Below, piece after piece: positions 1 through 64,000 of a stretch of 64,000 bases of DNA. Position 1 is the first letter of the stretch. Every line of letters begins with the position of its first letter. The stretch is from Spirochaetota bacterium (GTDB lineage: Bacteria > Spirochaetota > Spirochaetia > Treponematales > UBA12059), in NCBI GenBank assembly GCA_022703505.1, contig JAKLDN010000002.1, positions 558,001 through 622,000 of the forward strand, read 5' to 3'. Made by a program: the position numbers and the translations under genes. The notes beneath the pieces were generated by a model. It saw only the letters and a program-made list of their open reading frames with translations. It had not been told where the DNA came from and did no database searches.

Positions 1-646
1 TGAGGCCCTTGGCCCGGGCGGTGCGGATGTAGTCGGACCGGAGGACCTCCAGGACCGAGGCCCGGGAGAGCCGGGCGATGTAGGCGAAATAGGGGAAGGA
101 GAGGGTCACCGCCGGCAGGATGATTGCTTTCAATCCGTGATCCGATAGCCATTGGCCCGGCGGCAGCCATTTCAGCCAGATCGCGAAGACCATCTGAAGA
201 ATGGGTCCCATCACGAACAGGGGGACGGAAATTCCCACGACGGCCACGGACATGGCGGTATAGTCGGGCCATTTGTTTTGTTTCAAGGCGGAGACGATGC
301 CCACGTTCACGCCCAGGATCACGGCCAGGGAGAGGGCCGTAAGGCCTAAGGCAGTGGAGACCGGAAGGGTGGTGTCGATCATCTCGTTCACCGACCGGTC
401 CCGGTACCGCAGGGAGGGGCCGAAGTCCCAGCGGATGACGTCCCCTAGGTACCGGAGATACTGCTTCGGCAGGGGTTCGTCCATGTGGTACCGCTTCAGG
501 ATGTTCTGCAGGATGGCTTCCGGCAGGTCCCGCTCCCGGGCGAAGGGGCCTCCGGGAGCCAGCCGGATCAGGAAGAAGCTGAGCGTCACGATGATGAACA
601 TTGTCGGGACGAGGCTCAGCAGGCGCCGAATGAAGAATCGTGCCAT
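1..646 (-). CDS. oppB: Oligopeptide/dipeptide ABC transporter permease (OppB/DppB family), partial
   Basis: Inner-membrane permease of a peptide-type ABC importer, cut by the left edge of the window: 215 codons can be read from the ATG at 646. The N-terminus (MARFFIRRLLSLVPTMFIIV) is the usual first membrane segment, a charged external loop follows, then further membrane segments. The cytoplasmic EAA loop that contacts the ATPase is visible close to the edge (YIRTARAKGL). Family members are about 300-330 residues, so roughly a third lies outside. The start has a good Shine-Dalgarno (AAGGAG, 8 nt upstream). It follows the gene for the binding protein at 810-2366; the second permease and ATPases are expected beyond the edge. 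The family is secure; peptide as substrate is inferred from the family. Confidence 0.93.
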   Translation of the reverse strand, partial: MARFFIRRLLSLVPTMFIIVTLSFFLIRLAPGGPFARERDLPEAILQNILKRYHMDEPLPKQYLRYLGDVIRWDFGPSLRYRDRSVNEMIDTTLPVSTALGLTALSLAVILGVNVGIVSALKQNKWPDYTAMSVAVVGISVPLFVMGPILQMVFAIWLKWLPPGQWLSDHGLKAIILPAVTLSFPYFAYIARLSRASVLEVLRSDYIRTARAKGL

Positions 647-715
647 TCGGGTGCACTCCTTGTGGTTAACGCCGGATGGGCTCGGGTTCCTCGGCCGGCG
701 TCGGAATCGGGGGAT

Positions 716-750
716 AAAAAAAGCGGAGTACACTCTCGTGTACTCCGCTT
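716..750 (-). terminator. Intrinsic terminator between oppA and oppB
   Basis: Perfect 13-bp stem (721-733 with 738-750) with a TCTC loop. On the complement it is followed by seven T residues (716-722). It lies between the binding-protein stop codon and the oppB start, so it probably lets most transcripts end after oppA and gives more binding protein than permease, a common arrangement in ABC importer operons. Confidence 0.9.
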
Positions 751-809
751 GTTTCGTCGGATTATAACCCTATCTTCGCGATACGGCTAGTATCCTTCGA
801 TCTCCGGCC

Positions 810-2366
810 TTACTTCCGGTAGATGTACTTCCAGGGGTGGCTTCCCAGGGGGTTCAGGTACCAGCCGCCCCACTTGGACAGGTCGATCAGGTTGTTCGTG
901 ACGTAGAAGTAGATCGGCATGATCGCGTGGTCCTTCATGATGAGGACATCTTCCGCCTGCATGAGGGTCTTCATGCGGGTCGCGCCGGACTGGGTGCGGG
1001 CCTTGAAGATCAGGTCCGTGTACTCCTTGCTGTTGTACAGGCCGTCGTTCTGGGTTCCGCCGATGATCCACATGTCCGAGAAGGTGGACGGATCCAGGTA
1101 GTCGCCGATCCAGCCGGCCCGGGCGATGTCGAAGTCGTGGCTCTGGGAGCGGGTGTCCAGGTAGGTGCTCCATTCCTGGTTGATCAGGGTGACGGTGATC
1201 CCCAGGTTGCGCTTCCACTCCTCCTGGATGAAGGCCGCGATCCGCTGGTGGCCGGAGCTGGTGTTGTACAGGATCTGGAAGGTCGGGAAGCCCTTGCCGT
1301 CCGGGTAGCCGGCTTCGGCCAGGAGCTTCTTGGCCTGCTCGATGTTGTAGCCCAGGCCGGCGGGGGGCTTGAAGCCCGCGCTGGCGGGAACGAAGGTGAA
1401 GGCCGGGATCTGCCCGCCCTTGGTGACCTTGTCCACCAGGGCCTGGCGGTCGAAGGCCATGGACAGGGCCTTGCGGACCTTCGGGTCGTCCAGGGGCTTC
1501 CGGGTTACGTTATAGATGTAGTAGTAGGTCCCGTAGTACGGGGCGTTCTGGTAGTCCTTCCGGAGCTTGATCTCGTCCATGAGCTCGAGGGGGACCGCGT
1601 CGAGCCAGTCGACCTTCCCGGCCTTGTACATCTGGTAGGAGGTGGACAGGTCGTCGATCGGCAGGAGGGTGATCTTCTGGAGCTTGACGGTCTTGGCGTC
1701 CCAGTACTTGGGGTTCGGCACGAAGACCAGGCGCTCCTGGGGCTTCCACTCCTGGAGGAGGAAGGGGCCGTTGCCGACGAAGTTGCCCGGCTTGACCCAG
1801 TCCAGGCCGTGCTTCTTCACGGCGTGCATGGGGACCGCGGCGAAGGCGTAATGGGCCACCATGTCGGGGAAGTGGGGGGTCGGGCCGACCAGCTTCACCT
1901 CGAAGGTCGAGTCGTCCACGGCGCGGATCTTGAGGGCCTCGGGGCCGGCCTTGCCGGTGTTGTAGGCCTCGGCTCCCTCGACGACATACAGGAGGTCGGC
2001 GTACTGGGCGGCTTCCTTCGGGTCGAGCTTGCGAATCCAGGACTCCACGAAGTCCTTGGCCGTGATCGGGGTCCCGTCGGACCAGACGGCCTTCCGGAGC
2101 TTGAAGGTGACGGTCTTCAGGTCCTTGGAGAAGGTCCACTTCTCCGCGACGCCAGGTACGGCCCGGCTGGTCTTGGGATCGTGGGTCGTGAGGCCCTCGA
2201 ACAAGGCCATGTAGATCCGGTGCTCGGGCACGCCTTCGATGTGGTGCGGGTCGAGCGTCTGGGGCTCGGCACCGTTGTTCATGATGATCTCCTGGCCCTT
2301 GCTCTGGGCGCCGACGATCCCGGCTACCGCGAGCAACGCGAGCATAACCAACAGAACACGTTTCAT
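810..2366 (-). CDS. oppA: Peptide ABC transporter substrate-binding protein (OppA family)
   Basis: Periplasmic solute-binding protein of family 5 (SBP_bac_5), 518 residues, the usual size. It has an export signal (MKRVLLVMLALLAVAGIVGA, cleavage near AQ) without a lipobox cysteine, so it appears to be soluble rather than a lipoprotein. The mature N-terminus carries the typical text for the family: EPQTLDPHH, then ALFEGLTTHDP and PGVAEKW, followed by DGTPITAKDFVESW. AAGGAGG lies 5-11 nt before the ATG, and a clear promoter is at 2402-2430. It is first in an operon with oppB. The ligand could be peptides or another oligomeric solute and cannot be read from sequence. Confidence 0.95.
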   Translation of the reverse strand: MKRVLLVMLALLAVAGIVGAQSKGQEIIMNNGAEPQTLDPHHIEGVPEHRIYMALFEGLTTHDPKTSRAVPGVAEKWTFSKDLKTVTFKLRKAVWSDGTPITAKDFVESWIRKLDPKEAAQYADLLYVVEGAEAYNTGKAGPEALKIRAVDDSTFEVKLVGPTPHFPDMVAHYAFAAVPMHAVKKHGLDWVKPGNFVGNGPFLLQEWKPQERLVFVPNPKYWDAKTVKLQKITLLPIDDLSTSYQMYKAGKVDWLDAVPLELMDEIKLRKDYQNAPYYGTYYYIYNVTRKPLDDPKVRKALSMAFDRQALVDKVTKGGQIPAFTFVPASAGFKPPAGLGYNIEQAKKLLAEAGYPDGKGFPTFQILYNTSSGHQRIAAFIQEEWKRNLGITVTLINQEWSTYLDTRSQSHDFDIARAGWIGDYLDPSTFSDMWIIGGTQNDGLYNSKEYTDLIFKARTQSGATRMKTLMQAEDVLIMKDHAIMPIYFYVTNNLIDLSKWGGWYLNPLGSHPWKYIYRK

Positions 2367-2401
2367 TCATGCCTCCTTATGGCATTAGAAAGAGTGGGTA
2401 T

Positions 2402-2430
2402 ATTGTACGCTCACCGTCCTGAAATGACAA
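2402..2430 (-). promoter_or_regulatory. oppA promoter (TTGTCA-N17-TACAAT)
   Basis: On the complement, -35 TTGTCA (2425-2430) and -10 TACAAT (2402-2407) are spaced by 17 nt, about 36 nt before the oppA start. It is among the closest matches to the sigma-70 consensus in the window. Confidence 0.85.
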
Positions 2431-2476
2431 CTTTTTTTTCAAGCCCCGGAGTCCGGATTCGGAAATCTTGCCGGCT

Positions 2477-3565
2477 TTATAGTAAATCCTTCCTGCCCTG
2501 GGATTTAAGTCTCTCCACGGCCTCCCGGACCAGCTGGGAGGACCCCTTTTTCAGCACCAGGGCGGCCCCGTTCCGGATGACCACGACCAGGTCCGAGACC
2601 CCGCAGAGGGCCACGGGGATGTCGGAGTCGACGTAGCAGGCCTCGGATTCGACCGCCACGGCGTTGCCGGAGCCCCCGGGGAAGAGCCGGGCCATCTCGT
2701 CCCAGGATCCCACGTCCTCCCAGGTGAAGGAGGCCGGGACCAGGGCCACGGAGGCGCACTTCTCGCTGACCGCGTAGTCCAGGGAGACCGAGGGAGCCCG
2801 TTCGTAGGCTTCCTCGAGGCCTTCCCAGGCCTCCACGATCCGGACGCCCCCCCGCTCGGCCTCCCGGGGGCGGTCGATCAGGGAGTCGAAGGCCCGGGCC
2901 ACCTCCGGGGCATGGGCGGCCAATTCCCGGCGGAGGAAGTCCGAGCGGAAGGCGTACATGCCGCTGTTCCAGTAGTACTTGCCCGCCTCCAGGAAGCGCG
3001 CGGCGGTGGCGGCGTCCGGCTTTTCCCGGAAGCCCGCGGCCCGGAATCCCGGCCCCAGGGGCCCGGCCGCTTCCACGTAGCCGTAACCCGTGGCGGGGTA
3101 CCGGGGCGGGATGCCGAAGCAGACCAGGTTGCCCGCGGCGGCCAGGGCTTCCGCCTTGGCCGCGTCCGCCGCGAAGGCGGAAGCGGGCTCGATGAGGTGG
3201 TCGCTGGTCATGAGCAGGAAGGTGTCCTCCGGCCGGCCGCCCCAGGCTTCCGCGGCGGCCAGGGCCCAGGCCACGGCGGGGGCCGTGTTCCTGCCCGCGG
3301 GCTCCGGGAGGATCCGCACGGAGCCCCGTCCCGGAACGCCCGGGGGCAGGGCCCGGCACTCCTCCGCCACGGCCTCGGCCATGGAAGCGCCCGTGACGAT
3401 CAGGATCCCCCGGGCGGGGGCCAGGGCCAAGGCGCGGTCCAGGGCGCGGCGGAAGAAGCTGGACCCGTCCCCGAGGGCCAGGAACTGCTTGGGGCGGGCG
3501 GAGGTGGAGGCCGGCCAGAGCCGGGTCCCGGAGCCGCCGGCCAGGATGATCACGTAGGAATACAT
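2477..3565 (-). CDS. manC: Mannose-1-phosphate guanylyltransferase
   Basis: Cytosolic nucleotidyltransferase making GDP-mannose from mannose-1-phosphate and GTP, for surface polysaccharide or glycolipid. 362 residues, the length of the short ManC/ManC1 form without the C-terminal isomerase domain. The N-terminus has the nucleotidyltransferase signature GGSGTRLWP followed by RPKQFL. Further family text includes TSDHLIEP (metal-binding DH), GYGYVEA, FREKPD and YWNSGMYAF. There is no Shine-Dalgarno in front of the ATG; instead a promoter -10 sits 6 nt upstream, so the mRNA is probably leaderless. Its neighbours are functionally unrelated (oppA downstream on the same strand, ackA divergent). Confidence 0.95.
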   Translation of the reverse strand: MYSYVIILAGGSGTRLWPASTSARPKQFLALGDGSSFFRRALDRALALAPARGILIVTGASMAEAVAEECRALPPGVPGRGSVRILPEPAGRNTAPAVAWALAAAEAWGGRPEDTFLLMTSDHLIEPASAFAADAAKAEALAAAGNLVCFGIPPRYPATGYGYVEAAGPLGPGFRAAGFREKPDAATAARFLEAGKYYWNSGMYAFRSDFLRRELAAHAPEVARAFDSLIDRPREAERGGVRIVEAWEGLEEAYERAPSVSLDYAVSEKCASVALVPASFTWEDVGSWDEMARLFPGGSGNAVAVESEACYVDSDIPVALCGVSDLVVVIRNGAALVLKKGSSQLVREAVERLKSQGRKDLL

Positions 3566-3571
3566 GGGAAT

Positions 3572-3600
3572 ACTATACGACGAGGGAGGCGCCGGGCCAA
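3572..3600 (-). promoter_or_regulatory. manC promoter, predicted to give a leaderless mRNA
   Basis: On the complement, TTGGCC (3595-3600), 17 nt, TATAGT (3572-3577). Only 6 nt separate the -10 hexamer from the manC ATG, so transcription should begin at or inside the start codon. Confidence 0.75.
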
Positions 3601-3737
3601 GTCCCGATCCGCCGCCGGGCGTCCGGTTTGTCGACCCCGGTCAACGAAACCCTCCGCCTCCGCGGATCCGGAGTCCCCGTATCTATGGTAGAACACGGTT
3701 TTCCGGAAAAAAATACGCATATTTATTGGAACTTTTC

Positions 3738-3766
3738 TTCCCCAATTCCCGGGTTCCTGGTATACT
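3738..3766 (+). promoter_or_regulatory. ackA promoter with extended -10
   Basis: TTCCCC (3738-3743), 17 nt, TATACT (3761-3766), with TGG directly before the hexamer (extended -10, TGGTATACT). The leader to the ackA ATG is about 20 nt and contains the Shine-Dalgarno. Confidence 0.75.
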
Positions 3767-3792
3767 GGGGCATCCATCCGTAAGGAGCATCC

Positions 3793-5130
3793 ATGGTCAT
3801 CCTCACACTCAACTGCGGAAGTTCTTCCGTCAAGTATCAGGTTTACGACTGGGCCGCCCAGTCCATCCTGGCTGCCGGTATCGTGGAGCGGGTCACCCAG
3901 AGCGGGTCCGTCATCAGCCACAAGGTCCCGGGCCGGGAGGAGTTCACCCAGAACCACGAGTGCCCGAACCACACCGTCGCCATCGAGCTCATCCTGAACA
4001 CTATCACGGGAGCCGAGACCGGGGTGATCAAGGGCATGTCCGACATCAAGGCCGTGGGACACCGCATGGTCCACGGGGGGTCCAAGTTCGCCCGGTCCTG
4101 CCTGATCGACGACGAGTTCCTGGCCACCTTCAAGTCCCTGAACGACCTGGCCCCCCTCCACAATCCCGCCAACCTCCTGGGCGTCGAGGCCGCCCGGTCG
4201 GTGCTCCCCAAGGTGCCCCAGTGCGCCATCATGGACACCGCCTGGCACCAGACCATGCCCGAGTCGAGCTACCTCTACGCCGTGCCCTACGAGTGGTACG
4301 AGAAGAACATGGTCCGGCGCTACGGCTTCCACGGGACGAGCTTCCTGTACAACGCCAAGCGGGCCGCGGTCCTCCTGGGCAAGGATCCCTTCAAGACCAA
4401 CCTGATCATCGCCCACATCGGCAACGGGGCCTCCATCAACGCCGTCAAGGACGGCTGCTCCTTCGACACCTCCATGGGCCTCACCCCCCTGGAGGGCCTG
4501 GTCATGGGGACCCGGTCCGGGGACATCGACCCGGGGATCATCTTCCACATGATCCGGCAGACCGGGATGTCCGCCGCGGACATCGAGAAGAAGCTGAACA
4601 AGGAGAGCGGCGTCCTGGGCGTGACCGGCAAGTGGGCGGACCGTCGGGACGTGGAGATGGGGGCCGAGAAGGGGGATCCCCGGGCCTTGGCGGCCCTGCA
4701 CCTGGAGTCCTACCGGATCAAGAAGTACATCGGCGCCTACTACGCCGCCCTGGGCCGCGTGGACGCCCTGGTCTTCACGGCCGGGGTGGGGGAGATGGGG
4801 CCGATCATCCGTGCCCTGGCCACCGAGGGCCTCGCGGAGATGGGCATCAAGATCGATCCCGAGAAGAACAAGCTGGCCAAGTGCCGGAACGCGGAGCTCG
4901 AGATCACCGGGGCCGGGTCCAAGGTGCGGGTTTTCGTGATCCCCACGGACGAGGAGCTCGTGATGACCGAGGACGCCTACGCCCTGATTTCGGGCAAGTA
5001 CGACGTCCACACCAAGTACACCTATTCCTTCCAGCGCAAGGATTACGTGAACAAGGCCCGCGCCGAGGGCCTCGCCCGCGATTTGGAGAAGAAGCCGTAC
5101 TTGAAGGATCTGATCGCCAAGGTGCCCTGA
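3793..5130 (+). CDS. ackA: Acetate kinase
   Basis: Makes ATP and acetate from acetyl phosphate and ADP, the energy-conserving last step of acetogenic fermentation. 445 residues, slightly longer than the usual ~400. The N-terminal acetate/butyrate kinase signature is complete ([18 protein letters not shown]). The second signature around the catalytic Arg/His region is visible as GHRMVHGG and [10 protein letters not shown], and the nucleotide-binding text GNGAS and [10 protein letters not shown] follow. AAGGAG lies 6 nt before the ATG. No phosphotransacetylase gene is adjacent. The last 54 nt are repeated after the stop (5210-5263), with only synonymous differences. Confidence 0.96.
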
Positions 5131-5155
5131 ACGGTGCGGGCGAGGCCCTGAGGAT

Positions 5156-5184
5156 CGACGAAGGCCGCCTAGCGGCCTTCGTCG
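5156..5184. repeat. CGACGAA-type palindrome downstream of ackA
   Basis: Perfect 13-bp inverted repeat (CGACGAAGGCCGC with GCGGCCTTCGTCG) around a 3-nt loop. The same CGACGAA..TTCGTCG core recurs at 16451-16530, 16578-16638 and, degenerate, at 57200-57226, always just after a gene end. A second hairpin (CGCGAG..CTCGCG) follows it here. Confidence 0.8.
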
Positions 5185-5209
5185 CCGCGAGTCGGGTGGA
5201 CCCGGCTCG

Positions 5210-5263
5210 CGCGATTTGGAGAAGAAGCCGTACCTGAAGGATCTGATCGCCAAGGTTCCCTGA
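5210..5263 (+). repeat. Partial duplication of the ackA 3' end
   Basis: Near-exact copy of 5077-5130, including the stop codon: 52 of 54 bases agree. The two changes would be synonymous (TTG to CTG, GTG to GTT). Weaker similarity continues about 20 nt past both stops. The copy has no start codon or upstream coding part, so it is a fragment and not a second gene. Palindromic DNA (5156-5212) lies between the two copies. Confidence 0.9.
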
Positions 5264-5287
5264 CGGTCTCAGGCGAAGCCCCTGTCG

Positions 5288-5320
5288 CGCGACCCGGCAT
5301 GGCCGGGTCGCGTTGATTTT
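5288..5320 (+). terminator. Probable ackA terminator
   Basis: Perfect 11-bp GC stem (5288-5298 with 5302-5312), 3-nt loop, followed by TTGATTTT. Confidence 0.7.
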
Positions 5321-5373
5321 CAGGGCTCCGGATTCGATTCCATCGGGAATCCGTTTCTTCCGAACATTGAAGT

Positions 5374-6072
5374 ATGCCCCTCCGCTCCGCCGGTCATGCC
5401 CGGACCGCCCTCCTTCTCGCCTGCCTCCTCTCGGCGCGCGGTATCGCGTGCCAGGATCTCGTCCTGCGGGCGGAGTTCTGGGCGGAATCCGAGCCCGTGG
5501 AAGTCCTGCCGGCCGAGATCACCGACACGGCCCCGAAGGTCACGGTCCCGGAGGAGGTCGTCCGGTCCCTCCTGGAGGAGGGCCGACGGGTCTTTTCCGG
5601 GATGATCTGGGGCTTCGAGTTCCGGTACGTCCCCTACGACAAGGCCCGGGGGGTGGCCGAGGAGCTGGAGATCGTTCCCCTGGGGGAGATCCCCTGGGGC
5701 GATCCCCGCCTCGGGACTTCCCAGACCCGGCTGACCGGAACCCAGCTCCGGGCCTACCTGGAATACCGTCCGGACCCGTCCGCGGCGGCCCGTAAGGCGG
5801 CCTGGGATGACGCTACCTTTCAGTCCGCCCAGGGCCGGGGTTCGGCCCCCCTGGCGGGAGGGCGGGAGGCCCGGAAGGCCGCCCTGGACCAGGCGGCCAA
5901 GGAAGCCCTCCGGGAACTCCTCCGGCCGGTGGAAAAGAACAAGCCCCGGGAGATCCGGGGGGTATTCGCCTACGACGCCTCGCCGCGGATCGTGATCACC
6001 GGGGGTTCGTACACCGCCGTCGTGAGGATCCGGGTGAAGGTCGCCGAGGTTAGAAGGTATTCGGTCTACTGA
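5374..6072 (+). CDS. Secreted hypothetical protein
   Basis: 232 residues; family not recognised. An N-terminal export signal (about residues 8-27, ending near ARGIACQD) points to the periplasm or, if the cysteine at about 26 acts as a lipobox, to a lipoprotein. The middle is acidic with aromatic stretches (VFSGMIWGFEFRYVPYDKARG); residues about 170-195 are Lys/Ala-rich and helical; the C-terminus ends in alternating hydrophobics (AVVRIRVKVAEVRRYSVY) suggesting beta strand. No Shine-Dalgarno is evident before the ATG. It is convergent with the acyltransferase gene, 21 nt away. The reading frame is convincing from length and codon use; function is unknown. Confidence 0.75.
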   Translation: MPLRSAGHARTALLLACLLSARGIACQDLVLRAEFWAESEPVEVLPAEITDTAPKVTVPEEVVRSLLEEGRRVFSGMIWGFEFRYVPYDKARGVAEELEIVPLGEIPWGDPRLGTSQTRLTGTQLRAYLEYRPDPSAAARKAAWDDATFQSAQGRGSAPLAGGREARKAALDQAAKEALRELLRPVEKNKPREIRGVFAYDASPRIVITGGSYTAVVRIRVKVAEVRRYSVY

Positions 6073-6093
6073 ATTCGCCGGAAGGGCGACGGT

Positions 6094-6987
6094 TCAAGCC
6101 TTCAGCCGGTCCCGCTCCACCGCCTCGTGCATCTCGTCCAGCCGTTTCATCACCGCGTCCACCACGGCCTGCTTCTTGTCGTCGTTGAAATGGGCGGCGT
6201 GCTTGACGCGCTCCCGGAACTCCCGGCAGTCAAGGACGGGGCTCGCGTCGTAGACCACTTTGTCCGGGCAGACCAGGTCCACGTGCATCTGGGGATCCTC
6301 GGGATTGATCCGCAGGATGTTGCCGTTGATGGAGACCAGGACCATCCGGTCGAAGGATTTCAGGTAGGAATCGATCTCCCGGACGCCCTTCTTGGTGCCC
6401 GGATCCCAGGGGCGGAACCGGGTGCCCGCGGGGAAGACCAGGAGGATCCGGCCGGATCGTTTCAGTACGTCCAGTTCCTTCATGGCCGCGTGGTTGATGC
6501 TCCGGCTCTTCATCATCTCCAGGAAGAGTTCCTTGGGATCGGTCAGGTGGCTCCGGATGATCTCCATGGATCGGCTGGGGTAGATCACCAGCCGTGAATA
6601 GGCCTCCACGATGGTCCGGATCAGGGGGTTGTCCTCGTTCAGCTTGATCCCCGCCACGGCCACGACGGCCTGGGCCAGCTGTTCCCCCTCGGGGCCGTGG
6701 TGCCGCAGGAGATAGTGGAAGGCGGGGAGGTCGGCGTTGCTGTAGTGCTCCAAAAGGAGGAGGCAGGCCTTGCCCTCCCGGGCCTCGCGGTGAAGTTCCA
6801 AAAGGTTCTCGAAGTGCCGGATCCCGCTGCCGGGCAGGAGGTTGTCCCCCACGATCCGGTCGATGAAGGGAAGGATCTCCGGGTTGGCCGGCTGGAAGAC
6901 GTTGTCGTCCGTGACGGTTTCCGGAATCCGGGTATGCTTCATCGCCTCGATGAAGACGTTCCTGTACTTCGCGCTTATGCTTTCCAT
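6094..6987 (-). CDS. PlsC-like glycerolipid acyltransferase
   Basis: 297-residue member of the glycerol-3-phosphate / lysophosphatidate acyltransferase superfamily, expected at the inner face of the cytoplasmic membrane in phospholipid synthesis. Motif I (H-X4-D) is seen in EHYSNADLP, and motif III appears as VFPAGTRFRP (normally FPEGTRS, so the usual Glu is Ala). No strong membrane segment is present, which is closer to the soluble glycerol-3-phosphate type than to classic PlsC. A promoter (TTGACC-N18-TATACT) is at 7023-7052. Whether it acts at sn-1 or sn-2 cannot be told from sequence. Confidence 0.85.
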   Translation of the reverse strand: MESISAKYRNVFIEAMKHTRIPETVTDDNVFQPANPEILPFIDRIVGDNLLPGSGIRHFENLLELHREAREGKACLLLLEHYSNADLPAFHYLLRHHGPEGEQLAQAVVAVAGIKLNEDNPLIRTIVEAYSRLVIYPSRSMEIIRSHLTDPKELFLEMMKSRSINHAAMKELDVLKRSGRILLVFPAGTRFRPWDPGTKKGVREIDSYLKSFDRMVLVSINGNILRINPEDPQMHVDLVCPDKVVYDASPVLDCREFRERVKHAAHFNDDKKQAVVDAVMKRLDEMHEAVERDRLKA

Positions 6988-7022
6988 CGCCTGGCCTTGG
7001 AACAGGATTGGGGGGCGATTCC

Positions 7023-7052
7023 AGTATAGTCCCCCGCGGGAAGGGCGGTCAA
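7023..7052 (-). promoter_or_regulatory. Promoter of the acyltransferase gene
   Basis: On the complement, TTGACC (7047-7052), 18 nt, TATACT (7023-7028), about 35 nt before the ATG. It overlaps the last codons of the upstream gene (stop at 7049). Confidence 0.7.
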
Positions 7053-8254
7053 CGTGGAAACTCGACCGCGATCCAATCCGCAGGGTCCGCCATCCCGGCG
7101 TCGATGAGGCCCAGGGCCACGTCGTCCGTGGTCTCCCCGACTAGCCACCCCTTGCCCTTGTGCGGGAACCGGGCGCCGGGGCCCGGCAGGTCGAAGGCGG
7201 CCAGGGCATGGGAATGCTTGACCGAGAGCATGAGCAGGGCGTCCCGGTTGTCGTGGCGGGCCAGGATGGCCAGGAGGACGGCCCGGGAATCGCAGTCTCC
7301 CCGGCCCTCGAAGGCGGCCGTAAGGGGATTCACCACGTCGCTTCCCGAGGGGTCCCGCTCGTACCGGAAGCCCTGGGTCCAGGCCAGCAGGCGGGCGGTC
7401 CGGGACCGTTCGTCCGGCTCCCCCGAAAGTTCCCGCTGGAGCACCAGGGAAAGGAAATCCAGACGGTGGAAGGTCTCCCGGTAGACCATCCGGTAGAACC
7501 GGGCCCAGGCCGCGTGCGCCAGGTCGGGGGAGGACCGGGCGTACACGCCGAAGACCTGGAACTCCCGCTCCACCGTGTCCTGGGCCGCGGCCCCCTCCCG
7601 GGGATCGTAGGGGACCCGGAGGGTCCGATCCCCGAAGCGGAGGTCCGCGGGCTTCCGCGCCGCCGGATCCCAGGGCAGGTTGAACTGGCTCACCGGGCCC
7701 GGGTAGAGCCGGGCCTCCTCGTCGACGGAAAAACCGTCCAGGCAGGAGAGGATGAAGGGCAGGTAGGCCTCGTACCGCTCCTCGGGCACGTAGGCCAGGA
7801 GGGCGATGTCCTTCTCGGGCTTGCCCGCGGCGTTCCCCGCGGCCCCGTCCACGAATAGCCCCCAACCCCTGTGGGGCTTGCCGGACAGCGGGAAACTCAG
7901 GTCCGCCATAACGGCGCCTCGGCGCTGGTAGGTGAAGGCCTCGGAATCCGCCCGGGCGCCCAGTTTCTTCCCTATGTCCTCCTGCATCGCCCGGGCCCCG
8001 GAGTAGCGGGCGGGCTCGTACAGGAAGATCTGGAACAAGAGGACCCCGGAGGGATCGGTGAAGGAAAACCGGGAGACCCCGTCCCCGTCGTTCAGGGTGA
8101 AGCCCTCGGGGAGCTCGAGGAAGAAGCCGGAATCGGAGTAGAGCTCCTCCGCCGGGGCGCGCTCCGGGGCGGCCAGGAAGAGGGACGCGGCGCAGGCCAG
8201 GATGAGGAATCGACGGGACGGGATCCGGCGGGCGGGAAAGCGGTCACTTCTCAT
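7049..8254 (-). CDS. Secreted transglutaminase-like domain protein
   Basis: 401 residues from the ATG at 8254, chosen because it gives a clean export signal (basic N-terminus, then FLILACAASLFLAAP) and overlaps the upstream stop by 11 nt (translational coupling; GAGGGAG lies 5 nt upstream). The C-terminal third has the transglutaminase/papain-like triad pattern: Cys in GRGDCDSRAVLLAILA, His in SVKHSHALAAFD, then an acidic residue near WLVGETTDD. The N-terminal half has a PsbP/DUF-like look (FFLELPEGFTLNDGDGVSRF). It is the second gene of an operon with 8244-8687. Substrate unknown; a protease or cross-linking role in the periplasm is an inference from the family. Confidence 0.8.
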   Translation of the reverse strand: MRSDRFPARRIPSRRFLILACAASLFLAAPERAPAEELYSDSGFFLELPEGFTLNDGDGVSRFSFTDPSGVLLFQIFLYEPARYSGARAMQEDIGKKLGARADSEAFTYQRRGAVMADLSFPLSGKPHRGWGLFVDGAAGNAAGKPEKDIALLAYVPEERYEAYLPFILSCLDGFSVDEEARLYPGPVSQFNLPWDPAARKPADLRFGDRTLRVPYDPREGAAAQDTVEREFQVFGVYARSSPDLAHAAWARFYRMVYRETFHRLDFLSLVLQRELSGEPDERSRTARLLAWTQGFRYERDPSGSDVVNPLTAAFEGRGDCDSRAVLLAILARHDNRDALLMLSVKHSHALAAFDLPGPGARFPHKGKGWLVGETTDDVALGLIDAGMADPADWIAVEFPR

Positions 8255-8687
8255 GGGACTCCCTCGGGGGCTTGGTCTTGATTTCCGGGGAGGGCCCGCC
8301 CCGGGTGCGCCGTGTTCCGGCTCCGCCGCGGGGCCGTGCGGCCGGACCCCCGGGAGGCATCCTCCGCCCCGCCTCCTCGAGGACCCGGTTCCGGTACTCC
8401 TCGTAGGACGGTTCCCGGTCGAACCGGTCCAGGACGCTCCGCCCCCGGGCATCCTCCAGGGTCAGGATATACTCCCCCAGGATGTCGGATTCCAGGTTCA
8501 CCGCCAGCACCGGGGACCGGGCGGAAGGCTCGAACACGAAGGCGCGGAACCGGTATCGTTCCAGGTGCCTCTCCTTGGTGCGCGGGATCGCCACGAAGAC
8601 CGCCGCGTAGCCCGGCCGCTCCACCCGTTCGGCGGGGGGGCCGGTCAAGAGGTATCGCATCCAGGTAAGATCCCGCAGGGGTTCCAC
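8244..8687 (-). CDS. Hypothetical protein, GTG start
   Basis: 147 residues, family not recognised. An in-frame upstream ATG exists, but it lies inside the CTAG-bounded repeat at 8698-8844. The GTG at 8687 has a perfectly placed AGGAGG (6-nt spacing), whose AG comes from the repeat boundary CTAG, so it is taken as the start. The first ~95 residues look like a folded domain (YAAVFVAIPRTKERHLERYR, then VLAVNLESDILGEYILTLED); the last ~45 are Pro/Arg/Gly-rich and probably disordered. It overlaps the next gene by 11 nt, so the two products probably act together. Confidence 0.65.
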   Translation of the reverse strand: MEPLRDLTWMRYLLTGPPAERVERPGYAAVFVAIPRTKERHLERYRFRAFVFEPSARSPVLAVNLESDILGEYILTLEDARGRSVLDRFDREPSYEEYRNRVLEEAGRRMPPGGPAARPRGGAGTRRTRGGPSPEIKTKPPRESHEK

Positions 8688-8697
8688 CCGTTCCCTC

Positions 8698-8844
8698 CTA
8701 GGAGTTTGTCGGGCTTTCCCACGACAATCAAGGAAAAATCGCATACATGCGATTTTTCTACCTTGCATACTCCTGAGGAGCCCGATAATCGGGACTTATT
8801 ACGCCTATAGGCGGAAAAAGTCCACAAGTCCGACGGGCTCCTAG
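8698..8844. repeat. CTAG-bounded hairpin element, dimer copy A
   Basis: 139 bp between two CTAG tetranucleotides, the same length as copy B at 53414. The ends are inverted repeats (GAGTTTGTCGGGCTT and, reversed, GAGCCCGTCGGACTT). Two internal hairpins are present: AAAAATCGCAT with its complement, and GGACTTATTACGCC with GGCGGAAAAAGTCC (12 of 14 pairs). It lies between the promoter at 8855-8883 and the Shine-Dalgarno of the gene at 8687, so it should be transcribed as 5' leader. Confidence 0.85.
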
Positions 8845-8854
8845 CTCTCTACCA

Positions 8855-8883
8855 AGTATATCGGCAGGGAAGGCCGAGGGCAA
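8855..8883 (-). promoter_or_regulatory. Promoter of the 8687-7049 operon
   Basis: On the complement, TTGCCC (8878-8883), 17 nt, TATACT (8855-8860). Without the repeat at 8698-8844 it would lie 24 nt before the GTG start. Confidence 0.8.
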
Positions 8884-8899
8884 ATCGGGATCTCCGTCA

Positions 8900-8928
8900 T
8901 TGCAACGATCCGGCCCCGGCGCTATACT
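8900..8928 (+). promoter_or_regulatory. corA promoter
   Basis: TTGCAA (8900-8905), 17 nt, TATACT (8923-8928). Transcription should start near 8935, giving a 5' leader of about 235 nt before corA. Confidence 0.8.
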
Positions 8929-9033
8929 GGGCTTGGAATCAGGCAGGATACCGCCTTAAGGCGGTCCCCGGCCGGACCCGGCGCCCCGTGGGGCCGCCAT
9001 ACCGGCGCTTCGGCGCCAAGAAGGGGGAAGCGA

Positions 9034-9123
9034 ATGGATCCCGACGGTAGTTGTCCGTCACCTATCTCGTTCCAACGCTGGCCCCCGAGAGCCGGGTTAC
9101 CCGCCCTTCGACAGCCTTCCTGA
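9034..9123 (+). CDS. Candidate proline-rich leader peptide of corA
   Basis: Open frame of 29 codons starting MDPDGSCPSPISFQRW and containing seven prolines. A strong Shine-Dalgarno (AAGGGGGA) lies 5 nt before the ATG. It ends 20 nt before the hairpin that masks the corA ribosome site. The start resembles the magnesium-sensing leader peptide MgtL of enterobacteria (MEPDPTPLP...), where acidic and proline codons destabilise ribosomes at low magnesium; corA of Salmonella also has a leader ORF (corL). The ORF is seen directly; that it is translated and senses magnesium is inference. Confidence 0.5.
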   Translation: MDPDGSCPSPISFQRWPPRAGLPALRQPS

Positions 9124-9143
9124 ACGCCGTCGAACCGCGCGCG

Positions 9144-9165
9144 ACCCTCCCGGGGGCGGGAGGGT
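9144..9165 (+). promoter_or_regulatory. Hairpin sequestering the corA Shine-Dalgarno
   Basis: Perfect 8-bp stem: ACCCTCCC (9144-9151) with GGGAGGGT (9158-9165), 6-nt loop. The right arm is the only Shine-Dalgarno of corA (GGGAGGG, 7 nt before the ATG at 9172), so folding would block translation. Confidence 0.7.
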
Positions 9166-9171
9166 ACAATC

Positions 9172-10182
9172 ATGATCCGAATCTGGAAACAACAGGACGG
9201 AGTCCTGGTCCCCGCGGAGTCCGCGGGCCCCGGCACCTGGGTGGACGTCCGGTGGGCGTCCCGGGAAGACCTGACCGTCCTGGAGCAGGATTACAAGATC
9301 CTGTCCGAGCATCTCCAGGACATCGTGGACGCGGACGAGCAGTCCCGGCTGGAAAAAGAGGACGAGTACACCCTGCTGATCGTCCGTCTGCCCGTCCATG
9401 ACAGCCGCTACGAACCGACCTTCTTCACCGCCCCCGTGGGCATCGTCCTATTCCCGGACCGGGTGATCACCGTCTGCTGGGCGGATTCCGAGGTCCTGTC
9501 CGACATGGCGGACAACCGGGTGCGGGGGCTTTCCCTGGAAAACCGGAACGCCTTCGTCCTGCGGCTCCTGGGGCGGGCGGCCATCGTCTACCTCCGGCAC
9601 CTGAAGGTCCTGAACCGGAGGACGGGCTCCATCGAGCGGGAGCTCCAGAAATCGGTGCGCAACACCGAGCTGGTCCAGCTGTTGACCATCGAGAAGTCCC
9701 TGGTCTACTTCACCACCAGCCTCAAGTCCAACGAGCTGGTCCTGGAAAAGCTCCTCAAGAGCCGGCTCATCCGGTTCCAGGAGGAGGAGACGGAACTCCT
9801 GGAGGACGTGGAGATCGACAACCGGCAGGCCATCACCATGGCCAACATCCACAGCGACATCCTGTCCGGGATGATGGACGCCTTCGCCTCGGTCATCTCC
9901 AACAACCTCAACATTGTGATGAAGCGTCTGACCGTGATCTCCCTGGTGCTCATGATCCCGACCTTCATCGTGAGCGCCTTCGGGATGAACGTCCCCCTGC
10001 CCTGGCACGACAGCGGGAACGCCCTCTGGTACATCGGGGGGCTCTGCGCGGTCTGCGCCCTGGGAGGGGCCATAGCCCTGACCCGGGACCGGAGGCCGGT
10101 ACGCAGGTCCCGGGCGCCGGTGCCCGCCACCCTGGTGGCCCAGGCTTCCGGCCTGGGGCTCCCGCCCCGCGGGGCCGAGTAG
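9172..10182 (+). CDS. corA: CorA family magnesium/divalent cation channel
   Basis: 336 residues, typical for CorA, a homopentameric inner-membrane channel for magnesium (some members carry cobalt, nickel or zinc). The large cytoplasmic N-terminal domain (residues 1 to about 270) contains the expected long helices. Two C-terminal membrane segments follow, and the signature loop between them is GMN in AFGMNVPLPWHD. An Arg-rich tail follows the second membrane segment. It is preceded by a long regulatory leader with a masked ribosome site. It is followed after 65 nt by rluA, which has its own promoter. Confidence 0.95.
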   Translation: MIRIWKQQDGVLVPAESAGPGTWVDVRWASREDLTVLEQDYKILSEHLQDIVDADEQSRLEKEDEYTLLIVRLPVHDSRYEPTFFTAPVGIVLFPDRVITVCWADSEVLSDMADNRVRGLSLENRNAFVLRLLGRAAIVYLRHLKVLNRRTGSIERELQKSVRNTELVQLLTIEKSLVYFTTSLKSNELVLEKLLKSRLIRFQEEETELLEDVEIDNRQAITMANIHSDILSGMMDAFASVISNNLNIVMKRLTVISLVLMIPTFIVSAFGMNVPLPWHDSGNALWYIGGLCAVCALGGAIALTRDRRPVRRSRAPVPATLVAQASGLGLPPRGAE

Positions 10183-10211
10183 GGCGGGGTGTCCGGACCG
10201 CGTCGCCGGTC

Positions 10212-10240
10212 TTGCCATTCCGGAGCACCGGCACTATCCT
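10212..10240 (+). promoter_or_regulatory. Promoter of rluA (10248), predicted leaderless
   Basis: TTGCCA (10212-10217), 17 nt, TATCCT (10235-10240), then 7 nt to the ATG at 10248. No Shine-Dalgarno is present. Confidence 0.7.
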
Positions 10241-10247
10241 TCGCCGC

Positions 10248-10946
10248 ATGCTCGAGGTGCTGTACCGGAACGACGACCTCCTCGTCCTGGACAAGCCCGC
10301 CGGCCTGGCCGTCCAGCCCGGGGCGGGCATCAAGACCAGCCTGGTGGAGGCCGTGGAGGCGCAGTTCGGGTTCCGGCCCTTCCTGATCCACCGGCTGGAC
10401 CGGGACACCTCGGGCTGCATCGCCGTGGCCACGAGCTCCCGGGCGGCCTCCGAGTATTCCGCGATCCTTTCGGACAAGGCCCGCTGCGAGAAGGTCTACC
10501 GAGCCCTGGCCGCGGGGATTCCGGAAGGCCGGGCCGGGGTCATCCGGGACGAGATCCGGACTCCCTCGGGCCCCCGGCGGGCCGAGACCCGGTGGCGCCT
10601 CCTGGCCTCGGGCCGGGGATTCTCCCTGCTGGAACTGGAGCTGGGAACGGGCCGCATGCACCAGATCCGGATCCATCTGGCGGGCCTCGGGCATCCCATC
10701 CTGGGGGACGACCGGCACGGCGACTTTTCCCTCAACAAGCGTCTGGCCAAGGAATACGGCCTCAAACGCCTGCTTCTATACGCGGCCCGGCTGTCCCTGC
10801 GGACCGATCCCCCGATCCGGGTCGAGGCCCCGGCGCCTAGGCACTTCCGGTCCTTCGCCGAGGCCCTGGGGGCCGAGGAGATGGCGGCCGCCCTCGGGTC
10901 CGTCGACCGATCCCTCGATCCCGGCCCGGACGGAGGCGGCGCGTGA
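10248..10946 (+). CDS. RluA-family pseudouridine synthase
   Basis: 232-residue RNA modification enzyme converting uridine to pseudouridine in rRNA or tRNA. The catalytic-Asp motif is intact (HRLDRDTSG), preceded by the family start LDKPAGLAVQPG and followed by GRMHQIRIHLAGLGHPILGD. No S4 domain is present. The ATG at 10248 is preferred over one 36 nt upstream because the first family residues (LEVLYRNDDLLVLDKPAG) begin there and the promoter -10 lies 7 nt before it. The stop overlaps the GTG of the next gene by 4 nt (GTGA). Which uridine it modifies cannot be told. Confidence 0.92.
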   Translation: MLEVLYRNDDLLVLDKPAGLAVQPGAGIKTSLVEAVEAQFGFRPFLIHRLDRDTSGCIAVATSSRAASEYSAILSDKARCEKVYRALAAGIPEGRAGVIRDEIRTPSGPRRAETRWRLLASGRGFSLLELELGTGRMHQIRIHLAGLGHPILGDDRHGDFSLNKRLAKEYGLKRLLLYAARLSLRTDPPIRVEAPAPRHFRSFAEALGAEEMAAALGSVDRSLDPGPDGGGA

Positions 10947-11359
10947 CCGCGGCGGAGTCCCCGGACGCCCTCCCCCCCTGGACCTTCCGGCACGGTGCGA
11001 GCTGGCTGGCCGAAGGCGGCGTCGTCCTGCCCATCCCGGGCTTCCACGACGAATGGATACGGTCCCACCCGGACCTGGTGCCCGGGTGCTCCAACGTCTG
11101 CGACGTGGTGGTGCGGAAGCGGTGGGTGAGCGTCTCGGTCTTCTCCGAGGGCTACGTGGAGCTCCTGGTTCCGGGGCGGGGCGACGGGGAGAGCCTGGAC
11201 CGGTGCCGGGAGTTCCTGGCCCGGGCGGCCGGCGCCTGGACCCACGCACTTCTCATGACGATGGACGAGGAGGGCTACATACGCCTTGTCCCCTCGGATA
11301 CGGCCGGCCCGGAGGCCTTCCTGGAGAGGATCGGCACGGGGGCCGGATTCCGGCTCTGA
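10943..11359 (+). CDS. Hypothetical protein translationally coupled to rluA
   Basis: 138 residues, GTG start in a GTGA overlap with rluA. Family not recognised; no signal peptide or membrane segment, so it is probably cytosolic. It has several Trp and Cys residues (SNVCDVVVRKRWVSVSVFSE) and alternating hydrophobics that suggest a small mixed alpha/beta fold. The overlap suggests co-translation with the pseudouridine synthase, but a functional link is only inferred. Confidence 0.7.
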   Translation: MTAAESPDALPPWTFRHGASWLAEGGVVLPIPGFHDEWIRSHPDLVPGCSNVCDVVVRKRWVSVSVFSEGYVELLVPGRGDGESLDRCREFLARAAGAWTHALLMTMDEEGYIRLVPSDTAGPEAFLERIGTGAGFRL

Positions 11360-11541
11360 CGGCCGATCCCCCGGCATCCCCGAGCCGGCGGCCCGGCTTC
11401 CGTCTCGGGACTCCCGAGGCGAGGGAGCGGGCAGGCTTTTCGCCGTACGTGAAATATTTGCCCCAAATCTGGATTTCCTGACCGCCGTCTTGTACAATTT
11501 CCTCCGGGGCCGGCTCGCGGCAGATCGAGACAAGTTCAGCT

Positions 11542-11616
11542 TAGACAATCAAATAGGTCTGGCGGATATAATTAAAATATCAGATATAGGAAAATTGGCA
11601 TATAAATTGCTATATG
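11542..11616 (+). promoter_or_regulatory. Promoter region of the NapH-like operon with operator-like palindrome
   Basis: A consensus TATAAT (11567-11572) follows a weak -35 (TAGACA, 19-nt spacing). Downstream, an inverted repeat CATATA-N6-TATATG (11599-11616) lies between the -10 and the Shine-Dalgarno, where a repressor could bind. The 11360-11637 gap is otherwise AT-rich compared with its surroundings, with no gene seen. Confidence 0.5.
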
Positions 11617-11637
11617 AGGAATCAATAGGAGGTTCCC

Positions 11638-12483
11638 ATGCGAAAAACCAAGGCGATCCGATGGGTCCGGCGGGGCGTGCAGGTCTTTTTCTTCGCCCTC
11701 GTGGCCCTGATCTCGGTGAACCACACCCTGGCGGAGAGCGGCAAGGCGATTCCCTGGCTGGCCGGAGCCAGCCTTCACTCCATCTGCCCCTTCGGCGGCG
11801 TGGAGTCCATCTGGAGCGCCATAACCGGGGCTCCCCTGGTCAAGAAGGTCCACGAGTCGACCTTCGTGCTCCTGTGGATAGCCCTGGGCCTGTCCCTGAT
11901 CGCGGGTCCCGTGGTCTGCGGCTGGGTCTGCCCCCTGGGGAGCCTCCAGGAATGGGTGGGCGCTCTGGGCCGGAAGCTCTTCCCGAAACGCTACAACAAA
12001 TTCGTGCCCCCCCGTCTGGACAAGGTCCTGCGGTACCTGCGGTACGCGGTCCTGGCCATCGTCGTGTACGCCACCAGCCGGGCGGGCACCCTGGTCTTCG
12101 AGTCCTGGGATCCCTACTTCGCCCTGTTCAACTTCTGGTCCCCCGAGATCACCCTGTCCGCCCTTGCGGTCCTGGCCCTTGTCCTCGTCCTGGCCCTCTT
12201 CGTGGAGCGGCCCTTCTGCAAGTACGCCTGCCCCTTCGGCGCCGTACAGGGGGTCTTCAACCTCTTCCGGATCTTCGGGATCCGCAGAAACGCCCCCACC
12301 TGCATCAACTGCAAGGCCTGCGACAAGGCCTGCCCGATGAACATCGAGGTCTCCACGGCGGGCCGGGTGCGGGATCATCAGTGCATCACCTGCCTGGAGT
12401 GCACCAGCGAGGCCGCCTGCCCGGTGGCGGCCACCGTGGACCTGGCGGCCTTCGAGAAGCCCGCGGCCGCGGCGGCGAACTAA
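11638..12483 (+). CDS. NapH/polyferredoxin-type 4Fe-4S membrane protein
   Basis: 281 residues. About five membrane segments carry two Cys-rich membrane-proximal motifs of the NapH/CcoG type (VVCGWVCPLGSLQEW near residue 88 and CKYACPFGAVQGVF near 198). Two classic ferredoxin 4Fe-4S motifs follow near the C-terminus (CINCKACDKACPMN and CITCLECTSEAACP). Such proteins pass electrons between the quinone pool or a ferredoxin and an extracytoplasmic partner. AGGAGG lies 6 nt before the ATG. The next gene starts 11 nt after the stop and encodes a membrane-anchored partner. NapH itself is ruled out as a name because no nap genes are near. Confidence 0.85.
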   Translation: MRKTKAIRWVRRGVQVFFFALVALISVNHTLAESGKAIPWLAGASLHSICPFGGVESIWSAITGAPLVKKVHESTFVLLWIALGLSLIAGPVVCGWVCPLGSLQEWVGALGRKLFPKRYNKFVPPRLDKVLRYLRYAVLAIVVYATSRAGTLVFESWDPYFALFNFWSPEITLSALAVLALVLVLALFVERPFCKYACPFGAVQGVFNLFRIFGIRRNAPTCINCKACDKACPMNIEVSTAGRVRDHQCITCLECTSEAACPVAATVDLAAFEKPAAAAAN

Positions 12484-12493
12484 GGAGTCGGCC

Positions 12494-13372
12494 ATGAAGA
12501 TCAAGATCATCCCCCTGGCGGTCGTCACCCTGGCCGCCTTCACCTTCGGCATCGCCGGGGCCTCCGCTCTGGGATACTGGATCACGGAATCGAAGAAGGA
12601 GCCCGCCAAGGTGGCCTCCGGCGAGTTCGCCGGACAGGCGGATCCCGCGGACATCCGGGGCTCCTATTCCTTCGGGGACGTGGAGAAGGCTTTCGGAGTG
12701 CCCGCGGCCGTCCTGGCGGACGCCTTCGGATTCACGGACCGGCCCGCCGCGGAGGTCAAGGCCAAGGATCTGGAGACCCTCTACGCCGGCAAGACCGGGG
12801 CCCTGGAGGTCGGCACGGACGCGGTCCGCTTGTTCACGGCCGCCTGGATCGGCATGCCCTACGAGCCCGAGGCGGATACGGGGCTTCCCGCCCGGGCGGT
12901 GGAGCTCCTGGAAGGCAGGGCCCTGCACCCCGCGACCGCAGCCCTGGTCCGTTCCCGGATCGTGGGGGCGCTGCCTGCGATCGGGACCCTGAGCGCGGCG
13001 CCTTCCCAGCCCGCGTCTCCGACCGCGTCCGCCCCCGCTCCATCGACCCCCGCCGCCCCCGCTCCCGCGGCGGCGCCGGTTTCCGCGGCCCCGGCCGCGA
13101 CGCCGTCGGCTCCGGGCTCCGGGACCGCCCCGGCCGCGACGGACACCCATATCGCCGAAGCCGCGGCGGCGCGGGAAGTGAAGGGCAGCACCACCTTCGG
13201 GGACCTGAGCACCTGGGGCCTCAGCCGGGCCCAGATCAAGGAAGCCCTGGGAGGCCGGGATCCCGGTGCCGCCACGGAAAAGGTGCGGGACTTCTGCATC
13301 GCCGCGGGGGTGGAGTTCTCCACGGTGAAGGCGAAGCTTCAGGAGATGGCGAGCGCCCTGCCGAAACCGTAG
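12494..13372 (+). CDS. Membrane-anchored protein with two GS-x-x-FGD motifs
   Basis: 292 residues: one N-terminal membrane segment (about 5-27), a domain with the motif RGSYSFGDVEKAFGVP, an Ala/Pro/Ser linker (about 170-215), and a second copy of the motif (KGSTTFGDLSTWGLSRAQIK) near residue 235. Similar G-S-x-T-x-x-D/E-V-A-x-x-x-G-V/I-P text occurs at the end of some NapH-type iron-sulfur proteins, which fits the neighbour. There are no Cys pairs or CxxCH, so it carries no obvious Fe-S centre or haem. AAGGAG lies 7 nt before the ATG. A terminator follows at 13404. Function unknown; a partner of the iron-sulfur protein is the inference. Confidence 0.75.
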   Translation: MKIKIIPLAVVTLAAFTFGIAGASALGYWITESKKEPAKVASGEFAGQADPADIRGSYSFGDVEKAFGVPAAVLADAFGFTDRPAAEVKAKDLETLYAGKTGALEVGTDAVRLFTAAWIGMPYEPEADTGLPARAVELLEGRALHPATAALVRSRIVGALPAIGTLSAAPSQPASPTASAPAPSTPAAPAPAAAPVSAAPAATPSAPGSGTAPAATDTHIAEAAAAREVKGSTTFGDLSTWGLSRAQIKEALGGRDPGAATEKVRDFCIAAGVEFSTVKAKLQEMASALPKP

Positions 13373-13403
13373 CCCGAAACCCGATACTATCCCTTGGACA
13401 ATG

Positions 13404-13443
13404 GCCCTCCGGTTCCGGAAAATCCCGGAACGGAGGGCTTTTT
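13404..13443 (+). terminator. Terminator of the NapH-like operon
   Basis: Long stem GCCCTCCG(G)TTCCGG with CCGGAACGGAGGGC, one bulged G, followed by TTTTT. Confidence 0.88.
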
Positions 13444-13483
13444 CCGTGCCCGGCGACCCGCGACGACGAATCAGAAAAAAGAC

Positions 13484-13513
13484 TTGCGTAATTTCAAAGA
13501 ATGATCCTACACT
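13484..13513 (+). promoter_or_regulatory. dctP promoter
   Basis: TTGCGT (13484-13489), 18 nt, TACACT (13508-13513), about 58 nt before the dctP ATG. Confidence 0.65.
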
Positions 13514-13534
13514 ATCCCTGATGATGAAATACGA

Positions 13535-13549
13535 TTCCACAATATGGAA
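13535..13549 (+). promoter_or_regulatory. Candidate operator of the TRAP operon
   Basis: Perfect inverted repeat TTCCA-N5-TGGAA starting about 22 nt after the -10 hexamer. The half sites look like those used by IclR-family regulators. No regulator gene is adjacent. Confidence 0.45.
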
Positions 13550-13571
13550 CGATTCATCTCAAGGAGGCATC

Positions 13572-14552
13572 ATGAAACGTTGTGTGGTGTTCGCCGCCCT
13601 TCTCGCGGTCATCCTGTGCGGTGCCGCGGCCCAGAAGACGGTGGAGCTGAAATTCGGCCACTACTCGGTCGAGACCCACCCGGCCCACCTGGCGGCCCAG
13701 ATGTTCGCGGACGCCGTGTCTGCCCGGACGAACGGGGCCGTCAAGGTGACGATCTTCCCGAACAGCAAGCTCGGGAGCTCCCAGGAAATGGTGGAGCAGG
13801 CCGTCCTGGGGGCCATCGACCTGGTCATCCCGACGGAACCCGCCCTGGCCAAGTACTCGCCCAAGTTCAACCTCGTCGGCGGCCCCTTCGCGTTCAAGGA
13901 CTACGCGGCGACGGACAGGTTCTTCGCCGGAGACTTCCTCAAGTGGGTGGGACCCGACCTGGAGAAGGCCGGGCTGCAGTACCTCGCCCGCTGGGAGTGG
14001 GGATTCCGCACCTACACGAATTCCAAGAAACCCATCGAGAAGCCCGAGGACATGCGGGGCATGAAGATCCGCACCCCCCCCGACTTCGTCAACCAGGAGA
14101 CCGTCCGGGCCCTCGGCGGCATCGCCCAGACCATCGCCTTCGCGGAACTCCCCCTGGCCCTGAAGCAGGGAGTCGTGGACGGCCAGGAGAACCCCATCGG
14201 GGTCATCTACTCGGGGAAGATGTACGAGACCCAGAAGTACCTGTCGATCCTCAACTACACCTATGTCGCGACCCACCTCGTCATGAACCGGTCGAAGTTC
14301 CGGTCCCTCACCGCGGCCCAGCAGAAGGTCGTGCTGGAGGAGGCCAAGAAGGCGGGGGAGTTCATGATGAAATCCGTCCGCGAGCAGGAATCCGGCCAGA
14401 TCGCGGAGATGAAGAAGCTCGGCATGGAGGTGAACTACCCGGACGTGGCCCCGTTCCAGGCCGCCACGGCTTCCGTCTGGGACAAGCTGAAGGCCCAGGC
14501 CGGCGAGGAAAACTACAAGAAATTCCAGGAACTCCTGGCCAAGAGCCGGTGA
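13572..14552 (+). CDS. dctP: TRAP transporter substrate-binding protein (DctP family)
   Basis: 326 residues. The extracytoplasmic solute receptor of a tripartite ATP-independent periplasmic transporter, which binds an organic acid and delivers it to the DctQM membrane unit. A signal peptide (MKRCVVFAALLAVILCGAAA) is followed by LKFGHYSVETHPAHLAAQMFAD. Family text includes FPNSKLGSSQEMVEQ, the Arg-containing ligand region (MRGMKIRTPP) and GVVDGQENP. AAGGAGG lies 5 nt before the ATG at 13572; the frame is open further upstream, but only this start gives a signal peptide. The substrate is not predictable beyond a likely carboxylate. Confidence 0.94.
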   Translation: MKRCVVFAALLAVILCGAAAQKTVELKFGHYSVETHPAHLAAQMFADAVSARTNGAVKVTIFPNSKLGSSQEMVEQAVLGAIDLVIPTEPALAKYSPKFNLVGGPFAFKDYAATDRFFAGDFLKWVGPDLEKAGLQYLARWEWGFRTYTNSKKPIEKPEDMRGMKIRTPPDFVNQETVRALGGIAQTIAFAELPLALKQGVVDGQENPIGVIYSGKMYETQKYLSILNYTYVATHLVMNRSKFRSLTAAQQKVVLEEAKKAGEFMMKSVREQESGQIAEMKKLGMEVNYPDVAPFQAATASVWDKLKAQAGEENYKKFQELLAKSR

Positions 14553-14647
14553 TGCCCGGGGTCCCGGACATCGATCGGGGCCCGTGACCTTGTACCTCCC
14601 GGGGACGGCCTCCGTGCGGAGCCGCCCCCGGAACCCTGGAGCGTGCC

Positions 14648-15949
14648 ATGCTAACCCTCGCGGTATTCGCCGTGCTCGTCTTCCTGATCCTCGTGAACCT
14701 CCCCATCTTCGTGGCCATCGGCTCGACGGCGGTCCTCTTTTTCGCGGGCCTCGGCCAGGGCAACTTCCTGGCCATGCTCCCCCAGCGGATGTACGCCGGA
14801 ACCACGGGGTTCACCCTCCTGGCCATCCCCTTCTTCATCCTGGCGGGGAACCTCATGAACACCGGGGGGATCACGAACCGGATCTTCCGCTTCGCCCGGG
14901 CCCTGGTCGGGCATGTCCCCGGAGGCCTGGGACAGGTTTCCGTCATCTCGTCCATGATCTTTTCCGGCATGTCGGGCTCCGCGGTGGCGGACGCGGCGGG
15001 GCTGGGGCAGATCCAGCACAAGGCCATGGTCGACAACGGCTACCAGCCCGTCGTGTCGGCCTCCATCGTAGCGGCGGCCTCCACGATCGGCCCCGTGATT
15101 CCTCCCTCCATTCCCTTCGTGCTCTACGGGGCCCTAACCTCGGTGTCCGTCGCCCGCCTCTTCCTGGCGGGATTCGCGCCCGGCGTGATGATGGGCCTGG
15201 CCCTCATGGTCGTCATAGCGGTGATGGCCAAGCCCCGGGGCTTTCCGCGATCCGGCCGGGCTTCCTTCCGGGAGGTGGCCGTAAGCTTCCGGGACGCCTT
15301 CCTGCCCCTCCTGGCTCCGGTCATCATCATTGGCGGCATCCTCTCCGGCCTGTTCACCCCCACGGAAGCGTCCGTGGTGGTCTGCCTCTACGCCCTGTTC
15401 CTGGGTTTCCTGTACCGGGACCTCCGTGTACGGGACCTCCCCGAGATTTTGTGGACCTCCATCCGCCAGTCCGTGGGCCTGCTCCTCATCATGGCCGCGG
15501 CCAATTTCTTCGGCTGGTTCACGATCTTCCAGCAGATACCGGACAACATCATCTCGGCCCTGACCTCCCTGTCCGCGGGCGGCCCGGGGGTGATGGCCAT
15601 GATCGTGCTTATCGTGCTGGTGCTGGGCTGTTTCATCGAGGGCAACGCGATCTTCCTCATCACGATACCGATCTTCCTGCCCGTGGCCCGCCAGTACGGC
15701 TTCGACCTCGTGAACCTCGGGGTGGTCATGACCCTCCTCATCATGATCGGGAACCTGACCCCGCCCCTGGGGATGTGCCTGTTCGCGGTATCCAGTTTCA
15801 GCAAGATAGGCATCGGGGATCTGGCACGGGAATCCTGGCCTTACATCCTGGGCATCCTGCTCATCACCCTCCTGATCGCCTACGTGCCGGAGATCGCCAC
15901 GTTCCTTCCGAACCTCGTCATGGGTCCGGAGCTTGGAGGGATGCCATGA
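14648..15949 (+). CDS. dctM: TRAP transporter large permease (DctM family)
   Basis: 433 residues with about twelve hydrophobic segments, the sodium-coupled transport subunit of the TRAP system. Family text includes FAIGSTAVLF-type opening (VAIGSTAVLFF), GMSGSAVADAAGLG, VPPSIPFVLYG-type text (VIPPSIPFVLYGAL) and TPTEASVVV. It begins 95 nt after dctP; the gap holds a GC-rich hairpin that could limit readthrough. The stop overlaps the ATG of dctQ by 4 nt (ATGA). Gene order here is P-M-Q, whereas P-Q-M is usual. Confidence 0.95.
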   Translation: MLTLAVFAVLVFLILVNLPIFVAIGSTAVLFFAGLGQGNFLAMLPQRMYAGTTGFTLLAIPFFILAGNLMNTGGITNRIFRFARALVGHVPGGLGQVSVISSMIFSGMSGSAVADAAGLGQIQHKAMVDNGYQPVVSASIVAAASTIGPVIPPSIPFVLYGALTSVSVARLFLAGFAPGVMMGLALMVVIAVMAKPRGFPRSGRASFREVAVSFRDAFLPLLAPVIIIGGILSGLFTPTEASVVVCLYALFLGFLYRDLRVRDLPEILWTSIRQSVGLLLIMAAANFFGWFTIFQQIPDNIISALTSLSAGGPGVMAMIVLIVLVLGCFIEGNAIFLITIPIFLPVARQYGFDLVNLGVVMTLLIMIGNLTPPLGMCLFAVSSFSKIGIGDLARESWPYILGILLITLLIAYVPEIATFLPNLVMGPELGGMP

Positions 15950-16443
15950 AATTCCTGGAACGCCTGGACGCGGCCGTGCTGGCCGCCCTGAAGCTCCTGA
16001 CGATAGGATTGTTCTCCGCCCTGATGCTGATCCTGACCGCGAACGTCTTCGTCCGCTTCGTGCCGATCCTTTCCCTGCACTGGCTGGACGAGATCGTGGA
16101 ACTGCTCTTCGCCGCCCTGGTCTTCTACGGCTCCGCGGCCCTGTGGATCCTGGAAGGCCACTTCCAGGCCGGGGAGTGGCTAGCCAAAAGCCTGAAGAGC
16201 CCCCGGATGAGGGCGGCCCTCCGGCTGGCCGTGGATCTGGGATCCCTGCTCTTCCTGGCCGTCTTCTTCCGGTATTCGTTTCAGCTGGTGCGCAGGTCCA
16301 TGGAGGTCACCGCCGTCTTCCTGATCCCCAAGCGGGTCCTGTACTCCTGCATGCCCCTGTCCTCCGCGGTGATGCTCTTCTATTCCCTGAGGTTCGTCCT
16401 CCGGGATTTTCGGGAGCTCCGGACCCCGACGGATACGCGATAG
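15946..16443 (+). CDS. dctQ: TRAP transporter small permease (DctQ family)
   Basis: 165 residues, four membrane segments, the small membrane subunit of the TRAP transporter. The hallmark WxDEIxxL text is present as LHWLDEIVELLFAALVFYG, followed by EGHFQAGEW. It starts inside the dctM stop (ATGA overlap, GGAGGG upstream) and is therefore translationally coupled. It ends the operon; palindromic repeats follow. Confidence 0.93.
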   Translation: MKFLERLDAAVLAALKLLTIGLFSALMLILTANVFVRFVPILSLHWLDEIVELLFAALVFYGSAALWILEGHFQAGEWLAKSLKSPRMRAALRLAVDLGSLLFLAVFFRYSFQLVRRSMEVTAVFLIPKRVLYSCMPLSSAVMLFYSLRFVLRDFRELRTPTDTR

Positions 16444-16450
16444 AGGGGAT

Positions 16451-16530
16451 CGACGAAGCCGCGTCATCAACCGGCGTTCCACGCCGGTGGACGGTTCGGG
16501 GCTGTCCATGGGCGCCCAGCGGCTTCGTCG
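16451..16530. repeat. CGACGAA-type palindrome, first copy after dctQ
   Basis: Arms CGACGAAGCCGC (16451-16462) and GCGGCTTCGTCG (16519-16530) enclose 56 nt with its own hairpin (ACCGGCG..CGCCGGT). The text GTCGCCGTGAGGACCGGG after the right arm is repeated after the next copy. Confidence 0.75.
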
Positions 16531-16577
16531 CCGTGAGGACCGGGACGCTGCGCGACCCGCCGCAGGCTCGTGGGGGT

Positions 16578-16638
16578 CGACGAATCCGCGTCCTGGGACG
16601 CGAAGCATCCGTCCCTGGGCGTATTCGCGGATTCGTCG
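16578..16638. repeat. CGACGAA-type palindrome, second copy after dctQ
   Basis: Arms CGACGAATCCGCG (16578-16590) and CGCGGATTCGTCG (16626-16638), perfect over 13 bp, 35 nt apart. 16629-16652 repeats 16521-16544 with one mismatch, so the two copies are a diverged tandem duplication. Confidence 0.75.
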
Positions 16639-16640
16639 CC

Positions 16641-16675
16641 GTGAGGACCGGGCCGCAACGCGGCCCGGTCCTCAC
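16641..16675. terminator. GC-rich hairpin between convergent dctQ and SpoIIE genes
   Basis: Perfect 16-bp stem GTGAGGACCGGGCCGC with its complement, 3-nt loop AAC, ending 1 nt before the SpoIIE gene. There is no long T-run; it probably works as a bidirectional terminator. Confidence 0.6.
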
Positions 16676-16676
16676 G

Positions 16677-19600
16677 CTATTTCCTCTTTATCACCATCAG
16701 GGTCAGGTCGTCGTACTGGTCGTCCTCCCGGATGCCCGCGTAGACGCGGTACTCCGGATGCTCCTTGTCGGGATTGTCCCGGCGCTTGTCCTTGAGGAGG
16801 ATCCGGTACTGGTCGAAGTGCTTCTCCAGGAAGTCGTCGATCTTGGCGTCCACCAGGACCAGGTCCTTGTCGGTGGCCCGCGGATCGGGATACAGGCGGA
16901 ATAGTTTCTCCGCGGAGATGAGGGCCAGGACCATCTCCTCCAGGGTGCCCTCGCAGGCGGAGTAGTCGAAGGTCATGACCTGGTCCGGAACGGGGTTCCC
17001 CTCCTTTTCGAGGCGATACCGGCCCCGGGAGAGGACGGCCTCGACGATGGCCTCGGCCCGCTCATTTCCGAAGGGATCCTCCAGCTTCTGGATCTGCTCC
17101 GTTCCGTCCTTCAGGGTGACGGTCCGTTCCAGGATCCGGAAATCCGGGCCGCGCTGGTACCACTTGGCCTCCTCGATGCCGTCCGTGTAGAGGAGGAGGA
17201 TATCCCCTTTTTCCAGCTTGAGGGTCACCTGCCTATACGGGCTCTTCATCTCCACCAGGAAATTGGCGAAGGTCCCGCACGGGGGTGTATCCGGCAGATC
17301 GTGGACCGCGATTTTCCGGTTCCGGGCTTCGTAGATGCGCTGTGTCTTGTCCCCCGCGTGGCAGACCTGGGTGATCCCGGTCTTCCCGTCCAGGACACCC
17401 ATGGTCAACGCGGCGAACCGTCCCTTGAAGCCCCGGCCCTCGACGAGGTCATTGATCTGGTAGCAGAGCTTGTCCAGTTCGATGCCCCGGTCCCGGGTCC
17501 AGCCCGTGAAGTGGTTCAGGAAGAGGGTTGCCACCTCCACGGAGATGATGGCCGCGGGTATGCCCTTTCCGGCGGCGTCGCACTTGATGAATGCATAGTA
17601 TCGGTCGTCGAGCTTCATGAAGTTGAAGAAGTCGCCGGAGACGCCCTTGGCGCCCTCGTAGTACCCGAAGAAGGAGACGTCCGGGGTGTCCTCGCTCCCC
17701 GTCGACAGCTTGTCCCCCCGTTCGTTCTTGTGGAGGGGCAGGAACATCTTCTGGGTTTCCTTTCCCACCGTGAGGTCCTTGCTGGCCGCGGCGGCCTTCA
17801 CGAGCCCCTCGGTCAGGGTGTTCACCGCGGAAGCCAGGCTCCCGATCTCGTCCGTCCGGGAGGCCTCCTCGATCCGCTCGCCCTTGAGATCCTCCTTGTC
17901 CTCGGTGTCCCGGATGCGCTCGATGGCCGCCACCAGCTTGCGGATGGGGCTGACGATGTACCAGGACAGGAGGGCCGCGCCCCCCACGCCCACGGCCAGG
18001 ACCAGGAGGGCGATGGACCCGGTGATGCGCACCAGGTTGATGGTGGCGCTCCGGAGTTCCTGGTTGATCAGGTCCGTGGAGACCGCCAGGCGGACCATGC
18101 CCCGGTAGTAGATGCCGTCCTGGCCCTGCCGGAATACGATGGGCTTGTAGAAGACGTATTCCGTCGTGCCGGGATCCAGGGCCGCGGGGTCGTACGCGGG
18201 CTCGGATCCCATGATCTCGCGGGCGATGACTTGCAGGCGTTCGTTCAGGGTCCGCTCCAGGTCCCGGGTGGTGGCCGCGATCTGGGAGAGCTTGGTCTCG
18301 TTCTCCGGGGTGATCCGTATGGCCAGGGCCCGGGCTTCTTCCTGCAGTCGCGCCAGGGTCTCCGCGATCGCCCCGACCTCCTCGGCGGCCCGCTTGTCCA
18401 CCGCCGCGGCGATCTCGGGGATGCGGGCGGAGATGGAATCGGTGAGCGCGCTGCGGCCCGGCCGCAGTTCCGGCCCGTCCAGCTTTGAGATCCCGTCCGG
18501 GTCGTTGGAGGCCCAGACGATGTCGGGATTGGTGGAGCGTTCCCGGTCGTCCCGGGTGCCGTACCCGGTGATGGTGACATACCGGGCTTCCGCCAGGGCC
18601 TGGACCTGCTGGGGCAGGAAGCCCAGCTCCAGGACGTTCTCCGCGGGCAGGTAGGTCCGGGCCCCCTGGGCCAGGCTCTCCAGGAGCACCTGGGCCTTCT
18701 GCTCGAGTCCTCGGGCCAGGTTCTGGCCCTGGGTCCTCACCTGGAATACCCCCAGGGGCACGGACACCATGGCCGTGACGAAGAGCACTAAAAGGCCGAT
18801 CACGAAGGTGAACTTGAATCCAAGGTTGAGGCCCCGGGTCTTGAACCTCCGGACCTCCGTCTTTTTCCGGGCCGTGGGCATGGGCCCTCCTTCCAGCAGA
18901 GCCGCGACCTCCAGGCGCACGACCGAGCCGTCCCGGATGACGGCGGCGGCCTGCCTTAGGGTCGCAAGGATGCCGACGGCCCCGAAGGCCGCGGCCAGGA
19001 CCGCGAAGAGGTCCCAGAAGGAAATCCGGTACCGGGCCGGGGGACGGAAGGTCCAGACCGGCTCATACCGCGCGGAGAAGTCTCCGAACTTGACCGTACC
19101 GGAGGCGTCGAAGGAAAGAGGGGTGCGGACCCAGTACCAGCCCCGGGCCGGATGGAGCAGGCCCACCCGGTAGTCCCCCGCCTCCACGTCCTGGGCGACC
19201 AGGCCTCCCAGGGACCGGTCGGACTCCACGGAGTAGGCCCCCGCGGACAGGTCGAAGACATAGTCGTACGGCGCGGCCCCGTCCCGGTCCAGGACCACCC
19301 GGGAGACGACCCCGTCCTCCCGGAACCCCCGGCCCAGGATGCGCAACGTCGCCGCGCCGAAATCGTCCCGGACCTGCAGGATGTCGGACACCAGGGTGAA
19401 GGGGATGAACTTGTCCGCCCTCAGGAAGGTCCGGACCGCGGGACCGATGTTCCCGACCTCGTCGATGGCCGCCACGGAGAAGATGTAGTACCCGTCGTCC
19501 ACGTTCGGGAACCCCGCGGATGTTCCCGGGCCCCGGGAGGCGGGGGGCGGGATCAGGTCGCCCGCCCGGAAGGCGAGCTCCCGCTCGTAGTCCGTCGCGG

Positions 19601-21404
19601 GTTCGAAGGGGTAGGGAGCGGCCTGCGCCGTTCCGCCGGTCTGTGGGGCCGCGGCGGCCGTATCCGTCCCGGAGTCCCCGGACGCCGATTCCGCCGCGGG
19701 GACGGCCGCGGTCCCCGCGGGACGCCTCCGGACCGGAGGGCGGTCCAGGGGGCCGACGTACCGGAGGGTCCAGGTGTAGCCCGCCACGTCCGGGTCCTCG
19801 GGGGGATCCCAGAGCACGTTGAAGGTGTTGGACGAGAGGAAGCCGTCCGCCCCGGCCGCCGGCGGACGCAGGGTCGGCGGCCCCGGGGGCGTCGTGTCCC
19901 GGACGAACTCCACCCGGGCCGGCTCGGACCAGTTGCCCGCGTAGTCCACGGCCCGGATGGCGAACCACCAGGACCCGTCCCGGTCCGCCGTGAAGGATGC
20001 CCGGTTGACCGTCTCCAGGGCCATGAGCTCCCCGGAGGGCACGGCCTCGGGATCCCGGCTCCAGGAATAGGAGTACCCCGCGATGCCCGAGGAATCCTCC
20101 GGAGCCGTCCATCGGACCGAGGCCGAATCCCGGCGTGTGCGGCGGCCCGCCGCGAAGTCCGCGGCCGCCGCGGCGGGGGGCCGTACGGTCGTGTCCGGCG
20201 CGAGGATGGAGATCCGCGGGCCGCCGGAGGCGGGCTGGGACTGCCAGAAGACCCAGAGCCGGCCCTGGCGGTACACCGATCGGCCGAAGGTCGCCTCCCC
20301 CTGGGCCGCGCCGGAGACGTCCCTCTCCCGCCACAGGATGCCTTCCCGGAAGGACAGGTAGACCCGGTTCCGCCCCCGGCGATTGTCGAACCAGATCAAC
20401 CCGGGCCTGCCCCCGGCGTCGATCAGGCGCGGTTCCCCGGCGGTGCCGGAGCCCAGGCTGATCCGCTCCGCCGTACCGGGGACGTAGGCTCCCGAGGCGT
20501 CCAGTTCAGCGAAGAAAGCCTGGGGGGATCCTCCCCGGGGGGTCCGCTCCCAGGCCATGTACAGCCTGCCGCCTATTGCGGCCAGGTGGGGGCGCTGGTT
20601 TTGGAAAGTGTCGGCGGCCGCCGATCCGGATTCGTTTCCGAAATTCGTCGCCTGGAGTGCGGGGCTCCAGGAGGCTCCCCCGTCGGTGGTCCGCTTGGAA
20701 TAGATCTGGTAGGTGGGCCGGTCGCCCCCGGACAGGGCCTGGAAAACGACCACGTCCGCCCCCTGCACGGAGGCCGCGGAGGGGAGGAAGGAGAGGGGGA
20801 GGTTGTCCCCCCCGTTGACGAAGGGCCGGAACTCCGTCCAGGTCCGTCCGTCCTCCGTCCGGGCGTAGTAGATCGTGAGGGAATCCTCCCGGCCTCGGGC
20901 GGCGAAGAGGTACCAGCCTCCGCCGGACCGGGGAAAGATCCGGGGGGCGGAGATGGTCAGGTCCGAGGCCACCGTGGCCGTCACGGGGAACGAGAGGCCC
21001 CCGTCCCGGGAGACCAGGACCGTGGCCTCCCGGTCGCCGGAGAGCACGGCCACCGCCAGTTCCCCGGAAGGAGAGGAGGCCGCGGACAGCAGCACCGGCT
21101 CGTCCCCCCGGAAGGGATAGGGACCCGCGAAGCGCCGGTTCAAGGCTTCGGGCTTGCCGTCCCGGAGGAGGGCCAGGGAAAGGAAGGCCTCCCCGGAGCC
21201 GGATCCCGCGGCCTGGGATTCCTGCCAGACCACGGCGATGCCCCCGGGGACTTCGAACGCCGCGGGATACCGGGCCGACGGGTCCGACAGGAACCGGGGG
21301 TTCTCCCAGTAATAGTCCTGGGCAGCCGCCGTGGCCGGAACCAGGAAGGCGGCGGCCGCCAGGAGCAGGGCGGCCGCGAATCCGGAAGGACCACGTCTCG
21401 GCAT
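16677..21404 (-). CDS. Giant sensor SpoIIE-type serine/threonine phosphatase
   Basis: 1575 residues. A signal peptide (about 1-28) is followed by a large extracytoplasmic region with BNR/Asp-box repeats (VSRDGGLSFP, TEDGRTWTEF, RTTDGGASWSP; about 120-260) typical of beta-propellers, then fibronectin-III-like text with Trp/Tyr patterns (about 400-650). A membrane segment lies near 810, another near 870, a second external segment runs to about 1135, and a third membrane segment is near 1145-1165. A HAMP linker (about 1160-1215) leads to a C-terminal SpoIIE/PP2C phosphatase (about 1230-1575) with metal-binding Asp residues in GVSGDFF, CDAAGKG, YTDGIEEA and DDLTLMVI. It would dephosphorylate a cytosolic partner (such as an anti-sigma antagonist) in response to an external signal. 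It begins 6 nt after the stop of 21411-24548. Confidence 0.92.
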   Translation of the reverse strand: MPRRGPSGFAAALLLAAAAFLVPATAAAQDYYWENPRFLSDPSARYPAAFEVPGGIAVVWQESQAAGSGSGEAFLSLALLRDGKPEALNRRFAGPYPFRGDEPVLLSAASSPSGELAVAVLSGDREATVLVSRDGGLSFPVTATVASDLTISAPRIFPRSGGGWYLFAARGREDSLTIYYARTEDGRTWTEFRPFVNGGDNLPLSFLPSAASVQGADVVVFQALSGGDRPTYQIYSKRTTDGGASWSPALQATNFGNESGSAAADTFQNQRPHLAAIGGRLYMAWERTPRGGSPQAFFAELDASGAYVPGTAERISLGSGTAGEPRLIDAGGRPGLIWFDNRRGRNRVYLSFREGILWRERDVSGAAQGEATFGRSVYRQGRLWVFWQSQPASGGPRISILAPDTTVRPPAAAAADFAAGRRTRRDSASVRWTAPEDSSGIAGYSYSWSRDPEAVPSGELMALETVNRASFTADRDGSWWFAIRAVDYAGNWSEPARVEFVRDTTPPGPPTLRPPAAGADGFLSSNTFNVLWDPPEDPDVAGYTWTLRYVGPLDRPPVRRRPAGTAAVPAAESASGDSGTDTAAAAPQTGGTAQAAPYPFEPATDYERELAFRAGDLIPPPASRGPGTSAGFPNVDDGYYIFSVAAIDEVGNIGPAVRTFLRADKFIPFTLVSDILQVRDDFGAATLRILGRGFREDGVVSRVVLDRDGAAPYDYVFDLSAGAYSVESDRSLGGLVAQDVEAGDYRVGLLHPARGWYWVRTPLSFDASGTVKFGDFSARYEPVWTFRPPARYRISFWDLFAVLAAAFGAVGILATLRQAAAVIRDGSVVRLEVAALLEGGPMPTARKKTEVRRFKTRGLNLGFKFTFVIGLLVLFVTAMVSVPLGVFQVRTQGQNLARGLEQKAQVLLESLAQGARTYLPAENVLELGFLPQQVQALAEARYVTITGYGTRDDRERSTNPDIVWASNDPDGISKLDGPELRPGRSALTDSISARIPEIAAAVDKRAAEEVGAIAETLARLQEEARALAIRITPENETKLSQIAATTRDLERTLNERLQVIAREIMGSEPAYDPAALDPGTTEYVFYKPIVFRQGQDGIYYRGMVRLAVSTDLINQELRSATINLVRITGSIALLVLAVGVGGAALLSWYIVSPIRKLVAAIERIRDTEDKEDLKGERIEEASRTDEIGSLASAVNTLTEGLVKAAAASKDLTVGKETQKMFLPLHKNERGDKLSTGSEDTPDVSFFGYYEGAKGVSGDFFNFMKLDDRYYAFIKCDAAGKGIPAAIISVEVATLFLNHFTGWTRDRGIELDKLCYQINDLVEGRGFKGRFAALTMGVLDGKTGITQVCHAGDKTQRIYEARNRKIAVHDLPDTPPCGTFANFLVEMKSPYRQVTLKLEKGDILLLYTDGIEEAKWYQRGPDFRILERTVTLKDGTEQIQKLEDPFGNERAEAIVEAVLSRGRYRLEKEGNPVPDQVMTFDYSACEGTLEEMVLALISAEKLFRLYPDPRATDKDLVLVDAKIDDFLEKHFDQYRILLKDKRRDNPDKEHPEYRVYAGIREDDQYDDLTLMVIKRK

Positions 21405-21410
21405 GGGACT

Positions 21411-24400
21411 TCAGTATCCCCTCGCGACCAGGCGCGAGTCCAGGTCCGAAACCTTCTGTACCTTGCGGGCCTGGGGATAGGTCTCGTAGAGCCGGGTCAG
21501 GCGGATCCGGGCGTTCAGGAAATCGCCGGTCTGCAGGAAACCCACGGCTTCGTTGTACAGAGTCTCGCCCGCGCTGGGCAGGACCACCACCGCGGTCCCC
21601 CCGACGTAGGTCAGGATGCGGTCCTTGAGGGCACTGGCGGACTGGTTGTTGGGATCCAGTTCCAGGGCCCGGTTGAGCTGGGTCAGGGCGATGCTGAACT
21701 GGGATACGTTCCGGGCGTCCCAGATCCTCTGGGCGGCTGTGGTCAGGGTGCGGGCTTCCGCAAGGGCCCGGGGGTCCGGGGGCGGTAGACGCAGGCCGAT
21801 CAGGATCTCCAGGCGCTCGATGAGGGCCGCAAGGCCGGTGTATTTCGGATCGATCGTCTGGAGATCCAGAAGGTCGCTGTAGACGGTCTCGAGGTCCTGT
21901 CGGGCGTCGATCTTGGACCGGGCCTGGGATACCAGCCGCGCGAATTCCCGGTTGAAGGCGTCCGGGTCGGACACCTGGTTGATGCGGAGTTCCAGGACCC
22001 GGGCTTCCTGGTTCAGGGGGAAGACGAGCTTGACCTGGGCGATCCGCTGCTTGGCGGTTTCGAAGGACTGGAGGGCGCTGACCCTGTCCCGACGCTCCAG
22101 GGCCGCCCGACCGTCCTCGTAATTCCTGCGGGCCAGGCTCAGAAGCTGGCTCATCTCGGGGTAGAGAGGCGCGGTCTGGGGGATGTCCCGGCCGGTCTTG
22201 ACGGAGAGGGCGGTCTGCACGAGGCGCAGCCAGTTCTCCACCTCCGGTTCCGGCTCGTCCGTGTGGGTCACCCTCCAGCGGGCCCGGGCCTGGAGCAGGG
22301 CCTCCTCCGCCCGGGCGAAGTCCCCGGCGTTGTAGAGAGCCTTGCCCTCGGTGAGGAGGCGGCGGGTGTCCCGGACTACCCGTTCATTTTCCGCCTGCAC
22401 GATCTGGGTCCCCAGGTTTTGGAGGTCCAGGTCGCTTTTCGCCCGCAGGGCGGGGTCGTCCTCGAAGGACAGGGAGGCCAGGTACCGTTCCCGAGCCCGC
22501 TCCAGTCGTTCCCGGGCGGTGTCGAAGTCCTCCCGGCCGTAGGCCGCCCGGGCTTCCGCCAGGCGGCGGTCCGCCTCCAGGCGGTTGCTCTGGGCCTGGC
22601 GCTGGCGGTCGCGGGCCGCCGCGGCCAGGGTCTGGCCCTCCGCGGAGAGCCGGGCCGCGGCGGCGTCCAGGGCCCGGGCCCGCTCGAGCTGGGCCGTGAC
22701 CGCGGGGGCGGAGGAGAAGGAGGCGGGCTCCGCCGAGTACCGGGACAGGATGCCCGCGACGTCCCTCCGCAGGACCTGCAGGAGGCGCTCGGATTCCGCG
22801 ATCACCTGGAGGCTCCGTGTGGGGTAGGCCAGGGGGGCGGTCCCCTGCGGGGCGCCCTCCGGGACCGCCCCTTCCGCGAGGCGCCGCGCGGCGGCGATGT
22901 CCGCGGTCCGGGACTTCAGGCGGTATTCCTGGACGTCCGTCTCGGCCTTGGCCGCCAGGGCCACGGTCCGGAGCTCGAAGGCCGCGGCGGCTTCCGAGGA
23001 CCGGGTCAGCCGGTCCTCGAGGGCGGTCTGGACTTCCTGGGAACCCCGGGGGGCTCCCCCGGCACCGGAAAGCCGGGCCAGCTCGGCGCCCCGGGTCCGG
23101 GCCGCGGCGTCCAGGTCGGAGATGCCCTTCCGGAGCTCCGCAGTCCGGGTCCGCAAGCCCCGAAGGACCGTGAGCCCGTCCGCCAGGGCCGCCTCCGGGG
23201 ATCCCGGCCCGGACGGGGCCGCGGCGAGGGCGGCGTCCAGGGCGGCCGTGAGTTCCCGCTCCCGGGCTTCCTGGGCGGCCAGCTCGGTCCGCAGGGCCGC
23301 CAGGGCCGCGGACGCCTGGGCGGTGTCCCGGAGATGCTGGAGCCGGAGGTAGTCGGAGCCCCGGACGGACACGATGGTCCGGCCGAAGGCGCTGGGGGGG
23401 TCCGTGACGTCCGTGGGGAGGAAGAGGCTCCACAGGCGTTGGAACCGGATGGCCCGATCCGCCAGGGGGGGTACGGAGCGGAAGCCCGAGTCGGAATCGG
23501 GGAACCGTCCCTCGGAGAAGGCGGCCTGGGCGTACGCGGCCTTCCGGGCCAGGGCGGCGTCCGCCGCGCCGGCTGCGGAGTCGAAGAGGGCGGCCCACTG
23601 GGCGGCCATGGAGCCTGCGACGCCTTCCAGGCGTTCCGCCTGGGGCCGTCCCAGGATGAAGCTGGCCGCGAAGGGCACGAAGAAGTCGTTCTCCAGGCCC
23701 GGGTCCTTCTCCTTGAACAGGAGGCTCAGGTTTTCCAGGAACCGTCCGGTGTCCAGGGTCTCGGCCCGTATCCCCGCCAAGCGGGTCAGGGCCGCCTCCG
23801 CGGCGGGCAGGGCTGCGTCGACGCGGGCGGGATCCCCGGAATCGAAGGCGCTACTCAGGGGCGGCAGGGCCGAGGCGAGCTCCGCCTGCAGCTCCGCGAA
23901 GCGTCCTATCTGCCGCTCCGCCTCCGCCACGGTCTCGAAGGCCCGGTCCACCCCGTCCTTCCCCGACTCCCCTCCCTCCGTGACCACCCCGAGAGCCACT
24001 TTCCCCCGGAAATCCTGGTCGAACTGTTGCCGGTAGAGGGTGAAGCCCCGGGTGTTGGTCCGGGCGGACTCCACGTAGAGCCCCCGGGCCGCCTGATCCG
24101 CGGCTTCCTGAAGGATTCCCAGCCGTTGCTGGTCCCAGAGCACCTTGATGGAGGTCCGTTCCGCGTACTGGATGAAGCTCTTTTCCGTCTCTCCCGGCTT
24201 GGGTATGAGGTCCCGGAGGCGCTGGATGAGCCGGGCGTGTTTCTCCGCGGCGGCCGGCTCGTCCACGAAGGCCGTGAGCAGTTCCTTGGCGGTCTTGTTG
24301 AAGTCCGACTGGACCGCCGCGATCCGGTTGAGCCGCCTCTGGGCCAGGTCCAAGCCCGCGGGGTTGGCCTGGATGTACTGCCTCAGGACGTCGATGGCGC

Positions 24401-24548
24401 GATTGTACTCCTGGGCCTTGATGAGTTCATCCGCCACGGCCAGGGGATTTTCCCGGGAGCCCAGGGCCGCCGCCCGGGGTGCCGCAAGGAGGAGTAGAAT
24501 AGGGAGGAGCAGGGCTCCCAGGGCGATGCGGGACGGTTTGCGCCTCAT
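21411..24548 (-). CDS. Large exported coiled-coil/TPR-like protein (TP0855-like)
   Basis: 1045 residues from the ATG at 24548; a TTG further upstream is rejected because the signal peptide (MRRKPSRIALGALLLPILLL, ending near AAALGS) starts here. The rest is almost entirely helical: a TPR-like opening (ADELIKAQEYNRAIDVLRQY), long Ala/Glu/Arg-rich coiled coils in the middle (about 380-700), and further TPR-like units toward the C-terminus (EGKALYNAGDFARAEEALLQA, YNEAVGFLQTGDFLNARIRL). It sits between the UPF0164 gene (divergent) and the SpoIIE gene (same operon), an order I recall from Treponema. It probably acts as a periplasmic scaffold for the SpoIIE sensor; the biochemical role is unknown. 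Confidence 0.82.
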   Translation of the reverse strand: MRRKPSRIALGALLLPILLLLAAPRAAALGSRENPLAVADELIKAQEYNRAIDVLRQYIQANPAGLDLAQRRLNRIAAVQSDFNKTAKELLTAFVDEPAAAEKHARLIQRLRDLIPKPGETEKSFIQYAERTSIKVLWDQQRLGILQEAADQAARGLYVESARTNTRGFTLYRQQFDQDFRGKVALGVVTEGGESGKDGVDRAFETVAEAERQIGRFAELQAELASALPPLSSAFDSGDPARVDAALPAAEAALTRLAGIRAETLDTGRFLENLSLLFKEKDPGLENDFFVPFAASFILGRPQAERLEGVAGSMAAQWAALFDSAAGAADAALARKAAYAQAAFSEGRFPDSDSGFRSVPPLADRAIRFQRLWSLFLPTDVTDPPSAFGRTIVSVRGSDYLRLQHLRDTAQASAALAALRTELAAQEARERELTAALDAALAAAPSGPGSPEAALADGLTVLRGLRTRTAELRKGISDLDAAARTRGAELARLSGAGGAPRGSQEVQTALEDRLTRSSEAAAAFELRTVALAAKAETDVQEYRLKSRTADIAAARRLAEGAVPEGAPQGTAPLAYPTRSLQVIAESERLLQVLRRDVAGILSRYSAEPASFSSAPAVTAQLERARALDAAAARLSAEGQTLAAAARDRQRQAQSNRLEADRRLAEARAAYGREDFDTARERLERARERYLASLSFEDDPALRAKSDLDLQNLGTQIVQAENERVVRDTRRLLTEGKALYNAGDFARAEEALLQARARWRVTHTDEPEPEVENWLRLVQTALSVKTGRDIPQTAPLYPEMSQLLSLARRNYEDGRAALERRDRVSALQSFETAKQRIAQVKLVFPLNQEARVLELRINQVSDPDAFNREFARLVSQARSKIDARQDLETVYSDLLDLQTIDPKYTGLAALIERLEILIGLRLPPPDPRALAEARTLTTAAQRIWDARNVSQFSIALTQLNRALELDPNNQSASALKDRILTYVGGTAVVVLPSAGETLYNEAVGFLQTGDFLNARIRLTRLYETYPQARKVQKVSDLDSRLVARGY

Positions 24549-24679
24549 CGGACGCGGGGGATCCTCCTTCCGTACGGACAATATACCTCGGCCCCGGCGG
24601 TTCCGCGTGAGTCGAGGGCGGTCGGGCCCCTTTCATTCTCGGCATGAAGGGACGGTCGATGTAGGCGCAAGGGAGCGCG

Positions 24680-24708
24680 TGGAAATGCCGATACGACTAT
24701 AGTATACT
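24680..24708 (+). promoter_or_regulatory. Promoter of the UPF0164 gene
   Basis: TGGAAA (24680-24685), 17 nt, TATACT (24703-24708). The start site should fall at about 24715, so an ATG at 24711 is excluded and the ATG at 24720 would have a leader of only a few nt. The same TGGAAA-N17-TATACT form precedes the PEGA gene and the cNMP-binding gene at 59145. Confidence 0.65.
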
Positions 24709-24719
24709 TGATGGTACAG

Positions 24720-25982
24720 ATGAAGCGTTTCCGGTCCTCGGCAGCCTCCCTTCTCCTCCTCCTGGTTCCCGCCCTCGCGGGGGCCCAGGGACTTCCGTCC
24801 GTCTACGATTCTATCGCCTCCCTCTTCGACATCGACCTGAACGCGGGGCTCACCCGGATGTTGATCACCCGCATCCCCATGGGGGGGCTGGCGGAGGGCA
24901 TGGGCATGGCCTACACCGCCGTGGCCGCGGACTCCTCCTTCCTGGAGCTGAACCCCTCGGCCAGCTCGGTCCAGGACTTCACGGAGCTTTCCATCTACCA
25001 CAACAACTGGATCGCGGATACCCGGATCGAGGGGGCCGTGTACACCCTCCGCTTCGGCCGCACCGGCTTCTCCCTGGGCGGCAAGTGGCTCTACCTACCC
25101 TTCACGGAGTACAACGACTACGGGGACCGCCTGGCCTCGGGGTACTACTCCGAAGCCCTCCTGATCGGCAACGCCTCGGTGCACCTCTTCCCGGGTTACT
25201 ACTTCTACGGGCTGGCGGTCGGCGCCAACGTCAAGCTGGCCTACCAGTCCTTCCCGGACTTCGCCGACCAGAACGGGATCGTCCAGGCCGGCTCGGGGTT
25301 CTCCCAGTCCGCCTTGGCGGTCATGGCGGATTTCGGGGTTCTGACGAAATTCAACTTCCTCAAGTACTACGCCTCCCGGAAGAAGAACGTGTCCGTGGGA
25401 CTGGCGCTGAAGAACGTCGGCCCCCCCGTCCAGGGGGATCCTCTGCCCACGACGGCCACGGTGGGCCTCGCGTACTCCCCCCTGCGGCCCATCACGATCT
25501 CTTCGGATTTTTCGCTTCCCATTAATCTCGTGGACCTTTCGAAGAGCGAGACCCCCTACTGGTCCCTGGGAACCCAGTTCGTCCTGACCGACTTCCTCTC
25601 CATGCAGGCGGGCCTGCAGATCAAGGGATCCAATCCACGGCTGACCGTGGGGACCGCGGTGGATTTCAATCCCCTGACCCTCTTCGTGAACTACACCCTG
25701 GACCTGACCACCCAGCTGACCTCCCTGAACCACCTTTCCATCCAGGCCCGGTTCCGGCTGGGGGACATGGGCCGGGCGGCCAAGTCCGCCAAGGTGGACG
25801 AGCTCTATACGGCGGGGCTGGAAGCCTACACCCGGGGCGATATCGAGCGGGCGATCGTCTTCTGGACCGAGGCCATCTCCCTGGATCCCTCCTTCGACCC
25901 CGCCCGGGACGCCCTACGGGCCGCCCGGGCCTCCCTGGACATCCGGGAGGGTATGAGGAACATCCTCCAGAGCACCAACTGA
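24720..25982 (+). CDS. UPF0164 family outer-membrane protein (FadL-like)
   Basis: 420 residues from the ATG at 24720, which gives a clean signal peptide (MKRFRSSAASLLLLLVPALAGAQ). The body has alternating hydrophobic/polar strands and the family text GGLAEGMGMAYTAVAADSSFLELNPSAS, which matches the spirochaetal UPF0164/FadL-like barrels. A short helical C-terminal part (about 355-420) looks like one TPR unit (LYTAGLEAYTRGDIERAIVFW). FadL-type barrels take up hydrophobic compounds, which is the inferred role. It is divergent from the coiled-coil/SpoIIE operon. Confidence 0.88.
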   Translation: MKRFRSSAASLLLLLVPALAGAQGLPSVYDSIASLFDIDLNAGLTRMLITRIPMGGLAEGMGMAYTAVAADSSFLELNPSASSVQDFTELSIYHNNWIADTRIEGAVYTLRFGRTGFSLGGKWLYLPFTEYNDYGDRLASGYYSEALLIGNASVHLFPGYYFYGLAVGANVKLAYQSFPDFADQNGIVQAGSGFSQSALAVMADFGVLTKFNFLKYYASRKKNVSVGLALKNVGPPVQGDPLPTTATVGLAYSPLRPITISSDFSLPINLVDLSKSETPYWSLGTQFVLTDFLSMQAGLQIKGSNPRLTVGTAVDFNPLTLFVNYTLDLTTQLTSLNHLSIQARFRLGDMGRAAKSAKVDELYTAGLEAYTRGDIERAIVFWTEAISLDPSFDPARDALRAARASLDIREGMRNILQSTN

Positions 25983-26000
25983 GATCCCGCCGGGTTTTCA

Positions 26001-26009
26001 TGGTATAAA
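26001..26009 (+). promoter_or_regulatory. Extended -10 promoter of the YggT gene
   Basis: TGGTATAAA, an extended -10 about 55 nt before the ATG at 26064; no convincing -35. Confidence 0.5.
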
Positions 26010-26063
26010 GGACGTGTCGCCCGTCGGGGCGGAGAAGTTCCCAACCGGAAAGGGTAGAGCCCT

Positions 26064-26657
26064 ATGGCGTTTTCCATCGTCCTTCGCCTCGCGGCCGCGG
26101 CCGCGTCCCTGTACATGCTCCTCCTCATGGCCCGCATCATCCTGACCTGGTTCCCCTCGGCCGTGGAGGGCCGGCCCCTGCACCTACTGTCCTCCGTCAC
26201 GGACCCCTACCTGGATCTCTTCCGGGGCATCCCCTGGCTTAGTACGGGGAGCATGGACTTCTCCCCCCTGGCCGCCCTGGCGGTGCTCTCGGTGCTGACC
26301 CAGATCCTTTCCACCGCGGCGGCCTACGGCCGGATCAGCCTGGGGATCGTCCTGGCCCTGGTCCTGAGGGCGGGGTGGTCGATCTTCGCCTTCTTCTTCG
26401 GCTTCTTGGGCCTGGCGATGGCCGCCCGGCTGGTGGCCTACATGGCGAAGTGGAACTCCCTGCATCCGGTCTGGAGGGTCGTGGACGCCCTGATCAATCC
26501 GGTCATGTTCCGGCTGAACCGGGCGATCTACCGGGACCGGATCGTGAATTTCCGGCAGGGCCTGCTCACGGGGATCGTCGTCCTTTTCGGCCTGCGCATT
26601 CTGGGGGGCATCCTGACGGGCCTGCTCGCGGGGCTCCTGAGCCGGCTGCCTTTCTAG
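26064..26657 (+). CDS. YggT family membrane protein
   Basis: 197 residues forming two YggT-type repeats. Each repeat has a membrane segment followed by the family pattern ending in a P-x-x-D/N-P turn (RIILTWFPSA..DPYLDLFRGIPW near 24-55 and HPVWRVVDALINPVMFRLNRAI near 130-150). YggT proteins are small inner-membrane proteins linked to osmotic tolerance or cell division in other bacteria; the role here is unknown. The stop codon TAG is part of the CTAG boundary of the repeat at 26654-26724. Confidence 0.88.
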   Translation: MAFSIVLRLAAAAASLYMLLLMARIILTWFPSAVEGRPLHLLSSVTDPYLDLFRGIPWLSTGSMDFSPLAALAVLSVLTQILSTAAAYGRISLGIVLALVLRAGWSIFAFFFGFLGLAMAARLVAYMAKWNSLHPVWRVVDALINPVMFRLNRAIYRDRIVNFRQGLLTGIVVLFGLRILGGILTGLLAGLLSRLPF

Positions 26658-26724
26658 GAGCCTGTCGGGCTTGTGTACAAATTGCGCCTCTCGGCGCAAT
26701 TTGAGGCGATCATCGGGCTCCTAG
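26654..26724. repeat. CTAG-bounded hairpin element, monomer copy C
   Basis: 63 bp between two CTAG tetranucleotides. Reversed, it aligns with the right half of copies A and B: GGAGCCCGATGATCG, a hairpin (AAATTGCGCC with GGCGCAATTT), then ACAAGCCCGACAGGCTCC. Its two CTAG ends provide the stop codons of both convergent flanking genes. Confidence 0.82.
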
Positions 26725-28910
26725 GCGGCCAGGGCGGCAAGGACCGCCAACAGGAAACGGAAACCCGGGTGCCCGCTCAAGGTAGGATCCACCGCCGCTT
26801 CCGCCAGCACCGCCGCCGCCCGGGGATCCAGGCTCTCCGTCCCCAGGATAACACGGGCTGCCTCGGCGCCCCGGGGCGGGTCCGAGAGCATGCCCTCCAC
26901 GGCCCGGCCTCTCTCACGGGCCGCCTCGGAGCCGGATCCCGCCGACTCCTCCAGGGCGTCCTGGAGCAGGGCACGCCCCCGGTCCGGATCGGCGGTCCAC
27001 TCCCCGTAGATCGGATAGAAGCGGTCGAAGACCCCCAGCACCGCGGCCAGGGAGAGCACGGCCTCGTCCCGCACGAAATCGGGAGTGCCCTCCTTCCGGA
27101 GGACCTCCACCAGGACGGGCACCGAGGCGGAGCTTCCCAGGAGCTCCAGGGCGTAGGCTCCCTGGATGACCAGCCGGGGATTGTCCGTGGAGGCCACGAT
27201 CTCCTCGATCGCCGGGACGGAAGGCCCGTCCCCCAGCCGGCCCAGGGCCACCAGGGCCGCCCCCCGCAGCATGTAGTCCTCCGAGGCCAGGGCCTCCCTC
27301 AGGATCGGGACGGCCGAGGGATCCCCGGCCTTCCCCAGGATCCGGGCGGAGAGGTGGGCGGTGGTGAAGGGATGGCCCCGGAGTTCCCGGGCCACGGCCT
27401 CCAGGGTCGGGGGCGACAGGTCCCGGAGATTCCCCAGGGCCGTCAGGGCCTCCATGCGGACGTCGAAGCGCGGGGACCGGAGGTAGGGCAGGAGTTCCCG
27501 CTGGGCCACAGGACGGCCCGACAGGCCGATCTCCCGGATGATCCCGATCTCCTCGTCCGGCCGGCTGGAACGATCCAGCCGGTCCAGGAGCCCGATGGCC
27601 CGGAGGTCCCGGAGGCTGAAGAGGATGCCCAGGGATTCCCGTACCGAGGAGGCTCCCAGCCGCACCAGGGCGGGGGTCCGGGCCAGGGCCGCGGCCAACA
27701 GGAGGAAGAGCCCCGCGAAGAGGATGCGGTACGACAGGGCCGGGGAGATCCCGAGGGCCGAAAGCCCGTCCAGGACCAGGCCCCCCGCCGCGGAACCCAG
27801 GGCACCCGCAAGGCCGTACACGAGGTAGTAGATGACCGCCAGGTCCAGGGTGCGGCTGACGGGGATCAGGGCGAAGTAGTAGGTCTGGGCCGCGTTCTCC
27901 TGGCCCGCCAGCCCGAAGCCCGCGGTGAAGTTGACCGCGGCCAGGAAAAGGAAGACCGGAACCGGGGAGGCGAAGCCCGGGGAGACCAGGACGGGAAGGA
28001 TGGAAAGGGCCGACACGGCGGTGAAGATCCCGTAGAGGGGTTTGGCGCCCAGGCGGTCCACGAGCTTCCGGGTGAGCAGCCCCATGGCCACGGCCCCCAG
28101 GCTGGAGACCAGGGTGTAGAGCATGACGTCGCCGTCCCCCGCGGCGTAGACGGCCCGCGGATAGACCACCAGGAAGGTCCGCGCCGTGCCCGCCACGAAG
28201 GACACGACGGCGAACACGAGGAAATAGTCGCGGATGGGCTTGGACCGGACGGCCTCCCGGATCGCGGCGGGCCAGGAGGAGGTCCGGGCCGGGCGGTACT
28301 CCTCGGGCTCGGGGATGCGGAACAGGAGGAGACACCCGACCAGCCCCGCCGCGATCCCGGCGCCCAGGAAGAGGGCGTACCGGGCCGGGGAGGCGCTCCG
28401 TCCCAGGAGCAGGGCCACCGCCAGGTAGGTGGCTATGCTTACCAGGGAGTTGATGATCTGGACGTTCGACAGGAAGGCCCCCCGGTCGCGGTCCCCGCCC
28501 AGGAGGGCCAGGACCGGGTTGTTGCCGATGAGTCCGATGCCCCGGAAGACGTTGAAGCCCGCCGTGGCGGCCAGGACCAGGAACAGGGCGGCGTCCGCCC
28601 GGCCCTGGTCCGCCAGGAAGGGCGCGGCCAGGACGGGCAGCATGAATACGTAGCGCAGGACCCATCCCCAGCCGAAGGCGTCCACGATGCGGATCCGGGA
28701 GATCAGGATCCGGCCCAGGGGCATGAAGAAGAAGGTGGCGAATCCGAAGGCGTTCAGCGCCCCGACGACGGTCCCCGAGGCGCCCAGGCTCAGGGCGAAG
28801 AGGGTGATCACGCTCCCGGACAGGAGGCTGAAGGAGAAGGCGTTGAGGACCGTGAATAGGTACCAGGTGTCCCGCAGGCGCCGAAGGCGGCCCGGGGTGA
28901 TCGGGCTCAT
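26721..28910 (-). CDS. MFS transporter fused to C-terminal HEAT repeats
   Basis: 729 residues. Residues 1 to about 425 form a twelve-segment major-facilitator transporter (start RLRRLRDTWYLFTVLNAFSF; the loop LLTRKLVDRLGAKPLYG is the cytoplasmic MFS motif). The last ~270 residues are soluble HEAT-like repeats (DVRMEALTALGNLRDLSP, RGAALVALGRLGDGPSVPAI, VIQGAYALELLGSSASVPVL). HEAT arrays bind proteins, so the tail may tether or regulate the carrier. The ATG at 28910 overlaps the MATE stop (ATGA). The stop TAG comes from the repeat at 26654-26724. Substrate unknown. Confidence 0.87.
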   Translation of the reverse strand: MSPITPGRLRRLRDTWYLFTVLNAFSFSLLSGSVITLFALSLGASGTVVGALNAFGFATFFFMPLGRILISRIRIVDAFGWGWVLRYVFMLPVLAAPFLADQGRADAALFLVLAATAGFNVFRGIGLIGNNPVLALLGGDRDRGAFLSNVQIINSLVSIATYLAVALLLGRSASPARYALFLGAGIAAGLVGCLLLFRIPEPEEYRPARTSSWPAAIREAVRSKPIRDYFLVFAVVSFVAGTARTFLVVYPRAVYAAGDGDVMLYTLVSSLGAVAMGLLTRKLVDRLGAKPLYGIFTAVSALSILPVLVSPGFASPVPVFLFLAAVNFTAGFGLAGQENAAQTYYFALIPVSRTLDLAVIYYLVYGLAGALGSAAGGLVLDGLSALGISPALSYRILFAGLFLLLAAALARTPALVRLGASSVRESLGILFSLRDLRAIGLLDRLDRSSRPDEEIGIIREIGLSGRPVAQRELLPYLRSPRFDVRMEALTALGNLRDLSPPTLEAVARELRGHPFTTAHLSARILGKAGDPSAVPILREALASEDYMLRGAALVALGRLGDGPSVPAIEEIVASTDNPRLVIQGAYALELLGSSASVPVLVEVLRKEGTPDFVRDEAVLSLAAVLGVFDRFYPIYGEWTADPDRGRALLQDALEESAGSGSEAARERGRAVEGMLSDPPRGAEAARVILGTESLDPRAAAVLAEAAVDPTLSGHPGFRFLLAVLAALAA

Positions 28911-30277
28911 GTCGAGGCGGCCTCCGCGGGCGCCGGTTCGACGGGACCCTTGACCACGGCCTTGCGCTTCCACCGTCCGGTCCGGTAGTACCAGGAGGAG
29001 AAGACCGCGCCCATGAGCCAGCCCGCGGGGATGCTCCACCAGATCCCGTCCGGACCCATCCGGGAGGACAGGGCGACGGCGGTCGGTATCCGGACTATCC
29101 ACAGGGCCAGCAGGGTGTTCACCATGGGGATCATGACGTCCCCGGCCCCCCGGAGGACTCCGTTGTTCACGAACATGATGGTGAACAGGGAGTAGAAGGC
29201 CCCTACGATCAGGAGGTACCGGGCCCCGATCCGGACGACCTCGGGATCCCGGGTGAAGAGCCGGACCATGCCCGGCCCCCCGAACACCATGACCACCCCG
29301 ATGAAGACGGAGATCCCCAGGCCTACAAGGAGGGCCGAGGAATGGCCGCGGCGCACCCGCTCGGGCTTGCCTGCCCCCAGGTTCTGGCCCGTGAAGGTGG
29401 AGACCGCCATGCCCAAGTTCATGGTGGGCATCATGGCGAAGGTGTCCAGGCGGCTGGCCGCGGAAAAGCCCGCCATGACGTCCGTGCCGAAGGTGTTGAC
29501 CACCCGGGTCAGGACCATCATGCCCGCGGCCACCAGGGTCTGCTGGATCCCCGAGGGGATCCCGAGCTTCAGGCTCAGGCGGAACATCTCCGGGTCGAAC
29601 TTGAGTTCCTTCACGGAAAGCCGGACGTACTCGTTGCGCTTGTTGAGCAGGACCAGGGCCCCCAGGAAGGAGGCCGCCTGGGAGATGATCGTGGCCCAGG
29701 CCACCCCCGCGACCCCCCAGCCGAAGGCTATGACGAAGAGGAGGTCCAGGGCGATGTTCAGGAAGGAGGCGGCGATCAGCAGGTACAGGGGGGTTTTGGA
29801 GTCCCCGATCCCCCGGAGGATGGCGGCCACGCCGTTGTACCCGAAGGTGGCCAGGGACCCTGCGAAGAGGATCCGCAGATAGGTTCCGGCCTCCGGGGCG
29901 ACGTCCGCCGGGACCCGCAGGACCTTGAGGATGAGGGGCACCGCGAGCACCCCGACGACGGACAGGACCAGGGCGGCCCAGAAGAGGACGATATAGGCCG
30001 TGTCCACCACCGCCCGGACCTTGGCCTTGTCCCGGGCGCCGAAGTACTGGGCGATCAGGATCGTGAAGCCCATGGTCACGCCCATGATCAGGGCGATCAT
30101 CAGGAAGAGGACCGCGAAGCTCGAGCCGACCGCCGCCAGGGCCTGCTTGCCCACGAACTGTCCCACCACGATGGAGTCCACCATGTTGTAGAGCTGCTGG
30201 AAGACGTTGCCGATCAGCATGGGCAGGGCGAAGAGGATGATCTCCTTGGTCTCGCTGCCCTCGGTCAGGTTTCGCAT
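28907..30277 (-). CDS. MATE family efflux transporter
   Basis: 456 residues with twelve predicted membrane segments, a cation-coupled multidrug/organic cation exporter of the MATE (DinF/NorM) superfamily. Family text at the start of both halves is clear: ALPMLIGNVFQQLYNMVDSIVVG and, in the second half, GIPSGIQQTLVAAGMMVLTRVVNTFG. GAAGGA lies upstream of the ATG. It is the first gene of an operon with the MFS-HEAT protein (4-nt overlap), so the two carriers are probably made together. Confidence 0.93.
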   Translation of the reverse strand: MRNLTEGSETKEIILFALPMLIGNVFQQLYNMVDSIVVGQFVGKQALAAVGSSFAVLFLMIALIMGVTMGFTILIAQYFGARDKAKVRAVVDTAYIVLFWAALVLSVVGVLAVPLILKVLRVPADVAPEAGTYLRILFAGSLATFGYNGVAAILRGIGDSKTPLYLLIAASFLNIALDLLFVIAFGWGVAGVAWATIISQAASFLGALVLLNKRNEYVRLSVKELKFDPEMFRLSLKLGIPSGIQQTLVAAGMMVLTRVVNTFGTDVMAGFSAASRLDTFAMMPTMNLGMAVSTFTGQNLGAGKPERVRRGHSSALLVGLGISVFIGVVMVFGGPGMVRLFTRDPEVVRIGARYLLIVGAFYSLFTIMFVNNGVLRGAGDVMIPMVNTLLALWIVRIPTAVALSSRMGPDGIWWSIPAGWLMGAVFSSWYYRTGRWKRKAVVKGPVEPAPAEAAST

Positions 30278-30352
30278 CGTTTATCCTTCATCGGGTATCC
30301 GTCCATAATAAGGAAATTTGAATATGATGAACAGGGGAGATCCGTCCGGGCT

Positions 30353-30381
30353 TTACCCCCCGCCCGGGCCGCCGGTATACT
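30353..30381 (+). promoter_or_regulatory. Promoter of the histidine phosphatase gene, predicted leaderless
   Basis: TTACCC (30353-30358), 17 nt, TATACT (30376-30381), then 8 nt to the ATG at 30390. Confidence 0.65.
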
Positions 30382-30389
30382 CCCGACCC

Positions 30390-31094
30390 ATGGACGAACC
30401 TAACCGCGCGGCGGACTGCGCCTTCTTCTCGGACCTCTCCCGAACGGCCGATTTCTACCTCATCCGCCACGGCGAGAGCGAGGGGAACGCCCGCCTGATC
30501 ATGCAGGGCAGGCTGGACCTTCCCCTGAACCCCCGCGGCGAGGCCCAGGCCGCAGCGGCCGGGGCCTGGCTGGCGGACAAGGGCGTCACGGCCCTGTTCA
30601 CCTCCCCGCTCCGCAGGGCGTACCGAACCGCGGAGATCCTGGCCGCCGAGGCGGGGCTGCCCGGGCCCCGGCCGGAGCCGGTCTTCACGGAGCTGGATAC
30701 GGGTATCTTCACGGGTCTTTCGGTGGAGGAGATCCGGAAGAAACACCCCGGGATCTACGGGGAGTTCCGGGCTCGGAGCTGGGAGGCGGTGCCCGGGGCG
30801 GAAAGCTCCGCATCCCTCTACGACCGGGCCCTGCGGGGCTGGGGGTTCCTGAAGGACCGGGTCCGGGAGACCGAGGGTGCCCTGGCGGTGGTGACCCACG
30901 GAGGCTGCCTGCAGTGGATGGTCCGGGCCACCTTCGGCTGCCGGACCTGGATGCCCCTCCTGACCACCGGGAATTCCGGGATCTTCCATCTGAGCGTCCA
31001 TCCGCATCCGGAGGGCAGGCCCGCCTACCTGCAGTGGAAGCTCTTGAACCACCAGCCCGGGTTCGACGTCTCCGCGACCCCTCCCGTCTTCTGA
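30390..31094 (+). CDS. Histidine phosphatase family protein (phosphoglycerate-mutase-like)
   Basis: 234 residues. The catalytic histidine motif is FYLIRHGESEGNA, followed by PLNPRGEAQAAAAG and the second-His text VVTHGGCLQWMVRATFG. Members include cofactor-dependent phosphoglycerate mutase, cobalamin phosphatase and many sugar-phosphate phosphatases; the size and sequence fit the general phosphatase group better than GpmA. The ATG at 30390 is preferred over one 72 nt upstream because the promoter -10 is at 30376-30381, which makes the upstream ATG untranscribed. Confidence 0.88.
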   Translation: MDEPNRAADCAFFSDLSRTADFYLIRHGESEGNARLIMQGRLDLPLNPRGEAQAAAAGAWLADKGVTALFTSPLRRAYRTAEILAAEAGLPGPRPEPVFTELDTGIFTGLSVEEIRKKHPGIYGEFRARSWEAVPGAESSASLYDRALRGWGFLKDRVRETEGALAVVTHGGCLQWMVRATFGCRTWMPLLTTGNSGIFHLSVHPHPEGRPAYLQWKLLNHQPGFDVSATPPVF

Positions 31095-31121
31095 GGGCGG
31101 ACCTTCACAAGCTTCGGGACA

Positions 31122-31862
31122 CTAGGGCAGGGCCTCTTCCGGGAAGGCCCTCCAGAGGGGCTCGTCGAGGGGGCAGGGGGCGGTCAGCCGGATCGGTTCC
31201 CCCGTCAGGGGGTGCTCGAACTCCACGGCCCGGGCGTGGAGCATGATGAGGCCGTTCCGGCAGGATCTCCGGGCACCGTACTTCAGGTCCCCCCGGATCG
31301 GGAAGCCCGCGGCGGCCAGCTGGGCCCGGATCTGGTGGGTCCTGCCCGTCCAGGGACGGACCTCCAGGAGCTCGTAGCGGTCCCCGTGCCCCAGGGTCCG
31401 GTAGTCCAGGACGGCCAGGTCCGGGTTCAAGGCCTCCGGCGGGATCGGGGTGCCTGGCTTGGAGCTCCAAAGCTCCGAACGGCCCTTCAGGGGAACGGCC
31501 AGGGTCCGGTTGCTCCGGGGATCCCGGACCAGGCGGTGGGCCAGCCGGCCCTCCGGGATCGGAGGCGCCCGGTCGGGCACGGCCCAGTAGAGCTTCCGGA
31601 TGCGGCGGCCCCGGAACGCGGCGTCCAGGGCGGAGACGGCCCTGCGGCTCTTCCCGAACAGGACGATCCCGCTGGTCCTGCGGTCCAGACGGTGGGCGGC
31701 CTCCAGGAAGGCCGGCCTGCCGTCGCGCTCCGAAAGGAGGGCCGTCAGGAGGCCCTGGAGGGAGGGATCCCCGGTGGCGTCCGCCTGGACGGGCAGGGGG
31801 CCCAGCTTGGCGGCGGCCAGAATGCCGTCGTCCTCGAAGAGTATCTCGAAACCTTGGGGCAT
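31122..31862 (-). CDS. RluA-family pseudouridine synthase (second copy)
   Basis: 246 residues, RNA uridine isomerase. The catalytic motif reads HRLDRRTSG (HRLDRxTSG), with [20 protein letters not shown] downstream. The first ~30 residues ([22 protein letters not shown]) are the usual opening. No S4 domain. The ATG at 31862 begins the conserved region and is preferred over farther ones; it has no clear Shine-Dalgarno. The enzyme is distinct from the paralogue at 10248, so the two probably modify different RNA sites. Divergent from deoD. Confidence 0.88.
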
Positions 31863-31931
31863 GCCCCAGGGTACCACGGATCGGATCTCCGCAGGAAGGC
31901 CGCCGATTCCGGGTTTACCGGGCGGGAATCC

Positions 31932-31940
31932 TGGTTTACT
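31932..31940 (+). promoter_or_regulatory. deoD promoter, extended -10
   Basis: TGGTTTACT, one base away from the recurring TGGTATACT; about 65 nt before the deoD ATG. Confidence 0.5.
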
Positions 31941-32004
31941 CTGGAAGGCCCGGGACCGGAAAACTCCCCGGACCGGACCTAGTCCAAGCTCGGAAGGAGC
32001 CGAT

Positions 32005-32712
32005 ATGAGCATCCACATCGAGGCCGCCCCCGGCCAGATCGCCCCGGACATCCTGCTTCCCGGGGACCCCCTTCGGGCCAAGTACATCGCGGAAACCCTG
32101 CTGGAAGGGGCCGAGCAGTTCAACCGGGTCCGGAACATGTTCGGGTACACCGGGACCTGGAAGGGACGGCGGGTCTCGGTCATGGGCACCGGCATGGGCC
32201 AGCCCTCCCTCTCGATCTACGTGAACGAGCTCCTGCGGGAGTACGGGGTGAAACGGCTGATCCGGGTGGGAACCTGCGGCAGCCTGCGGAAGGAGATCGC
32301 CGTCCGGGACCTGGTCCTGGCCGTCTCCGCCTGCACGGACTCGGCGGTCAACCGGATCCGGTTCCGGGGCATGGACTACGCTCCCGCCGCGGCCTTCCCC
32401 CTGCTCCTGGCCGCCTACCAGGCCGCCCGGACCCGGGGCTTCTCCGTCCAGGCGGGGCCGGTGATCTCCAGCGACTCCTTCTACACCGAGGACCCCGACC
32501 AGTGGAAGCTATGGGCCAAGTTCGGGGTCCTGGCCGTGGAGATGGAGACCGCGGAGCTCTACACCCTGGCCGCCAAGTTCGGGGCCCAGGCCCTCTCGGT
32601 CCTGACGGTCAGCGACAACCTGGTCACCGGGGGGAACACGACCAGCGCCGAACGGGAGACCACCTTCCGCGCCATGGCGGAGTTGGCCCTGGATACCCTG
32701 ACCGTGGGATGA
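32005..32712 (+). CDS. deoD: Purine nucleoside phosphorylase, DeoD type
   Basis: 235 residues, the standard DeoD length; phosphorolysis of purine (deoxy)nucleosides to base and (deoxy)ribose-1-phosphate in nucleoside salvage. Family text is continuous: [55 protein letters not shown] and the catalytic Asp in LTVSDN. GGAAGGAG lies 5 nt before the ATG. Confidence 0.96.
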
Positions 32713-32720
32713 AAATTTTC

Positions 32721-32932
32721 GGAATCAACAACGGAGGACACGGAGAGCACGGAGGAAGCGGACGGGAAACCAAAGGAAAGACAGGATGGACAGGATACAG
32801 AATGGATGAACAGGATAATTTCGTGAATTGGCTATCTTAGATCACTATCCTGTACATCCTTCTTCTATCTTATGCATCCTGTCTAGATTTTTTCTGATCC
32901 TCTGTTTTCTCCGTGACCTCCGTGATGAGTCC
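32721..32932. repeat. Self-complementary array element (CACGGAGRA and ACAGGATGR units)
   Basis: Left side: three CACGGAG-type units (32731-32755), then ACAGGAT-type units (32781-32817). Right side: the inverse of both (ATCCTGT units 32847-32882, CTCCGTG units 32905-32925). The ends form imperfect inverted repeats (GGAATCAACAACGGAGG and, reversed, GGACTCATCACGGAGG). It fills the deoD/SpiroCoCo convergent gap (32713-32938); no gene is seen. Confidence 0.8.
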
Positions 32933-32938
32933 TGAGCG

Positions 32939-35900
32939 TCACTGAGAACTCAGCTCCAAGATCAGTTCCACTTCGCCCCGGGAGAGCTTGACCGCCCGGG
33001 CGATCTCCTCCACCTTCCAGCCCTGGTGGGCCAGCTTGCGGACGGTCTCCTGGGTGGACAGGGAGGGGGCGCCCGTCTCCTTCTTGGCGGCCCCGGCCTC
33101 CTGCTTGAGCAGGGTGCCCAGGAGCTTGAGCTGGTCCTGGGCCTGCTTGTTGAGCTCCTCCAGCCGGGTCTCGGTCCGGGCCAGCCACTCCCGGGCCTTC
33201 TGCACCTTTTCGATGCGGGCCTCGGTCTCCTCCAGGTCCTTGTCCAGGCCGGCCAGGCGGGACACGGCCTGGTCGACCCGGTCCCGGTCCTTGTCCAGGG
33301 AGTCCAGGGCGGCCCGGAGCTCGGCCATGCGGTCCGCCAGGGGTCGGACCCGCTGGTCGAGGTCCTTGACCTCCTGCTCGATCCCCCGCAGGGCCTCGAA
33401 GCTCTTGTCCACACCGTCCGCGGTGGTATCCAGCAGGGCGCTCTTCTTTTCCAGGCGGTCGAACTTGGTCCCCGCCTCCTCGGCCAGGCCCGAGAGCCTG
33501 CGGAACTCGGTCTGGAGGTCCGTGAGGGAATCCCGGCTCTCGGTGACCGAGGCCAGCTTGCGGTCCACTTCCTGGGAGAGCCCCAGGAGGCGTTTGAAGT
33601 CCTCCTCCAGGGTGTCGATCCTGCGCTTTTCCGCCAGGAAGCGGCTGACCTTCTGGTCCGTCTCGTCCTCCAGGCGCTTGATCCTCTGGAACTGGGTCTC
33701 CAACTCCGTGATCTCGCCCTTCCGGGCCTCCAGCCGGGCCAGGTCGCCCTTGAGGGTCTCTATGGTGACGCGAAGGTTGTTCTGCAGTTCGTCCGCCCGC
33801 TCGAAGAGCTTGGTCTGGGCGGTGAAGGCCTTGACCCGGGCGTCCATGTCCGCGAGGGTCCGGGCCCGCTCGCCGGATTCCCGTTCGAAGCGCTCGGCGA
33901 AACGCTTGGCCTCGGTCTCCGTCTTGCCGGCGTAGTCCTCCGCGGAGCGCCGGAAGGCCTGCAGGGCCTGGTCCATCTCCGCGGCCAGCTCCCGGCTGCG
34001 CCGCTGGGAGTCCGCGGACATGGCCTCGTAGGACCGGCCGAAGCCCTCCAGGGCCTGAGCGATCTTCTGGGTGAGCTCCTGACGGAACCGGGCCGCCTCG
34101 GCCTGAGCGGCCTGGGTGTCCCGGGCCAGGGCTTCCCGGAACTCCTTGCCCTCCCGGGATGCCTGGTCCGCGGATTCCGACAAGGCGCGTAGCCGGGTTT
34201 CCAGGTCCCGGGCGGCTTCCTTGATCTTCTCCCGGCCGTCCACCTGGAAGCGCTCCAGTTCCGCACGGACGACCGCGTCCGCCGCGGCCTTGGCTTCCGC
34301 CAGCTCCGCCCGCACCGAATCCCGCAGGGAAGCCAGGGAGCCGTCGGCGGATTCCATCTGGTCCGTGATCCCGTCCCGGAAGGCCTGGGCCTGGGCGGAG
34401 AGCTTGCCCATCTGGTCGAAGAGGGAAGCCTGGAGGGATCCCAGAGCTACCCGGAGTTCCTCGGCCGCGGCCTTGGCGGTCTCCCGGTTGGCGGTCTGGG
34501 ACTCTTCGGACAGGGCCGCCAGCCGGGTATCCAGATCGCCCTGCCATTCCGCAAGGCGCCGCTCGATATTCTCGCTCCGGGCCTTGAGGTCCGCGAAGAA
34601 TTCGTCCTCGAAGACCTTGAGCTTTTCGGAGACGCTCTGGTAGGCCGAGGCCTTGAGTACGTTGATCTCCTTCTCCACCGCCTCCATGTTGCCCCGGACC
34701 CGGGACGCCTCGGCCAGGATCTCGCCCTCGAAAGCCGACTGCCGGGCCGCCAGGTCCTTGCCGAAGAGGGCGAAGTCCTCCTCCACCCGTTTTTCCGTGC
34801 CCGCCATGGCGGCCCGGAGGGTCTCCTCCATCTTCTGGATGTCCACGTTGGATTCCGAGAGGCGCTCGAACTTGTACTCCACCTCCGCCCGGTATTCCTC
34901 CACCCGGCGCCCGAAGTCCTCGAAGGTCTTCTTCTCCAGGGCCGCGGCCTCCCGGACCATCTTCTCGTGGATCCCCGACAGTACGGAACGGATCTCCTTC
35001 TCCATCTCCTTGCCCGAGGCGTCGTACTTGGCCAGTTCCGCCCGAAGCTCCGCCTGCCGTGCGGCCAACTCGTCCTGGTGGGCCTTGAGCTGGTCCTTGA
35101 TCTTGGCCTGGAGGGCCTGGGCCAGTTCCAGGGCCCGGGCCTCGATCTTGTCGAAGCGTGCGGACGCCAGGCCCTCGGCCTTTTCCGCCCGGGTGTCGAG
35201 CTCGTCGATGCGGGCGGCCAGCAGTTCCGTCTGGCCGGAAATCTCGGACCGGGCGGCGTCCAACAGCCCCCGGGCCTCCTGCTGCCACTCCGCCTTGAAG
35301 CCCTTGACCAGTCCCTGGGTCTCCAGGACGCGCTCCTTGGCGGCCTCCTGGATGGCCTTGAGCTTGGAGTCCAGGGCCTCCTTCAGGCGTTCGCCCCGGG
35401 TCTCGATCTGCTCCCGGAACTTCTCGTAGGTCGAGTCCTCCAGGCGCTCCGCTTCGTCCTGGGCCTTGCGGAAGGCCGAGGACAGGAGCTTCTCCATCTC
35501 CACGTACCGGGCCTTGGCCTGGTCGTTCGCCTCCCGGTAGAACAAGGCCACCTGTTCCCGGCGCTGCTCGGTCTCCTCCCGGAGGGCCTCGACCTCCTCC
35601 ACCGTGGCGTCCAGGCGGCTCCGGGCCTCCTCGACGATCCCCTCCCGGGCGGCTTCCAAGGCCTTCCGGGCGTCCTCGGCGAAGCGCTCCCGTAGGAGGG
35701 GCACCTCCGCGTCGATCCGGGTCAGGGCCTCCTCGGAGTCCTTGAGCTTCCGGGCCAGCTGGTCCGCGAAAAGGCTTTCCTCGTGGATCCGTTTCAGGTT
35801 CTCGTCCACCCGGCCGGTCATGTCCGAAAGCCGGGCCAGGACCCCGTCGTATTCCGCCAGCCTTGTACCCATGGCGTCCAGGGAGTCGGACCGGGATTCC

Positions 35901-36151
35901 AGCTCGTCCTGGGCTTCCTTGACCCGCTTCAGGACTTCCTTGGCCGCCTTGGAGCGTACGTCCAGCTCTATGCCGTAGGACTTCAGGTCCTCGGACCGCT
36001 GGTCCACGTAGGCCGCCAGGTCCTCCCGGATACGGTCCGTGAATTTCTTGACCTTTTCCAGGGACCGGTTGTCCCGGTCCAGGAAGCGGTATACGGCCAG
36101 GACGATGGCCACGATGGCGAGGGTTATGAGGTTGCCCGGGTCGAACAGCAT
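32939..36151 (-). CDS. SpiroCoCo family giant coiled-coil protein
   Basis: 1070 residues from the ATG at 36151 (AGGGAG 6 nt upstream). One membrane segment near the N-terminus (about 7-25, NLITLAIVAIVLAVYRFLD) is followed by about 970 residues of nearly unbroken coiled coil rich in Glu, Arg, Ala and Leu. The C-terminus is a small globular helix-turn-helix-like segment (VRKLAHQGWKVEEIARAVKL then SRGEVELILELSSQ). Long coiled-coil proteins of this type are typical of spirochaetes, where cytoplasmic filaments and cell-shape scaffolds are built from such proteins; the exact role is unknown. Promoter at 36241-36269. Confidence 0.85.
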   Translation of the reverse strand: MLFDPGNLITLAIVAIVLAVYRFLDRDNRSLEKVKKFTDRIREDLAAYVDQRSEDLKSYGIELDVRSKAAKEVLKRVKEAQDELESRSDSLDAMGTRLAEYDGVLARLSDMTGRVDENLKRIHEESLFADQLARKLKDSEEALTRIDAEVPLLRERFAEDARKALEAAREGIVEEARSRLDATVEEVEALREETEQRREQVALFYREANDQAKARYVEMEKLLSSAFRKAQDEAERLEDSTYEKFREQIETRGERLKEALDSKLKAIQEAAKERVLETQGLVKGFKAEWQQEARGLLDAARSEISGQTELLAARIDELDTRAEKAEGLASARFDKIEARALELAQALQAKIKDQLKAHQDELAARQAELRAELAKYDASGKEMEKEIRSVLSGIHEKMVREAAALEKKTFEDFGRRVEEYRAEVEYKFERLSESNVDIQKMEETLRAAMAGTEKRVEEDFALFGKDLAARQSAFEGEILAEASRVRGNMEAVEKEINVLKASAYQSVSEKLKVFEDEFFADLKARSENIERRLAEWQGDLDTRLAALSEESQTANRETAKAAAEELRVALGSLQASLFDQMGKLSAQAQAFRDGITDQMESADGSLASLRDSVRAELAEAKAAADAVVRAELERFQVDGREKIKEAARDLETRLRALSESADQASREGKEFREALARDTQAAQAEAARFRQELTQKIAQALEGFGRSYEAMSADSQRRSRELAAEMDQALQAFRRSAEDYAGKTETEAKRFAERFERESGERARTLADMDARVKAFTAQTKLFERADELQNNLRVTIETLKGDLARLEARKGEITELETQFQRIKRLEDETDQKVSRFLAEKRRIDTLEEDFKRLLGLSQEVDRKLASVTESRDSLTDLQTEFRRLSGLAEEAGTKFDRLEKKSALLDTTADGVDKSFEALRGIEQEVKDLDQRVRPLADRMAELRAALDSLDKDRDRVDQAVSRLAGLDKDLEETEARIEKVQKAREWLARTETRLEELNKQAQDQLKLLGTLLKQEAGAAKKETGAPSLSTQETVRKLAHQGWKVEEIARAVKLSRGEVELILELSSQ

Positions 36152-36240
36152 GCGGCGCTCCCTGCTGGGGGTGAGGGTTCGGGCGAGCCCGGTCCGCATG
36201 AGCCGCCGCTCGGCGCGGACCGTCCGACCGTTCAGGCCGA

Positions 36241-36269
36241 AGTATATACCATGCGGGCCGGCAAATGAA
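36241..36269 (-). promoter_or_regulatory. Promoter of the SpiroCoCo gene
   Basis: On the complement, TTCATT (36264-36269), 17 nt, TATACT (36241-36246), about 90 nt before the ATG. Confidence 0.6.
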
Positions 36270-36313
36270 GAACCGACTTAACTATTCCAGGACTTAACCT
36301 CGGAGGTCACGGT

Positions 36314-36458
36314 AAGCCCTGGAACCATAGATCCGACAGGATGAACAAGATTAAAAACGATGAACAGGATAGAAATTGGAGAGTCGGTCAATCTCCATCC
36401 TTTCTTGTTAATCCTGTTCCATCCTGTACATCTTGTTAGACCTATGGTTCCAAGCCCT
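36314..36458. repeat. ACAGGATGR array element with terminal inverted repeats and flanking direct repeat
   Basis: AAGCCCT occurs at both edges (36314-36320 and 36452-36458), directly outside a perfect 10-bp terminal inverted repeat (GGAACCATAG at 36321-36330, CTATGGTTCC at 36442-36451). Inside lie ACAGGAT/AACAGGATA-type units and their inverse (AATCCTGTTCCATCCTGT). The 131-bp unit looks like a miniature transposable element. An adjoining GGACTTAACCTCGGAGGTCACGG (from 36290) resembles the end of the elements at 32721 and 57427. No gene is seen in the 36152-36481 gap. Confidence 0.75.
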
Positions 36459-36481
36459 GCCCTGCTGGTCGGTCGACTTAT

Positions 36482-37297
36482 CTAGGCGCTGATTTCGCGG
36501 CTGCGGCGTGCGGCGGCGTCCACGGCGTCCATGACGATGGACCGGAAGGCCCGGCGCTCCATGACGTGGATCCCCGCGATCGTGGTGCCCGCGGGGGAGG
36601 CGACGATGTCCTTGAGCTCCCCGGGGTGCATGCCCGATTCCAGGATGATCCGGGCCGCCCCCTGGAGGGTCTGGGCGGCGAATTCGTAGGCCGCCTCCCG
36701 GCTCATCCCGTTCAGGACCGCCCCGTCCGCCAGGGACTCGATGAAGAGGAAGACGAAGGCCGGCCCGGACCCGGAGAGGGCGGTCACGGTATCCAGCCAC
36801 TCCTCCTCCACCAGACGCGCCCGGCCGGCCCGGCGGAAGATCCCGAGGATCTCCTCCACCTCCTCGGGGCTCACCCCCTCGTCCGCGCAGACCGCCGTCA
36901 TCCCCAGGCCCACGGACAGGGCTATGTTGGGCATGATGCGGACGATCCGGGGAGGGGTGGCGAAGAAACTGCGCAGCCGGGCGATGGAGACCCCGGCCGC
37001 CATGGAAATCAGGACGGTGTCCGGGGACATCCCCGGGGCGGCCTGGGTCAGCACGGAGGCGACGGCCTTGGGCTTGACCGCCAGGAGGACCCGGTCGGCG
37101 TTCCGGGCCAGGTCCTCCGGGGACTCCTGGACGAGAAGGCCGTGCCGCTCCGCGAGGCGCTCCGCCCGAGGCCGGGTGCGGTTCCAGATGAGGCCCCGGC
37201 CCTCCCCGATGGCAGGCCCCAGGGAATCCAGGAGTATCTCGACGATGCGACCGGCTCCCATGAAGCCGAAGGTCCGGGAGGAATCCGAAGTGTCCAT
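36482..37297 (-). CDS. proC: Pyrroline-5-carboxylate reductase
   Basis: 271 residues from the ATG at 37297, the usual ProC length; last step of proline synthesis, reducing pyrroline-5-carboxylate with NAD(P)H. The Rossmann start is TFGFMGAGRIVEILLDS. Further family text: LAVKPKAVASVLTQ, RIMPNIALSVGLGMTAVC and the C-terminal signature (TALSGSGPAFVFLFIESLAD, then GAARIILESGMHPGELKDIV). An ATG 51 nt upstream is rejected: the promoter -10 (TATCCT) sits 7 nt before the chosen start and there is no Shine-Dalgarno, so the mRNA is probably leaderless. Confidence 0.95.
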   Translation of the reverse strand: MDTSDSSRTFGFMGAGRIVEILLDSLGPAIGEGRGLIWNRTRPRAERLAERHGLLVQESPEDLARNADRVLLAVKPKAVASVLTQAAPGMSPDTVLISMAAGVSIARLRSFFATPPRIVRIMPNIALSVGLGMTAVCADEGVSPEEVEEILGIFRRAGRARLVEEEWLDTVTALSGSGPAFVFLFIESLADGAVLNGMSREAAYEFAAQTLQGAARIILESGMHPGELKDIVASPAGTTIAGIHVMERRAFRSIVMDAVDAAARRSREISA

Positions 37298-37304
37298 GCC
37301 CGAT

Positions 37305-37333
37305 AGGATAAAGAAATCCGTCCCGATGGGGAA
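37305..37333 (-). promoter_or_regulatory. proC promoter, predicted leaderless
   Basis: On the complement, TTCCCC (37328-37333), 17 nt, TATCCT (37305-37310), then 7 nt to the ATG. Confidence 0.65.
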
Positions 37334-37362
37334 GTCGAGGGGATTCATATATCAGAAGCGGC

Positions 37363-37391
37363 TTGCGAACCCCGGCGCGTGCGCATAGAAT
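37363..37391 (+). promoter_or_regulatory. Promoter of the 37449 gene
   Basis: TTGCGA (37363-37368), 17 nt, TAGAAT (37386-37391), about 57 nt before the GTG start; divergent from the proC promoter. Confidence 0.7.
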
Positions 37392-37448
37392 GTAAGGGCC
37401 GGGGCTGCTTGTTCGAACGATAGACGAGGTCCCGCGGGGAAGTGCGAC

Positions 37449-39104
37449 GTGTCCGACGAAATAGATCCCGAAATAGCGGCGCTGCTGGGTACGGATACCG
37501 GCCCCAAGGGCCCGGCGGAACGGAAGTCCGCCGCCGACACTCCCGATTTCGACTCCCTGTTCGGGGGCGCCGGAGTCGTCATGGAGGAACGGAACAAGGC
37601 GGAATTCGACGTCGACCTGACCCGGGCCCGGATAGCCCCGGTCACCAAGGATCAGGAGTCCGTGCCGAACGACTTCTTCTCCGACCCGGACTTCTACCGG
37701 AAGGCCCTGGCCGCGGAAGGGGAGGAATCTCAGAAGCTCCACGCCCTCCTGTCCAAGTACCTCCAGACCAAGGACCCCAAGGATCGGGGGGTCTACCGCC
37801 AGCAGTTGATCCCGGCCTACTGGAACCTCCTGCACCGGGTCGCCCTCAAGTGCGCGTCCCCGGGCTTCCCGATTGCCAAGCAGGTCCTGCTCCGGTACGG
37901 CGTCCTGCTACCCACCCTCCTTTCGCCGGAACAGCAGGACATGATCCAGCGGGTGGTCCACAAGAAGGAGCTGGACGAGCCCTTCTATTATATGGACGAG
38001 TGGCTCCGGGCGGTCGCCCTGGGTCATGTGGGGCAGAGCGCCACGGACGAGGTGAAGTCCCGGTCCGGGGACGACCGCGCCCGGTTCAACGCCATCCTCC
38101 AGAAGGTGCAGGGCAAGAAGGAGACTGCGGAGAGCCTGATGAAGGCCAAGGCCGAGACCCGGCGAACCCTGGAAGGCCTCCTGCGGGAAAAGCTGGACCT
38201 CCTGGCCCAGCACGACTCCGTGCCGGGCTTCTACCACGTCCCGGCTCCCTATACCGAAGCCCAGAAGAAGGTCATGTCGGAGTTCCAGGAGGTGTTCCGG
38301 GCCATGCTCCAGGCGGACAAGGAACTCGGGTCCTCCATCGAGGCCTTCAAGGACGCCACGGCGGAGCTGGAATCGGTCCGCCAGAAGATGGACGGCCTGG
38401 AGGAGGACGTGAAGGCGAACTTCCAGGCCCTGGCCCAGGAGTTCGAGACGGCCCGCCAGATGACCAAGCTCTGCGTCGGGCGCCAGGGAAATCATTTCCC
38501 GGTCCTGACCCGGGAGTACTTCCACGGGGGCTCCCGGGACGTCGGCTCCCGGGAAAACGTCGCCCGGCTCCTGGCCTGGATCGAGGGGATCGATACCCAG
38601 GCTTTCTGCCGGCCCTACAAGAACACCCTGAACCGTATCGTGCCCTACGTGGTGATCCTGCCTACCTACGGGGATTTCGGGATCTGCTGGGAGCCCTTCG
38701 ACAAGTTCAACCGCGCCACCAGCCGGGGCCGCCTGGCGGTGCCCCTGTATCCCAAGAGCCTCCAGCTGGCGGTGGTGACCGCCGTGGCGGACCTGAGGTG
38801 GCAGGTGGCCAAGGAGAAGGCCTCGTACTACTGGATGGAGGAGGGCCTCACGGGCAACTACTACCAGTGGTTCACGTCCAAGAAGATGAAGGGCGACGTC
38901 AAGGAGTTCTTCATCCAGGACTACATCCTGTGGATCACGAAGGAGAGCGAGGGGACCCAGAAGCTGGACAAGGAGGTCCGCGGGGTCTTCTGGCGGTACA
39001 TGCCCTTCGCCCAGGAGATCAAGGACAAGCTGAAGACCCGGAGCTACGTCTACCAGGAGCTCTACCAGAAGGACATCAACCGCTCGATGTCCGACGGGTA
39101 CTGA
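37449..39104 (+). CDS. Conserved cytosolic hypothetical protein
   Basis: 551 residues, GTG start. No signal peptide or membrane segment. An acidic, low-complexity N-terminus (MSDEIDPEIAALLGTD, then PDFDSLFGGAG) resembles an interaction tail. A helical middle (about 200-345) contains a coiled-coil stretch (SIEAFKDATAELESVRQKMD). The C-terminal ~200 residues are globular and Trp/Tyr-rich (NRIVPYVVILPTYGDFGICW). Family not recognised; the length and composition suggest a genuine lineage-conserved protein. Its last 29 nt overlap the end of the convergent EamA gene. Confidence 0.8.
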   Translation: MSDEIDPEIAALLGTDTGPKGPAERKSAADTPDFDSLFGGAGVVMEERNKAEFDVDLTRARIAPVTKDQESVPNDFFSDPDFYRKALAAEGEESQKLHALLSKYLQTKDPKDRGVYRQQLIPAYWNLLHRVALKCASPGFPIAKQVLLRYGVLLPTLLSPEQQDMIQRVVHKKELDEPFYYMDEWLRAVALGHVGQSATDEVKSRSGDDRARFNAILQKVQGKKETAESLMKAKAETRRTLEGLLREKLDLLAQHDSVPGFYHVPAPYTEAQKKVMSEFQEVFRAMLQADKELGSSIEAFKDATAELESVRQKMDGLEEDVKANFQALAQEFETARQMTKLCVGRQGNHFPVLTREYFHGGSRDVGSRENVARLLAWIEGIDTQAFCRPYKNTLNRIVPYVVILPTYGDFGICWEPFDKFNRATSRGRLAVPLYPKSLQLAVVTAVADLRWQVAKEKASYYWMEEGLTGNYYQWFTSKKMKGDVKEFFIQDYILWITKESEGTQKLDKEVRGVFWRYMPFAQEIKDKLKTRSYVYQELYQKDINRSMSDGY

Positions 39105-39963
39105 TCCCCGTAGCCAGGTACACCCCTCCGACCACCACGACTCCGCCCGCCGCCTGGAGGGGGGATAGGCGTTCCCCCAGGAGGGCGAAGGACGCCGCCA
39201 CGGAGACCACGGGTATCAGGTTGATGTGGACGTTGACGACCCCGGGTCCCAGGACCTCCAGGCCCGTGACGTAGAAGACCGTGGCCAGGGCGGACCCGAA
39301 GATCCCCAGGAAGAGGACGTTCAGGCCTACTCCCCAACCGAAACCGGCCCAATTCACCGTCTCGAACAGGGCGAAGGGCACGAAGCCCGCCATGCCGAAG
39401 AGGCTCTGCCAGAAGGTGATCTCCAGCCGGTCGTACCGGGACGCCAGGGGCCGGGTCAGGAAGCCGTAGCCGACCCACGCGAAGGCGGCCAGGAGCATGT
39501 AGAGGTAGCCGGCGGGGGATCGGCTGAACCGGAAGGATTCCGCCACCACGAGGCCGATCCCGGCGGCGCTCAGGATCGCGCCCGCGGCCTTCGAGGCCGA
39601 GAGGCGCGTGCGGAGGAAGGCGCTCTCCGCCAGGAGGGTGAACACGGGGATGGTCGCGGTCATGAGGCTGGCCTCGGAGGCGGAGATCCGCAGGATGCCG
39701 TTGTTCTCGAAGAAGAAGTAGGCCGTCACCCCCAATAGGCCGCTGGCGGCCATGCGGGCCGCGTCCGCCCGGTCCAGACGCGGAGGGCGGCGCCGTGCGG
39801 CCAGGAGCCCGGCCAACAGGATCCCGGCCACGGCGAAGCGGGCCAGGCCCAGGCTCATGGGGGGTAGGGCGCCCAGGGCTACTTTTATGCTGAGGAAGGT
39901 GAAACCCCAGATGAAGGAGGCCGTCAGGGAAGAAAGGACGGCCAGGCGGCGGGAGACGGCCAT
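39076..39963 (-). CDS. EamA/DMT family transporter
   Basis: 295 residues with ten membrane segments as two EamA repeats (SLTASFIWGFTFLSIKVALG at the start; the second repeat opens near LLAAFAWVGYGFLTRPLA). Drug/metabolite superfamily members export amino acids, nucleosides or other metabolites; substrate unknown. It starts 2 nt after the mazG stop, so the two are co-transcribed. The C-terminus overlaps the convergent gene by 29 nt. Confidence 0.92.
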   Translation of the reverse strand: MAVSRRLAVLSSLTASFIWGFTFLSIKVALGALPPMSLGLARFAVAGILLAGLLAARRRPPRLDRADAARMAASGLLGVTAYFFFENNGILRISASEASLMTATIPVFTLLAESAFLRTRLSASKAAGAILSAAGIGLVVAESFRFSRSPAGYLYMLLAAFAWVGYGFLTRPLASRYDRLEITFWQSLFGMAGFVPFALFETVNWAGFGWGVGLNVLFLGIFGSALATVFYVTGLEVLGPGVVNVHINLIPVVSVAASFALLGERLSPLQAAGGVVVVGGVYLATGISTRRTSSG

Positions 39964-39965
39964 GG

Positions 39966-40763
39966 TTACCGCGCGGGGCGGCCTTCCCCGGCCTTGGCCT
40001 CGTCCCAGAGCTCGTCCATCCGGGCCATGTTGTCCGCGGACAGGGGAAGCCCCTCCCGGGCCATGCCCTTCTCCACGTGGCGGAACCTACGGGAGAAGCG
40101 CTCCACCGCCCCGTGCAGGGCCACCGAGGGATCCACCCCCAGGGCCCGGGAAAGGTTCACCGCCGAAAAGAGGATGTCCCCGATCTCGGCCTCGAGGGCC
40201 GGTCGGTCCCCGGTTTCCCGGGCCTCCTCGGTCTCGGCGATCTCCTCCCGGAGCTTGGCGAAGACGTCCCGCACGTCGGTCCAGTCGAACCCGGCCTTGG
40301 CGGCCTTCTTCTGTAGCTTGTAGGCCCGCTCCAGGGGCGGCAGGGCCCGGGAGACCTCGTCCAGGACCGAGTCCTTGGGTCTCCGTCCCTCCACGGTCTC
40401 CTTGATCTCGTTCCACTGCCGGATCACCGCGTCCGGGGTGGAGGCCTCGCTGTCCCCGAAGACGTGGGGGTGGCGGCGGATGAGCTTGTCCGATATGGAG
40501 TCCAGGCAGTCGGCGACCGTGAAGAGTCCCCGCTCCTCGTACATGTGGGCGATCATGGTCGTAAGGAGGTAGAGGTCCCCGGCCTCCTCCCGGACATGGG
40601 CGGGGTCCTTCTCGTCGACGGCCTCCACGAGCTCGTAGGCTTCCTCCAGGAGGTTCCCCCGCAGGCTTTCCGGGGTCTGCTCCCGGTCCCAGGGACAGCC
40701 CTCCGGGGAGCGGAGGGTGCGTACGATTCCATGGAGGCGTTCGAAGGCGTCGGGGCTGCTCAT
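39966..40763 (-). CDS. mazG: Nucleoside triphosphate pyrophosphohydrolase MazG
   Basis: 265 residues, full-length two-domain MazG that hydrolyses NTPs to NMP and pyrophosphate. The signature LRSPEGCPWDREQTPESLRG opens the first domain, followed by the metal site EEAYELVEAV and REEAGDLYLL. The second domain has KAGFDWTDVRDVFAKLREEI and EAEIGDILFSAVNLSRALG. The ATG at 40763 begins the conserved region; no Shine-Dalgarno is visible. It is first in an operon with the EamA transporter. Confidence 0.95.
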   Translation of the reverse strand: MSSPDAFERLHGIVRTLRSPEGCPWDREQTPESLRGNLLEEAYELVEAVDEKDPAHVREEAGDLYLLTTMIAHMYEERGLFTVADCLDSISDKLIRRHPHVFGDSEASTPDAVIRQWNEIKETVEGRRPKDSVLDEVSRALPPLERAYKLQKKAAKAGFDWTDVRDVFAKLREEIAETEEARETGDRPALEAEIGDILFSAVNLSRALGVDPSVALHGAVERFSRRFRHVEKGMAREGLPLSADNMARMDELWDEAKAGEGRPAR

Positions 40764-40808
40764 GGGCCCACTCTGCCCCAAAGCGGGCCGGGGAGGCAAG
40801 TCCTCCCC

Positions 40809-40845
40809 GTCTGCACGAGTCCGGCTGCGCCGGACTCGTGCAGAC
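40809..40845. terminator. Perfect 17-bp hairpin between lipoprotein gene and mazG
   Basis: GTCTGCACGAGTCCGGC with its exact complement around a TGC loop. It lies just after the stop of the lipoprotein gene (40856, complement) and has no T-run. A termination or mRNA 3'-end role is likely. Confidence 0.65.
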
Positions 40846-40855
40846 GAAGCGGGCC

Positions 40856-42682
40856 CTAGAAGATGTCCAGGCCCTTCTCCCGGCCCTCCGGCACCAGCCC
40901 GACGAGGGCCCGGATGTCGCCGGCGCCCAGGAAGAACCCCGTCTCCAGGCGCCCCGGGGCGGCCGCGAAGTATCCGTAGAGGCGGTCCAGGCCCTCCGAG
41001 GGGAGCTTGCCCTTGTCCTTGGAGAAGGCGGCCGCGAGGCCGAAGATCTTCTTCAGGGAGAGGTAGTAGGCACCCCGGATTTCCTTGGGGAGGTCGGCCG
41101 CGAAGGCCTTGTAGGACGCCTCCCCGCCCAGGGGCCGGGCCGCCCCGTCCCGCCGGACCGCGGCGGGGAGCTTGGCCGGATCCCCCAGGACCAGGAGGTA
41201 CCGGTCCTTGACGTACCCGGCGTGGAAGGTCAGCTTGTCCAGGAGGACGTCCACCACGGCCCGGGCACCCGGATCGGACCCGAGCCCCTCCCCGCCGAGG
41301 TCGATCCGGATCGAGTCGTAGGGGATCCCCTCCACGCTGCCCTCCGAAACCTCCAGGTCCAGGGTAAGCCCCGAGGAACCCAGGAGCTCTCGGAAGGCCT
41401 CGCCGAAGAGGCCCGCCCCGCCGAGATTCCTGAGGACGGAGCGGTAGGCCTCCCGATCCCGGAGGGTGCCGGCCCCGGCGGCCTCGAAGGCCAGGGACCG
41501 TTCCAGGAGCTCGGAGATCTCCCCCGGGCTCTGGGCGCGTTCGGCCTTCTGGAGGAAGTCCGGGTCTACGGTCAGGTCGAAGGAGAAGGCGCTGTCCGCC
41601 CCCAGGGCCGCGTAGGAGGATTCCAGGAGCTCGAAGTACTCCGTCCCCAGGAGCTTTTCCATGCCCAGGGCCTTGACGTACAGCTCCGCCAAGTCCGCCA
41701 GGGCCCGGGGGTCGAAGGAGGCGGCCCCGCCCATGAGGGAGTCGGCCTCCAGGTACTTCAGGAAGGGGATACCCCGGGCGGGTCCCGCCGCCGCGGCCAG
41801 TCTGCCGAGGGCCCGGTCGGGATGGGGAACGGCGCCGGCCCGGAAGTGGAATCCCCGTCCGTCCGCGCCCACGGCGAAGTCCAGGGTCCGGAGATTCTCC
41901 GCGGCCTTCTTAAGCAGTTCCTCCGGGTCCGCCGCGTCGCCCAGGAGGCCGGCCATCGGACCGGAGCCGCCCGTCTCTCCCTCGTATTCATTCCAGTCGA
42001 AGTTGCGCTCGTTGTAGTTGTACGGAGCGTCGGGATCCTCGTCGAGCTCGAGCCCGGGCTCGCCGTCCTCGTCCCCGTTCCCGAAGGCGTCCTTCAGGGC
42101 GGAGTCCCACCGGTCCTGGAAGTCCGCGCGAAGGGCTTCCACGTTGATCCAGGCCTTCACGGAGCCGGCGGGGTAGGCCGAGAGCCGGGACAGGTCCGCG
42201 GTCTTTTTCGGGAGCGCGGACGGAGCCGGTCCCTTCAGCCCCAGGACCGCGTAGCCCTCCACGAAGGCGGCTTCCCCCTCGAACCCGGTCAGGGCTGCCC
42301 GCAAGCGCTCGAAGGCTCCCTTTTCCTTCTTCAGGGGCAGCCACAGGACCGCTTGCGGCGAGCCTTCCGCCCCGTTCCCGTCCGGGAGGACCGAAAGGAC
42401 CAGGGGCCGCCCGAAATCCAGGACCTCCGAGGCTTCCCGGAAGCCCTCCTTGCCGCCCGCCTCCTCCCGGAGGAGTTCCGCCAGGGTGCGTCCCTTGGTG
42501 AACCGGTCCAGGCCGGCCTCCCGGACGAAGTCCTCGGCGGAACGGAAGAGCGAGGCGGGGGACTCCACCACCAGGGCCGCGTAGGCGTCCGAGGGGACCA
42601 GGCGGGAGGCGTCCCCGCCGGAGGATACGCAGGAGGCCAGGACGAGGACGGCGACAGCCGCCGGGATCAGGATTCTTCTCAA
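40856..42682 (-). CDS. Large lipoprotein of unknown function
   Basis: 608 residues. The signal ends in a lipobox with Cys18 (VLVLASC), so it is a membrane-anchored lipoprotein. The start is taken as TTG at 42682: it gives the lipoprotein signal, lies 1 nt after the stop of the upstream chemoreceptor gene, and has AAGGGGA about 6 nt upstream. The body has no recognised family. It is rich in short alternating strands and Leu/Glu helices and includes an acidic Asn/Tyr stretch near residues 205-235 (DEDPDAPYNYNERNFDWNEY). The pattern (SDAYAALVVESPASLF) resembles DUF3352-like periplasmic proteins only vaguely. Transcribed with the chemoreceptor; a link to sensing is speculative. Confidence 0.72.
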   Translation of the reverse strand: MRRILIPAAVAVLVLASCVSSGGDASRLVPSDAYAALVVESPASLFRSAEDFVREAGLDRFTKGRTLAELLREEAGGKEGFREASEVLDFGRPLVLSVLPDGNGAEGSPQAVLWLPLKKEKGAFERLRAALTGFEGEAAFVEGYAVLGLKGPAPSALPKKTADLSRLSAYPAGSVKAWINVEALRADFQDRWDSALKDAFGNGDEDGEPGLELDEDPDAPYNYNERNFDWNEYEGETGGSGPMAGLLGDAADPEELLKKAAENLRTLDFAVGADGRGFHFRAGAVPHPDRALGRLAAAAGPARGIPFLKYLEADSLMGGAASFDPRALADLAELYVKALGMEKLLGTEYFELLESSYAALGADSAFSFDLTVDPDFLQKAERAQSPGEISELLERSLAFEAAGAGTLRDREAYRSVLRNLGGAGLFGEAFRELLGSSGLTLDLEVSEGSVEGIPYDSIRIDLGGEGLGSDPGARAVVDVLLDKLTFHAGYVKDRYLLVLGDPAKLPAAVRRDGAARPLGGEASYKAFAADLPKEIRGAYYLSLKKIFGLAAAFSKDKGKLPSEGLDRLYGYFAAAPGRLETGFFLGAGDIRALVGLVPEGREKGLDIF

Positions 42683-42683
42683 G

Positions 42684-44882
42684 TCATTCCCCTTTCAACC
42701 GGAAATTCCGGAGGCTGTCGGCCACCCGGGCCGCGTTGGACTGGTTGTTTTCCGCCAGGGACGAGGTCCTGGAGTAGGCGGACTTGAGGACTCCCCCGTT
42801 GGACCGCACCGCCTCGATGGAGACCTGGATGTCCTCGGAGTATCGGTTGAGGTCCTTCATCTCGCCCGCGATGAGCTCCGCCAGGTCGGCGACCGAGGCC
42901 GCTCCCCGGTCCATCTCCCCGGAGGTGGACTTCATCCTGTCCAGGGAGGCCAGGATCTGGTTGGATCCCGCGCTCTGTTCCTCCATGGCCGCCTTGACCT
43001 CCTCCTCCAGCCGGGTGATGGTCCGGATCAGGGACTGGATCTCCCCGAAGTTCTCCCCGGCCCTGCGGGAGGAGTCCGCGATGGAGCGGATGGCGGACGC
43101 GACCTCCCCGAGCATGGCCTCCACGGCCTTGGACTGCTCCGCGGCGTTTTCCGCAAGCTTGCGGATCTCGTCGGCCACCACCGCGAAGCCCTTTCCGGCC
43201 TCGCCCGCGTGGGCCGCCTCGATGGCGGCGTTCATGGAGAGGAGGTTGGTCTGGGAAGCGATGTTCGCGATGACCGTGTTGGTCTCCAGCAGGGCTTCCG
43301 ACCTCGAAAGGATGTGCTGTGCCTTCTCTATGACCTCGGACAGGAGTTCCTCTCCCCGGGCGGAGGACTCGTTGAGCCGGCCGTACTGCTCGCTGGCCTT
43401 GACCACGCTCCCGGTGACGGCGCGGATGTTGGCCAAGATCTCCTCGATGGCGGCCACGGACTGGAGGATCATCTCGGATTCGTCCCGGGACCGGGCTTCC
43501 AGGCTCCGGGCGCTCTCCTGGATCCGTTCCACCGAGGCCGTCACGGCCTTGATCTCCCGGTCTATGTCCGTGCCCCGGCCCACCACGGTCTCCACGGACC
43601 GGTCGGTTCCCTCCAGGGCGGTCCGGGTGCGTTCCATCTCCGCCGCCAGGTCCCCGGCGTTGGCTTCCAGGGTGCCCAGGGCGGACTTGAGATCCCCCAG
43701 GACTCCGTTCAGGGTGTCGGTCAGGCGGTTGAAGCCCGCGGCCAGGCGCCCCGTCTCGTCCTTCCCCCGTACGTTGGCCGCGGGACGGAGGTCCCCGGAG
43801 GCGATTACGTCGAAGGTCCCCGTCAGGCTCACCAGGGGGCGGCTGATGCGCCGGGAGACCGCGACGATCAGGGCGGTCAGCAGGGCCAGGACGGCCAGTT
43901 CGGCGACGGTCAGCTCCAGGTAGATCCGCCTCGGGATCTCCAGGATCTTCTCCTTGGGCAGGGATACGATGAAGATCCAGGGGTCCAGGTTCTCGTGGAG
44001 GCGGACGCTCTCCATCATCTGGAGGACCGCCCGGCCGTCGATCTCGGCCTCCACCGCGGTTTCCCGGGCCGTATCCGGCCGGGTCAGCTCGGAGGCGGCG
44101 GATACGGTGTCCGCCGAGTGGGAATCCGACAGGTAGGAACCCTGCCCCTCGGCAAGGGTGTCCGCCAGGATCAAACCCGCGTAGTTCGCGATGGTGGACG
44201 CCCCGCCGCTCCGCTCGTCCACGTCCGCCAGAATCCCCTCCAGGAAGTCCAGGGAGAAATCGACGCCCGCCACCCCCAGGATCCCGCCGTTCCCGTCCTC
44301 CAGCCTGCGCGCCAGGGTGATCATGCGCACGGTGCGGCCGTCCTCCACCTCCTCCTCGTAGGGATCGCTGAGCCAGAACCCGGAGCGGGCGAGAGGGCCC
44401 GTATAGTATTCCTCCCCGTAGGCCTCCTCGGCCCAGGCCTCCTCGGAGAGCGTCGCGGACCCGGCCTCGTCCCGGTAGGCCCAGACGGCGAAGGCCCCCG
44501 TATCCTCCGGGCCCAGGGTTCCCGCGAACCGGGAGTCCCGGCCGTCCCAGGCGTTGGGTTCGAAGAGGATCCAGAGGGCGAAGGCCGAGTCATGGGTCCG
44601 CAGGGTGTCCAGCAAGACCGCGGGCAGGATGGCTCGATCGACGCGCCCCTCCCGCTTCAGGGTCTCCGCGAGCCGGGCGCTGTCCTCGAACATGTTCAGG
44701 GATTCCCGGAACCGGCGCTCCGCCAGGGAGGCCCCCTCCCGGGCATACTGGGCGGCCGCCCGGTACGCGTAGTCGGTGATCGTCCCGGAGGTGTCGTACC
44801 CCAGGAAGGCCACGGCCCCGGTGAACAGGAGGAAGGTGCCGGGAATGAGGAGGAGGAGCATCTTTGCCTGGATGGATCTCAT
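42684..44882 (-). CDS. Methyl-accepting chemotaxis protein
   Basis: 732 residues from the ATG at 44882. Membrane segment 1 (about 9-30) and membrane segment 2 (about 290-310) enclose a dCache-type periplasmic ligand domain ([36 protein letters not shown]). A HAMP domain (about 310-365) leads to the cytoplasmic signalling rod, whose hairpin tip reads [20 protein letters not shown]. The C-terminus lacks an NWETF-type CheR tether. It would control CheA and flagellar switching. It is upstream of the lipoprotein gene in the same operon; promoter at 44920-44947. Confidence 0.95.
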
Positions 44883-44919
44883 CGATGAAAGCCGCCTTGC
44901 CGTGCGAGGGATACCCCTA

Positions 44920-44947
44920 AGGATATGACGGGAATCGGGGAAATCAA
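44920..44947 (-). promoter_or_regulatory. Promoter of the chemoreceptor operon
   Basis: On the complement, TTGATT (44942-44947), 16 nt, TATCCT (44920-44925). Confidence 0.55.
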
Positions 44948-44952
44948 TGGAA

Positions 44953-44992
44953 ACGGGGTGTCCCGGCGCGGATTCCGCGCGAGACACCCCGT
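44953..44992 (-). terminator. Terminator-like hairpin after the KaiC-like gene
   Basis: Outer stem ACGGGGTGTC with GACACCCCGT and an inner stem GCGCGG with CCGCGC. On the complement it is followed by GTTTCCATTGATTT. Confidence 0.55.
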
Positions 44993-44993
44993 A

Positions 44994-45010
44994 CTAGGAG
45001 TCTGTCGGAC
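44994..45010. repeat. Fragment of the CTAG-GAG hairpin element (copy D)
   Basis: CTAGGAGTCTGTCGGAC, matching the left end of copies A-C over 17 nt, 7 nt from the stop codon of the KaiC-like gene. The matching right end is missing. Confidence 0.6.
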
Positions 45011-45016
45011 GGGCCC

Positions 45017-45721
45017 TCAGGTTTCCGCGATCAGGAGGGTCTTGGCGTCCAGCTTGATCGAGAGGTCCTCGGGATTCATCCGCTCGTGGTCCTTGACGAC
45101 CAGGAAGTGGATGTACTCGGCCTTCGGCTCGAGGACGATGAGGACGGAAATGCTGTCCAGGAACTCCCGGAGCATGACCGGCACGTTCCGCTTGTCCGTG
45201 AGGGGCTCCTCCCCGACCATGGTGCAGGAGTACCAGACCTCCAGGTTCATCCGGGCCGCGAAATCCTTGACCTTGGCCAGGTGGTCCGGCGCGGACCGGG
45301 TGAAGTCGAATCCGTCGATGATGACCGAATCCGCCTTGAAGCCGCCGTCCACGATCATGGCCCCCAGGGAGCGTAGGATCTGCTCCGTGGAGATGCCTTC
45401 CTGGTTGAAGTTCATGATGACCCGGTTCTTCACCAGGTCGTCGTGGATGTCCTCCACGTTCTCCAGGTTGCGCTTCCGGGTGAGCTCGGTAAATATATTT
45501 TCATACCAGGAGATGACGTAGCTGGTATGGGTGGTGAAGGAGACGTGTACGACCTTTTTCCCCTGGAGGAGCTTGTCCAGGGCCAGCTGCACGAGCACGC
45601 TGGTCTTGCCGATACCCTTCCGGCTGGCGATCACGCCGATGTTTCCGCTTTTCAGTCCGCCCTCTATGCCCCGTTCGAGGATGCGGACGGGACTCTTCTT
45701 GATAAGCTCCTCTTTAAGCAT
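45017..45721 (-). CDS. RecA/KaiC-like P-loop ATPase of unknown role
   Basis: 234 residues with a RecA-fold core. The phosphate-binding loop is ASRKGIGKTSVLVQLA, in which Ser replaces the first Gly of GxxxxGKT; the Walker B strand is DSVIIDGFDF. The opening (RILERGIEGGLKSGNIGVIA) resembles KaiC/DnaB-type gatekeeper ATPases. There are no membrane segments. AAGGAG lies 7 nt before the ATG. Promoter at 45781-45809, with a 12-bp hairpin in the leader. It is a single-gene unit downstream of fusA. The partner and process are unknown. Confidence 0.82.
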   Translation of the reverse strand: MLKEELIKKSPVRILERGIEGGLKSGNIGVIASRKGIGKTSVLVQLALDKLLQGKKVVHVSFTTHTSYVISWYENIFTELTRKRNLENVEDIHDDLVKNRVIMNFNQEGISTEQILRSLGAMIVDGGFKADSVIIDGFDFTRSAPDHLAKVKDFAARMNLEVWYSCTMVGEEPLTDKRNVPVMLREFLDSISVLIVLEPKAEYIHFLVVKDHERMNPEDLSIKLDAKTLLIAET

Positions 45722-45745
45722 GGGAACTCCTTGGTTTGTTTTCGG

Positions 45746-45773
45746 CGGGCCGGATCGAGGCCGATCCGGCCCG
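45746..45773 (-). promoter_or_regulatory. Leader hairpin of the KaiC-like gene
   Basis: Perfect 12-bp stem CGGGCCGGATCG with CGATCCGGCCCG, 4-nt loop, at the expected 5' end of the transcript from 45781-45809. It could also serve as the fusA terminator, although no T-run follows. Confidence 0.5.
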
Positions 45774-45780
45774 TGCTTTA

Positions 45781-45809
45781 AGTATAGGTCCAGTCCCGCC
45801 GCCGGGCAA
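45781..45809 (-). promoter_or_regulatory. Promoter of the KaiC-like gene
   Basis: On the complement, TTGCCC (45804-45809), 17 nt, TATACT (45781-45786). Confidence 0.78.
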
Positions 45810-45824
45810 CGGGAAAACCGCGGC

Positions 45825-47915
45825 CTAGCGGCCCTGTTCCTTCCTCCGCTTCTCCAGATAGTCCTTGCGGAGCTGCTCGGAGACGCTGGTCGGGACCTTG
45901 GCGTACTTGAGGAACTCCATGGAGAACTCCGCCTTGCCCTGGGTCATGGACCGGAGCACCGTGGAATAGCCGAACATCTCCGCCAGGGGAACTTCGGCCT
46001 CCACGCGGCAGAAGGAAGCCTCCTCCGTGCTGGCGTGGATGACCCCCCGCCTCTGGTTGACGGAAGCGAAGATGTTGCCCTGGAACTCCGTCGGGCCCTC
46101 GGCCACGACCTTCATGATCGGCTCCAGGATGACGGGCTTGGCCTTCTCGTAGGCCTCTCGGAAGGCCCCGATGGCGGCCTGCTGGAAGGCGATGTCCGAG
46201 GAGTCCACGGGGTGGCTCTGGCCGTCGTTGACGACGCAGCGCACGTTCACGATGGGGAACCCGATCAGGGTGCCCTTCTTCATGGACTCCTTGAAGCCCT
46301 TGTCGCAGGAGGGGATGAACTCCGTCGGGATGGCCCCGCCCTTCACCATGTCCACGAACTCGTAGACCTTTTCCTCGCAGGGCTCCATGTATCCGGCCAC
46401 CCGGCCGTACTGGCCCGAGCCTCCGGTCTGCTTCTTGTGGGTGTAGTTGAAGTCCGCGCGCTGGCTGATCGCCTCCCGGTAGGCCACCTGGGGCATGCCG
46501 GTGTCGACCTCGCACTTGTACTCACGCTTCATCCGCTCGATGTAGACGTCCAGGTGGAGCTCGCCCATGCCCTTGATGATGGTCTGGTTGGACTCCGGAT
46601 CCACGTAGGTCTGGAAGGTCGGGTCTTCCTTGGTGAAGCGGTTCAGGGCCTTGGCCATCTGGTCGGCGCTCTTCTTGTCCTTGGGCTCGATGGCCAGGGA
46701 GATGACCGGGTCCGGGACGAACATGCTGGTCATGGCGTAGTTGAGCTTGGGATCGCAGAAGGTGTCCCCCGAGGCGCACTCGATCCCGAAGAGGGCCACG
46801 ATGTCCCCGTTCTGCCCCTCCGCGATGTCCTCCATGGAGTTGGCGTGCATGCGCACCAGGCGACCGATCTTGAACTTCCTCCGGGCTCGGGTGTTGAAGA
46901 GCTCGTCGCCCTTCTTGATCATGCCCTGGTAGATGCGCACGTAGGTGAGCTGGCCGTATTGCCCGTCCTCCAGCTTGAAGGCCAGGGCGACCGTCGGGGC
47001 CGCGGGGTCCGCCTTGAGGACCATGGGCTCCTCGGCCTTGTCCAGGTCCAGGGCTACGTTCTTGACCTCCGTGGGGTCCGGGAGGTAGCGCACCACCCCG
47101 TCCAGGAGGATCTGGACCGCCTTGTTCTTGTAGGCTGAGCCCACAAACACGGGCACCATCTGCTCGGCGATCGTGCCGGCGCGCACGGCGGAGATGATCA
47201 TCTCCGGGGTTTCCGCGCCCTCCAGGTAGGCTTCCGCCAGCTCGTCGGAGAACATGGACGCCGTGTCCAGGAGTTCCTCCCGGTACTTGGCCGCGTCCGC
47301 GGCCATGTGGGCGGGGATCTCGGCGAAGCGGATGTCCTCTCCGTTGGGGCCGTCGAAGTACACGGCCTTCATCTCGACCAGGTCCACGACGCCCTCGAAC
47401 TTGTCCTCGAGGCCGATGGGAAGGGTCAGGAAGGCGGCGTTCAGGCCCAGCTTCTCCACGATCTGGCTCTTGACCCGGTAGGGGTTGGAGCCCACGCGGT
47501 CGCACTTGTTGATGAAGGCCAGCCGGGGGACGTGGTAGCGCTTGAGCTGGCGGTCCACCGTGAGGGTCTGGGACTGGACCCCGCCCACGGCGCAGAGGAC
47601 CAGGACGGCCCCGTCCAGGACCCGGAGGGCGCGCTCCACCTCGATGGTGAAGTCCACGTGGCCGGGGGTGTCGATCAGGTTGATCGCGTGGTCCTTCCAG
47701 GTCACGTTGGTGGCCGCGGACTGGATCGTGATCCCCCGCTCCTTCTCCAATTCCATGAAGTCCATGGTGGCGCCGGCGGCGTCCTTGCCCCGGACCTCGT
47801 GGATGGCGTGGATCTTCTGGCAATAGAACAGGATGCGTTCGGACAGGGTCGTCTTGCCCGAGTCGATGTGGGCGCTGATGCCGATATTCCGCATTTTCTT
47901 CACGTCGAAAGCCAT
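45825..47915 (-). CDS. fusA: Elongation factor G, mitochondrial-EF-G1-like (spdEFG1 type)
   Basis: 696 residues; ribosomal translocase GTPase. G-motifs: AHIDSGKTT (G1), RGITIQ (G2), DTPGHVD (G3), INKCDRVG (G4). The G1 loop text [20 protein letters not shown] and the following [20 protein letters not shown] are closer to mitochondrial EF-G1 ([13 protein letters not shown]..., VRGKDGVGAVMD) than to the canonical bacterial factor (AHIDAGKTTTTER...). That matches the spdEFG1 class described in spirochaetes, planctomycetes and deltaproteobacteria. GAGGAAG lies 4 nt before the ATG. Promoter at 48078-48106. Ribosomal protein genes, the usual fusA neighbours, are absent, which fits a second EF-G. Confidence 0.94.
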
Positions 47916-48077
47916 GCTCTTCCTCTACCTCGCAGAATGGGGTTCTATCTCACGGGCCCGTAACCGAGCGGCCCCGGCTCCTTGCGTCCAACGAAACTTT
48001 TGGGGGATGAAAACGCACACTATGTTGCAGTTCTTGCGGTTTTCCGTAATTCCTTTGAAAAACCGTAACCCGTCCGC

Positions 48078-48106
48078 AGTGTATAGAGGATGGGGAGAAG
48101 TTTCAA
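48078..48106 (-). promoter_or_regulatory. fusA promoter
   Basis: On the complement, TTGAAA (48101-48106), 17 nt, TACACT (48078-48083). The leader is about 155 nt and includes an inverted repeat (CGGTTTT..AAAACCG). The GTGAAT array begins 8 nt upstream of the -35. Confidence 0.72.
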
Positions 48107-48113
48107 GTAGGAG

Positions 48114-48248
48114 GTGAATCGTGAATCTGTGAATAGTGAATAGGAGGAAGCACAGGAATCCGCGGAAGATTTAAAATAGCGTTGGGAGCGGCCGGATCCT
48201 TGGGCGCCCCATTAACCCATTCACCTATTCACTTATTCACTTATACAC
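48114..48248. repeat. GTGAATRG tandem-repeat element between fusA and osmC
   Basis: Left array of four 7-8-nt units (48114-48143: GTGAATC, GTGAATCT, GTGAATA, GTGAATAG), a 73-nt spacer without an ORF, and an inverted array of four units (48217-48248: CCATTCAC, CTATTCAC, TTATTCAC, TTATACAC). The inverted array runs into the OsmC gene and supplies its stop codon. The same units surround the four-helix-bundle gene at 63.4-64 kb. Confidence 0.85.
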
Positions 48249-48653
48249 CACTTCCCACTCCACCGGGATGGCTTTCTTCAATAGGGCGTTCACGCCGCAG
48301 TACTTGTCCTGGGACAGGGCCACGGCCTTCCGGACGTTCTCGTCCGTAAGGCCGTCGGAGGCTTTGAACTCGTAGGTGATCTTGACGGAGGAATAGTACT
48401 TGGGGTGCTCCTCCGTAAGGTCCCCGCCGACCTTGACGTCGAACCAGGTGACGGGCTCCCGCATCTTCTTGAGGATGGAGACCACGTCCATGCCGGAGCA
48501 TCCCGCTAGGGCGACCAGGACGAGGGGCTTGGGCCGGGGACCCGAGTCCTTGCCTCCGACGGCCTCGTCGGCGTCCAGCCGTATCTTGTGCCCAGAGACC
48601 TCCGCCTCGAAGGACATGTCCCCGGTCCAGGTACAGGAAATCTCGTGCCTCAT
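48237..48653 (-). CDS. OsmC family protein (YhfA-like peroxiredoxin fold)
   Basis: 138 residues from the ATG at 48653 (GGAGGAACGGA before it). OsmC/Ohr proteins reduce organic peroxides with two cysteines; here both are present, in LAGCSGMDVVSILKKM and DKYCGVNALLKKA. The VVSILKKMR and HPKYYSSV text places it nearer the YhfA/general OsmC group than Ohr. The coding end is unusual: the last codon AAG is followed by a TGA that belongs to a GTGAATA repeat unit, so the repeat array defines the C-terminus. Promoter at 48675-48704. Confidence 0.92.
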   Translation of the reverse strand: MRHEISCTWTGDMSFEAEVSGHKIRLDADEAVGGKDSGPRPKPLVLVALAGCSGMDVVSILKKMREPVTWFDVKVGGDLTEEHPKYYSSVKITYEFKASDGLTDENVRKAVALSQDKYCGVNALLKKAIPVEWEVVYK

Positions 48654-48674
48654 TCCGTTCCTCCTCGTCCTTCC

Positions 48675-48704
48675 AGTATACGAAATCGGATAGCTCCGGG
48701 GCAA
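48675..48704 (-). promoter_or_regulatory. Promoter of the OsmC gene
   Basis: On the complement, TTGCCC (48699-48704), 18 nt, TATACT (48675-48680), about 20 nt before the ATG. Confidence 0.75.
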
Positions 48705-48717
48705 TTCGCGCGGAGAC

Positions 48718-48748
48718 TTGACGAAGCCCCTCGGTACGGATGTAGAAT
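48718..48748 (+). promoter_or_regulatory. Promoter toward the ABC exporter
   Basis: TTGACG (48718-48723), 19 nt, TAGAAT (48743-48748). It gives a leader of about 305 nt before the exporter ATG at 49061. The leader holds a short ORF (48803-48862) and GC-rich hairpins (AGCCCG..CGGGCT near 48955, CCCCGG..CCGGGG near 48980); no other gene is seen in this gap. Confidence 0.5.
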
Positions 48749-48802
48749 ACGGTCCGTCCAAGGAAACCGGGTCCTTAGGGGCCCGAAAAGGAGCGGTATA
48801 CG

Positions 48803-48862
48803 ATGAGGAACGGTTACAGTGTCATGGTCGGCGCGACCCGAGTTCGCGCCTCCCGGGCCTGA
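48803..48862 (+). CDS. Possible leader ORF upstream of the ABC exporter
   Basis: 19 codons (MRNGYSVMVGATRVRASRA) with AGGAG 9 nt before the ATG, downstream of the promoter at 48718. An Arg-rich short leader ahead of an exporter could act in attenuation. Only position and Shine-Dalgarno support it. Confidence 0.3.
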   Translation: MRNGYSVMVGATRVRASRA

Positions 48863-49060
48863 CGGACCGGATTCCAGCCGCCCGAACCGGAGGCCCCCGC
48901 CTCCCTCGGCGTCCAACCGGTATCTCGTCTCAGGCTCGGCCCCAAAAGAAGCCCGTTTACCGGGCTCCTGAGCCCTCGCCCCCGGCATCGTCCCGGGGTG
49001 AGTCACCGGATACCGGGCCCCCGGCACCTGCACGGCGCCGAGGCGGCCCTTGGACGCGAC

Positions 49061-50863
49061 ATGAACACCAAGAGAAACGCCCCCGGCGCCGTCCTTCTGC
49101 GCCTGCTTCCGTACTATAGGCCCTACGCCTTCATCCTGGCCGCCGACCTCCTGGCGGTCCTGGCCGTGGCCGCCCTCTCCCTGGCCCTGCCCCTGGTCCT
49201 CCGGTCGCTGGTGGACGACGTGATCCCCTCCGGGGACGTCCGCCGACTGGCGGAACTCTCGGGGATCGTGGCGGCCCTGGCCCTGGGCAAGTTCGCGGCC
49301 AACTTCTACACCCTGTACGCGGGCCACGCCTACGCCGTGGCCATGGAGAGGGACCTGCGCAGGGACTTCTTCGCCAAGCTCACCCGGATGTCCTTCTCCT
49401 TCTTCGACGACCGGAAGACCGGGGAGCTCATGTCCCGGATGTCCAACGACATCAACAAGGTCTCCGACGCGGTGAACCACGTCCCGGAGGACATCCTCCT
49501 GACCCTGGCTACCACGGCCGGGGCCTTCGGGGTCCTGGCCTCCCTGGACCCGACCCTGGCGGTGATCTCCTTCCTGCCCATCCCCCTGGCGGCCCTGTAT
49601 TCCGGCCCCCTGGGAGGGAGGATCCTGGCGGGTTTCGAAAAGGCCAACGACGCCGTGGCCGGGGTGAGCGTCAAGATCGAGTCCGTGGTCTCGGGCATGC
49701 GGACCGTCCAGGCCTTCGCCCGGGAGCCCCACGAGATCCGTCGCTTCGCCGACCTCAACCGGGCCATCTACCAGGCCTGGCGGGGGGTCCTCCTGTCCCT
49801 GGGCTTCTTCTTCGGCGGGGCGGACTTCCTCAAGGACCTGGCCCGCCTCGTGGTCACCGCCGCGGGGGGCTGGTTCGCCCTCCGGGGCAGGATCAGCCCG
49901 GGCACCCTGGTGGCCTTCCTCTTCTACGCCAACCTCATCCTGGAGCCCGTGGACCGGCTGACCCGGACCGTGGAGGCCTCCCAGCGCCTGGCCGCGGGGC
50001 TCAAGAACTTCTTCGAGATCCTGGACCAGGAACCGGCGATCCGGGACCGCCCGGGAGCCCTGCCCCTGGACCGGCCCGAGGGACATATCCGCTTCGAGGA
50101 CGTCACCTTCGGGTACGCCCGGGGCCGGCACGTCTTCCGGGGCCTCACCGCGGACATAGCCCCGGGCTCCACCGTGGCCCTGGTGGGTCCCAGCGGCGCC
50201 GGGAAGACGACCTTCTGCAGCCTGATCCCCCGGTTCTACGAGCCCCTGGAAGGCCGGGTCCTCCTGGACGGCCGGGACGTACGGGAGTACCGCCTGGCGG
50301 ACCTCCGGAAGGCCGTGGGGATCGTCCAGCAGGACGTCTTCCTCTTCCCCGGCACGGTGCGGGAGAACATCCGTTACGGAAGGCCCGAGGCCTCGGAGGC
50401 CGAGGTCGAGGACGCGGCCCGGTCCGCGAACGCCCACGAGTTCATCCTGGGTCTGCCCTCGGGGTACGACACGGACATCGGGGAGCGGGGGATCAAGCTG
50501 TCGGGGGGCCAGAAGCAGAGGCTCTCCATAGCCCGGGCCTTCCTGAAGGATCCCGCGGTCCTGATCCTGGACGAGGCGACGAGCTCCCTGGACATGAAGA
50601 GCGAGCAGGCGGTCCAGGAGGCCCTGCGGCGGCTTTCCGTCGGCCGCACCACCCTGATCATCGCCCACCGGCTTTCCACCGTGCGGGCCGCGGACGAGAT
50701 CCTGGTGCTCACGGAGGAGGGGATCGTCCAGCGGGGAGGCCACGAGGAGCTCCTGGCCGCGGGGGGGGTGTACGCGGACCTCTACGCCCTCCAGACGGAG
50801 GGTGTCTCCGCGGAGGAGGACGAGGAGGACGAAGAGGCGGAGGGAGGGGAGCTCGGCGCCTAG
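49061..50863 (+). CDS. ABC exporter (fused permease-ATPase)
   Basis: 600-residue half-transporter expected to dimerise. Six membrane segments (residues 1 to about 315) include the exporter coupling text FFDDRKTGELMSRMSNDINKV. The ATPase domain follows: Walker A GPSGAGKTT (about 375), Q-loop IVQQDVFLFPGTVREN, signature LSGGQKQRLSIARAFL, Walker B VLILDEATSSLD, switch His in LIIAHRLSTV. The C-terminus is a Glu/Asp run (EEDEEDEEAEGG). Lipid/drug exporters of the MsbA/BmrA type share this architecture; substrate unknown. The stop codon TAG belongs to the CTAG boundary of the repeat at 50860-50997. Confidence 0.95.
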   Translation: MNTKRNAPGAVLLRLLPYYRPYAFILAADLLAVLAVAALSLALPLVLRSLVDDVIPSGDVRRLAELSGIVAALALGKFAANFYTLYAGHAYAVAMERDLRRDFFAKLTRMSFSFFDDRKTGELMSRMSNDINKVSDAVNHVPEDILLTLATTAGAFGVLASLDPTLAVISFLPIPLAALYSGPLGGRILAGFEKANDAVAGVSVKIESVVSGMRTVQAFAREPHEIRRFADLNRAIYQAWRGVLLSLGFFFGGADFLKDLARLVVTAAGGWFALRGRISPGTLVAFLFYANLILEPVDRLTRTVEASQRLAAGLKNFFEILDQEPAIRDRPGALPLDRPEGHIRFEDVTFGYARGRHVFRGLTADIAPGSTVALVGPSGAGKTTFCSLIPRFYEPLEGRVLLDGRDVREYRLADLRKAVGIVQQDVFLFPGTVRENIRYGRPEASEAEVEDAARSANAHEFILGLPSGYDTDIGERGIKLSGGQKQRLSIARAFLKDPAVLILDEATSSLDMKSEQAVQEALRRLSVGRTTLIIAHRLSTVRAADEILVLTEEGIVQRGGHEELLAAGGVYADLYALQTEGVSAEEDEEDEEAEGGELGA

Positions 50864-50997
50864 CAGGTTGTTGAAATACTTGAGGCATTTCAACAACCTG
50901 CTATGCAATTTCTCGAGAACCTGGCGGTTCTCTGCGCAATTGCAACATTAAGGAAGTGTTGAAAAAGGCTCTATAGTCTTTTTCAACACCCTGCTAG
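50860..50997. repeat. CTAG-bounded hairpin element, second sequence family
   Basis: 130 bp between two CTAG tetranucleotides. Three hairpins: CAGGTTGTTGAAAT with its exact complement (50864-50900), GAGAACC-TGGC-GGTTCTC flanked by GCAATT/AATTGC, and GTGTTGAAAAAG with CTTTTTCAACAC. The ends are inverted repeats (CAGGTTGTTGAAA / CAGGGTGTTGAAA). The sequence is unrelated to copies A-C, but the CTAG boundary and the position at two convergent stop codons are the same. Confidence 0.82.
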
Positions 50998-52013
50998 GTA
51001 TCCTGCCGGTAGGGGGGGGGAAGTCCTTTTCCTCCGCTCCACCGGTTAAGAAGGCCGGGGAAGTCCGTCCCGAAGGGCCGGACCAGGTCGTCCAGGGTCT
51101 CCCAGGTTCCCCCGAGGCCGTGGCCCAGGAAGCCGCGGACCGCGTCCAGGCCGTATTCCGCCAGGAGCCAGGCCCCGAAGCCGTGGCAGGCCTCGTACCA
51201 GGCCGCGTCCTTCCGGGGGGGCGGGACGGCCAAGGCCTCCCGGAGGGCCAGCTCGGCCCGGACCGGACCTTCCGGCCCGAAGCGGGCGGCCCCGGAGGGG
51301 CCGTAGCCCGCGGCGGCCTCGGCCAGGCGCCCGGGATCCCCGCCGGACAGGACGAAGAACCCCTCCGCCAGGAGGGCCGCGGATTCCTGCAGGAACTCCC
51401 AGCCCCGGGCGGCCTCCGGGGAGAAGAGCCCGGGATTCACCCCGGCCTCGACCCGGGCCCGGGCCCCGGGCCCCCGGGAGTCCACCAGGAGGGAATGGGC
51501 CAGGGCGTGGATCCACGAGGGCTCCCAGGGTTCCCGGGCGTCCAGGAAGACGTACCGGCCGTCCGCGGAGATGTTCGAGCGGGAGACCGGCTCGTTGGCG
51601 AAGAAATCCCGGGACATCCGGGCCAGGAGGAGGAGCTCCGCGGAGGCCCTCCCCGAGAGGCGCCGGGCGACTACGGGATCGTCCGCGGCCAGGGCCCCGT
51701 ACCCGCCGTCCGCGGCGACCACGACCAGGTCCCGGTCCGCGACGCTTCCGCCGCGGTAGCCCAGGGCCGCCAGGAAGGCGTCCGACCGGGGGACCCGGTC
51801 CCTGCGGATCGCGGTTCGCAGGGGCCCGGGCAGGTCCTTGTCCAGGAACACGAGGTTCCCGCCTTCCCGGTAGGACAGGAATCGGCTCTGGGATTCCGGC
51901 CGGCGCACGACGAGGACGAAGGCCAGGGCCGCCAGGAAGGCGGCGGCCAGGAGGATCACCTTCCGGGGGGTGGGCCTTCCCTCCGAGTCCCAGGCACCAT
52001 TCTCTGCGGACAT
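50994..52013 (-). CDS. Membrane-anchored hypothetical protein
   Basis: 339 residues: a short cytoplasmic N-terminus, one membrane segment (about 20-38, ILLAAAFLAALAFVLVV), then an extracytoplasmic domain. The domain has text such as SWIHALAHSLLVDSRGPG and WYEACHGFGAWLLAEYGLDA that resembles degenerate zinc-peptidase (peptidase MA-like) folds, but no HExxH is present. GGGAGG lies 7 nt before the ATG. The stop TAG is supplied by the repeat at 50860-50997. Family not recognised with confidence. Confidence 0.75.
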   Translation of the reverse strand: MSAENGAWDSEGRPTPRKVILLAAAFLAALAFVLVVRRPESQSRFLSYREGGNLVFLDKDLPGPLRTAIRRDRVPRSDAFLAALGYRGGSVADRDLVVVAADGGYGALAADDPVVARRLSGRASAELLLLARMSRDFFANEPVSRSNISADGRYVFLDAREPWEPSWIHALAHSLLVDSRGPGARARVEAGVNPGLFSPEAARGWEFLQESAALLAEGFFVLSGGDPGRLAEAAAGYGPSGAARFGPEGPVRAELALREALAVPPPRKDAAWYEACHGFGAWLLAEYGLDAVRGFLGHGLGGTWETLDDLVRPFGTDFPGLLNRWSGGKGLPPPYRQDT

Positions 52014-52099
52014 TGGACGCCTCCCCCTTCATTGTAAACCCCGGCCGGCCCCTCGTCGATGTCCGTCCGCGGGCGGGCCGGAATCCCGGCGATTCCAGG

Positions 52100-52129
52100 T
52101 TGCCTCTCCCGCTCCTTTGCGGGTACACT
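52100..52129 (+). promoter_or_regulatory. Promoter of the MFS gene
   Basis: TTGCCT (52100-52105), 18 nt, TACACT (52124-52129), 16 nt before the ATG; no Shine-Dalgarno follows. Confidence 0.6.
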
Positions 52130-52145
52130 GGGTTCCGGTCCCATC

Positions 52146-53417
52146 ATGCCATCCTGGAAACGATCCTTTTACGTCATCTGGTTCGCCGAGCTGATCGCCA
52201 TAGCCGGGTTCAACACGACCACCCCCATCATCCCCCTCTTCCTCCGGGACCTCGGGATCACCGATCCCGGGCGGTTGAACTATTGGAACGGGCTTTCCCA
52301 GTCCGCCTCCGCCCTTGCCCTGGCCCTGCTGGCCCCGGTCTGGGGGAGCCTGGCGGACGGATACGGACGCAAGCCCATGATCCTGCGGGCCATGTTCGGC
52401 GGGGCGGCCCTCATCAGCCTGATGGCCCTGACCACGGAACCCTGGCAGGTCTTCGCCCTCCGGACCCTCCAGGGCTGCGTCACGGGAACCGTGGCCGCGG
52501 CCACGGTGTTCGTGGCCTCCATCGTCCCCAAGGAAGAGGCGGGCTATCGCCTGGGCCTTTTGCAGATGGCCATTTTCCTGGGAGGAGCCGTGGGTCCCCT
52601 GTTCGGGGGCTTCGTAGCGGACGCCGCGGGTCCCCGGGTCAACTTCCTGGCAACCGGCGCGTTCCTGGCCCTTTCGGGCTTGTTGGTCCTGCGCTTCGTG
52701 AGGGAGGACTTCATCCCGGTCCCCCGGCCCGGATCGATTTTCCGGAACGCCCTGCCCGACCTGTCCCCGGCGGTCCGGAATCCGGCCTTGGCCGCCCTTC
52801 TCCTGGTGACCTTCGCGGTCCAGTTCGCCAGCCAGGTGGCGGTTTCCATCATGACCCTGCTGGTGTTCCACCTGCTCGGCGACGTCCCGACCGTCGGGAG
52901 GGTCAGCGGCCTGCTCATCGGCGCGGGCACCCTGGCCGCGGCCCTGTCCGCGGCCGCGGTGGGCAGGGTTTCCGGGAGGGTGGGGTACGGCAGGACCCTG
53001 ATGGGCTGCATCGCGGGAGCCCTGGTTTTCTACGTATTCCAGGGCTTTGCCCGGACACCCGCCCAGCTCTTCTGGTTCCGCATCGGCTCGGGGATCTTCC
53101 TGGGCGGGACCATGCCCTCCGTGAACGCCCTGATCGCCCGGCTCTGCGAACCGGGCCGTCAGGGCTCCACGTACGGGCTGTCCAGCTCCGTCTCCAGCGC
53201 CGGGGCGGCCCTCGGACCCGCCGTGGGAGCCCTGGTCGCGGCGACCGCCGGGTATCCCTTCGTATTCTTCACCGCTTCGGCTATATTGTTGGGTACCGGC
53301 CTGATCGTGGTCCGGGCATCGGCCCACGGCATCACCTTCTCGTCCGGGTCCCCGTCCGGGGCGCCCGATCCGGAGCCCCGGACGGGTTCCAAGGCATCCG
53401 GTCCGGAAGGCGGCTAG
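52146..53417 (+). CDS. MFS transporter
   Basis: 423 residues with twelve membrane segments. The cytoplasmic loop 2-3 motif is PVWGSLADGYGRKPMILRAM, and motif C-like text (GGAVGPLFGGFVADAAGP) suggests a proton-coupled exporter of the DHA1/multidrug type. The ATG at 52146 gives the normal MFS start. The TAG stop lies in the CTAG boundary of repeat copy B; the FliL-like gene beyond the repeat was probably directly adjacent before insertion. Confidence 0.92.
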   Translation: MPSWKRSFYVIWFAELIAIAGFNTTTPIIPLFLRDLGITDPGRLNYWNGLSQSASALALALLAPVWGSLADGYGRKPMILRAMFGGAALISLMALTTEPWQVFALRTLQGCVTGTVAAATVFVASIVPKEEAGYRLGLLQMAIFLGGAVGPLFGGFVADAAGPRVNFLATGAFLALSGLLVLRFVREDFIPVPRPGSIFRNALPDLSPAVRNPALAALLLVTFAVQFASQVAVSIMTLLVFHLLGDVPTVGRVSGLLIGAGTLAAALSAAAVGRVSGRVGYGRTLMGCIAGALVFYVFQGFARTPAQLFWFRIGSGIFLGGTMPSVNALIARLCEPGRQGSTYGLSSSVSSAGAALGPAVGALVAATAGYPFVFFTASAILLGTGLIVVRASAHGITFSSGSPSGAPDPEPRTGSKASGPEGG

Positions 53418-53560
53418 GAGTTTGTCGGGCTTGCCCACCTAAATAGTAGAAAAATCGCATTTGTGCGATTTTTCTACCTTGCAAACTCCAAAGGAGCCGC
53501 ATAATCGGGATTTTTAGCGCCTATCGGCGCTAAAAATCCACAAGTCCGACAGGCTCCTAG
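53414..53560. repeat. CTAG-bounded hairpin element, dimer copy B
   Basis: 139 bp between CTAG copies, like copy A. Ends GAGTTTGTCGGGCTTG and, reversed, GAGCCTGTCGGACTTG. Inner hairpins: TAGAAAAATCGCA with its exact complement, and GGATTTTTAGCGCC with GGCGCTAAAAATCC (14 of 14 pairs). The left half is itself bounded by GGAGTTTG..CAAACTCC and the right half by GGAGCC..GGCTCC. The right CTAG plus GAGG forms the Shine-Dalgarno of the next gene. Confidence 0.87.
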
Positions 53561-53569
53561 GAGGTAGGC

Positions 53570-54067
53570 ATGGATCGCGATCGATCGGAGGGCGGGGAGG
53601 CTACCCCGTCCCGGAGTCCCGCGGAGCGGGTCCTGCGGATCACAATCCTGGTCCTGGCGGCGGCGCTGGTCCTGGGCACGGTCTACGCCCTTGCGACGGA
53701 TACCCGGGGCCGGGCCGCCCGATCCTCCCCGGGTCCCCGGATCGACGTCCCCCGGGAGGGGGAAGCGGTCTATTCCCGACTGGGAACCATCCGGGCTTCC
53801 ACCCGGGACGATCCCCCCGCGGTCGTGGCGGTCAGCATCGCCTTTCCGTACCCCGCCGGGGACCGGGCTTTCAAGGAGGAGCTGGACGACAAGGCGGCCC
53901 GCCTGCGGGAGGCCTGCGCGGCCTTCTTCGCGGAAAAGAGCGCGGAATCCCTCCATCCCGCCTTCGAGGGGGCCCTGAAGTCCGAGCTCCGGGACCGGCT
54001 CAACGCCCAGCTCTCCCTGGGGCGCATCCGGGAGCTCTGGTTCGGCGACTTCGCGGTCGTCCGTTGA
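53570..54067 (+). CDS. FliL-like membrane-anchored protein
   Basis: 165 residues: a cytoplasmic N-terminus of about 20, one membrane segment (about 22-42, VLRITILVLAAALVLGTVYA), and a periplasmic domain ending in the FliL pattern (SIAFPYPAGDRAFKEELDDK, then ESLHPAFEGALKSELRDRLN and LSLGRIRELWFGDFAV). FliL supports flagellar stator function around the MotB plug. No flagellar genes are adjacent, so it may be a paralogue. AGGAGG, shared with the repeat boundary, lies 6 nt before the ATG. The stop codon lies inside the terminator stem at 54062-54096. Confidence 0.75.
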   Translation: MDRDRSEGGEATPSRSPAERVLRITILVLAAALVLGTVYALATDTRGRAARSSPGPRIDVPREGEAVYSRLGTIRASTRDDPPAVVAVSIAFPYPAGDRAFKEELDDKAARLREACAAFFAEKSAESLHPAFEGALKSELRDRLNAQLSLGRIRELWFGDFAVVR

Positions 54068-54096
54068 AGGGCGGGCTTGCGCCCCGCCCTTCAACG
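54062..54096. terminator. Hairpin containing the stop codon of the FliL-like gene
   Basis: Perfect 14-bp stem CGTTGAAGGGCGGG with CCCGCCCTTCAACG, 7-nt loop. The TGA stop (54065-54067) is within the left arm. A second small palindrome (CGCCGAAGC..GCTTCGGCG, 54097-54117) follows. The gap to the convergent peptidase gene holds nothing else. Confidence 0.7.
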
Positions 54097-54149
54097 CGCC
54101 GAAGCCTCGCTTCGGCGATTCTATCGGAGTGAGGCCGGGCGCGGGCGCG

Positions 54150-55616
54150 CTACATCCCCTTCATGAGCTCGTAGTAGAACAGGGCGCAGCGGCGGAGGTT
54201 CTCGAAGGAGATCTTCTCGTCGGGGCCGTGCACCCCCGCCAGGTCCCGCGAGGTCTGGCGGATCGGCGCGATCCGGTAGATGGCCTGGACGAGGTCCGCG
54301 TAGTGCTTGGAATCGGTTCCCGCGCTGAACAGGAAGGGAACCACCGCCGCCTCCGGGTGGGCCGCCCCCAGGGCCGAGCGCAGCGCCCGGTACCCCTCGT
54401 GGTCCGTCGGGGATTCCGGCAGGGGCTCCACGGCAAGCCCCTCGTGGGCTTGGCGGACCGTCACCCCGTCCCGCGCCACGATGGAGGCGATCCGGGCCAG
54501 CGCCCCCGCGACGGTCTGGCCGGGCAGGATGCGCACGTTGATGACCGCCCGGGCCCGGTCGGGCAGGACGTTCTCCTTGTCGCTCCCGGAGAGCATGGTG
54601 GCGGCCTGGGTGGTCCTGACCAGGGCGTTCGTGGTGGGCGCTGCGGAGAAGGCCTTGATCAGGGCGAAGGCCGATACGCCGGGGCTCCGGAACAGGAGGC
54701 GGAATCCGAAGGGCACGTAGGGAGAGAGTTCCGAGAGGAAGCTCCGCACCGTGTAGGTCAGCCGGGCCGGGAAGGGCCGGGATTCCAGGCGGGCCACCGC
54801 CCGGGCCAGGGTGCCCGCGGCCGTGCTCCGGGGCGGCATGGAGGCGTGCCCTCCCGCGCCCCGGGCCTCCAGCTCCACGTCCACGTAGCCCTTTTCCGCG
54901 ATCCCTACCAGGGCCAGGGGCCGGTCCGCGAAGACCAGCATACCGTCCGCGACGATCCCCCCCTCGTCGGACAGGAAGGAGGCTCTCACCCCCCGCTCCC
55001 GGAGGGTCCGGGCCAGGGCCGCGGCCCCCCGGGCGCCCCCGACCTCCTCGTCCCCCCCGAAGGCGAAAAAGAGGGTCCGTGCGGGGCGGTATCCCTCCCC
55101 CAGGAGCCGCTCCGCGGCAGCCAGGATCCCCGTCAGGGTCACCTTCGTGTCCTGGGAACCCCGGCCCCAGACGAAACCGTCCGCGGCGTCCCCGGAAAAG
55201 GGGGGCCGGGTCCAGGGGATCTCCCCGGGAGGGACCACGTCGTAGTGGGCGGCCAGGATCGCCGGGGCCAGGGCGGGGTCGGAGCCCGGCCATTCGTAGA
55301 GCAGGGCCCGGTCCCCTACGGCGTCCCGGCGCAGCCGGGCGTGCACCGTCGGGAAGAGGCGCTCCAGTTCCCGGGGGAAGTCCCGGAAGGGGGCAGGATC
55401 CTCCTGGGCGGCCTCGAAGCGGGAGACCGTGGGCAGACGGACCAGGGCGGCGAGCTTGTTCTCGATGCCCGCGAAGGGTTCCAGGGCGGCCGGGTCCAAC
55501 CTGCCGGGCGCAGGGGCCCGGGGGGTGCCCAGGGCGCGGACTGCGAGGACGGCCAGGAGGGTTATAGGAAGGAAGATGAGCGCGAGGGCGGGATGCACGG
55601 GGTACCTCCGGGGCAT
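54150..55616 (-). CDS. Membrane-anchored M20 family peptidase (PM20D1-like)
   Basis: 488 residues from the ATG at 55616. A signal-anchor segment (about 5-30) is followed by an M20 zinc amidohydrolase. Metal and catalytic text: AAHYDVVPPGEIPWTRPPFS, GFVWGRGSQDTK, GGDEEVGGARG (catalytic Glu), and a late His in HYADLVQAIYRIAP. The dimerisation domain text RGAGGHASMPPRSTAAG is also present. The match is to the carboxypeptidase/N-acyl amino acid hydrolase PM20D1 branch rather than ArgE or DapE. It would act outside the cytoplasmic membrane on acylated amino acids or dipeptides. The promoter lies 13 nt before the ATG and no Shine-Dalgarno is present. Confidence 0.92.
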   Translation of the reverse strand: MPRRYPVHPALALIFLPITLLAVLAVRALGTPRAPAPGRLDPAALEPFAGIENKLAALVRLPTVSRFEAAQEDPAPFRDFPRELERLFPTVHARLRRDAVGDRALLYEWPGSDPALAPAILAAHYDVVPPGEIPWTRPPFSGDAADGFVWGRGSQDTKVTLTGILAAAERLLGEGYRPARTLFFAFGGDEEVGGARGAAALARTLRERGVRASFLSDEGGIVADGMLVFADRPLALVGIAEKGYVDVELEARGAGGHASMPPRSTAAGTLARAVARLESRPFPARLTYTVRSFLSELSPYVPFGFRLLFRSPGVSAFALIKAFSAAPTTNALVRTTQAATMLSGSDKENVLPDRARAVINVRILPGQTVAGALARIASIVARDGVTVRQAHEGLAVEPLPESPTDHEGYRALRSALGAAHPEAAVVPFLFSAGTDSKHYADLVQAIYRIAPIRQTSRDLAGVHGPDEKISFENLRRCALFYYELMKGM

Positions 55617-55629
55617 CACAAGGTTCGTA

Positions 55630-55658
55630 ACACTAACCCGGGGGACCCTCCCGGTCAA
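55630..55658 (-). promoter_or_regulatory. Promoter of the M20 peptidase gene
   Basis: On the complement, TTGACC (55653-55658), 17 nt, TAGTGT (55630-55635). The predicted leader is only about 6 nt. Confidence 0.65.
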
Positions 55659-55680
55659 CCTCGCCCCTTCCTGCGTGCCG

Positions 55681-55689
55681 TGGTATACT
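55681..55689 (+). promoter_or_regulatory. Promoter of the YfcC gene, extended -10
   Basis: TGGTATACT, identical to the ackA extended -10, about 50 nt before the ATG at 55739. It is divergent from the peptidase promoter. Confidence 0.65.
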
Positions 55690-55738
55690 CCCCCGGCAGG
55701 CTGGCCGGCCCCGGAGGCCCGCGGCCGCGGAGGGCTCC

Positions 55739-57172
55739 ATGAAGAACGTTTCCATCGGCGCGAAGGCCTTCGTGGTCTCGGCCCTCATCCTGGCGGGCCT
55801 CATGGTCGCCGCCGGGATCCTGACCCGGGTCGTGCCCGCGGGGACCTATGAGAGGATCGAGGGTCCCTCCGGGCCGACCCTGGTCCCGGGATCCTACCGG
55901 GTCACGGAGAGGCCGGACTACCCGGCCTGGCGCTGGCTGACCGCCCCGGCGGAGGTCCTGGGCTCCCCGGACGCCCTGACGGCCCTGGTGATCATCGCCT
56001 TCATCGCCGTGGCGGGGGGATCCTTCGCGGGCCTGAACGAGGCCCGGGTCCTGGAGGCGGCGGTGGCCGTCCTGGCCCGGCGGTACCGGACCCGAAGGTT
56101 CCGGCTCCTGGCGGCGGTGTCCCTCTTCGGGATGCTCCTGGGATCCCTCATGGGGGTCTTCGAGGAGTCCGTCCTCCTGGTGCCCGTGGCCGCGGCCCTG
56201 GCGGCCTCCTTCGGGTGGGACGTCCTCACGGGTCTGGGGATGAGCGTCCTGGCGGTGGGGTTCGGCTTCTCCGCCGCGGTCTCCAATCCCTTCTCCATCG
56301 GGACCGCCCAACGCCTGGCGGGGATTCCCATGTTCTCCGGGGCGCCGTTCCGTATCCTGGTCCTGGCCGCGTGCTACGGCCTCTATGTCCTCTTCCTGAC
56401 CCGGCACGCCCGGCGCGTGGAGCGCCGCGCGGCCGCGGCGTCTCCGGAGGACGCGGGTTCCTCGATTTCCGCCGGCGCCGTCCCCGGAGCGGCCGCCGAT
56501 CCGGACCTTTCCCCCGAAAGCTACCGGGGGGCCCGGGCTTTCGGCTATTCGATGGCCACCCTCCTGGCTGTGGTCCTGGCGGCCGCACTGGTCCCCGGCC
56601 TGTCGGACTATTCCCTGCCGATCATGGCCCTGGCCTTCCTGGCCGCGGGTTTCGTCTCCTCCCGGGCCGCGGGCCTGCCGCTCGCCCGCTGGTTCAGGGC
56701 CTTCGGAGGGGGAGCCCTGGGGGTCCTTCCCGCGGGGGTCCTCATCCTGATGGCCCTGAGCGTGAAGCGTATCGTGATGGCCGGGGGTGTCCTGGATACC
56801 ATCCTCTTCGGGGCTGCGGAGGCCGTGTCCGGGGCTTCCGGCTACGGAGCGGCGGCCGCGATGTACCTCCTGACCCTGGGCCTGAACTTCTTCATCGGCA
56901 GCGCCAGCGCCAAGGCCTTCCTCCTGATGCCCCTCCTGGCTCCCCTGGCGGACCTCACGGACATCTCCCGGCAGATCGCGGTCCAGGCCTTCGCCTTCGG
57001 GGACGGCTTCTCCAACATGCTATATCCCACGAACGCGGTGCTCCTGATCGCCCTCTCCATCGCGGGGGTGTCCTGGACGAAGTACGCCAAGTGGGTCCTG
57101 CCCCTCCAGGCCGCGGCCTTCGTATTGACCATGGGATTGCTGATGCTTTCCGTCGCGTTCGGCTACGGATGA
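55739..57172 (+). CDS. YfcC family carrier (C4-dicarboxylate/amino acid type)
   Basis: 477 residues, about twelve membrane segments. The opening AAGILTRVVPAGTYERIEG and the text SLFGMLLGSLMGVFEESVLLVPVAAALAA fit the YfcC/DcuC-like ion-transporter superfamily, thought to carry dicarboxylates or basic amino acids. GGAGGG lies 6 nt before the ATG. It is divergent from the M20 peptidase, so the pair may release and take up or export an amino acid derivative (inference). The last five codons and the stop form the left arm of a 20-bp inverted repeat (57156-57198). Confidence 0.87.
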   Translation: MKNVSIGAKAFVVSALILAGLMVAAGILTRVVPAGTYERIEGPSGPTLVPGSYRVTERPDYPAWRWLTAPAEVLGSPDALTALVIIAFIAVAGGSFAGLNEARVLEAAVAVLARRYRTRRFRLLAAVSLFGMLLGSLMGVFEESVLLVPVAAALAASFGWDVLTGLGMSVLAVGFGFSAAVSNPFSIGTAQRLAGIPMFSGAPFRILVLAACYGLYVLFLTRHARRVERRAAAASPEDAGSSISAGAVPGAAADPDLSPESYRGARAFGYSMATLLAVVLAAALVPGLSDYSLPIMALAFLAAGFVSSRAAGLPLARWFRAFGGGALGVLPAGVLILMALSVKRIVMAGGVLDTILFGAAEAVSGASGYGAAAAMYLLTLGLNFFIGSASAKAFLLMPLLAPLADLTDISRQIAVQAFAFGDGFSNMLYPTNAVLLIALSIAGVSWTKYAKWVLPLQAAAFVLTMGLLMLSVAFGYG

Positions 57173-57198
57173 GGCGGGGCCTCATCCGTAGCCGAACG
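57156..57198. repeat. 20-bp inverted repeat spanning the YfcC stop codon
   Basis: The left arm 57156-57175 is the end of the coding sequence including TGA (57170-57172). The right arm 57179-57198 is its exact complement, with a GGG loop. Likely a terminator created by an inverted copy of the gene end; no T-run follows directly. Confidence 0.8.
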
Positions 57199-57199
57199 G

Positions 57200-57226
57200 C
57201 AACGAAGCCGCTACGCGTCTTCGTCG
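57200..57226. repeat. Degenerate CGACGAA-type palindrome
   Basis: CGAAGCCGC-TAC-GCGTCTTCG with one mismatch, ending TCGTCG. Reversed it reads ATCGACGAAGACGCGTAGC, similar to the copy after ackA. Confidence 0.55.
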
Positions 57227-57261
57227 ATGGGTTTCTAGGTTTTTTCGGAGTTCGAGGAGAG

Positions 57262-57427
57262 TCAGGATGCCAGGATTTAGAACAGATGAACAGGATTAAT
57301 AGTTTATTATCTTAAATAAAAATATATCCTGTCCATCCTTGCATGATCCTGTCCATCCTGTCCGAATATTCGCAAAATATTTATTCTCTTTTCTTCTCCG
57401 TGTTCTCCGTGTCCTCCGTGGTGAGTC
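57262..57427. repeat. ACAGGATGR / CTCCGTG array element in the YfcC-cNMP convergent gap
   Basis: Left units (AGGATGCCAGGAT, AACAGATGAACAGGATTA; 57262-57298), an AT-rich core, inverse units (ATATCCTGTCCATCC, GATCCTGTCCATCCTGTCC; 57324-57362), then three CTCCGTG units (57395-57420) ending GGTGAGTCC. The left CACGGAG side is missing or decayed. No gene is seen. Confidence 0.75.
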
Positions 57428-57437
57428 CCGGAACCTT

Positions 57438-58085
57438 CTATTTCTTTCTTCGGGAGTTCACGAAGCGGGAAAAGTCGCTGATGTTCCGGACCACCACCCG
57501 GTCGGGGTAGAGCTCCACCCGGCGCTGGTTGGCGAAGTGGCCCAGGATGGTCTGGACCTCCGAAGCCCCCATGCCCCCCCAGTGGGCCACGTCCTCGATG
57601 GTCACCTTGAACTCCCGCTTCTCCCCGTCCTGCTCGGCCCCCGCCGTGGCGGCGGCCTGGGTCTCGTCCAGCATCAGGAAGACGTCCGCCACCCGGGCCT
57701 GGGGATCCTCCAGGGTCAGGATCATGAACCGGCGCTTCTGGTCGTAGATCCGCTTGGTGAAGAGCTTGAGGAGCCGCAGGGCGATCTGCGGATTGCCCAT
57801 CATGAGGACCTCGAAATTCGCCCGGTTGAACTCCAGGACCCGGACCGTGTCCACCGCCACCGCCGTGGCGGAGCGAGGGGTCCCCTCCAGGATGGCCATC
57901 TCCCCGAAGATCTCCGGGGGCTGGAGGACGTCGATGGTCTTCTCGATGTCCCCGACGATCTTGGCTATGCGAACCTTGCCCGACTGGATCAGGTAGAAGG
58001 AGTCGCCGGGCTCGTACTCGGAGAAGATGATCTCCCCGGCCTGGTAGGTCCGGGCGAAACGGGTGAAGGCGGAGAGGTCAGCCAT
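57438..58085 (-). CDS. Cyclic-nucleotide-binding regulator (Crp-like)
   Basis: 215 residues. An N-terminal cNMP-binding beta-barrel (about 10-115) carries the phosphate-binding cassette text FGEMAILEGTPRSATAVAVD, close to the Crp consensus (GEx2Lx4PRSATxxA). A connecting helix (about 115-145) leads to a C-terminal winged-helix-like domain (TIEDVAHWGGMGASEVQTIL). It probably responds to a cyclic nucleotide; DNA binding is less certain because the recognition helix is not canonical. Its start overlaps the end of the cNMP-TPR gene by 8 nt. Confidence 0.85.
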   Translation of the reverse strand: MADLSAFTRFARTYQAGEIIFSEYEPGDSFYLIQSGKVRIAKIVGDIEKTIDVLQPPEIFGEMAILEGTPRSATAVAVDTVRVLEFNRANFEVLMMGNPQIALRLLKLFTKRIYDQKRRFMILTLEDPQARVADVFLMLDETQAAATAGAEQDGEKREFKVTIEDVAHWGGMGASEVQTILGHFANQRRVELYPDRVVVRNISDFSRFVNSRRKK

Positions 58086-59145
58086 TCTGGGCCTCCTCCA
58101 GGCCGCGCAGGGCCTTCTTGGCCCGGAGGAAGGTCGAGTTGTCCTCGTCCTTTTCCATGGTCAGGATCTTCCGGAAGAACCCCTTGGCCCGTTCCACGTC
58201 CCCCTTCTTGGCGTAGGACTGTCCCAGGTAGTAGAGGATGTCCGCCAGGTCCGGATGCTTGGGATAGGTCTGGACCATGCGGGTGAAGTGGGCGATGGCC
58301 GCGTCGAACTGGCCCAGCATGAACACGCTGCGCCCCATGTCGAAGGCGGCCTTGACCACGTATTCGGGATCCTGGTTGGCTTCCACGATGCGCTTGAACT
58401 CCCCCAGGGCTTCCTTGTATTTCTCCTGGGAGAAAAGGCTCACGGCGTTGTAGTACTCCTTGGCCGTGTCCGACAGGGCCTGTCCCGCCTGGGGGCGGAG
58501 GGTGTCGGCGGGCTTGGCGGGGGCGGCGCCGGCGCCGGGATGCGCGCTCAGGGTGCCCGCGGGCGGTCCTGCCACCGACGGGGAGGGCCCCTTGCCGTCC
58601 CCGAACTTTACCATGCAGCTTTCCGAAGTCTCCAGGTTCTTGCTGGCCGCGTCCGCCAGCTTGCCGGCGGGATAATAGGTGAGGTACCGGCTGAATACGT
58701 ACTTGGCCTGGGAGTACATGCGATTCTTCAGGTAATACTCCCCGGTGCGGAACAGGCCGATCTCCGGGCTCAGGGCCTCCGACTTTTCCATCAGGTTCTC
58801 GACCTGCTTGTGGATCCGCCGGAGCTGGTTGGAGAAGACCCGGAGCATCTTGAGGATGATGCGGGTGTTGGCGGAGACGAACTGCTCGAATTCCGGGACC
58901 GTGAAGATCAGGACCTGGGCGTCCGAGACCACCACGGCGTTCTCCTCCCGGGGATACTTGCCCAGGGCGCTCTTGACCCCGAAGAACTCGCCGGTCTGGA
59001 TGACCTCCCTGAGGTCCTTGCCGGTCTCGATGTCCGTGTAGTTCACCACTACCTGGCCGGATTGGAGGATGTAGATCTTGTCGCTGATCACGTCCCCCTG
59101 GAAGTAGATGACCGAGTTTGCGCGGTAGTTGGCTGCCTTCGGCAT
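58078..59145 (-). CDS. cNMP-binding domain protein with TPR repeats
   Basis: 355 residues. An N-terminal cNMP-binding barrel (about 5-110; text IYILQSGQVVVNYTDIETGK and GEFFGVKSALGKYPREENAV) lacks the PRSA arginine seen in the next gene, so nucleotide binding may be lost or altered. A Pro/Ala/Gly-rich linker (about 185-225) follows, then three TPR-like units (AKEYYNAVSLFSQEKYKEAL, FDMGRSVFMLGQFDAAIAHF, YYLGQSYAKKGDVERAKGFF). GAGGAG lies 4 nt before the ATG. It is first in a two-gene operon with the Crp-like protein, suggesting a sensor pair. Confidence 0.87.
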   Translation of the reverse strand: MPKAANYRANSVIYFQGDVISDKIYILQSGQVVVNYTDIETGKDLREVIQTGEFFGVKSALGKYPREENAVVVSDAQVLIFTVPEFEQFVSANTRIILKMLRVFSNQLRRIHKQVENLMEKSEALSPEIGLFRTGEYYLKNRMYSQAKYVFSRYLTYYPAGKLADAASKNLETSESCMVKFGDGKGPSPSVAGPPAGTLSAHPGAGAAPAKPADTLRPQAGQALSDTAKEYYNAVSLFSQEKYKEALGEFKRIVEANQDPEYVVKAAFDMGRSVFMLGQFDAAIAHFTRMVQTYPKHPDLADILYYLGQSYAKKGDVERAKGFFRKILTMEKDEDNSTFLRAKKALRGLEEAQNG

Positions 59146-59187
59146 TGCTCCTCACTCCACTCTCGCCGTAACGCGGCGTGCGATAGC

Positions 59188-59216
59188 AGTATAGTGGACG
59201 GCCGCGGCGATTTCCA
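59188..59216 (-). promoter_or_regulatory. Promoter of the cNMP-binding operon
   Basis: On the complement, TGGAAA (59211-59216), 17 nt, TATACT (59188-59193), the same form as at 24680-24708 and 62490-62518. Confidence 0.65.
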
Positions 59217-59240
59217 CACAAACCCCGGAGTTTTCGGGCA

Positions 59241-60482
59241 TCACGGCTCGAAGGGCAGGTAATCCAGCTTCTTGTCGAAGCCGATCGCCTTCCGGACGTC
59301 CCGGTACAGGGACGCGGGGGTGCCGCGGACATGGACCTTCCGGCCCCCCACCTTGACGGTCTCGTAGCCCTTGGCCAGGAGCTCCCGGAAGGGCTCGGCC
59401 AGGGCTTCCTCCACCAGGAGGGGGACGCCTTCCAGGGTCAGGAGTCGGATGTCCGAAGGCTCCGCCTTGGCCAAGGCTTCGTAGGGGTCGTCATGGATAG
59501 CCTTGAGGACCAGGAGGTCCGCGGACTTGCCGGTGTCCAGGGATCCCGTCCGGTCCTGCATGCGGAAGGCCTTGGCGGGGTTCGCGGTCACCATGCGGTA
59601 GAGGGTCTTGGCCGGCAGTTCGGTCCCGTACATGTCCCGGAACACCTTGCGGGCGAACTTCATCTCCGAAAGGAGGTTGGCGGATCCCGTGTGTGTGGAG
59701 TCCGTGCCCAGGCAGACGTTGACCCCGGCCTCCAGGAACTTACGGATCTTGCAGGTGACGTTGAACATGAGCATGTTCGAGGCGGGACACCAGGAGATCG
59801 AGGCCCCGGCCTTGGCCGTCTTAGCTATGTCCTCGTCGGAGAAGCCGATGCAGTGGATGAAGACGTCGTGGCCGTCCAGGCAGCCCAGGCGCTCCAGAAT
59901 GCCGATCCCGTCCTGGGATTCCGGGTCGAATCCTTCCTCCAGGTGGGTGATGAAGGGCCAGTTCCGCTCCACCGCCCGCTTGTGCTCGATCTCAATGCCG
60001 TCCCCCCACTTGAGGTCGAAGGAGGAGCATTCGTGGGCCAGGGTGTACTCCCCGATGACCCGGATGGGCAGGCGGGGCAGGAAGGGCTCGTTGATCTCGT
60101 GGGGGAAGTGGTCGTTGGCCGTGGCCACCCCGCTGAAGAGGTTCTTGTAGGAGGAGAGGAAGTACATCTGCTCCACGGTGATGTTGGCCCTCTCCTTGTA
60201 CACCGGGGAGGCCTTGAGGTCGTTGTCCCAGGGGCTCCAGTTGATGTAGAAGGCGTTCCCGTTGGGGCCGACCTGGGGCACGTAGTTACCCCGGAAATGG
60301 TCGTGGATGTTGATCAGGGCGGGATACAGGAAGGACGAACCGCCCAGGTCGATCTCGGGTCCGGCGGCCTTGCCCGCGGATATCTTCCCGGACTGGACGC
60401 TCAGGTTCCCGCGTTTGGTGCTCGATTCCTGCACTAGGGCGGCGGCATTGCGAAGGGAATAGGCTTCCACGGTCGTCCTCAT
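59241..60482 (-). CDS. Metal-dependent amidohydrolase (TRZ/ATZ-like)
   Basis: 413 residues from the ATG at 60482. TIM-barrel amidohydrolase superfamily: the first metal motif is NIHDHFRGNY (HxH), later ligands are in FIHCIGFSDED and LGTDSTHTGS (Asp), and a C-terminal strand carries TGSLDTGKSADLLVLK. The metal-site His in GEYTLAHECSS is also present. Such enzymes deaminate or hydrolyse cytosine, guanine, adenosine or related rings; the sequence is not close enough to any one to name. An ATG 75 nt upstream is rejected because a -10-like TAGGAT lies 7 nt before the chosen start. Confidence 0.88.
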   Translation of the reverse strand: MRTTVEAYSLRNAAALVQESSTKRGNLSVQSGKISAGKAAGPEIDLGGSSFLYPALINIHDHFRGNYVPQVGPNGNAFYINWSPWDNDLKASPVYKERANITVEQMYFLSSYKNLFSGVATANDHFPHEINEPFLPRLPIRVIGEYTLAHECSSFDLKWGDGIEIEHKRAVERNWPFITHLEEGFDPESQDGIGILERLGCLDGHDVFIHCIGFSDEDIAKTAKAGASISWCPASNMLMFNVTCKIRKFLEAGVNVCLGTDSTHTGSANLLSEMKFARKVFRDMYGTELPAKTLYRMVTANPAKAFRMQDRTGSLDTGKSADLLVLKAIHDDPYEALAKAEPSDIRLLTLEGVPLLVEEALAEPFRELLAKGYETVKVGGRKVHVRGTPASLYRDVRKAIGFDKKLDYLPFEP

Positions 60483-60620
60483 GATTACGATCCTATCGCG
60501 TGTCGTTCGAATCTTCCCTTCATTCTCGGCCGATACGGGCGAAAAGTACAGGGTCAATCAGGGAATACGGCCGGTCCGATACGTCGGTTCCTTCTCGGAC
60601 TCCCGGGGCCCGGGATCGGT

Positions 60621-61079
60621 TCAGGTCCGGGCCACTTGCTTCGCGTAGATACAGTAATCGTTTCCGGGACCGTAGAAATCGGGAATATGGCCGATGGTCT
60701 CGAAGCCGCGGGCGGTGAAGAACCGGGGTTCCACGGCGTTTTCCTTCGTGGAAGAGGTCTCGATCCGGATCATGGCGGACCGCACGGAGGCCAGGATCTC
60801 CTCGGCCAGCAGGTCCAGCAGCTTTTCCGCGGCGCCCTTGCCCCGGTAGTCCCGTCCCACCAGGAAGGTGTGAATATCAAATGTGGATTCCGTGTTGGCG
60901 GCGCGCTGGAAGAGGCAGAATCCCGCGGGCTCCCGGCTGTCCCGGACCTCCACCAGGGAATAGGGGCTTCCCGGCCGGGCCTTCCAGGAGTCCAGGGTGT
61001 CGATGAGGATGTCCAGCTCGATGTCCTTATATACGCCGGATTCCAGGGCAAGCTGTTCGTAATCGCGGGTTTCCATCAT
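60621..61079 (-). CDS. GNAT family acetyltransferase
   Basis: 152 residues; an acetyl-CoA-dependent N-acetyltransferase fold. The acetyl-CoA pyrophosphate-binding loop is VGRDYRGKGAAEKLLDLLAE (R/QxxGxG/A pattern). It is preceded by a strand (STFDIHTFLVG) and followed by MIRIETSSTKENAVEPRFFTARGFETIG, the usual N-x-x-A-x-x-F-Y/F-x-x-x-G-F pattern. Start: two adjacent ATGs (61079 and 61076) follow AGAGGAT. Substrate unknown. Confidence 0.9.
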   Translation of the reverse strand: MMETRDYEQLALESGVYKDIELDILIDTLDSWKARPGSPYSLVEVRDSREPAGFCLFQRAANTESTFDIHTFLVGRDYRGKGAAEKLLDLLAEEILASVRSAMIRIETSSTKENAVEPRFFTARGFETIGHIPDFYGPGNDYCIYAKQVART

Positions 61080-61143
61080 GAATCGGGATCCTCTGTTCTG
61101 ATCTACCGCGGGGTTCCTCAAGGTCCGCGAAGCTCGCGGCTGG

Positions 61144-61152
61144 GGTATACCA
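61144..61152 (-). promoter_or_regulatory. Probable promoter of the GNAT gene, extended -10
   Basis: On the complement, TGGTATACC, about 65 nt before the ATG. Confidence 0.45.
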
Positions 61153-61182
61153 TACCACGGCCGCAAGCCCCGCTGTCAAACG

Positions 61183-61216
61183 AAAAAGGCGTTTCCCGGG
61201 CCGGGAAACGCCTTTT
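61183..61216 (-). terminator. Terminator of the PEGA gene
   Basis: Perfect 14-bp stem AAAAGGCGTTTCCC with its complement, 5-nt loop, followed on the complement by a T-run. Confidence 0.85.
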
Positions 61217-61247
61217 GGCGCCAATTTTTAATCCAATCCGCCGCCGA

Positions 61248-62441
61248 TCACCGTATGTTGAGCCCCAGGAAAGGCTCGAAGGAATAGGTCTTGCCGGCCT
61301 CGAAGTCGAAGCTCGTCTCGAAGGCGAAGGCCCCGGACACGATGCGGATCGTGTGCCGTCCGGGGCTCACCTGGCCCCGGAAGTCCTTCTGGGCGACCCC
61401 GTCGATGAAGAGCCGTATCTGGCTCCAGGGATTCCCCTTCATGTCCGGGTTCTGGATGTTCGCGGGGATGTTGAAGGAGTAGGACGCGGGCTGGGGCTGG
61501 AAGACCGGGGCGATGGTCTGGGGCGCGGCGGCCCCGACGGTCACCTGGGTCGTGAAGTCCAGGAAACCTCCCAGGCGGATCGTCACCGTGTAGGTCCCCG
61601 GGGCGACCTGGGCGGTGAAGGTGGCCGAGTTGGCGACTCCGATCCGGGCGCCGTTCAGGAAGATCTCCGCCCCGGGCCGGAGGTTGTTGAGGACCAGGGG
61701 CACCATGGCGGGCTGGAGGTTGGCGGTGACGGTCACGGGGCCCGTTACGGAGACGGTCTGGTTGAAGTCCAGGTAGCCCGGAGCGGTGACCCGGATGGAG
61801 TAGGGCGCCCCGCCCATGGGCAGGTTGGCCGTGAAGGGGGCCTTGCCGCGCTGGGAGAAGGGCTGGCCCTCGTTGATGATCACGTCCGCGCCCTGCACGT
61901 TGGAGACGACCGTGACCGCCGCGAAGGCTCCCTGGAGGACCGCGTTGACCGTCCGGTTGCCGGAGATCACCAGGTTCTCCACGTAGTCCGTGTACCCCGG
62001 GGCGCGCACGACCAGGGTGTAGGACCCGGGGGCCAGGGAGGCCGAGAAGGGTACCCGGCCGGCGCTGACGTTGTTGAGGATGACCTCGGCCCCGGCCACG
62101 TTGGCGTTCACCAGGAGGTTGTAGTTCTGGGGAGGGGGAGGCGGCGGGGTGACGACCGCGCCGATCCGCTGGAGGGTCACGTTCAGGGTGATCGGGGAGG
62201 TCCCGGCCCGGACGACGGTCTCGAAGGTCTGGAACCCGTTCTTCTGGACCCGGACCTGGACGTTGCCCTGGGGCACCAGGAAGGAAAAGTTCGGGGTGGT
62301 CTTGCCGGCCAGGCGGCCGTTGATGTAGACCTCCGCGCCCACCTCGTTGCACTGGATGTTCAGGGACGTGCGGTTCTGGGCGAAGGCCAGGCCCGGGCCC
62401 AGGGTCAGAAGGACCAGGAGCACGGCTAATGTCTTTCTCAT
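61248..62441 (-). CDS. Exported PEGA-domain protein
   Basis: 397 residues. A signal peptide (MRKTLAVLLVLLTLGPGLAFA) is followed by at least four PEGA repeats, each with the pattern x-G-A-x-V/I-x-I/L-N-x-x-x-x-G-x-x-P...G-x-Y-x-x-x-V-x-x-x-G-Y/F. Copies: GAEVYINGRLAGKTTP (about 36), GAEVILNNVSAGRVPF (about 125), GADVIINEGQPFSQRG (about 200), GAEIFLNGARIGVANS (about 280). A poly-Pro stretch (about 100-106) separates the first from the rest. The end is a beta-rich domain. PEGA repeats are surface-associated and thought to bind polysaccharide or partner proteins. GGAGGA lies 5 nt before the ATG; own promoter and terminator. Confidence 0.92.
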   Translation of the reverse strand: MRKTLAVLLVLLTLGPGLAFAQNRTSLNIQCNEVGAEVYINGRLAGKTTPNFSFLVPQGNVQVRVQKNGFQTFETVVRAGTSPITLNVTLQRIGAVVTPPPPPPQNYNLLVNANVAGAEVILNNVSAGRVPFSASLAPGSYTLVVRAPGYTDYVENLVISGNRTVNAVLQGAFAAVTVVSNVQGADVIINEGQPFSQRGKAPFTANLPMGGAPYSIRVTAPGYLDFNQTVSVTGPVTVTANLQPAMVPLVLNNLRPGAEIFLNGARIGVANSATFTAQVAPGTYTVTIRLGGFLDFTTQVTVGAAAPQTIAPVFQPQPASYSFNIPANIQNPDMKGNPWSQIRLFIDGVAQKDFRGQVSPGRHTIRIVSGAFAFETSFDFEAGKTYSFEPFLGLNIR

Positions 62442-62489
62442 CGATTTCCTCCGTACGGTTTGGGGAAGCGCCCCCAGGGTGCAATCCCT

Positions 62490-62518
62490 AGTATACGACG
62501 CGGAGCTCGGAGTTTCCA
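62490..62518 (-). promoter_or_regulatory. Promoter of the PEGA gene
   Basis: On the complement, TGGAAA (62513-62518), 17 nt, TATACT (62490-62495). Confidence 0.68.
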
Positions 62519-62650
62519 TCGGGGGCCGGAAAACCGGCACCGCTTTCTTCCGCTTCCGATAGAAAAGGAGCGAACCAGCCCCGGTGTTACGAAGATTGTG
62601 AAATCTCCATTTTGTCCCACATTCCATCTGGTTTTTTTTGCCCGATGCGC

Positions 62651-62656
62651 TATAGT
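62651..62656 (+). promoter_or_regulatory. -10 element of the small outer-membrane protein gene
   Basis: TATAGT about 85 nt before the ATG at 62740, preceded by an eight-T run; the -35 is unclear. Confidence 0.45.
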
Positions 62657-62739
62657 ATCTTCACGGAAGGCGCGGGCGCAGGAACCGGCCTTCCATCGTG
62701 GGCCGGAAGCGTCCACGGTATCGATCAGGAGGTTAAGGA

Positions 62740-63387
62740 ATGAACAAGAGACTAATCGCGGTACTCGCGATCCTCACGGTCGCGGCCGCGGGCGCCTTCG
62801 CGCAGATAGGCCTGGGGCTCAACGCCGCCATCTACTCCGACACGAAGATGAGCTTCTCGGAGTTCGGGGACCGCCTCCGGAACGGCGAGGGCGTCTTCTA
62901 CGGTCCCTTCATCGAGCTGGCCCTGGGCAAGACCGCCCTGGGACTCTCCGGGAACTTTTCCTTTTACGAAGAGGACTGGTCGTACGATCCAATGAATCCC
63001 TGGTATGTCCCCATGGTGGACTTCGATCTGAGCCTCTATGCCCAGGGCCACCTGATCAAGTACCGAGCCTTCCTTGACCCCTTCCTGGAGGTGGGACTGG
63101 GGATCATGGGCAAGGACTACGCGAACGAGATTGATGACCCGGATCTGGACAATCCCATCATGGCCACCACCTACTTCCAGGCCGGCGGAGGCTTCGGAAT
63201 CAACCTAGGGGGCCTGGGGATCTTCATCAAGGGGCTCTACCTTTTCCCAATGGGTACCGTAAAGAGTTCGGTTTACGTCGATGATGACGGAGATCCTTTT
63301 ACTCCACCGCTTGAGATTACCTACGACTTGGCCACCTACCCCCTCCGCCGCCTCAAGCTGATCGCGGGGGCGAAGATTATCCTGTAA
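62740..63387 (+). CDS. Small outer-membrane beta-barrel protein
   Basis: 215 residues. A signal peptide (MNKRLIAVLAILTVAAAGAFA) is followed by amphipathic strands with Gly and aromatic residues (QIGLGLNAAIYSDTKMSF, ALGLSGNFSFYEEDW, FDLSLYAQGHLIKY, YFQAGGGFGINLGGLGIFIK) and a terminal strand LKLIAGAKIIL. The pattern fits an eight-stranded barrel of the OmpA/opacity-protein type. AGGAGG lies 7 nt before the ATG. A GTGAATRG array begins 2 nt after the stop and separates it from its terminator (63462-63489). Confidence 0.83.
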   Translation: MNKRLIAVLAILTVAAAGAFAQIGLGLNAAIYSDTKMSFSEFGDRLRNGEGVFYGPFIELALGKTALGLSGNFSFYEEDWSYDPMNPWYVPMVDFDLSLYAQGHLIKYRAFLDPFLEVGLGIMGKDYANEIDDPDLDNPIMATTYFQAGGGFGINLGGLGIFIKGLYLFPMGTVKSSVYVDDDGDPFTPPLEITYDLATYPLRRLKLIAGAKIIL

Positions 63388-63389
63388 AC

Positions 63390-63420
63390 GTGAATGGGTG
63401 AATCGTGAATAGGTGAATAG
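63390..63420 (+). repeat. GTGAATRG array after the outer-membrane protein gene
   Basis: Four units: GTGAATGG, GTGAATC, GTGAATAG, GTGAATAG, starting 2 nt after the TAA stop. Confidence 0.88.
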
Positions 63421-63461
63421 GGAGGAGGGCCTTCTTGTTTACCTAAATCACGTTCCATGAG

Positions 63462-63489
63462 GGCTGCGGCGAAAGTCGCGGCCTTTTTT
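63462..63489 (+). terminator. Intrinsic terminator of the outer-membrane protein gene
   Basis: 9-bp stem with a GAAA tetraloop (GGCTGCGGC-GAAA-GTCGCGGCC, two G-U pairs) followed by TTTTTT. It lies between two GTGAATRG arrays. Confidence 0.85.
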
Positions 63490-63495
63490 ATGGAG

Positions 63496-63572
63496 GTGAA
63501 TAGGTGAATGGGTGAATTAGTGAATGGGAAGAAGGGCTCCTATTCACCTATTTACCCACTCACCTATTCACG
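63496..63572. repeat. Facing GTGAATRG arrays forming a large hairpin
   Basis: Four forward units (63496-63528) and four inverted units (63541-63572, TATTCAC CTATTTAC CCACTCAC CTATTCAC) separated by about 12 nt. It lies 50 nt upstream of the four-helix-bundle gene. The rest of the gap (63573-63622) is AT-rich with no clear Shine-Dalgarno. Confidence 0.87.
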
Positions 63573-63622
63573 TTATCTGATTCTAGTGCAATCAAAAAGG
63601 CACTCCAGGCCGTATCTCCTGC

Positions 63623-63982
63623 ATGCCGGAAGCTCCGATTCAAAGACTAAAAGTCTATCAGCTAGCTCATGCTCTCACGTTGGATCTATACAGAGCGACT
63701 CGAGGATTTCCAGCCGATGAAAAATTCGGCCTAACTTCCCAGATCCGTCGTGCCGCATCGTCTATTAACGCAAACCTTATGGAGGGATCCCATCGTCGAT
63801 CCCGTTTGGATTTCGCGTCCTTCATCGGTATCGCGCGCGGTTCCTGTGCTGAACTTACGTATCATCTGATCCTGGCAAGAGATCTGGGGTATTTGAACGA
63901 GACGGATTTCCGGCGTTATTCCGAGCGGATGTACATTCTTGGTTCGATGCTTTGCGGATTGTATAAGAAGGTGAAGAAGTGA
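63623..63982 (+). CDS. Four-helix-bundle protein (S23/IVS-encoded family)
   Basis: 119 residues, the standard size. Family text is clear: LKVYQLAHALTLDLYRATRG, FPADEKFGLTSQIRRAASSI, NANLMEGSHRRSRLDFASFI, GIARGSCAELTYHLILARDL. The family was first found in intervening sequences of spirochaete 23S rRNA genes and is related to the Avd accessory protein of diversity-generating retroelements; function outside those settings is unknown. Base composition is near 50% GC, well below its neighbours, which suggests transfer. It lies between GTGAATRG arrays, and its TGA stop is inside the first unit of the downstream array. Confidence 0.93.
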   Translation: MPEAPIQRLKVYQLAHALTLDLYRATRGFPADEKFGLTSQIRRAASSINANLMEGSHRRSRLDFASFIGIARGSCAELTYHLILARDLGYLNETDFRRYSERMYILGSMLCGLYKKVKK

Positions 63983-64000
63983 ATCAGTGAATGGGTGAAT
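63979..64000 (+). repeat. GTGAATRG array at the right edge
   Basis: GTGAATCA, GTGAATGG, GTGAAT..., continuing past the window. It overlaps the end of the four-helix-bundle gene and provides its stop codon. Confidence 0.88.

Follow-up and report, generated by a model that had tools for sequence, protein, structure and literature searches.

A conserved acidic leader peptide upstream of corA and mgtE in spirochaetes: a probable translation-based magnesium sensor

Upstream of corA in a Spirochaetota bacterium lies a short open reading frame (ORF) that probably, with a likelihood of about two in three, serves as a translation-based magnesium sensor for corA, working like the mgtL and mgtQ leaders of enterobacteria. 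Comparison between genomes establishes this leader as conserved and selected in its reading frame, places it before two families of Mg2+ transporter genes, and establishes both a pairing between two segments of the RNA, S1 and S2, and a hairpin enclosing the Shine-Dalgarno (SD) sequence of corA. To our knowledge, no magnesium sensor has been established in spirochaetes.

The corA locus and its leader

The window, i.e., the whole stretch of 64,000 nt that was analysed (GCA_022703505.1, JAKLDN010000002.1; coordinates count from its start), carries the following elements.

8900-8928, + strand: sigma-70-type promoter for leader and corA, TTGCAA (8900-8905), 17 nt, TATACT (8923-8928)
8981-8997, + strand: 5' hairpin GGCGCCCCGTGGGGC; several f1 and f4 relatives have GC-rich hairpins at the same place
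9004-9017, + strand: hairpin GGCGC-UUCG-GCGCC directly 5' of the leader SD, with a compensatory change in G001
9023-9032, + strand: S1, the leader SD region GGGGGAAGCG, complementary to S2, with which it folds and covaries
9034-9123, + strand: leader ORF MDPDGSCPSPISFQRWPPRAGLPALRQPS, 29 codons, seven prolines, own SD AAGGGGG
9034-9057, + strand: conserved N-terminus MDPDGSCP (acidic, Pro, Gly and Ser residues), the proposed ribosome-destabilising segment
9076-9087, + strand: S2, CGCTGGCCCCCG, within the ORF (Arg-Trp-Pro-Pro codons), pairs with S1
9144-9165, + strand: corA SD hairpin ACCCTCCC-GGGGGC-GGGAGGGT, 8 bp; anti-SD 9145-9151, loop 9152-9157, SD 9158-9164
9172-10182, + strand: corA, CorA-type Mg2+ channel, 336 aa, PF01544 profile

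A preliminary description of this DNA had claimed the promoter, the 29-codon ORF with its own SD, MDPD start and seven prolines, and an 8-bp hairpin around the sole corA SD, and all three were found where it had placed them. The promoter has 9/12 matches (0.1 expected per shuffle), and its boxes are retained in the congeners G001 and G002 with an altered spacer. The only corA SD, GGGAGGG at 9158-9164, ends 7 nt before the ATG at 9172, and the hairpin that contains it is present in every computed fold. Both congeners lack the imperfect palindromes that lie at 8709-8842, in the interval from the divergent upstream gene to the corA promoter, and these may therefore represent an insertion.

The corA product matches PF01544 (E=1e-52) as well as solved CorA structures, and has the GMN motif (FGMN in the translation). 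It falls under the TIGR00383 equivalog cut-off, with 104 vs 201 bits, and another CorA of the same genome scores higher against PF01544. No MgtE match was found in this genome.

Conservation of the leader in congeners and across the order

In the two congeners, whose CorA proteins are 91% and 93% identical to that of the window, positions 9017-9165 are nearly unchanged and the ORF is free of indels, whereas the stretch from the divergent upstream gene to the promoter aligns poorly. Both the ORF and the terminal stem are thus kept in close relatives, where their loss had been named as the result that would speak against the proposal.

Across the order, the leader start M-[DPS]-x-D-[PGS]-[GS]-S was recognised in 107 of 180 corA upstream regions. 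Its frequency depends on the identity of the downstream CorA: 14/14 at 60% and above, 23/26 at 55-60%, 26/35 at 50-55%, 26/47 at 45-50%, 17/46 at 40-45% and 1/11 below 40%. About half of the corA genes at 45-50% identity thus come without a recognisable leader, which counts against the sensor reading. Within family f1, every intact member with the window's type of corA has the ORF, starting MPDPDSCSRQDIPPFLRWPP, MPDSDGHSSQSPIPLIRMPP or MDPDGS, and the starts in other families include MSDSDGGSSS, MPDDSSS, MDSDPGS, MDSGSSYPIR and MDEGSSVPLP. Inspection upstream of the second CorA lineage of the order's genomes gave no such leader.

The composition of the start was also examined with the ORF picked by SD strength alone: at least five of residues 2-7 were D, E, P, G, S or N in 79 of the 104 strong-SD ORFs, compared with 13 of the 885 remaining ORFs from these upstream regions. 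The preliminary description had drawn an analogy with MgtL and CorL from the acidic start and the seven prolines; the former is borne out across the order, but the prolines are not, because what is conserved are the initial 6-8 residues (D-x-D plus P, G or S). Its proposal of a translation-based sensor outside the groups where such sensors are described gains support, although not as the peculiarity of one spirochaete, as the leader family spans most of the order and probably occurs in Clostridia too.

Selection on the leader peptide

In four leader groups, pN/pS over codons 2-8 was 0.30-0.64 in frame vs 0.86-1.44 in the two other frames, a comparison that is partly circular because the groups were named partly by their peptide prefix. 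For this reason, the calculation was repeated on 63 loci picked by SD alone, which gave 0.77 in frame (bootstrap 0.71-0.84) and 1.07 and 0.94 out of frame. Codons 12-18 of these SD-picked loci gave 0.91, indicating that the first residues carry most of the constraint. Furthermore, one Ser of the MDSDPGS leaders is encoded by AGC, TCC or TCT, i.e., the codon switches between TCN and AGY among relatives. These comparisons of coding sequences show the leader frame to be under purifying selection. Gly and Ser are conserved to the same degree as Asp, which the E. coli drop-off model does not need and which counts against the sensor reading.

Association with two families of magnesium transporters

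When 244 genomes of the order were scanned with a DNA pattern for an SD followed by MDxDPG, 12 sites were found, all 12 directly upstream of corA. The corresponding pattern for MSDxD[DG]G gave 22 sites, 18 of them before corA, three before mgtE (genomes G034, G220 and G121) and one unexplained, which opens a 351-aa frame in G005 (L319); the reversed-pattern controls returned 0 and 1 matches. The MPD pattern used in family f1 had no SD component, and some of its matches are due to chance. Direct inspection upstream of mgtE in relatives revealed the leaders MNDSEGPGSQPPEP, MPDSDVDASQPPDP, MNDSDGPGSSQPPEP, MHDSDVDDSQPPEP, MPHSDVDSSQPPEP and others; downstream of several of them, a helix is predicted at the mgtE SD.

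Although not related as proteins, CorA and MgtE both transport Mg2+. Because the acidic start is conserved before corA and before the unrelated mgtE, sensing of low Mg2+ by ribosome fall-off is probable. The M-box was detected in 0 of 149 genomes of the order, but the same search did detect it in the control genomes of B. subtilis and L. lactis.

RNA pairings and covariation

Two pairings in the leader RNA are supported by comparison, and a third, competing one between S2 and the corA SD region is weak. S1 is complementary to S2 in the window (GGGGGAAGCG with CGCTGGCCCCC) and in f4/f5 (GGAAGCGCC with GGCGCTTCC, or GGAAATGCC with GGCATTTCC), and the pairing is stronger within a species than between species, with z -5.3 in f4/f5 and -2.7 in the window's group. 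A second pairing joins the corA SD to an anti-SD that precedes it (GGTTTCTCC with GGAGAAACC), and other species have changed on both sides, so that the covariation check proposed for the terminal stem, once run, came out in its favour. For this second pairing the permutation used unselected windows of the upstream region, since choosing the anti-SD by its fit to the SD biases the test; the own-species advantage was z -7.1 in f4/f5 and -4.8 in the window's group. The control pairing of S1 with the region after the ORF had no own-species advantage.

In an alignment of 23 leaders, 82% of the cells in the two helices are paired vs 45-56% when the helices are slid, 12 of the 20 pairs of the two-helix structure have double changes, and the covariation score is 0.280 vs 0.239 (sd 0.014) in shuffles. 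Counting against the sensor reading, the sister genus g5 has its hairpins arranged differently. The G001 version of the 9004-9017 hairpin reads GACGC-GCGA-GCGTC. Across relatives, a 5' hairpin ahead of the leader SD, like that at 8981-8997 in the window, is little to modestly above chance overall. Taken as a whole, the leader has an unremarkable folding energy (z -1.5 vs shuffles), so the weight rests on conservation and covariation.

The third pairing concerns the segment GCCCCC of S2 (9081-9086), which is complementary to the GGGGGC loop (9152-9157) of the corA SD hairpin. Complementarity between S2 and the loop is weakly above chance, with z -1.0 in the window's group, -2.0 in f4/f5 and -2.9 overall. 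Nested folding of the window leader kept the corA SD hairpin closed whether the leader was free, covered or occupied early, and thus the computed thermodynamics show no switch.

Proposed mechanism and alternative explanations

In E. coli, ribosomes are destabilised by early acidic residues that are adjacent or one apart, and mgtL and mgtQ use this destabilisation for Mg2+ transporters (PMC11282234, PMC8092293). In mgtL the destabilisation is greater at low Mg2+, and failed translation of the leader raises the transporter (PMC11552253, PMC8092293, PMC11282234). By analogy, we infer ribosome abortion on the spirochaete leader, its response to Mg2+ with the direction of that response, and an action of S2 on the SD hairpin. 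With sufficient Mg2+, the leader would be translated to its stop codon, S1 and S2 would pair again, and the corA SD would be kept in its hairpin, leaving corA off. At low Mg2+, the nascent MDPDG (MPDPDS, MSDSDGG or MDSDPGS in relatives) would destabilise ribosomes, which would pause or drop off in the first codons. Ribosomes that keep loading at S1 would then prevent its pairing with S2, and the free S2 could base-pair to the G-rich element where ribosomes bind before corA, opening the SD for translation of corA. Low Mg2+ would accordingly raise corA.

The output may differ between lineages. At the Treponema-type loci L103, L104, L162, L163, L166, L168, L169, L212, L213 and L227, the leader reads out of frame through the corA start codon. 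Here the same peptide start would be joined to an output other than the SD hairpin, with finished translation of the leader hindering initiation at corA directly.

Other explanations have been weighed against magnesium sensing. An unlikely one is that the leader is a genuine uORF with a regulatory role but senses a cue other than Mg2+, such as arrest at R-x-P-P (through EF-P or the supply of proline), a different divalent metal or stress on elongation in general. In its favour, the f1 and f4 leaders retain a second block (FLRWPPRE, LIRMPPSR, FIRMPRRG), and CorA proteins can carry Co2+ besides Mg2+. However, the R-x-P-P block is absent from the MSD, MDSDPG and MDSGSS leaders, whereas the acidic start is common to all; the Pro-Pro codons form the S2 pairing element; and the same start is seen in leaders of mgtE, which encodes a different Mg2+ transporter. 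On the second block itself, hydrophobic-R-x-P-P/R (9076-9087 in the window; f1 and f4 relatives), two observations can be recorded: it coincides with the S2 pairing segment, and its R-x-P-P resembles RAPP-type arrest motifs.

A structured RNA that controls the corA SD like a riboswitch, with Mg2+ or another ligand and an incidental ORF, is improbable. It would account for the conservation and covariation of helices at the two ribosome-binding sites, and the first codons of the MSD group can form a near-invariant GTCCG-ATT-CGGAC hairpin, but the constraint is frame-specific, Ser codons switch between TCN and AGY, and the same N-terminal residues occur amid RNA contexts that do not align. Moreover, no common aptamer-like core was seen and there was no match to any Rfam 15 family in window 7500-11000 at E up to 1. 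Even less probable is a leader that senses nothing and merely couples translation, by reinitiation at corA, or wards off Rho or RNases. The ten overlapping Treponema-type leaders have a common coupling arrangement, and Rho action is possible because the window leader is C-rich; yet coupling would not select D-x-D/P/G/S residues, and the leader usually ends 30-120 nt before corA.

Comparison with known systems

The closest match in logic to the proposed magnesium sensor is mgtQ, from the mgtC-mgtB intergenic region of Salmonella (PMC8092293), which likewise has Asp2 followed early on by another acidic residue, as well as a stem 1:2 and an SD-masking stem 3:4 opposed by an alternative stem 2:3, whose spirochaete counterpart is putative. 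It is only 8 codons long and lies inside an operon of Enterobacterales, whereas the spirochaete leaders mostly have 20-40 codons and lie at the 5' end of the transcript. The mgtL leader of mgtA (Escherichia and Salmonella, EPDP motif) is also a short ORF with its own SD and a Mg2+ transporter gene downstream, has acidic and proline residues right after the start, and takes part in alternative RNA pairings, as the spirochaete leaders may do. It differs in the phylum of its hosts and in serving a P-type ATPase rather than CorA or MgtE, the peptides share nothing alignable but D/E and P, and mgtA uses Rho termination, whereas in the spirochaete a hairpin seems to mask the SD.

Enterobacterial corL (PMC11552253) shares a leader ORF and a structured 5' region before corA, but has a UUG start in E. 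coli, one conserved proline and few acidic residues, and acts through Rho. A structured 5' region before corA is also the point of likeness with the "corA motif" (Stav et al. 2019, PMC6429828), reported in Gammaproteobacteria only. The M-box (ykoK, RF00380) likewise controls Mg2+ transporter genes, including mgtE, from a 5' leader, but is a ligand-binding RNA. The likeness to enterobacterial mgtL and corL is likely due to convergence, the peptides being too short to decide on descent.

Breadth and significance

A literature search that covered few subscription journals found no account of spirochaetal or clostridial corA or mgtE leaders, and leaders of this functional kind are known, as far as that literature goes, from Enterobacterales alone. 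By the same literature, the spirochaete leader family is new in host range and in peptide. By eye, clostridial corA loci have similar short ORFs such as MDEGPSLYF, MDSGPEHSCY, MEAGPDPRAD, MDSDPGGSRD and VDADPSSRHP; the loci with acidic leader ORFs containing Gly or Pro are L125, L135, L139, L143, L147, L150, L152 and L156. At the Bacteroidales corA loci L123, L132, L138 and L149, inspection by eye gave an ORF of the MDDY type without an SD about 96-99 nt upstream, the clearest being MDDYHASRCFNF, with MDDYYPKFIVF as a further example.

A wider reading, which we hold tentatively and at slightly less than even chances, is that bacteria of many kinds, and not enterobacteria alone, regulate by sensing Mg2+ through the abortion of ribosomes on a short acidic peptide. 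One family (M-D-x-D/G-P-G/S) would then act before corA and mgtE throughout Spirochaetota and before corA in Clostridia, and perhaps in Bacteroidales as well. Its outputs (an SD-masking hairpin or a leader running over the corA start) would be interchangeable, and its role would be that of M-boxes elsewhere. The leader family supplies a sequence signature for finding further examples, and its dozens of natural variants are material on which to learn which residues cause ribosome drop-off. If the sensor reading is true, the presence of one leader family before two unrelated families of Mg2+ transporters would make nascent-chain-dependent ribosome instability a general metal sensor.
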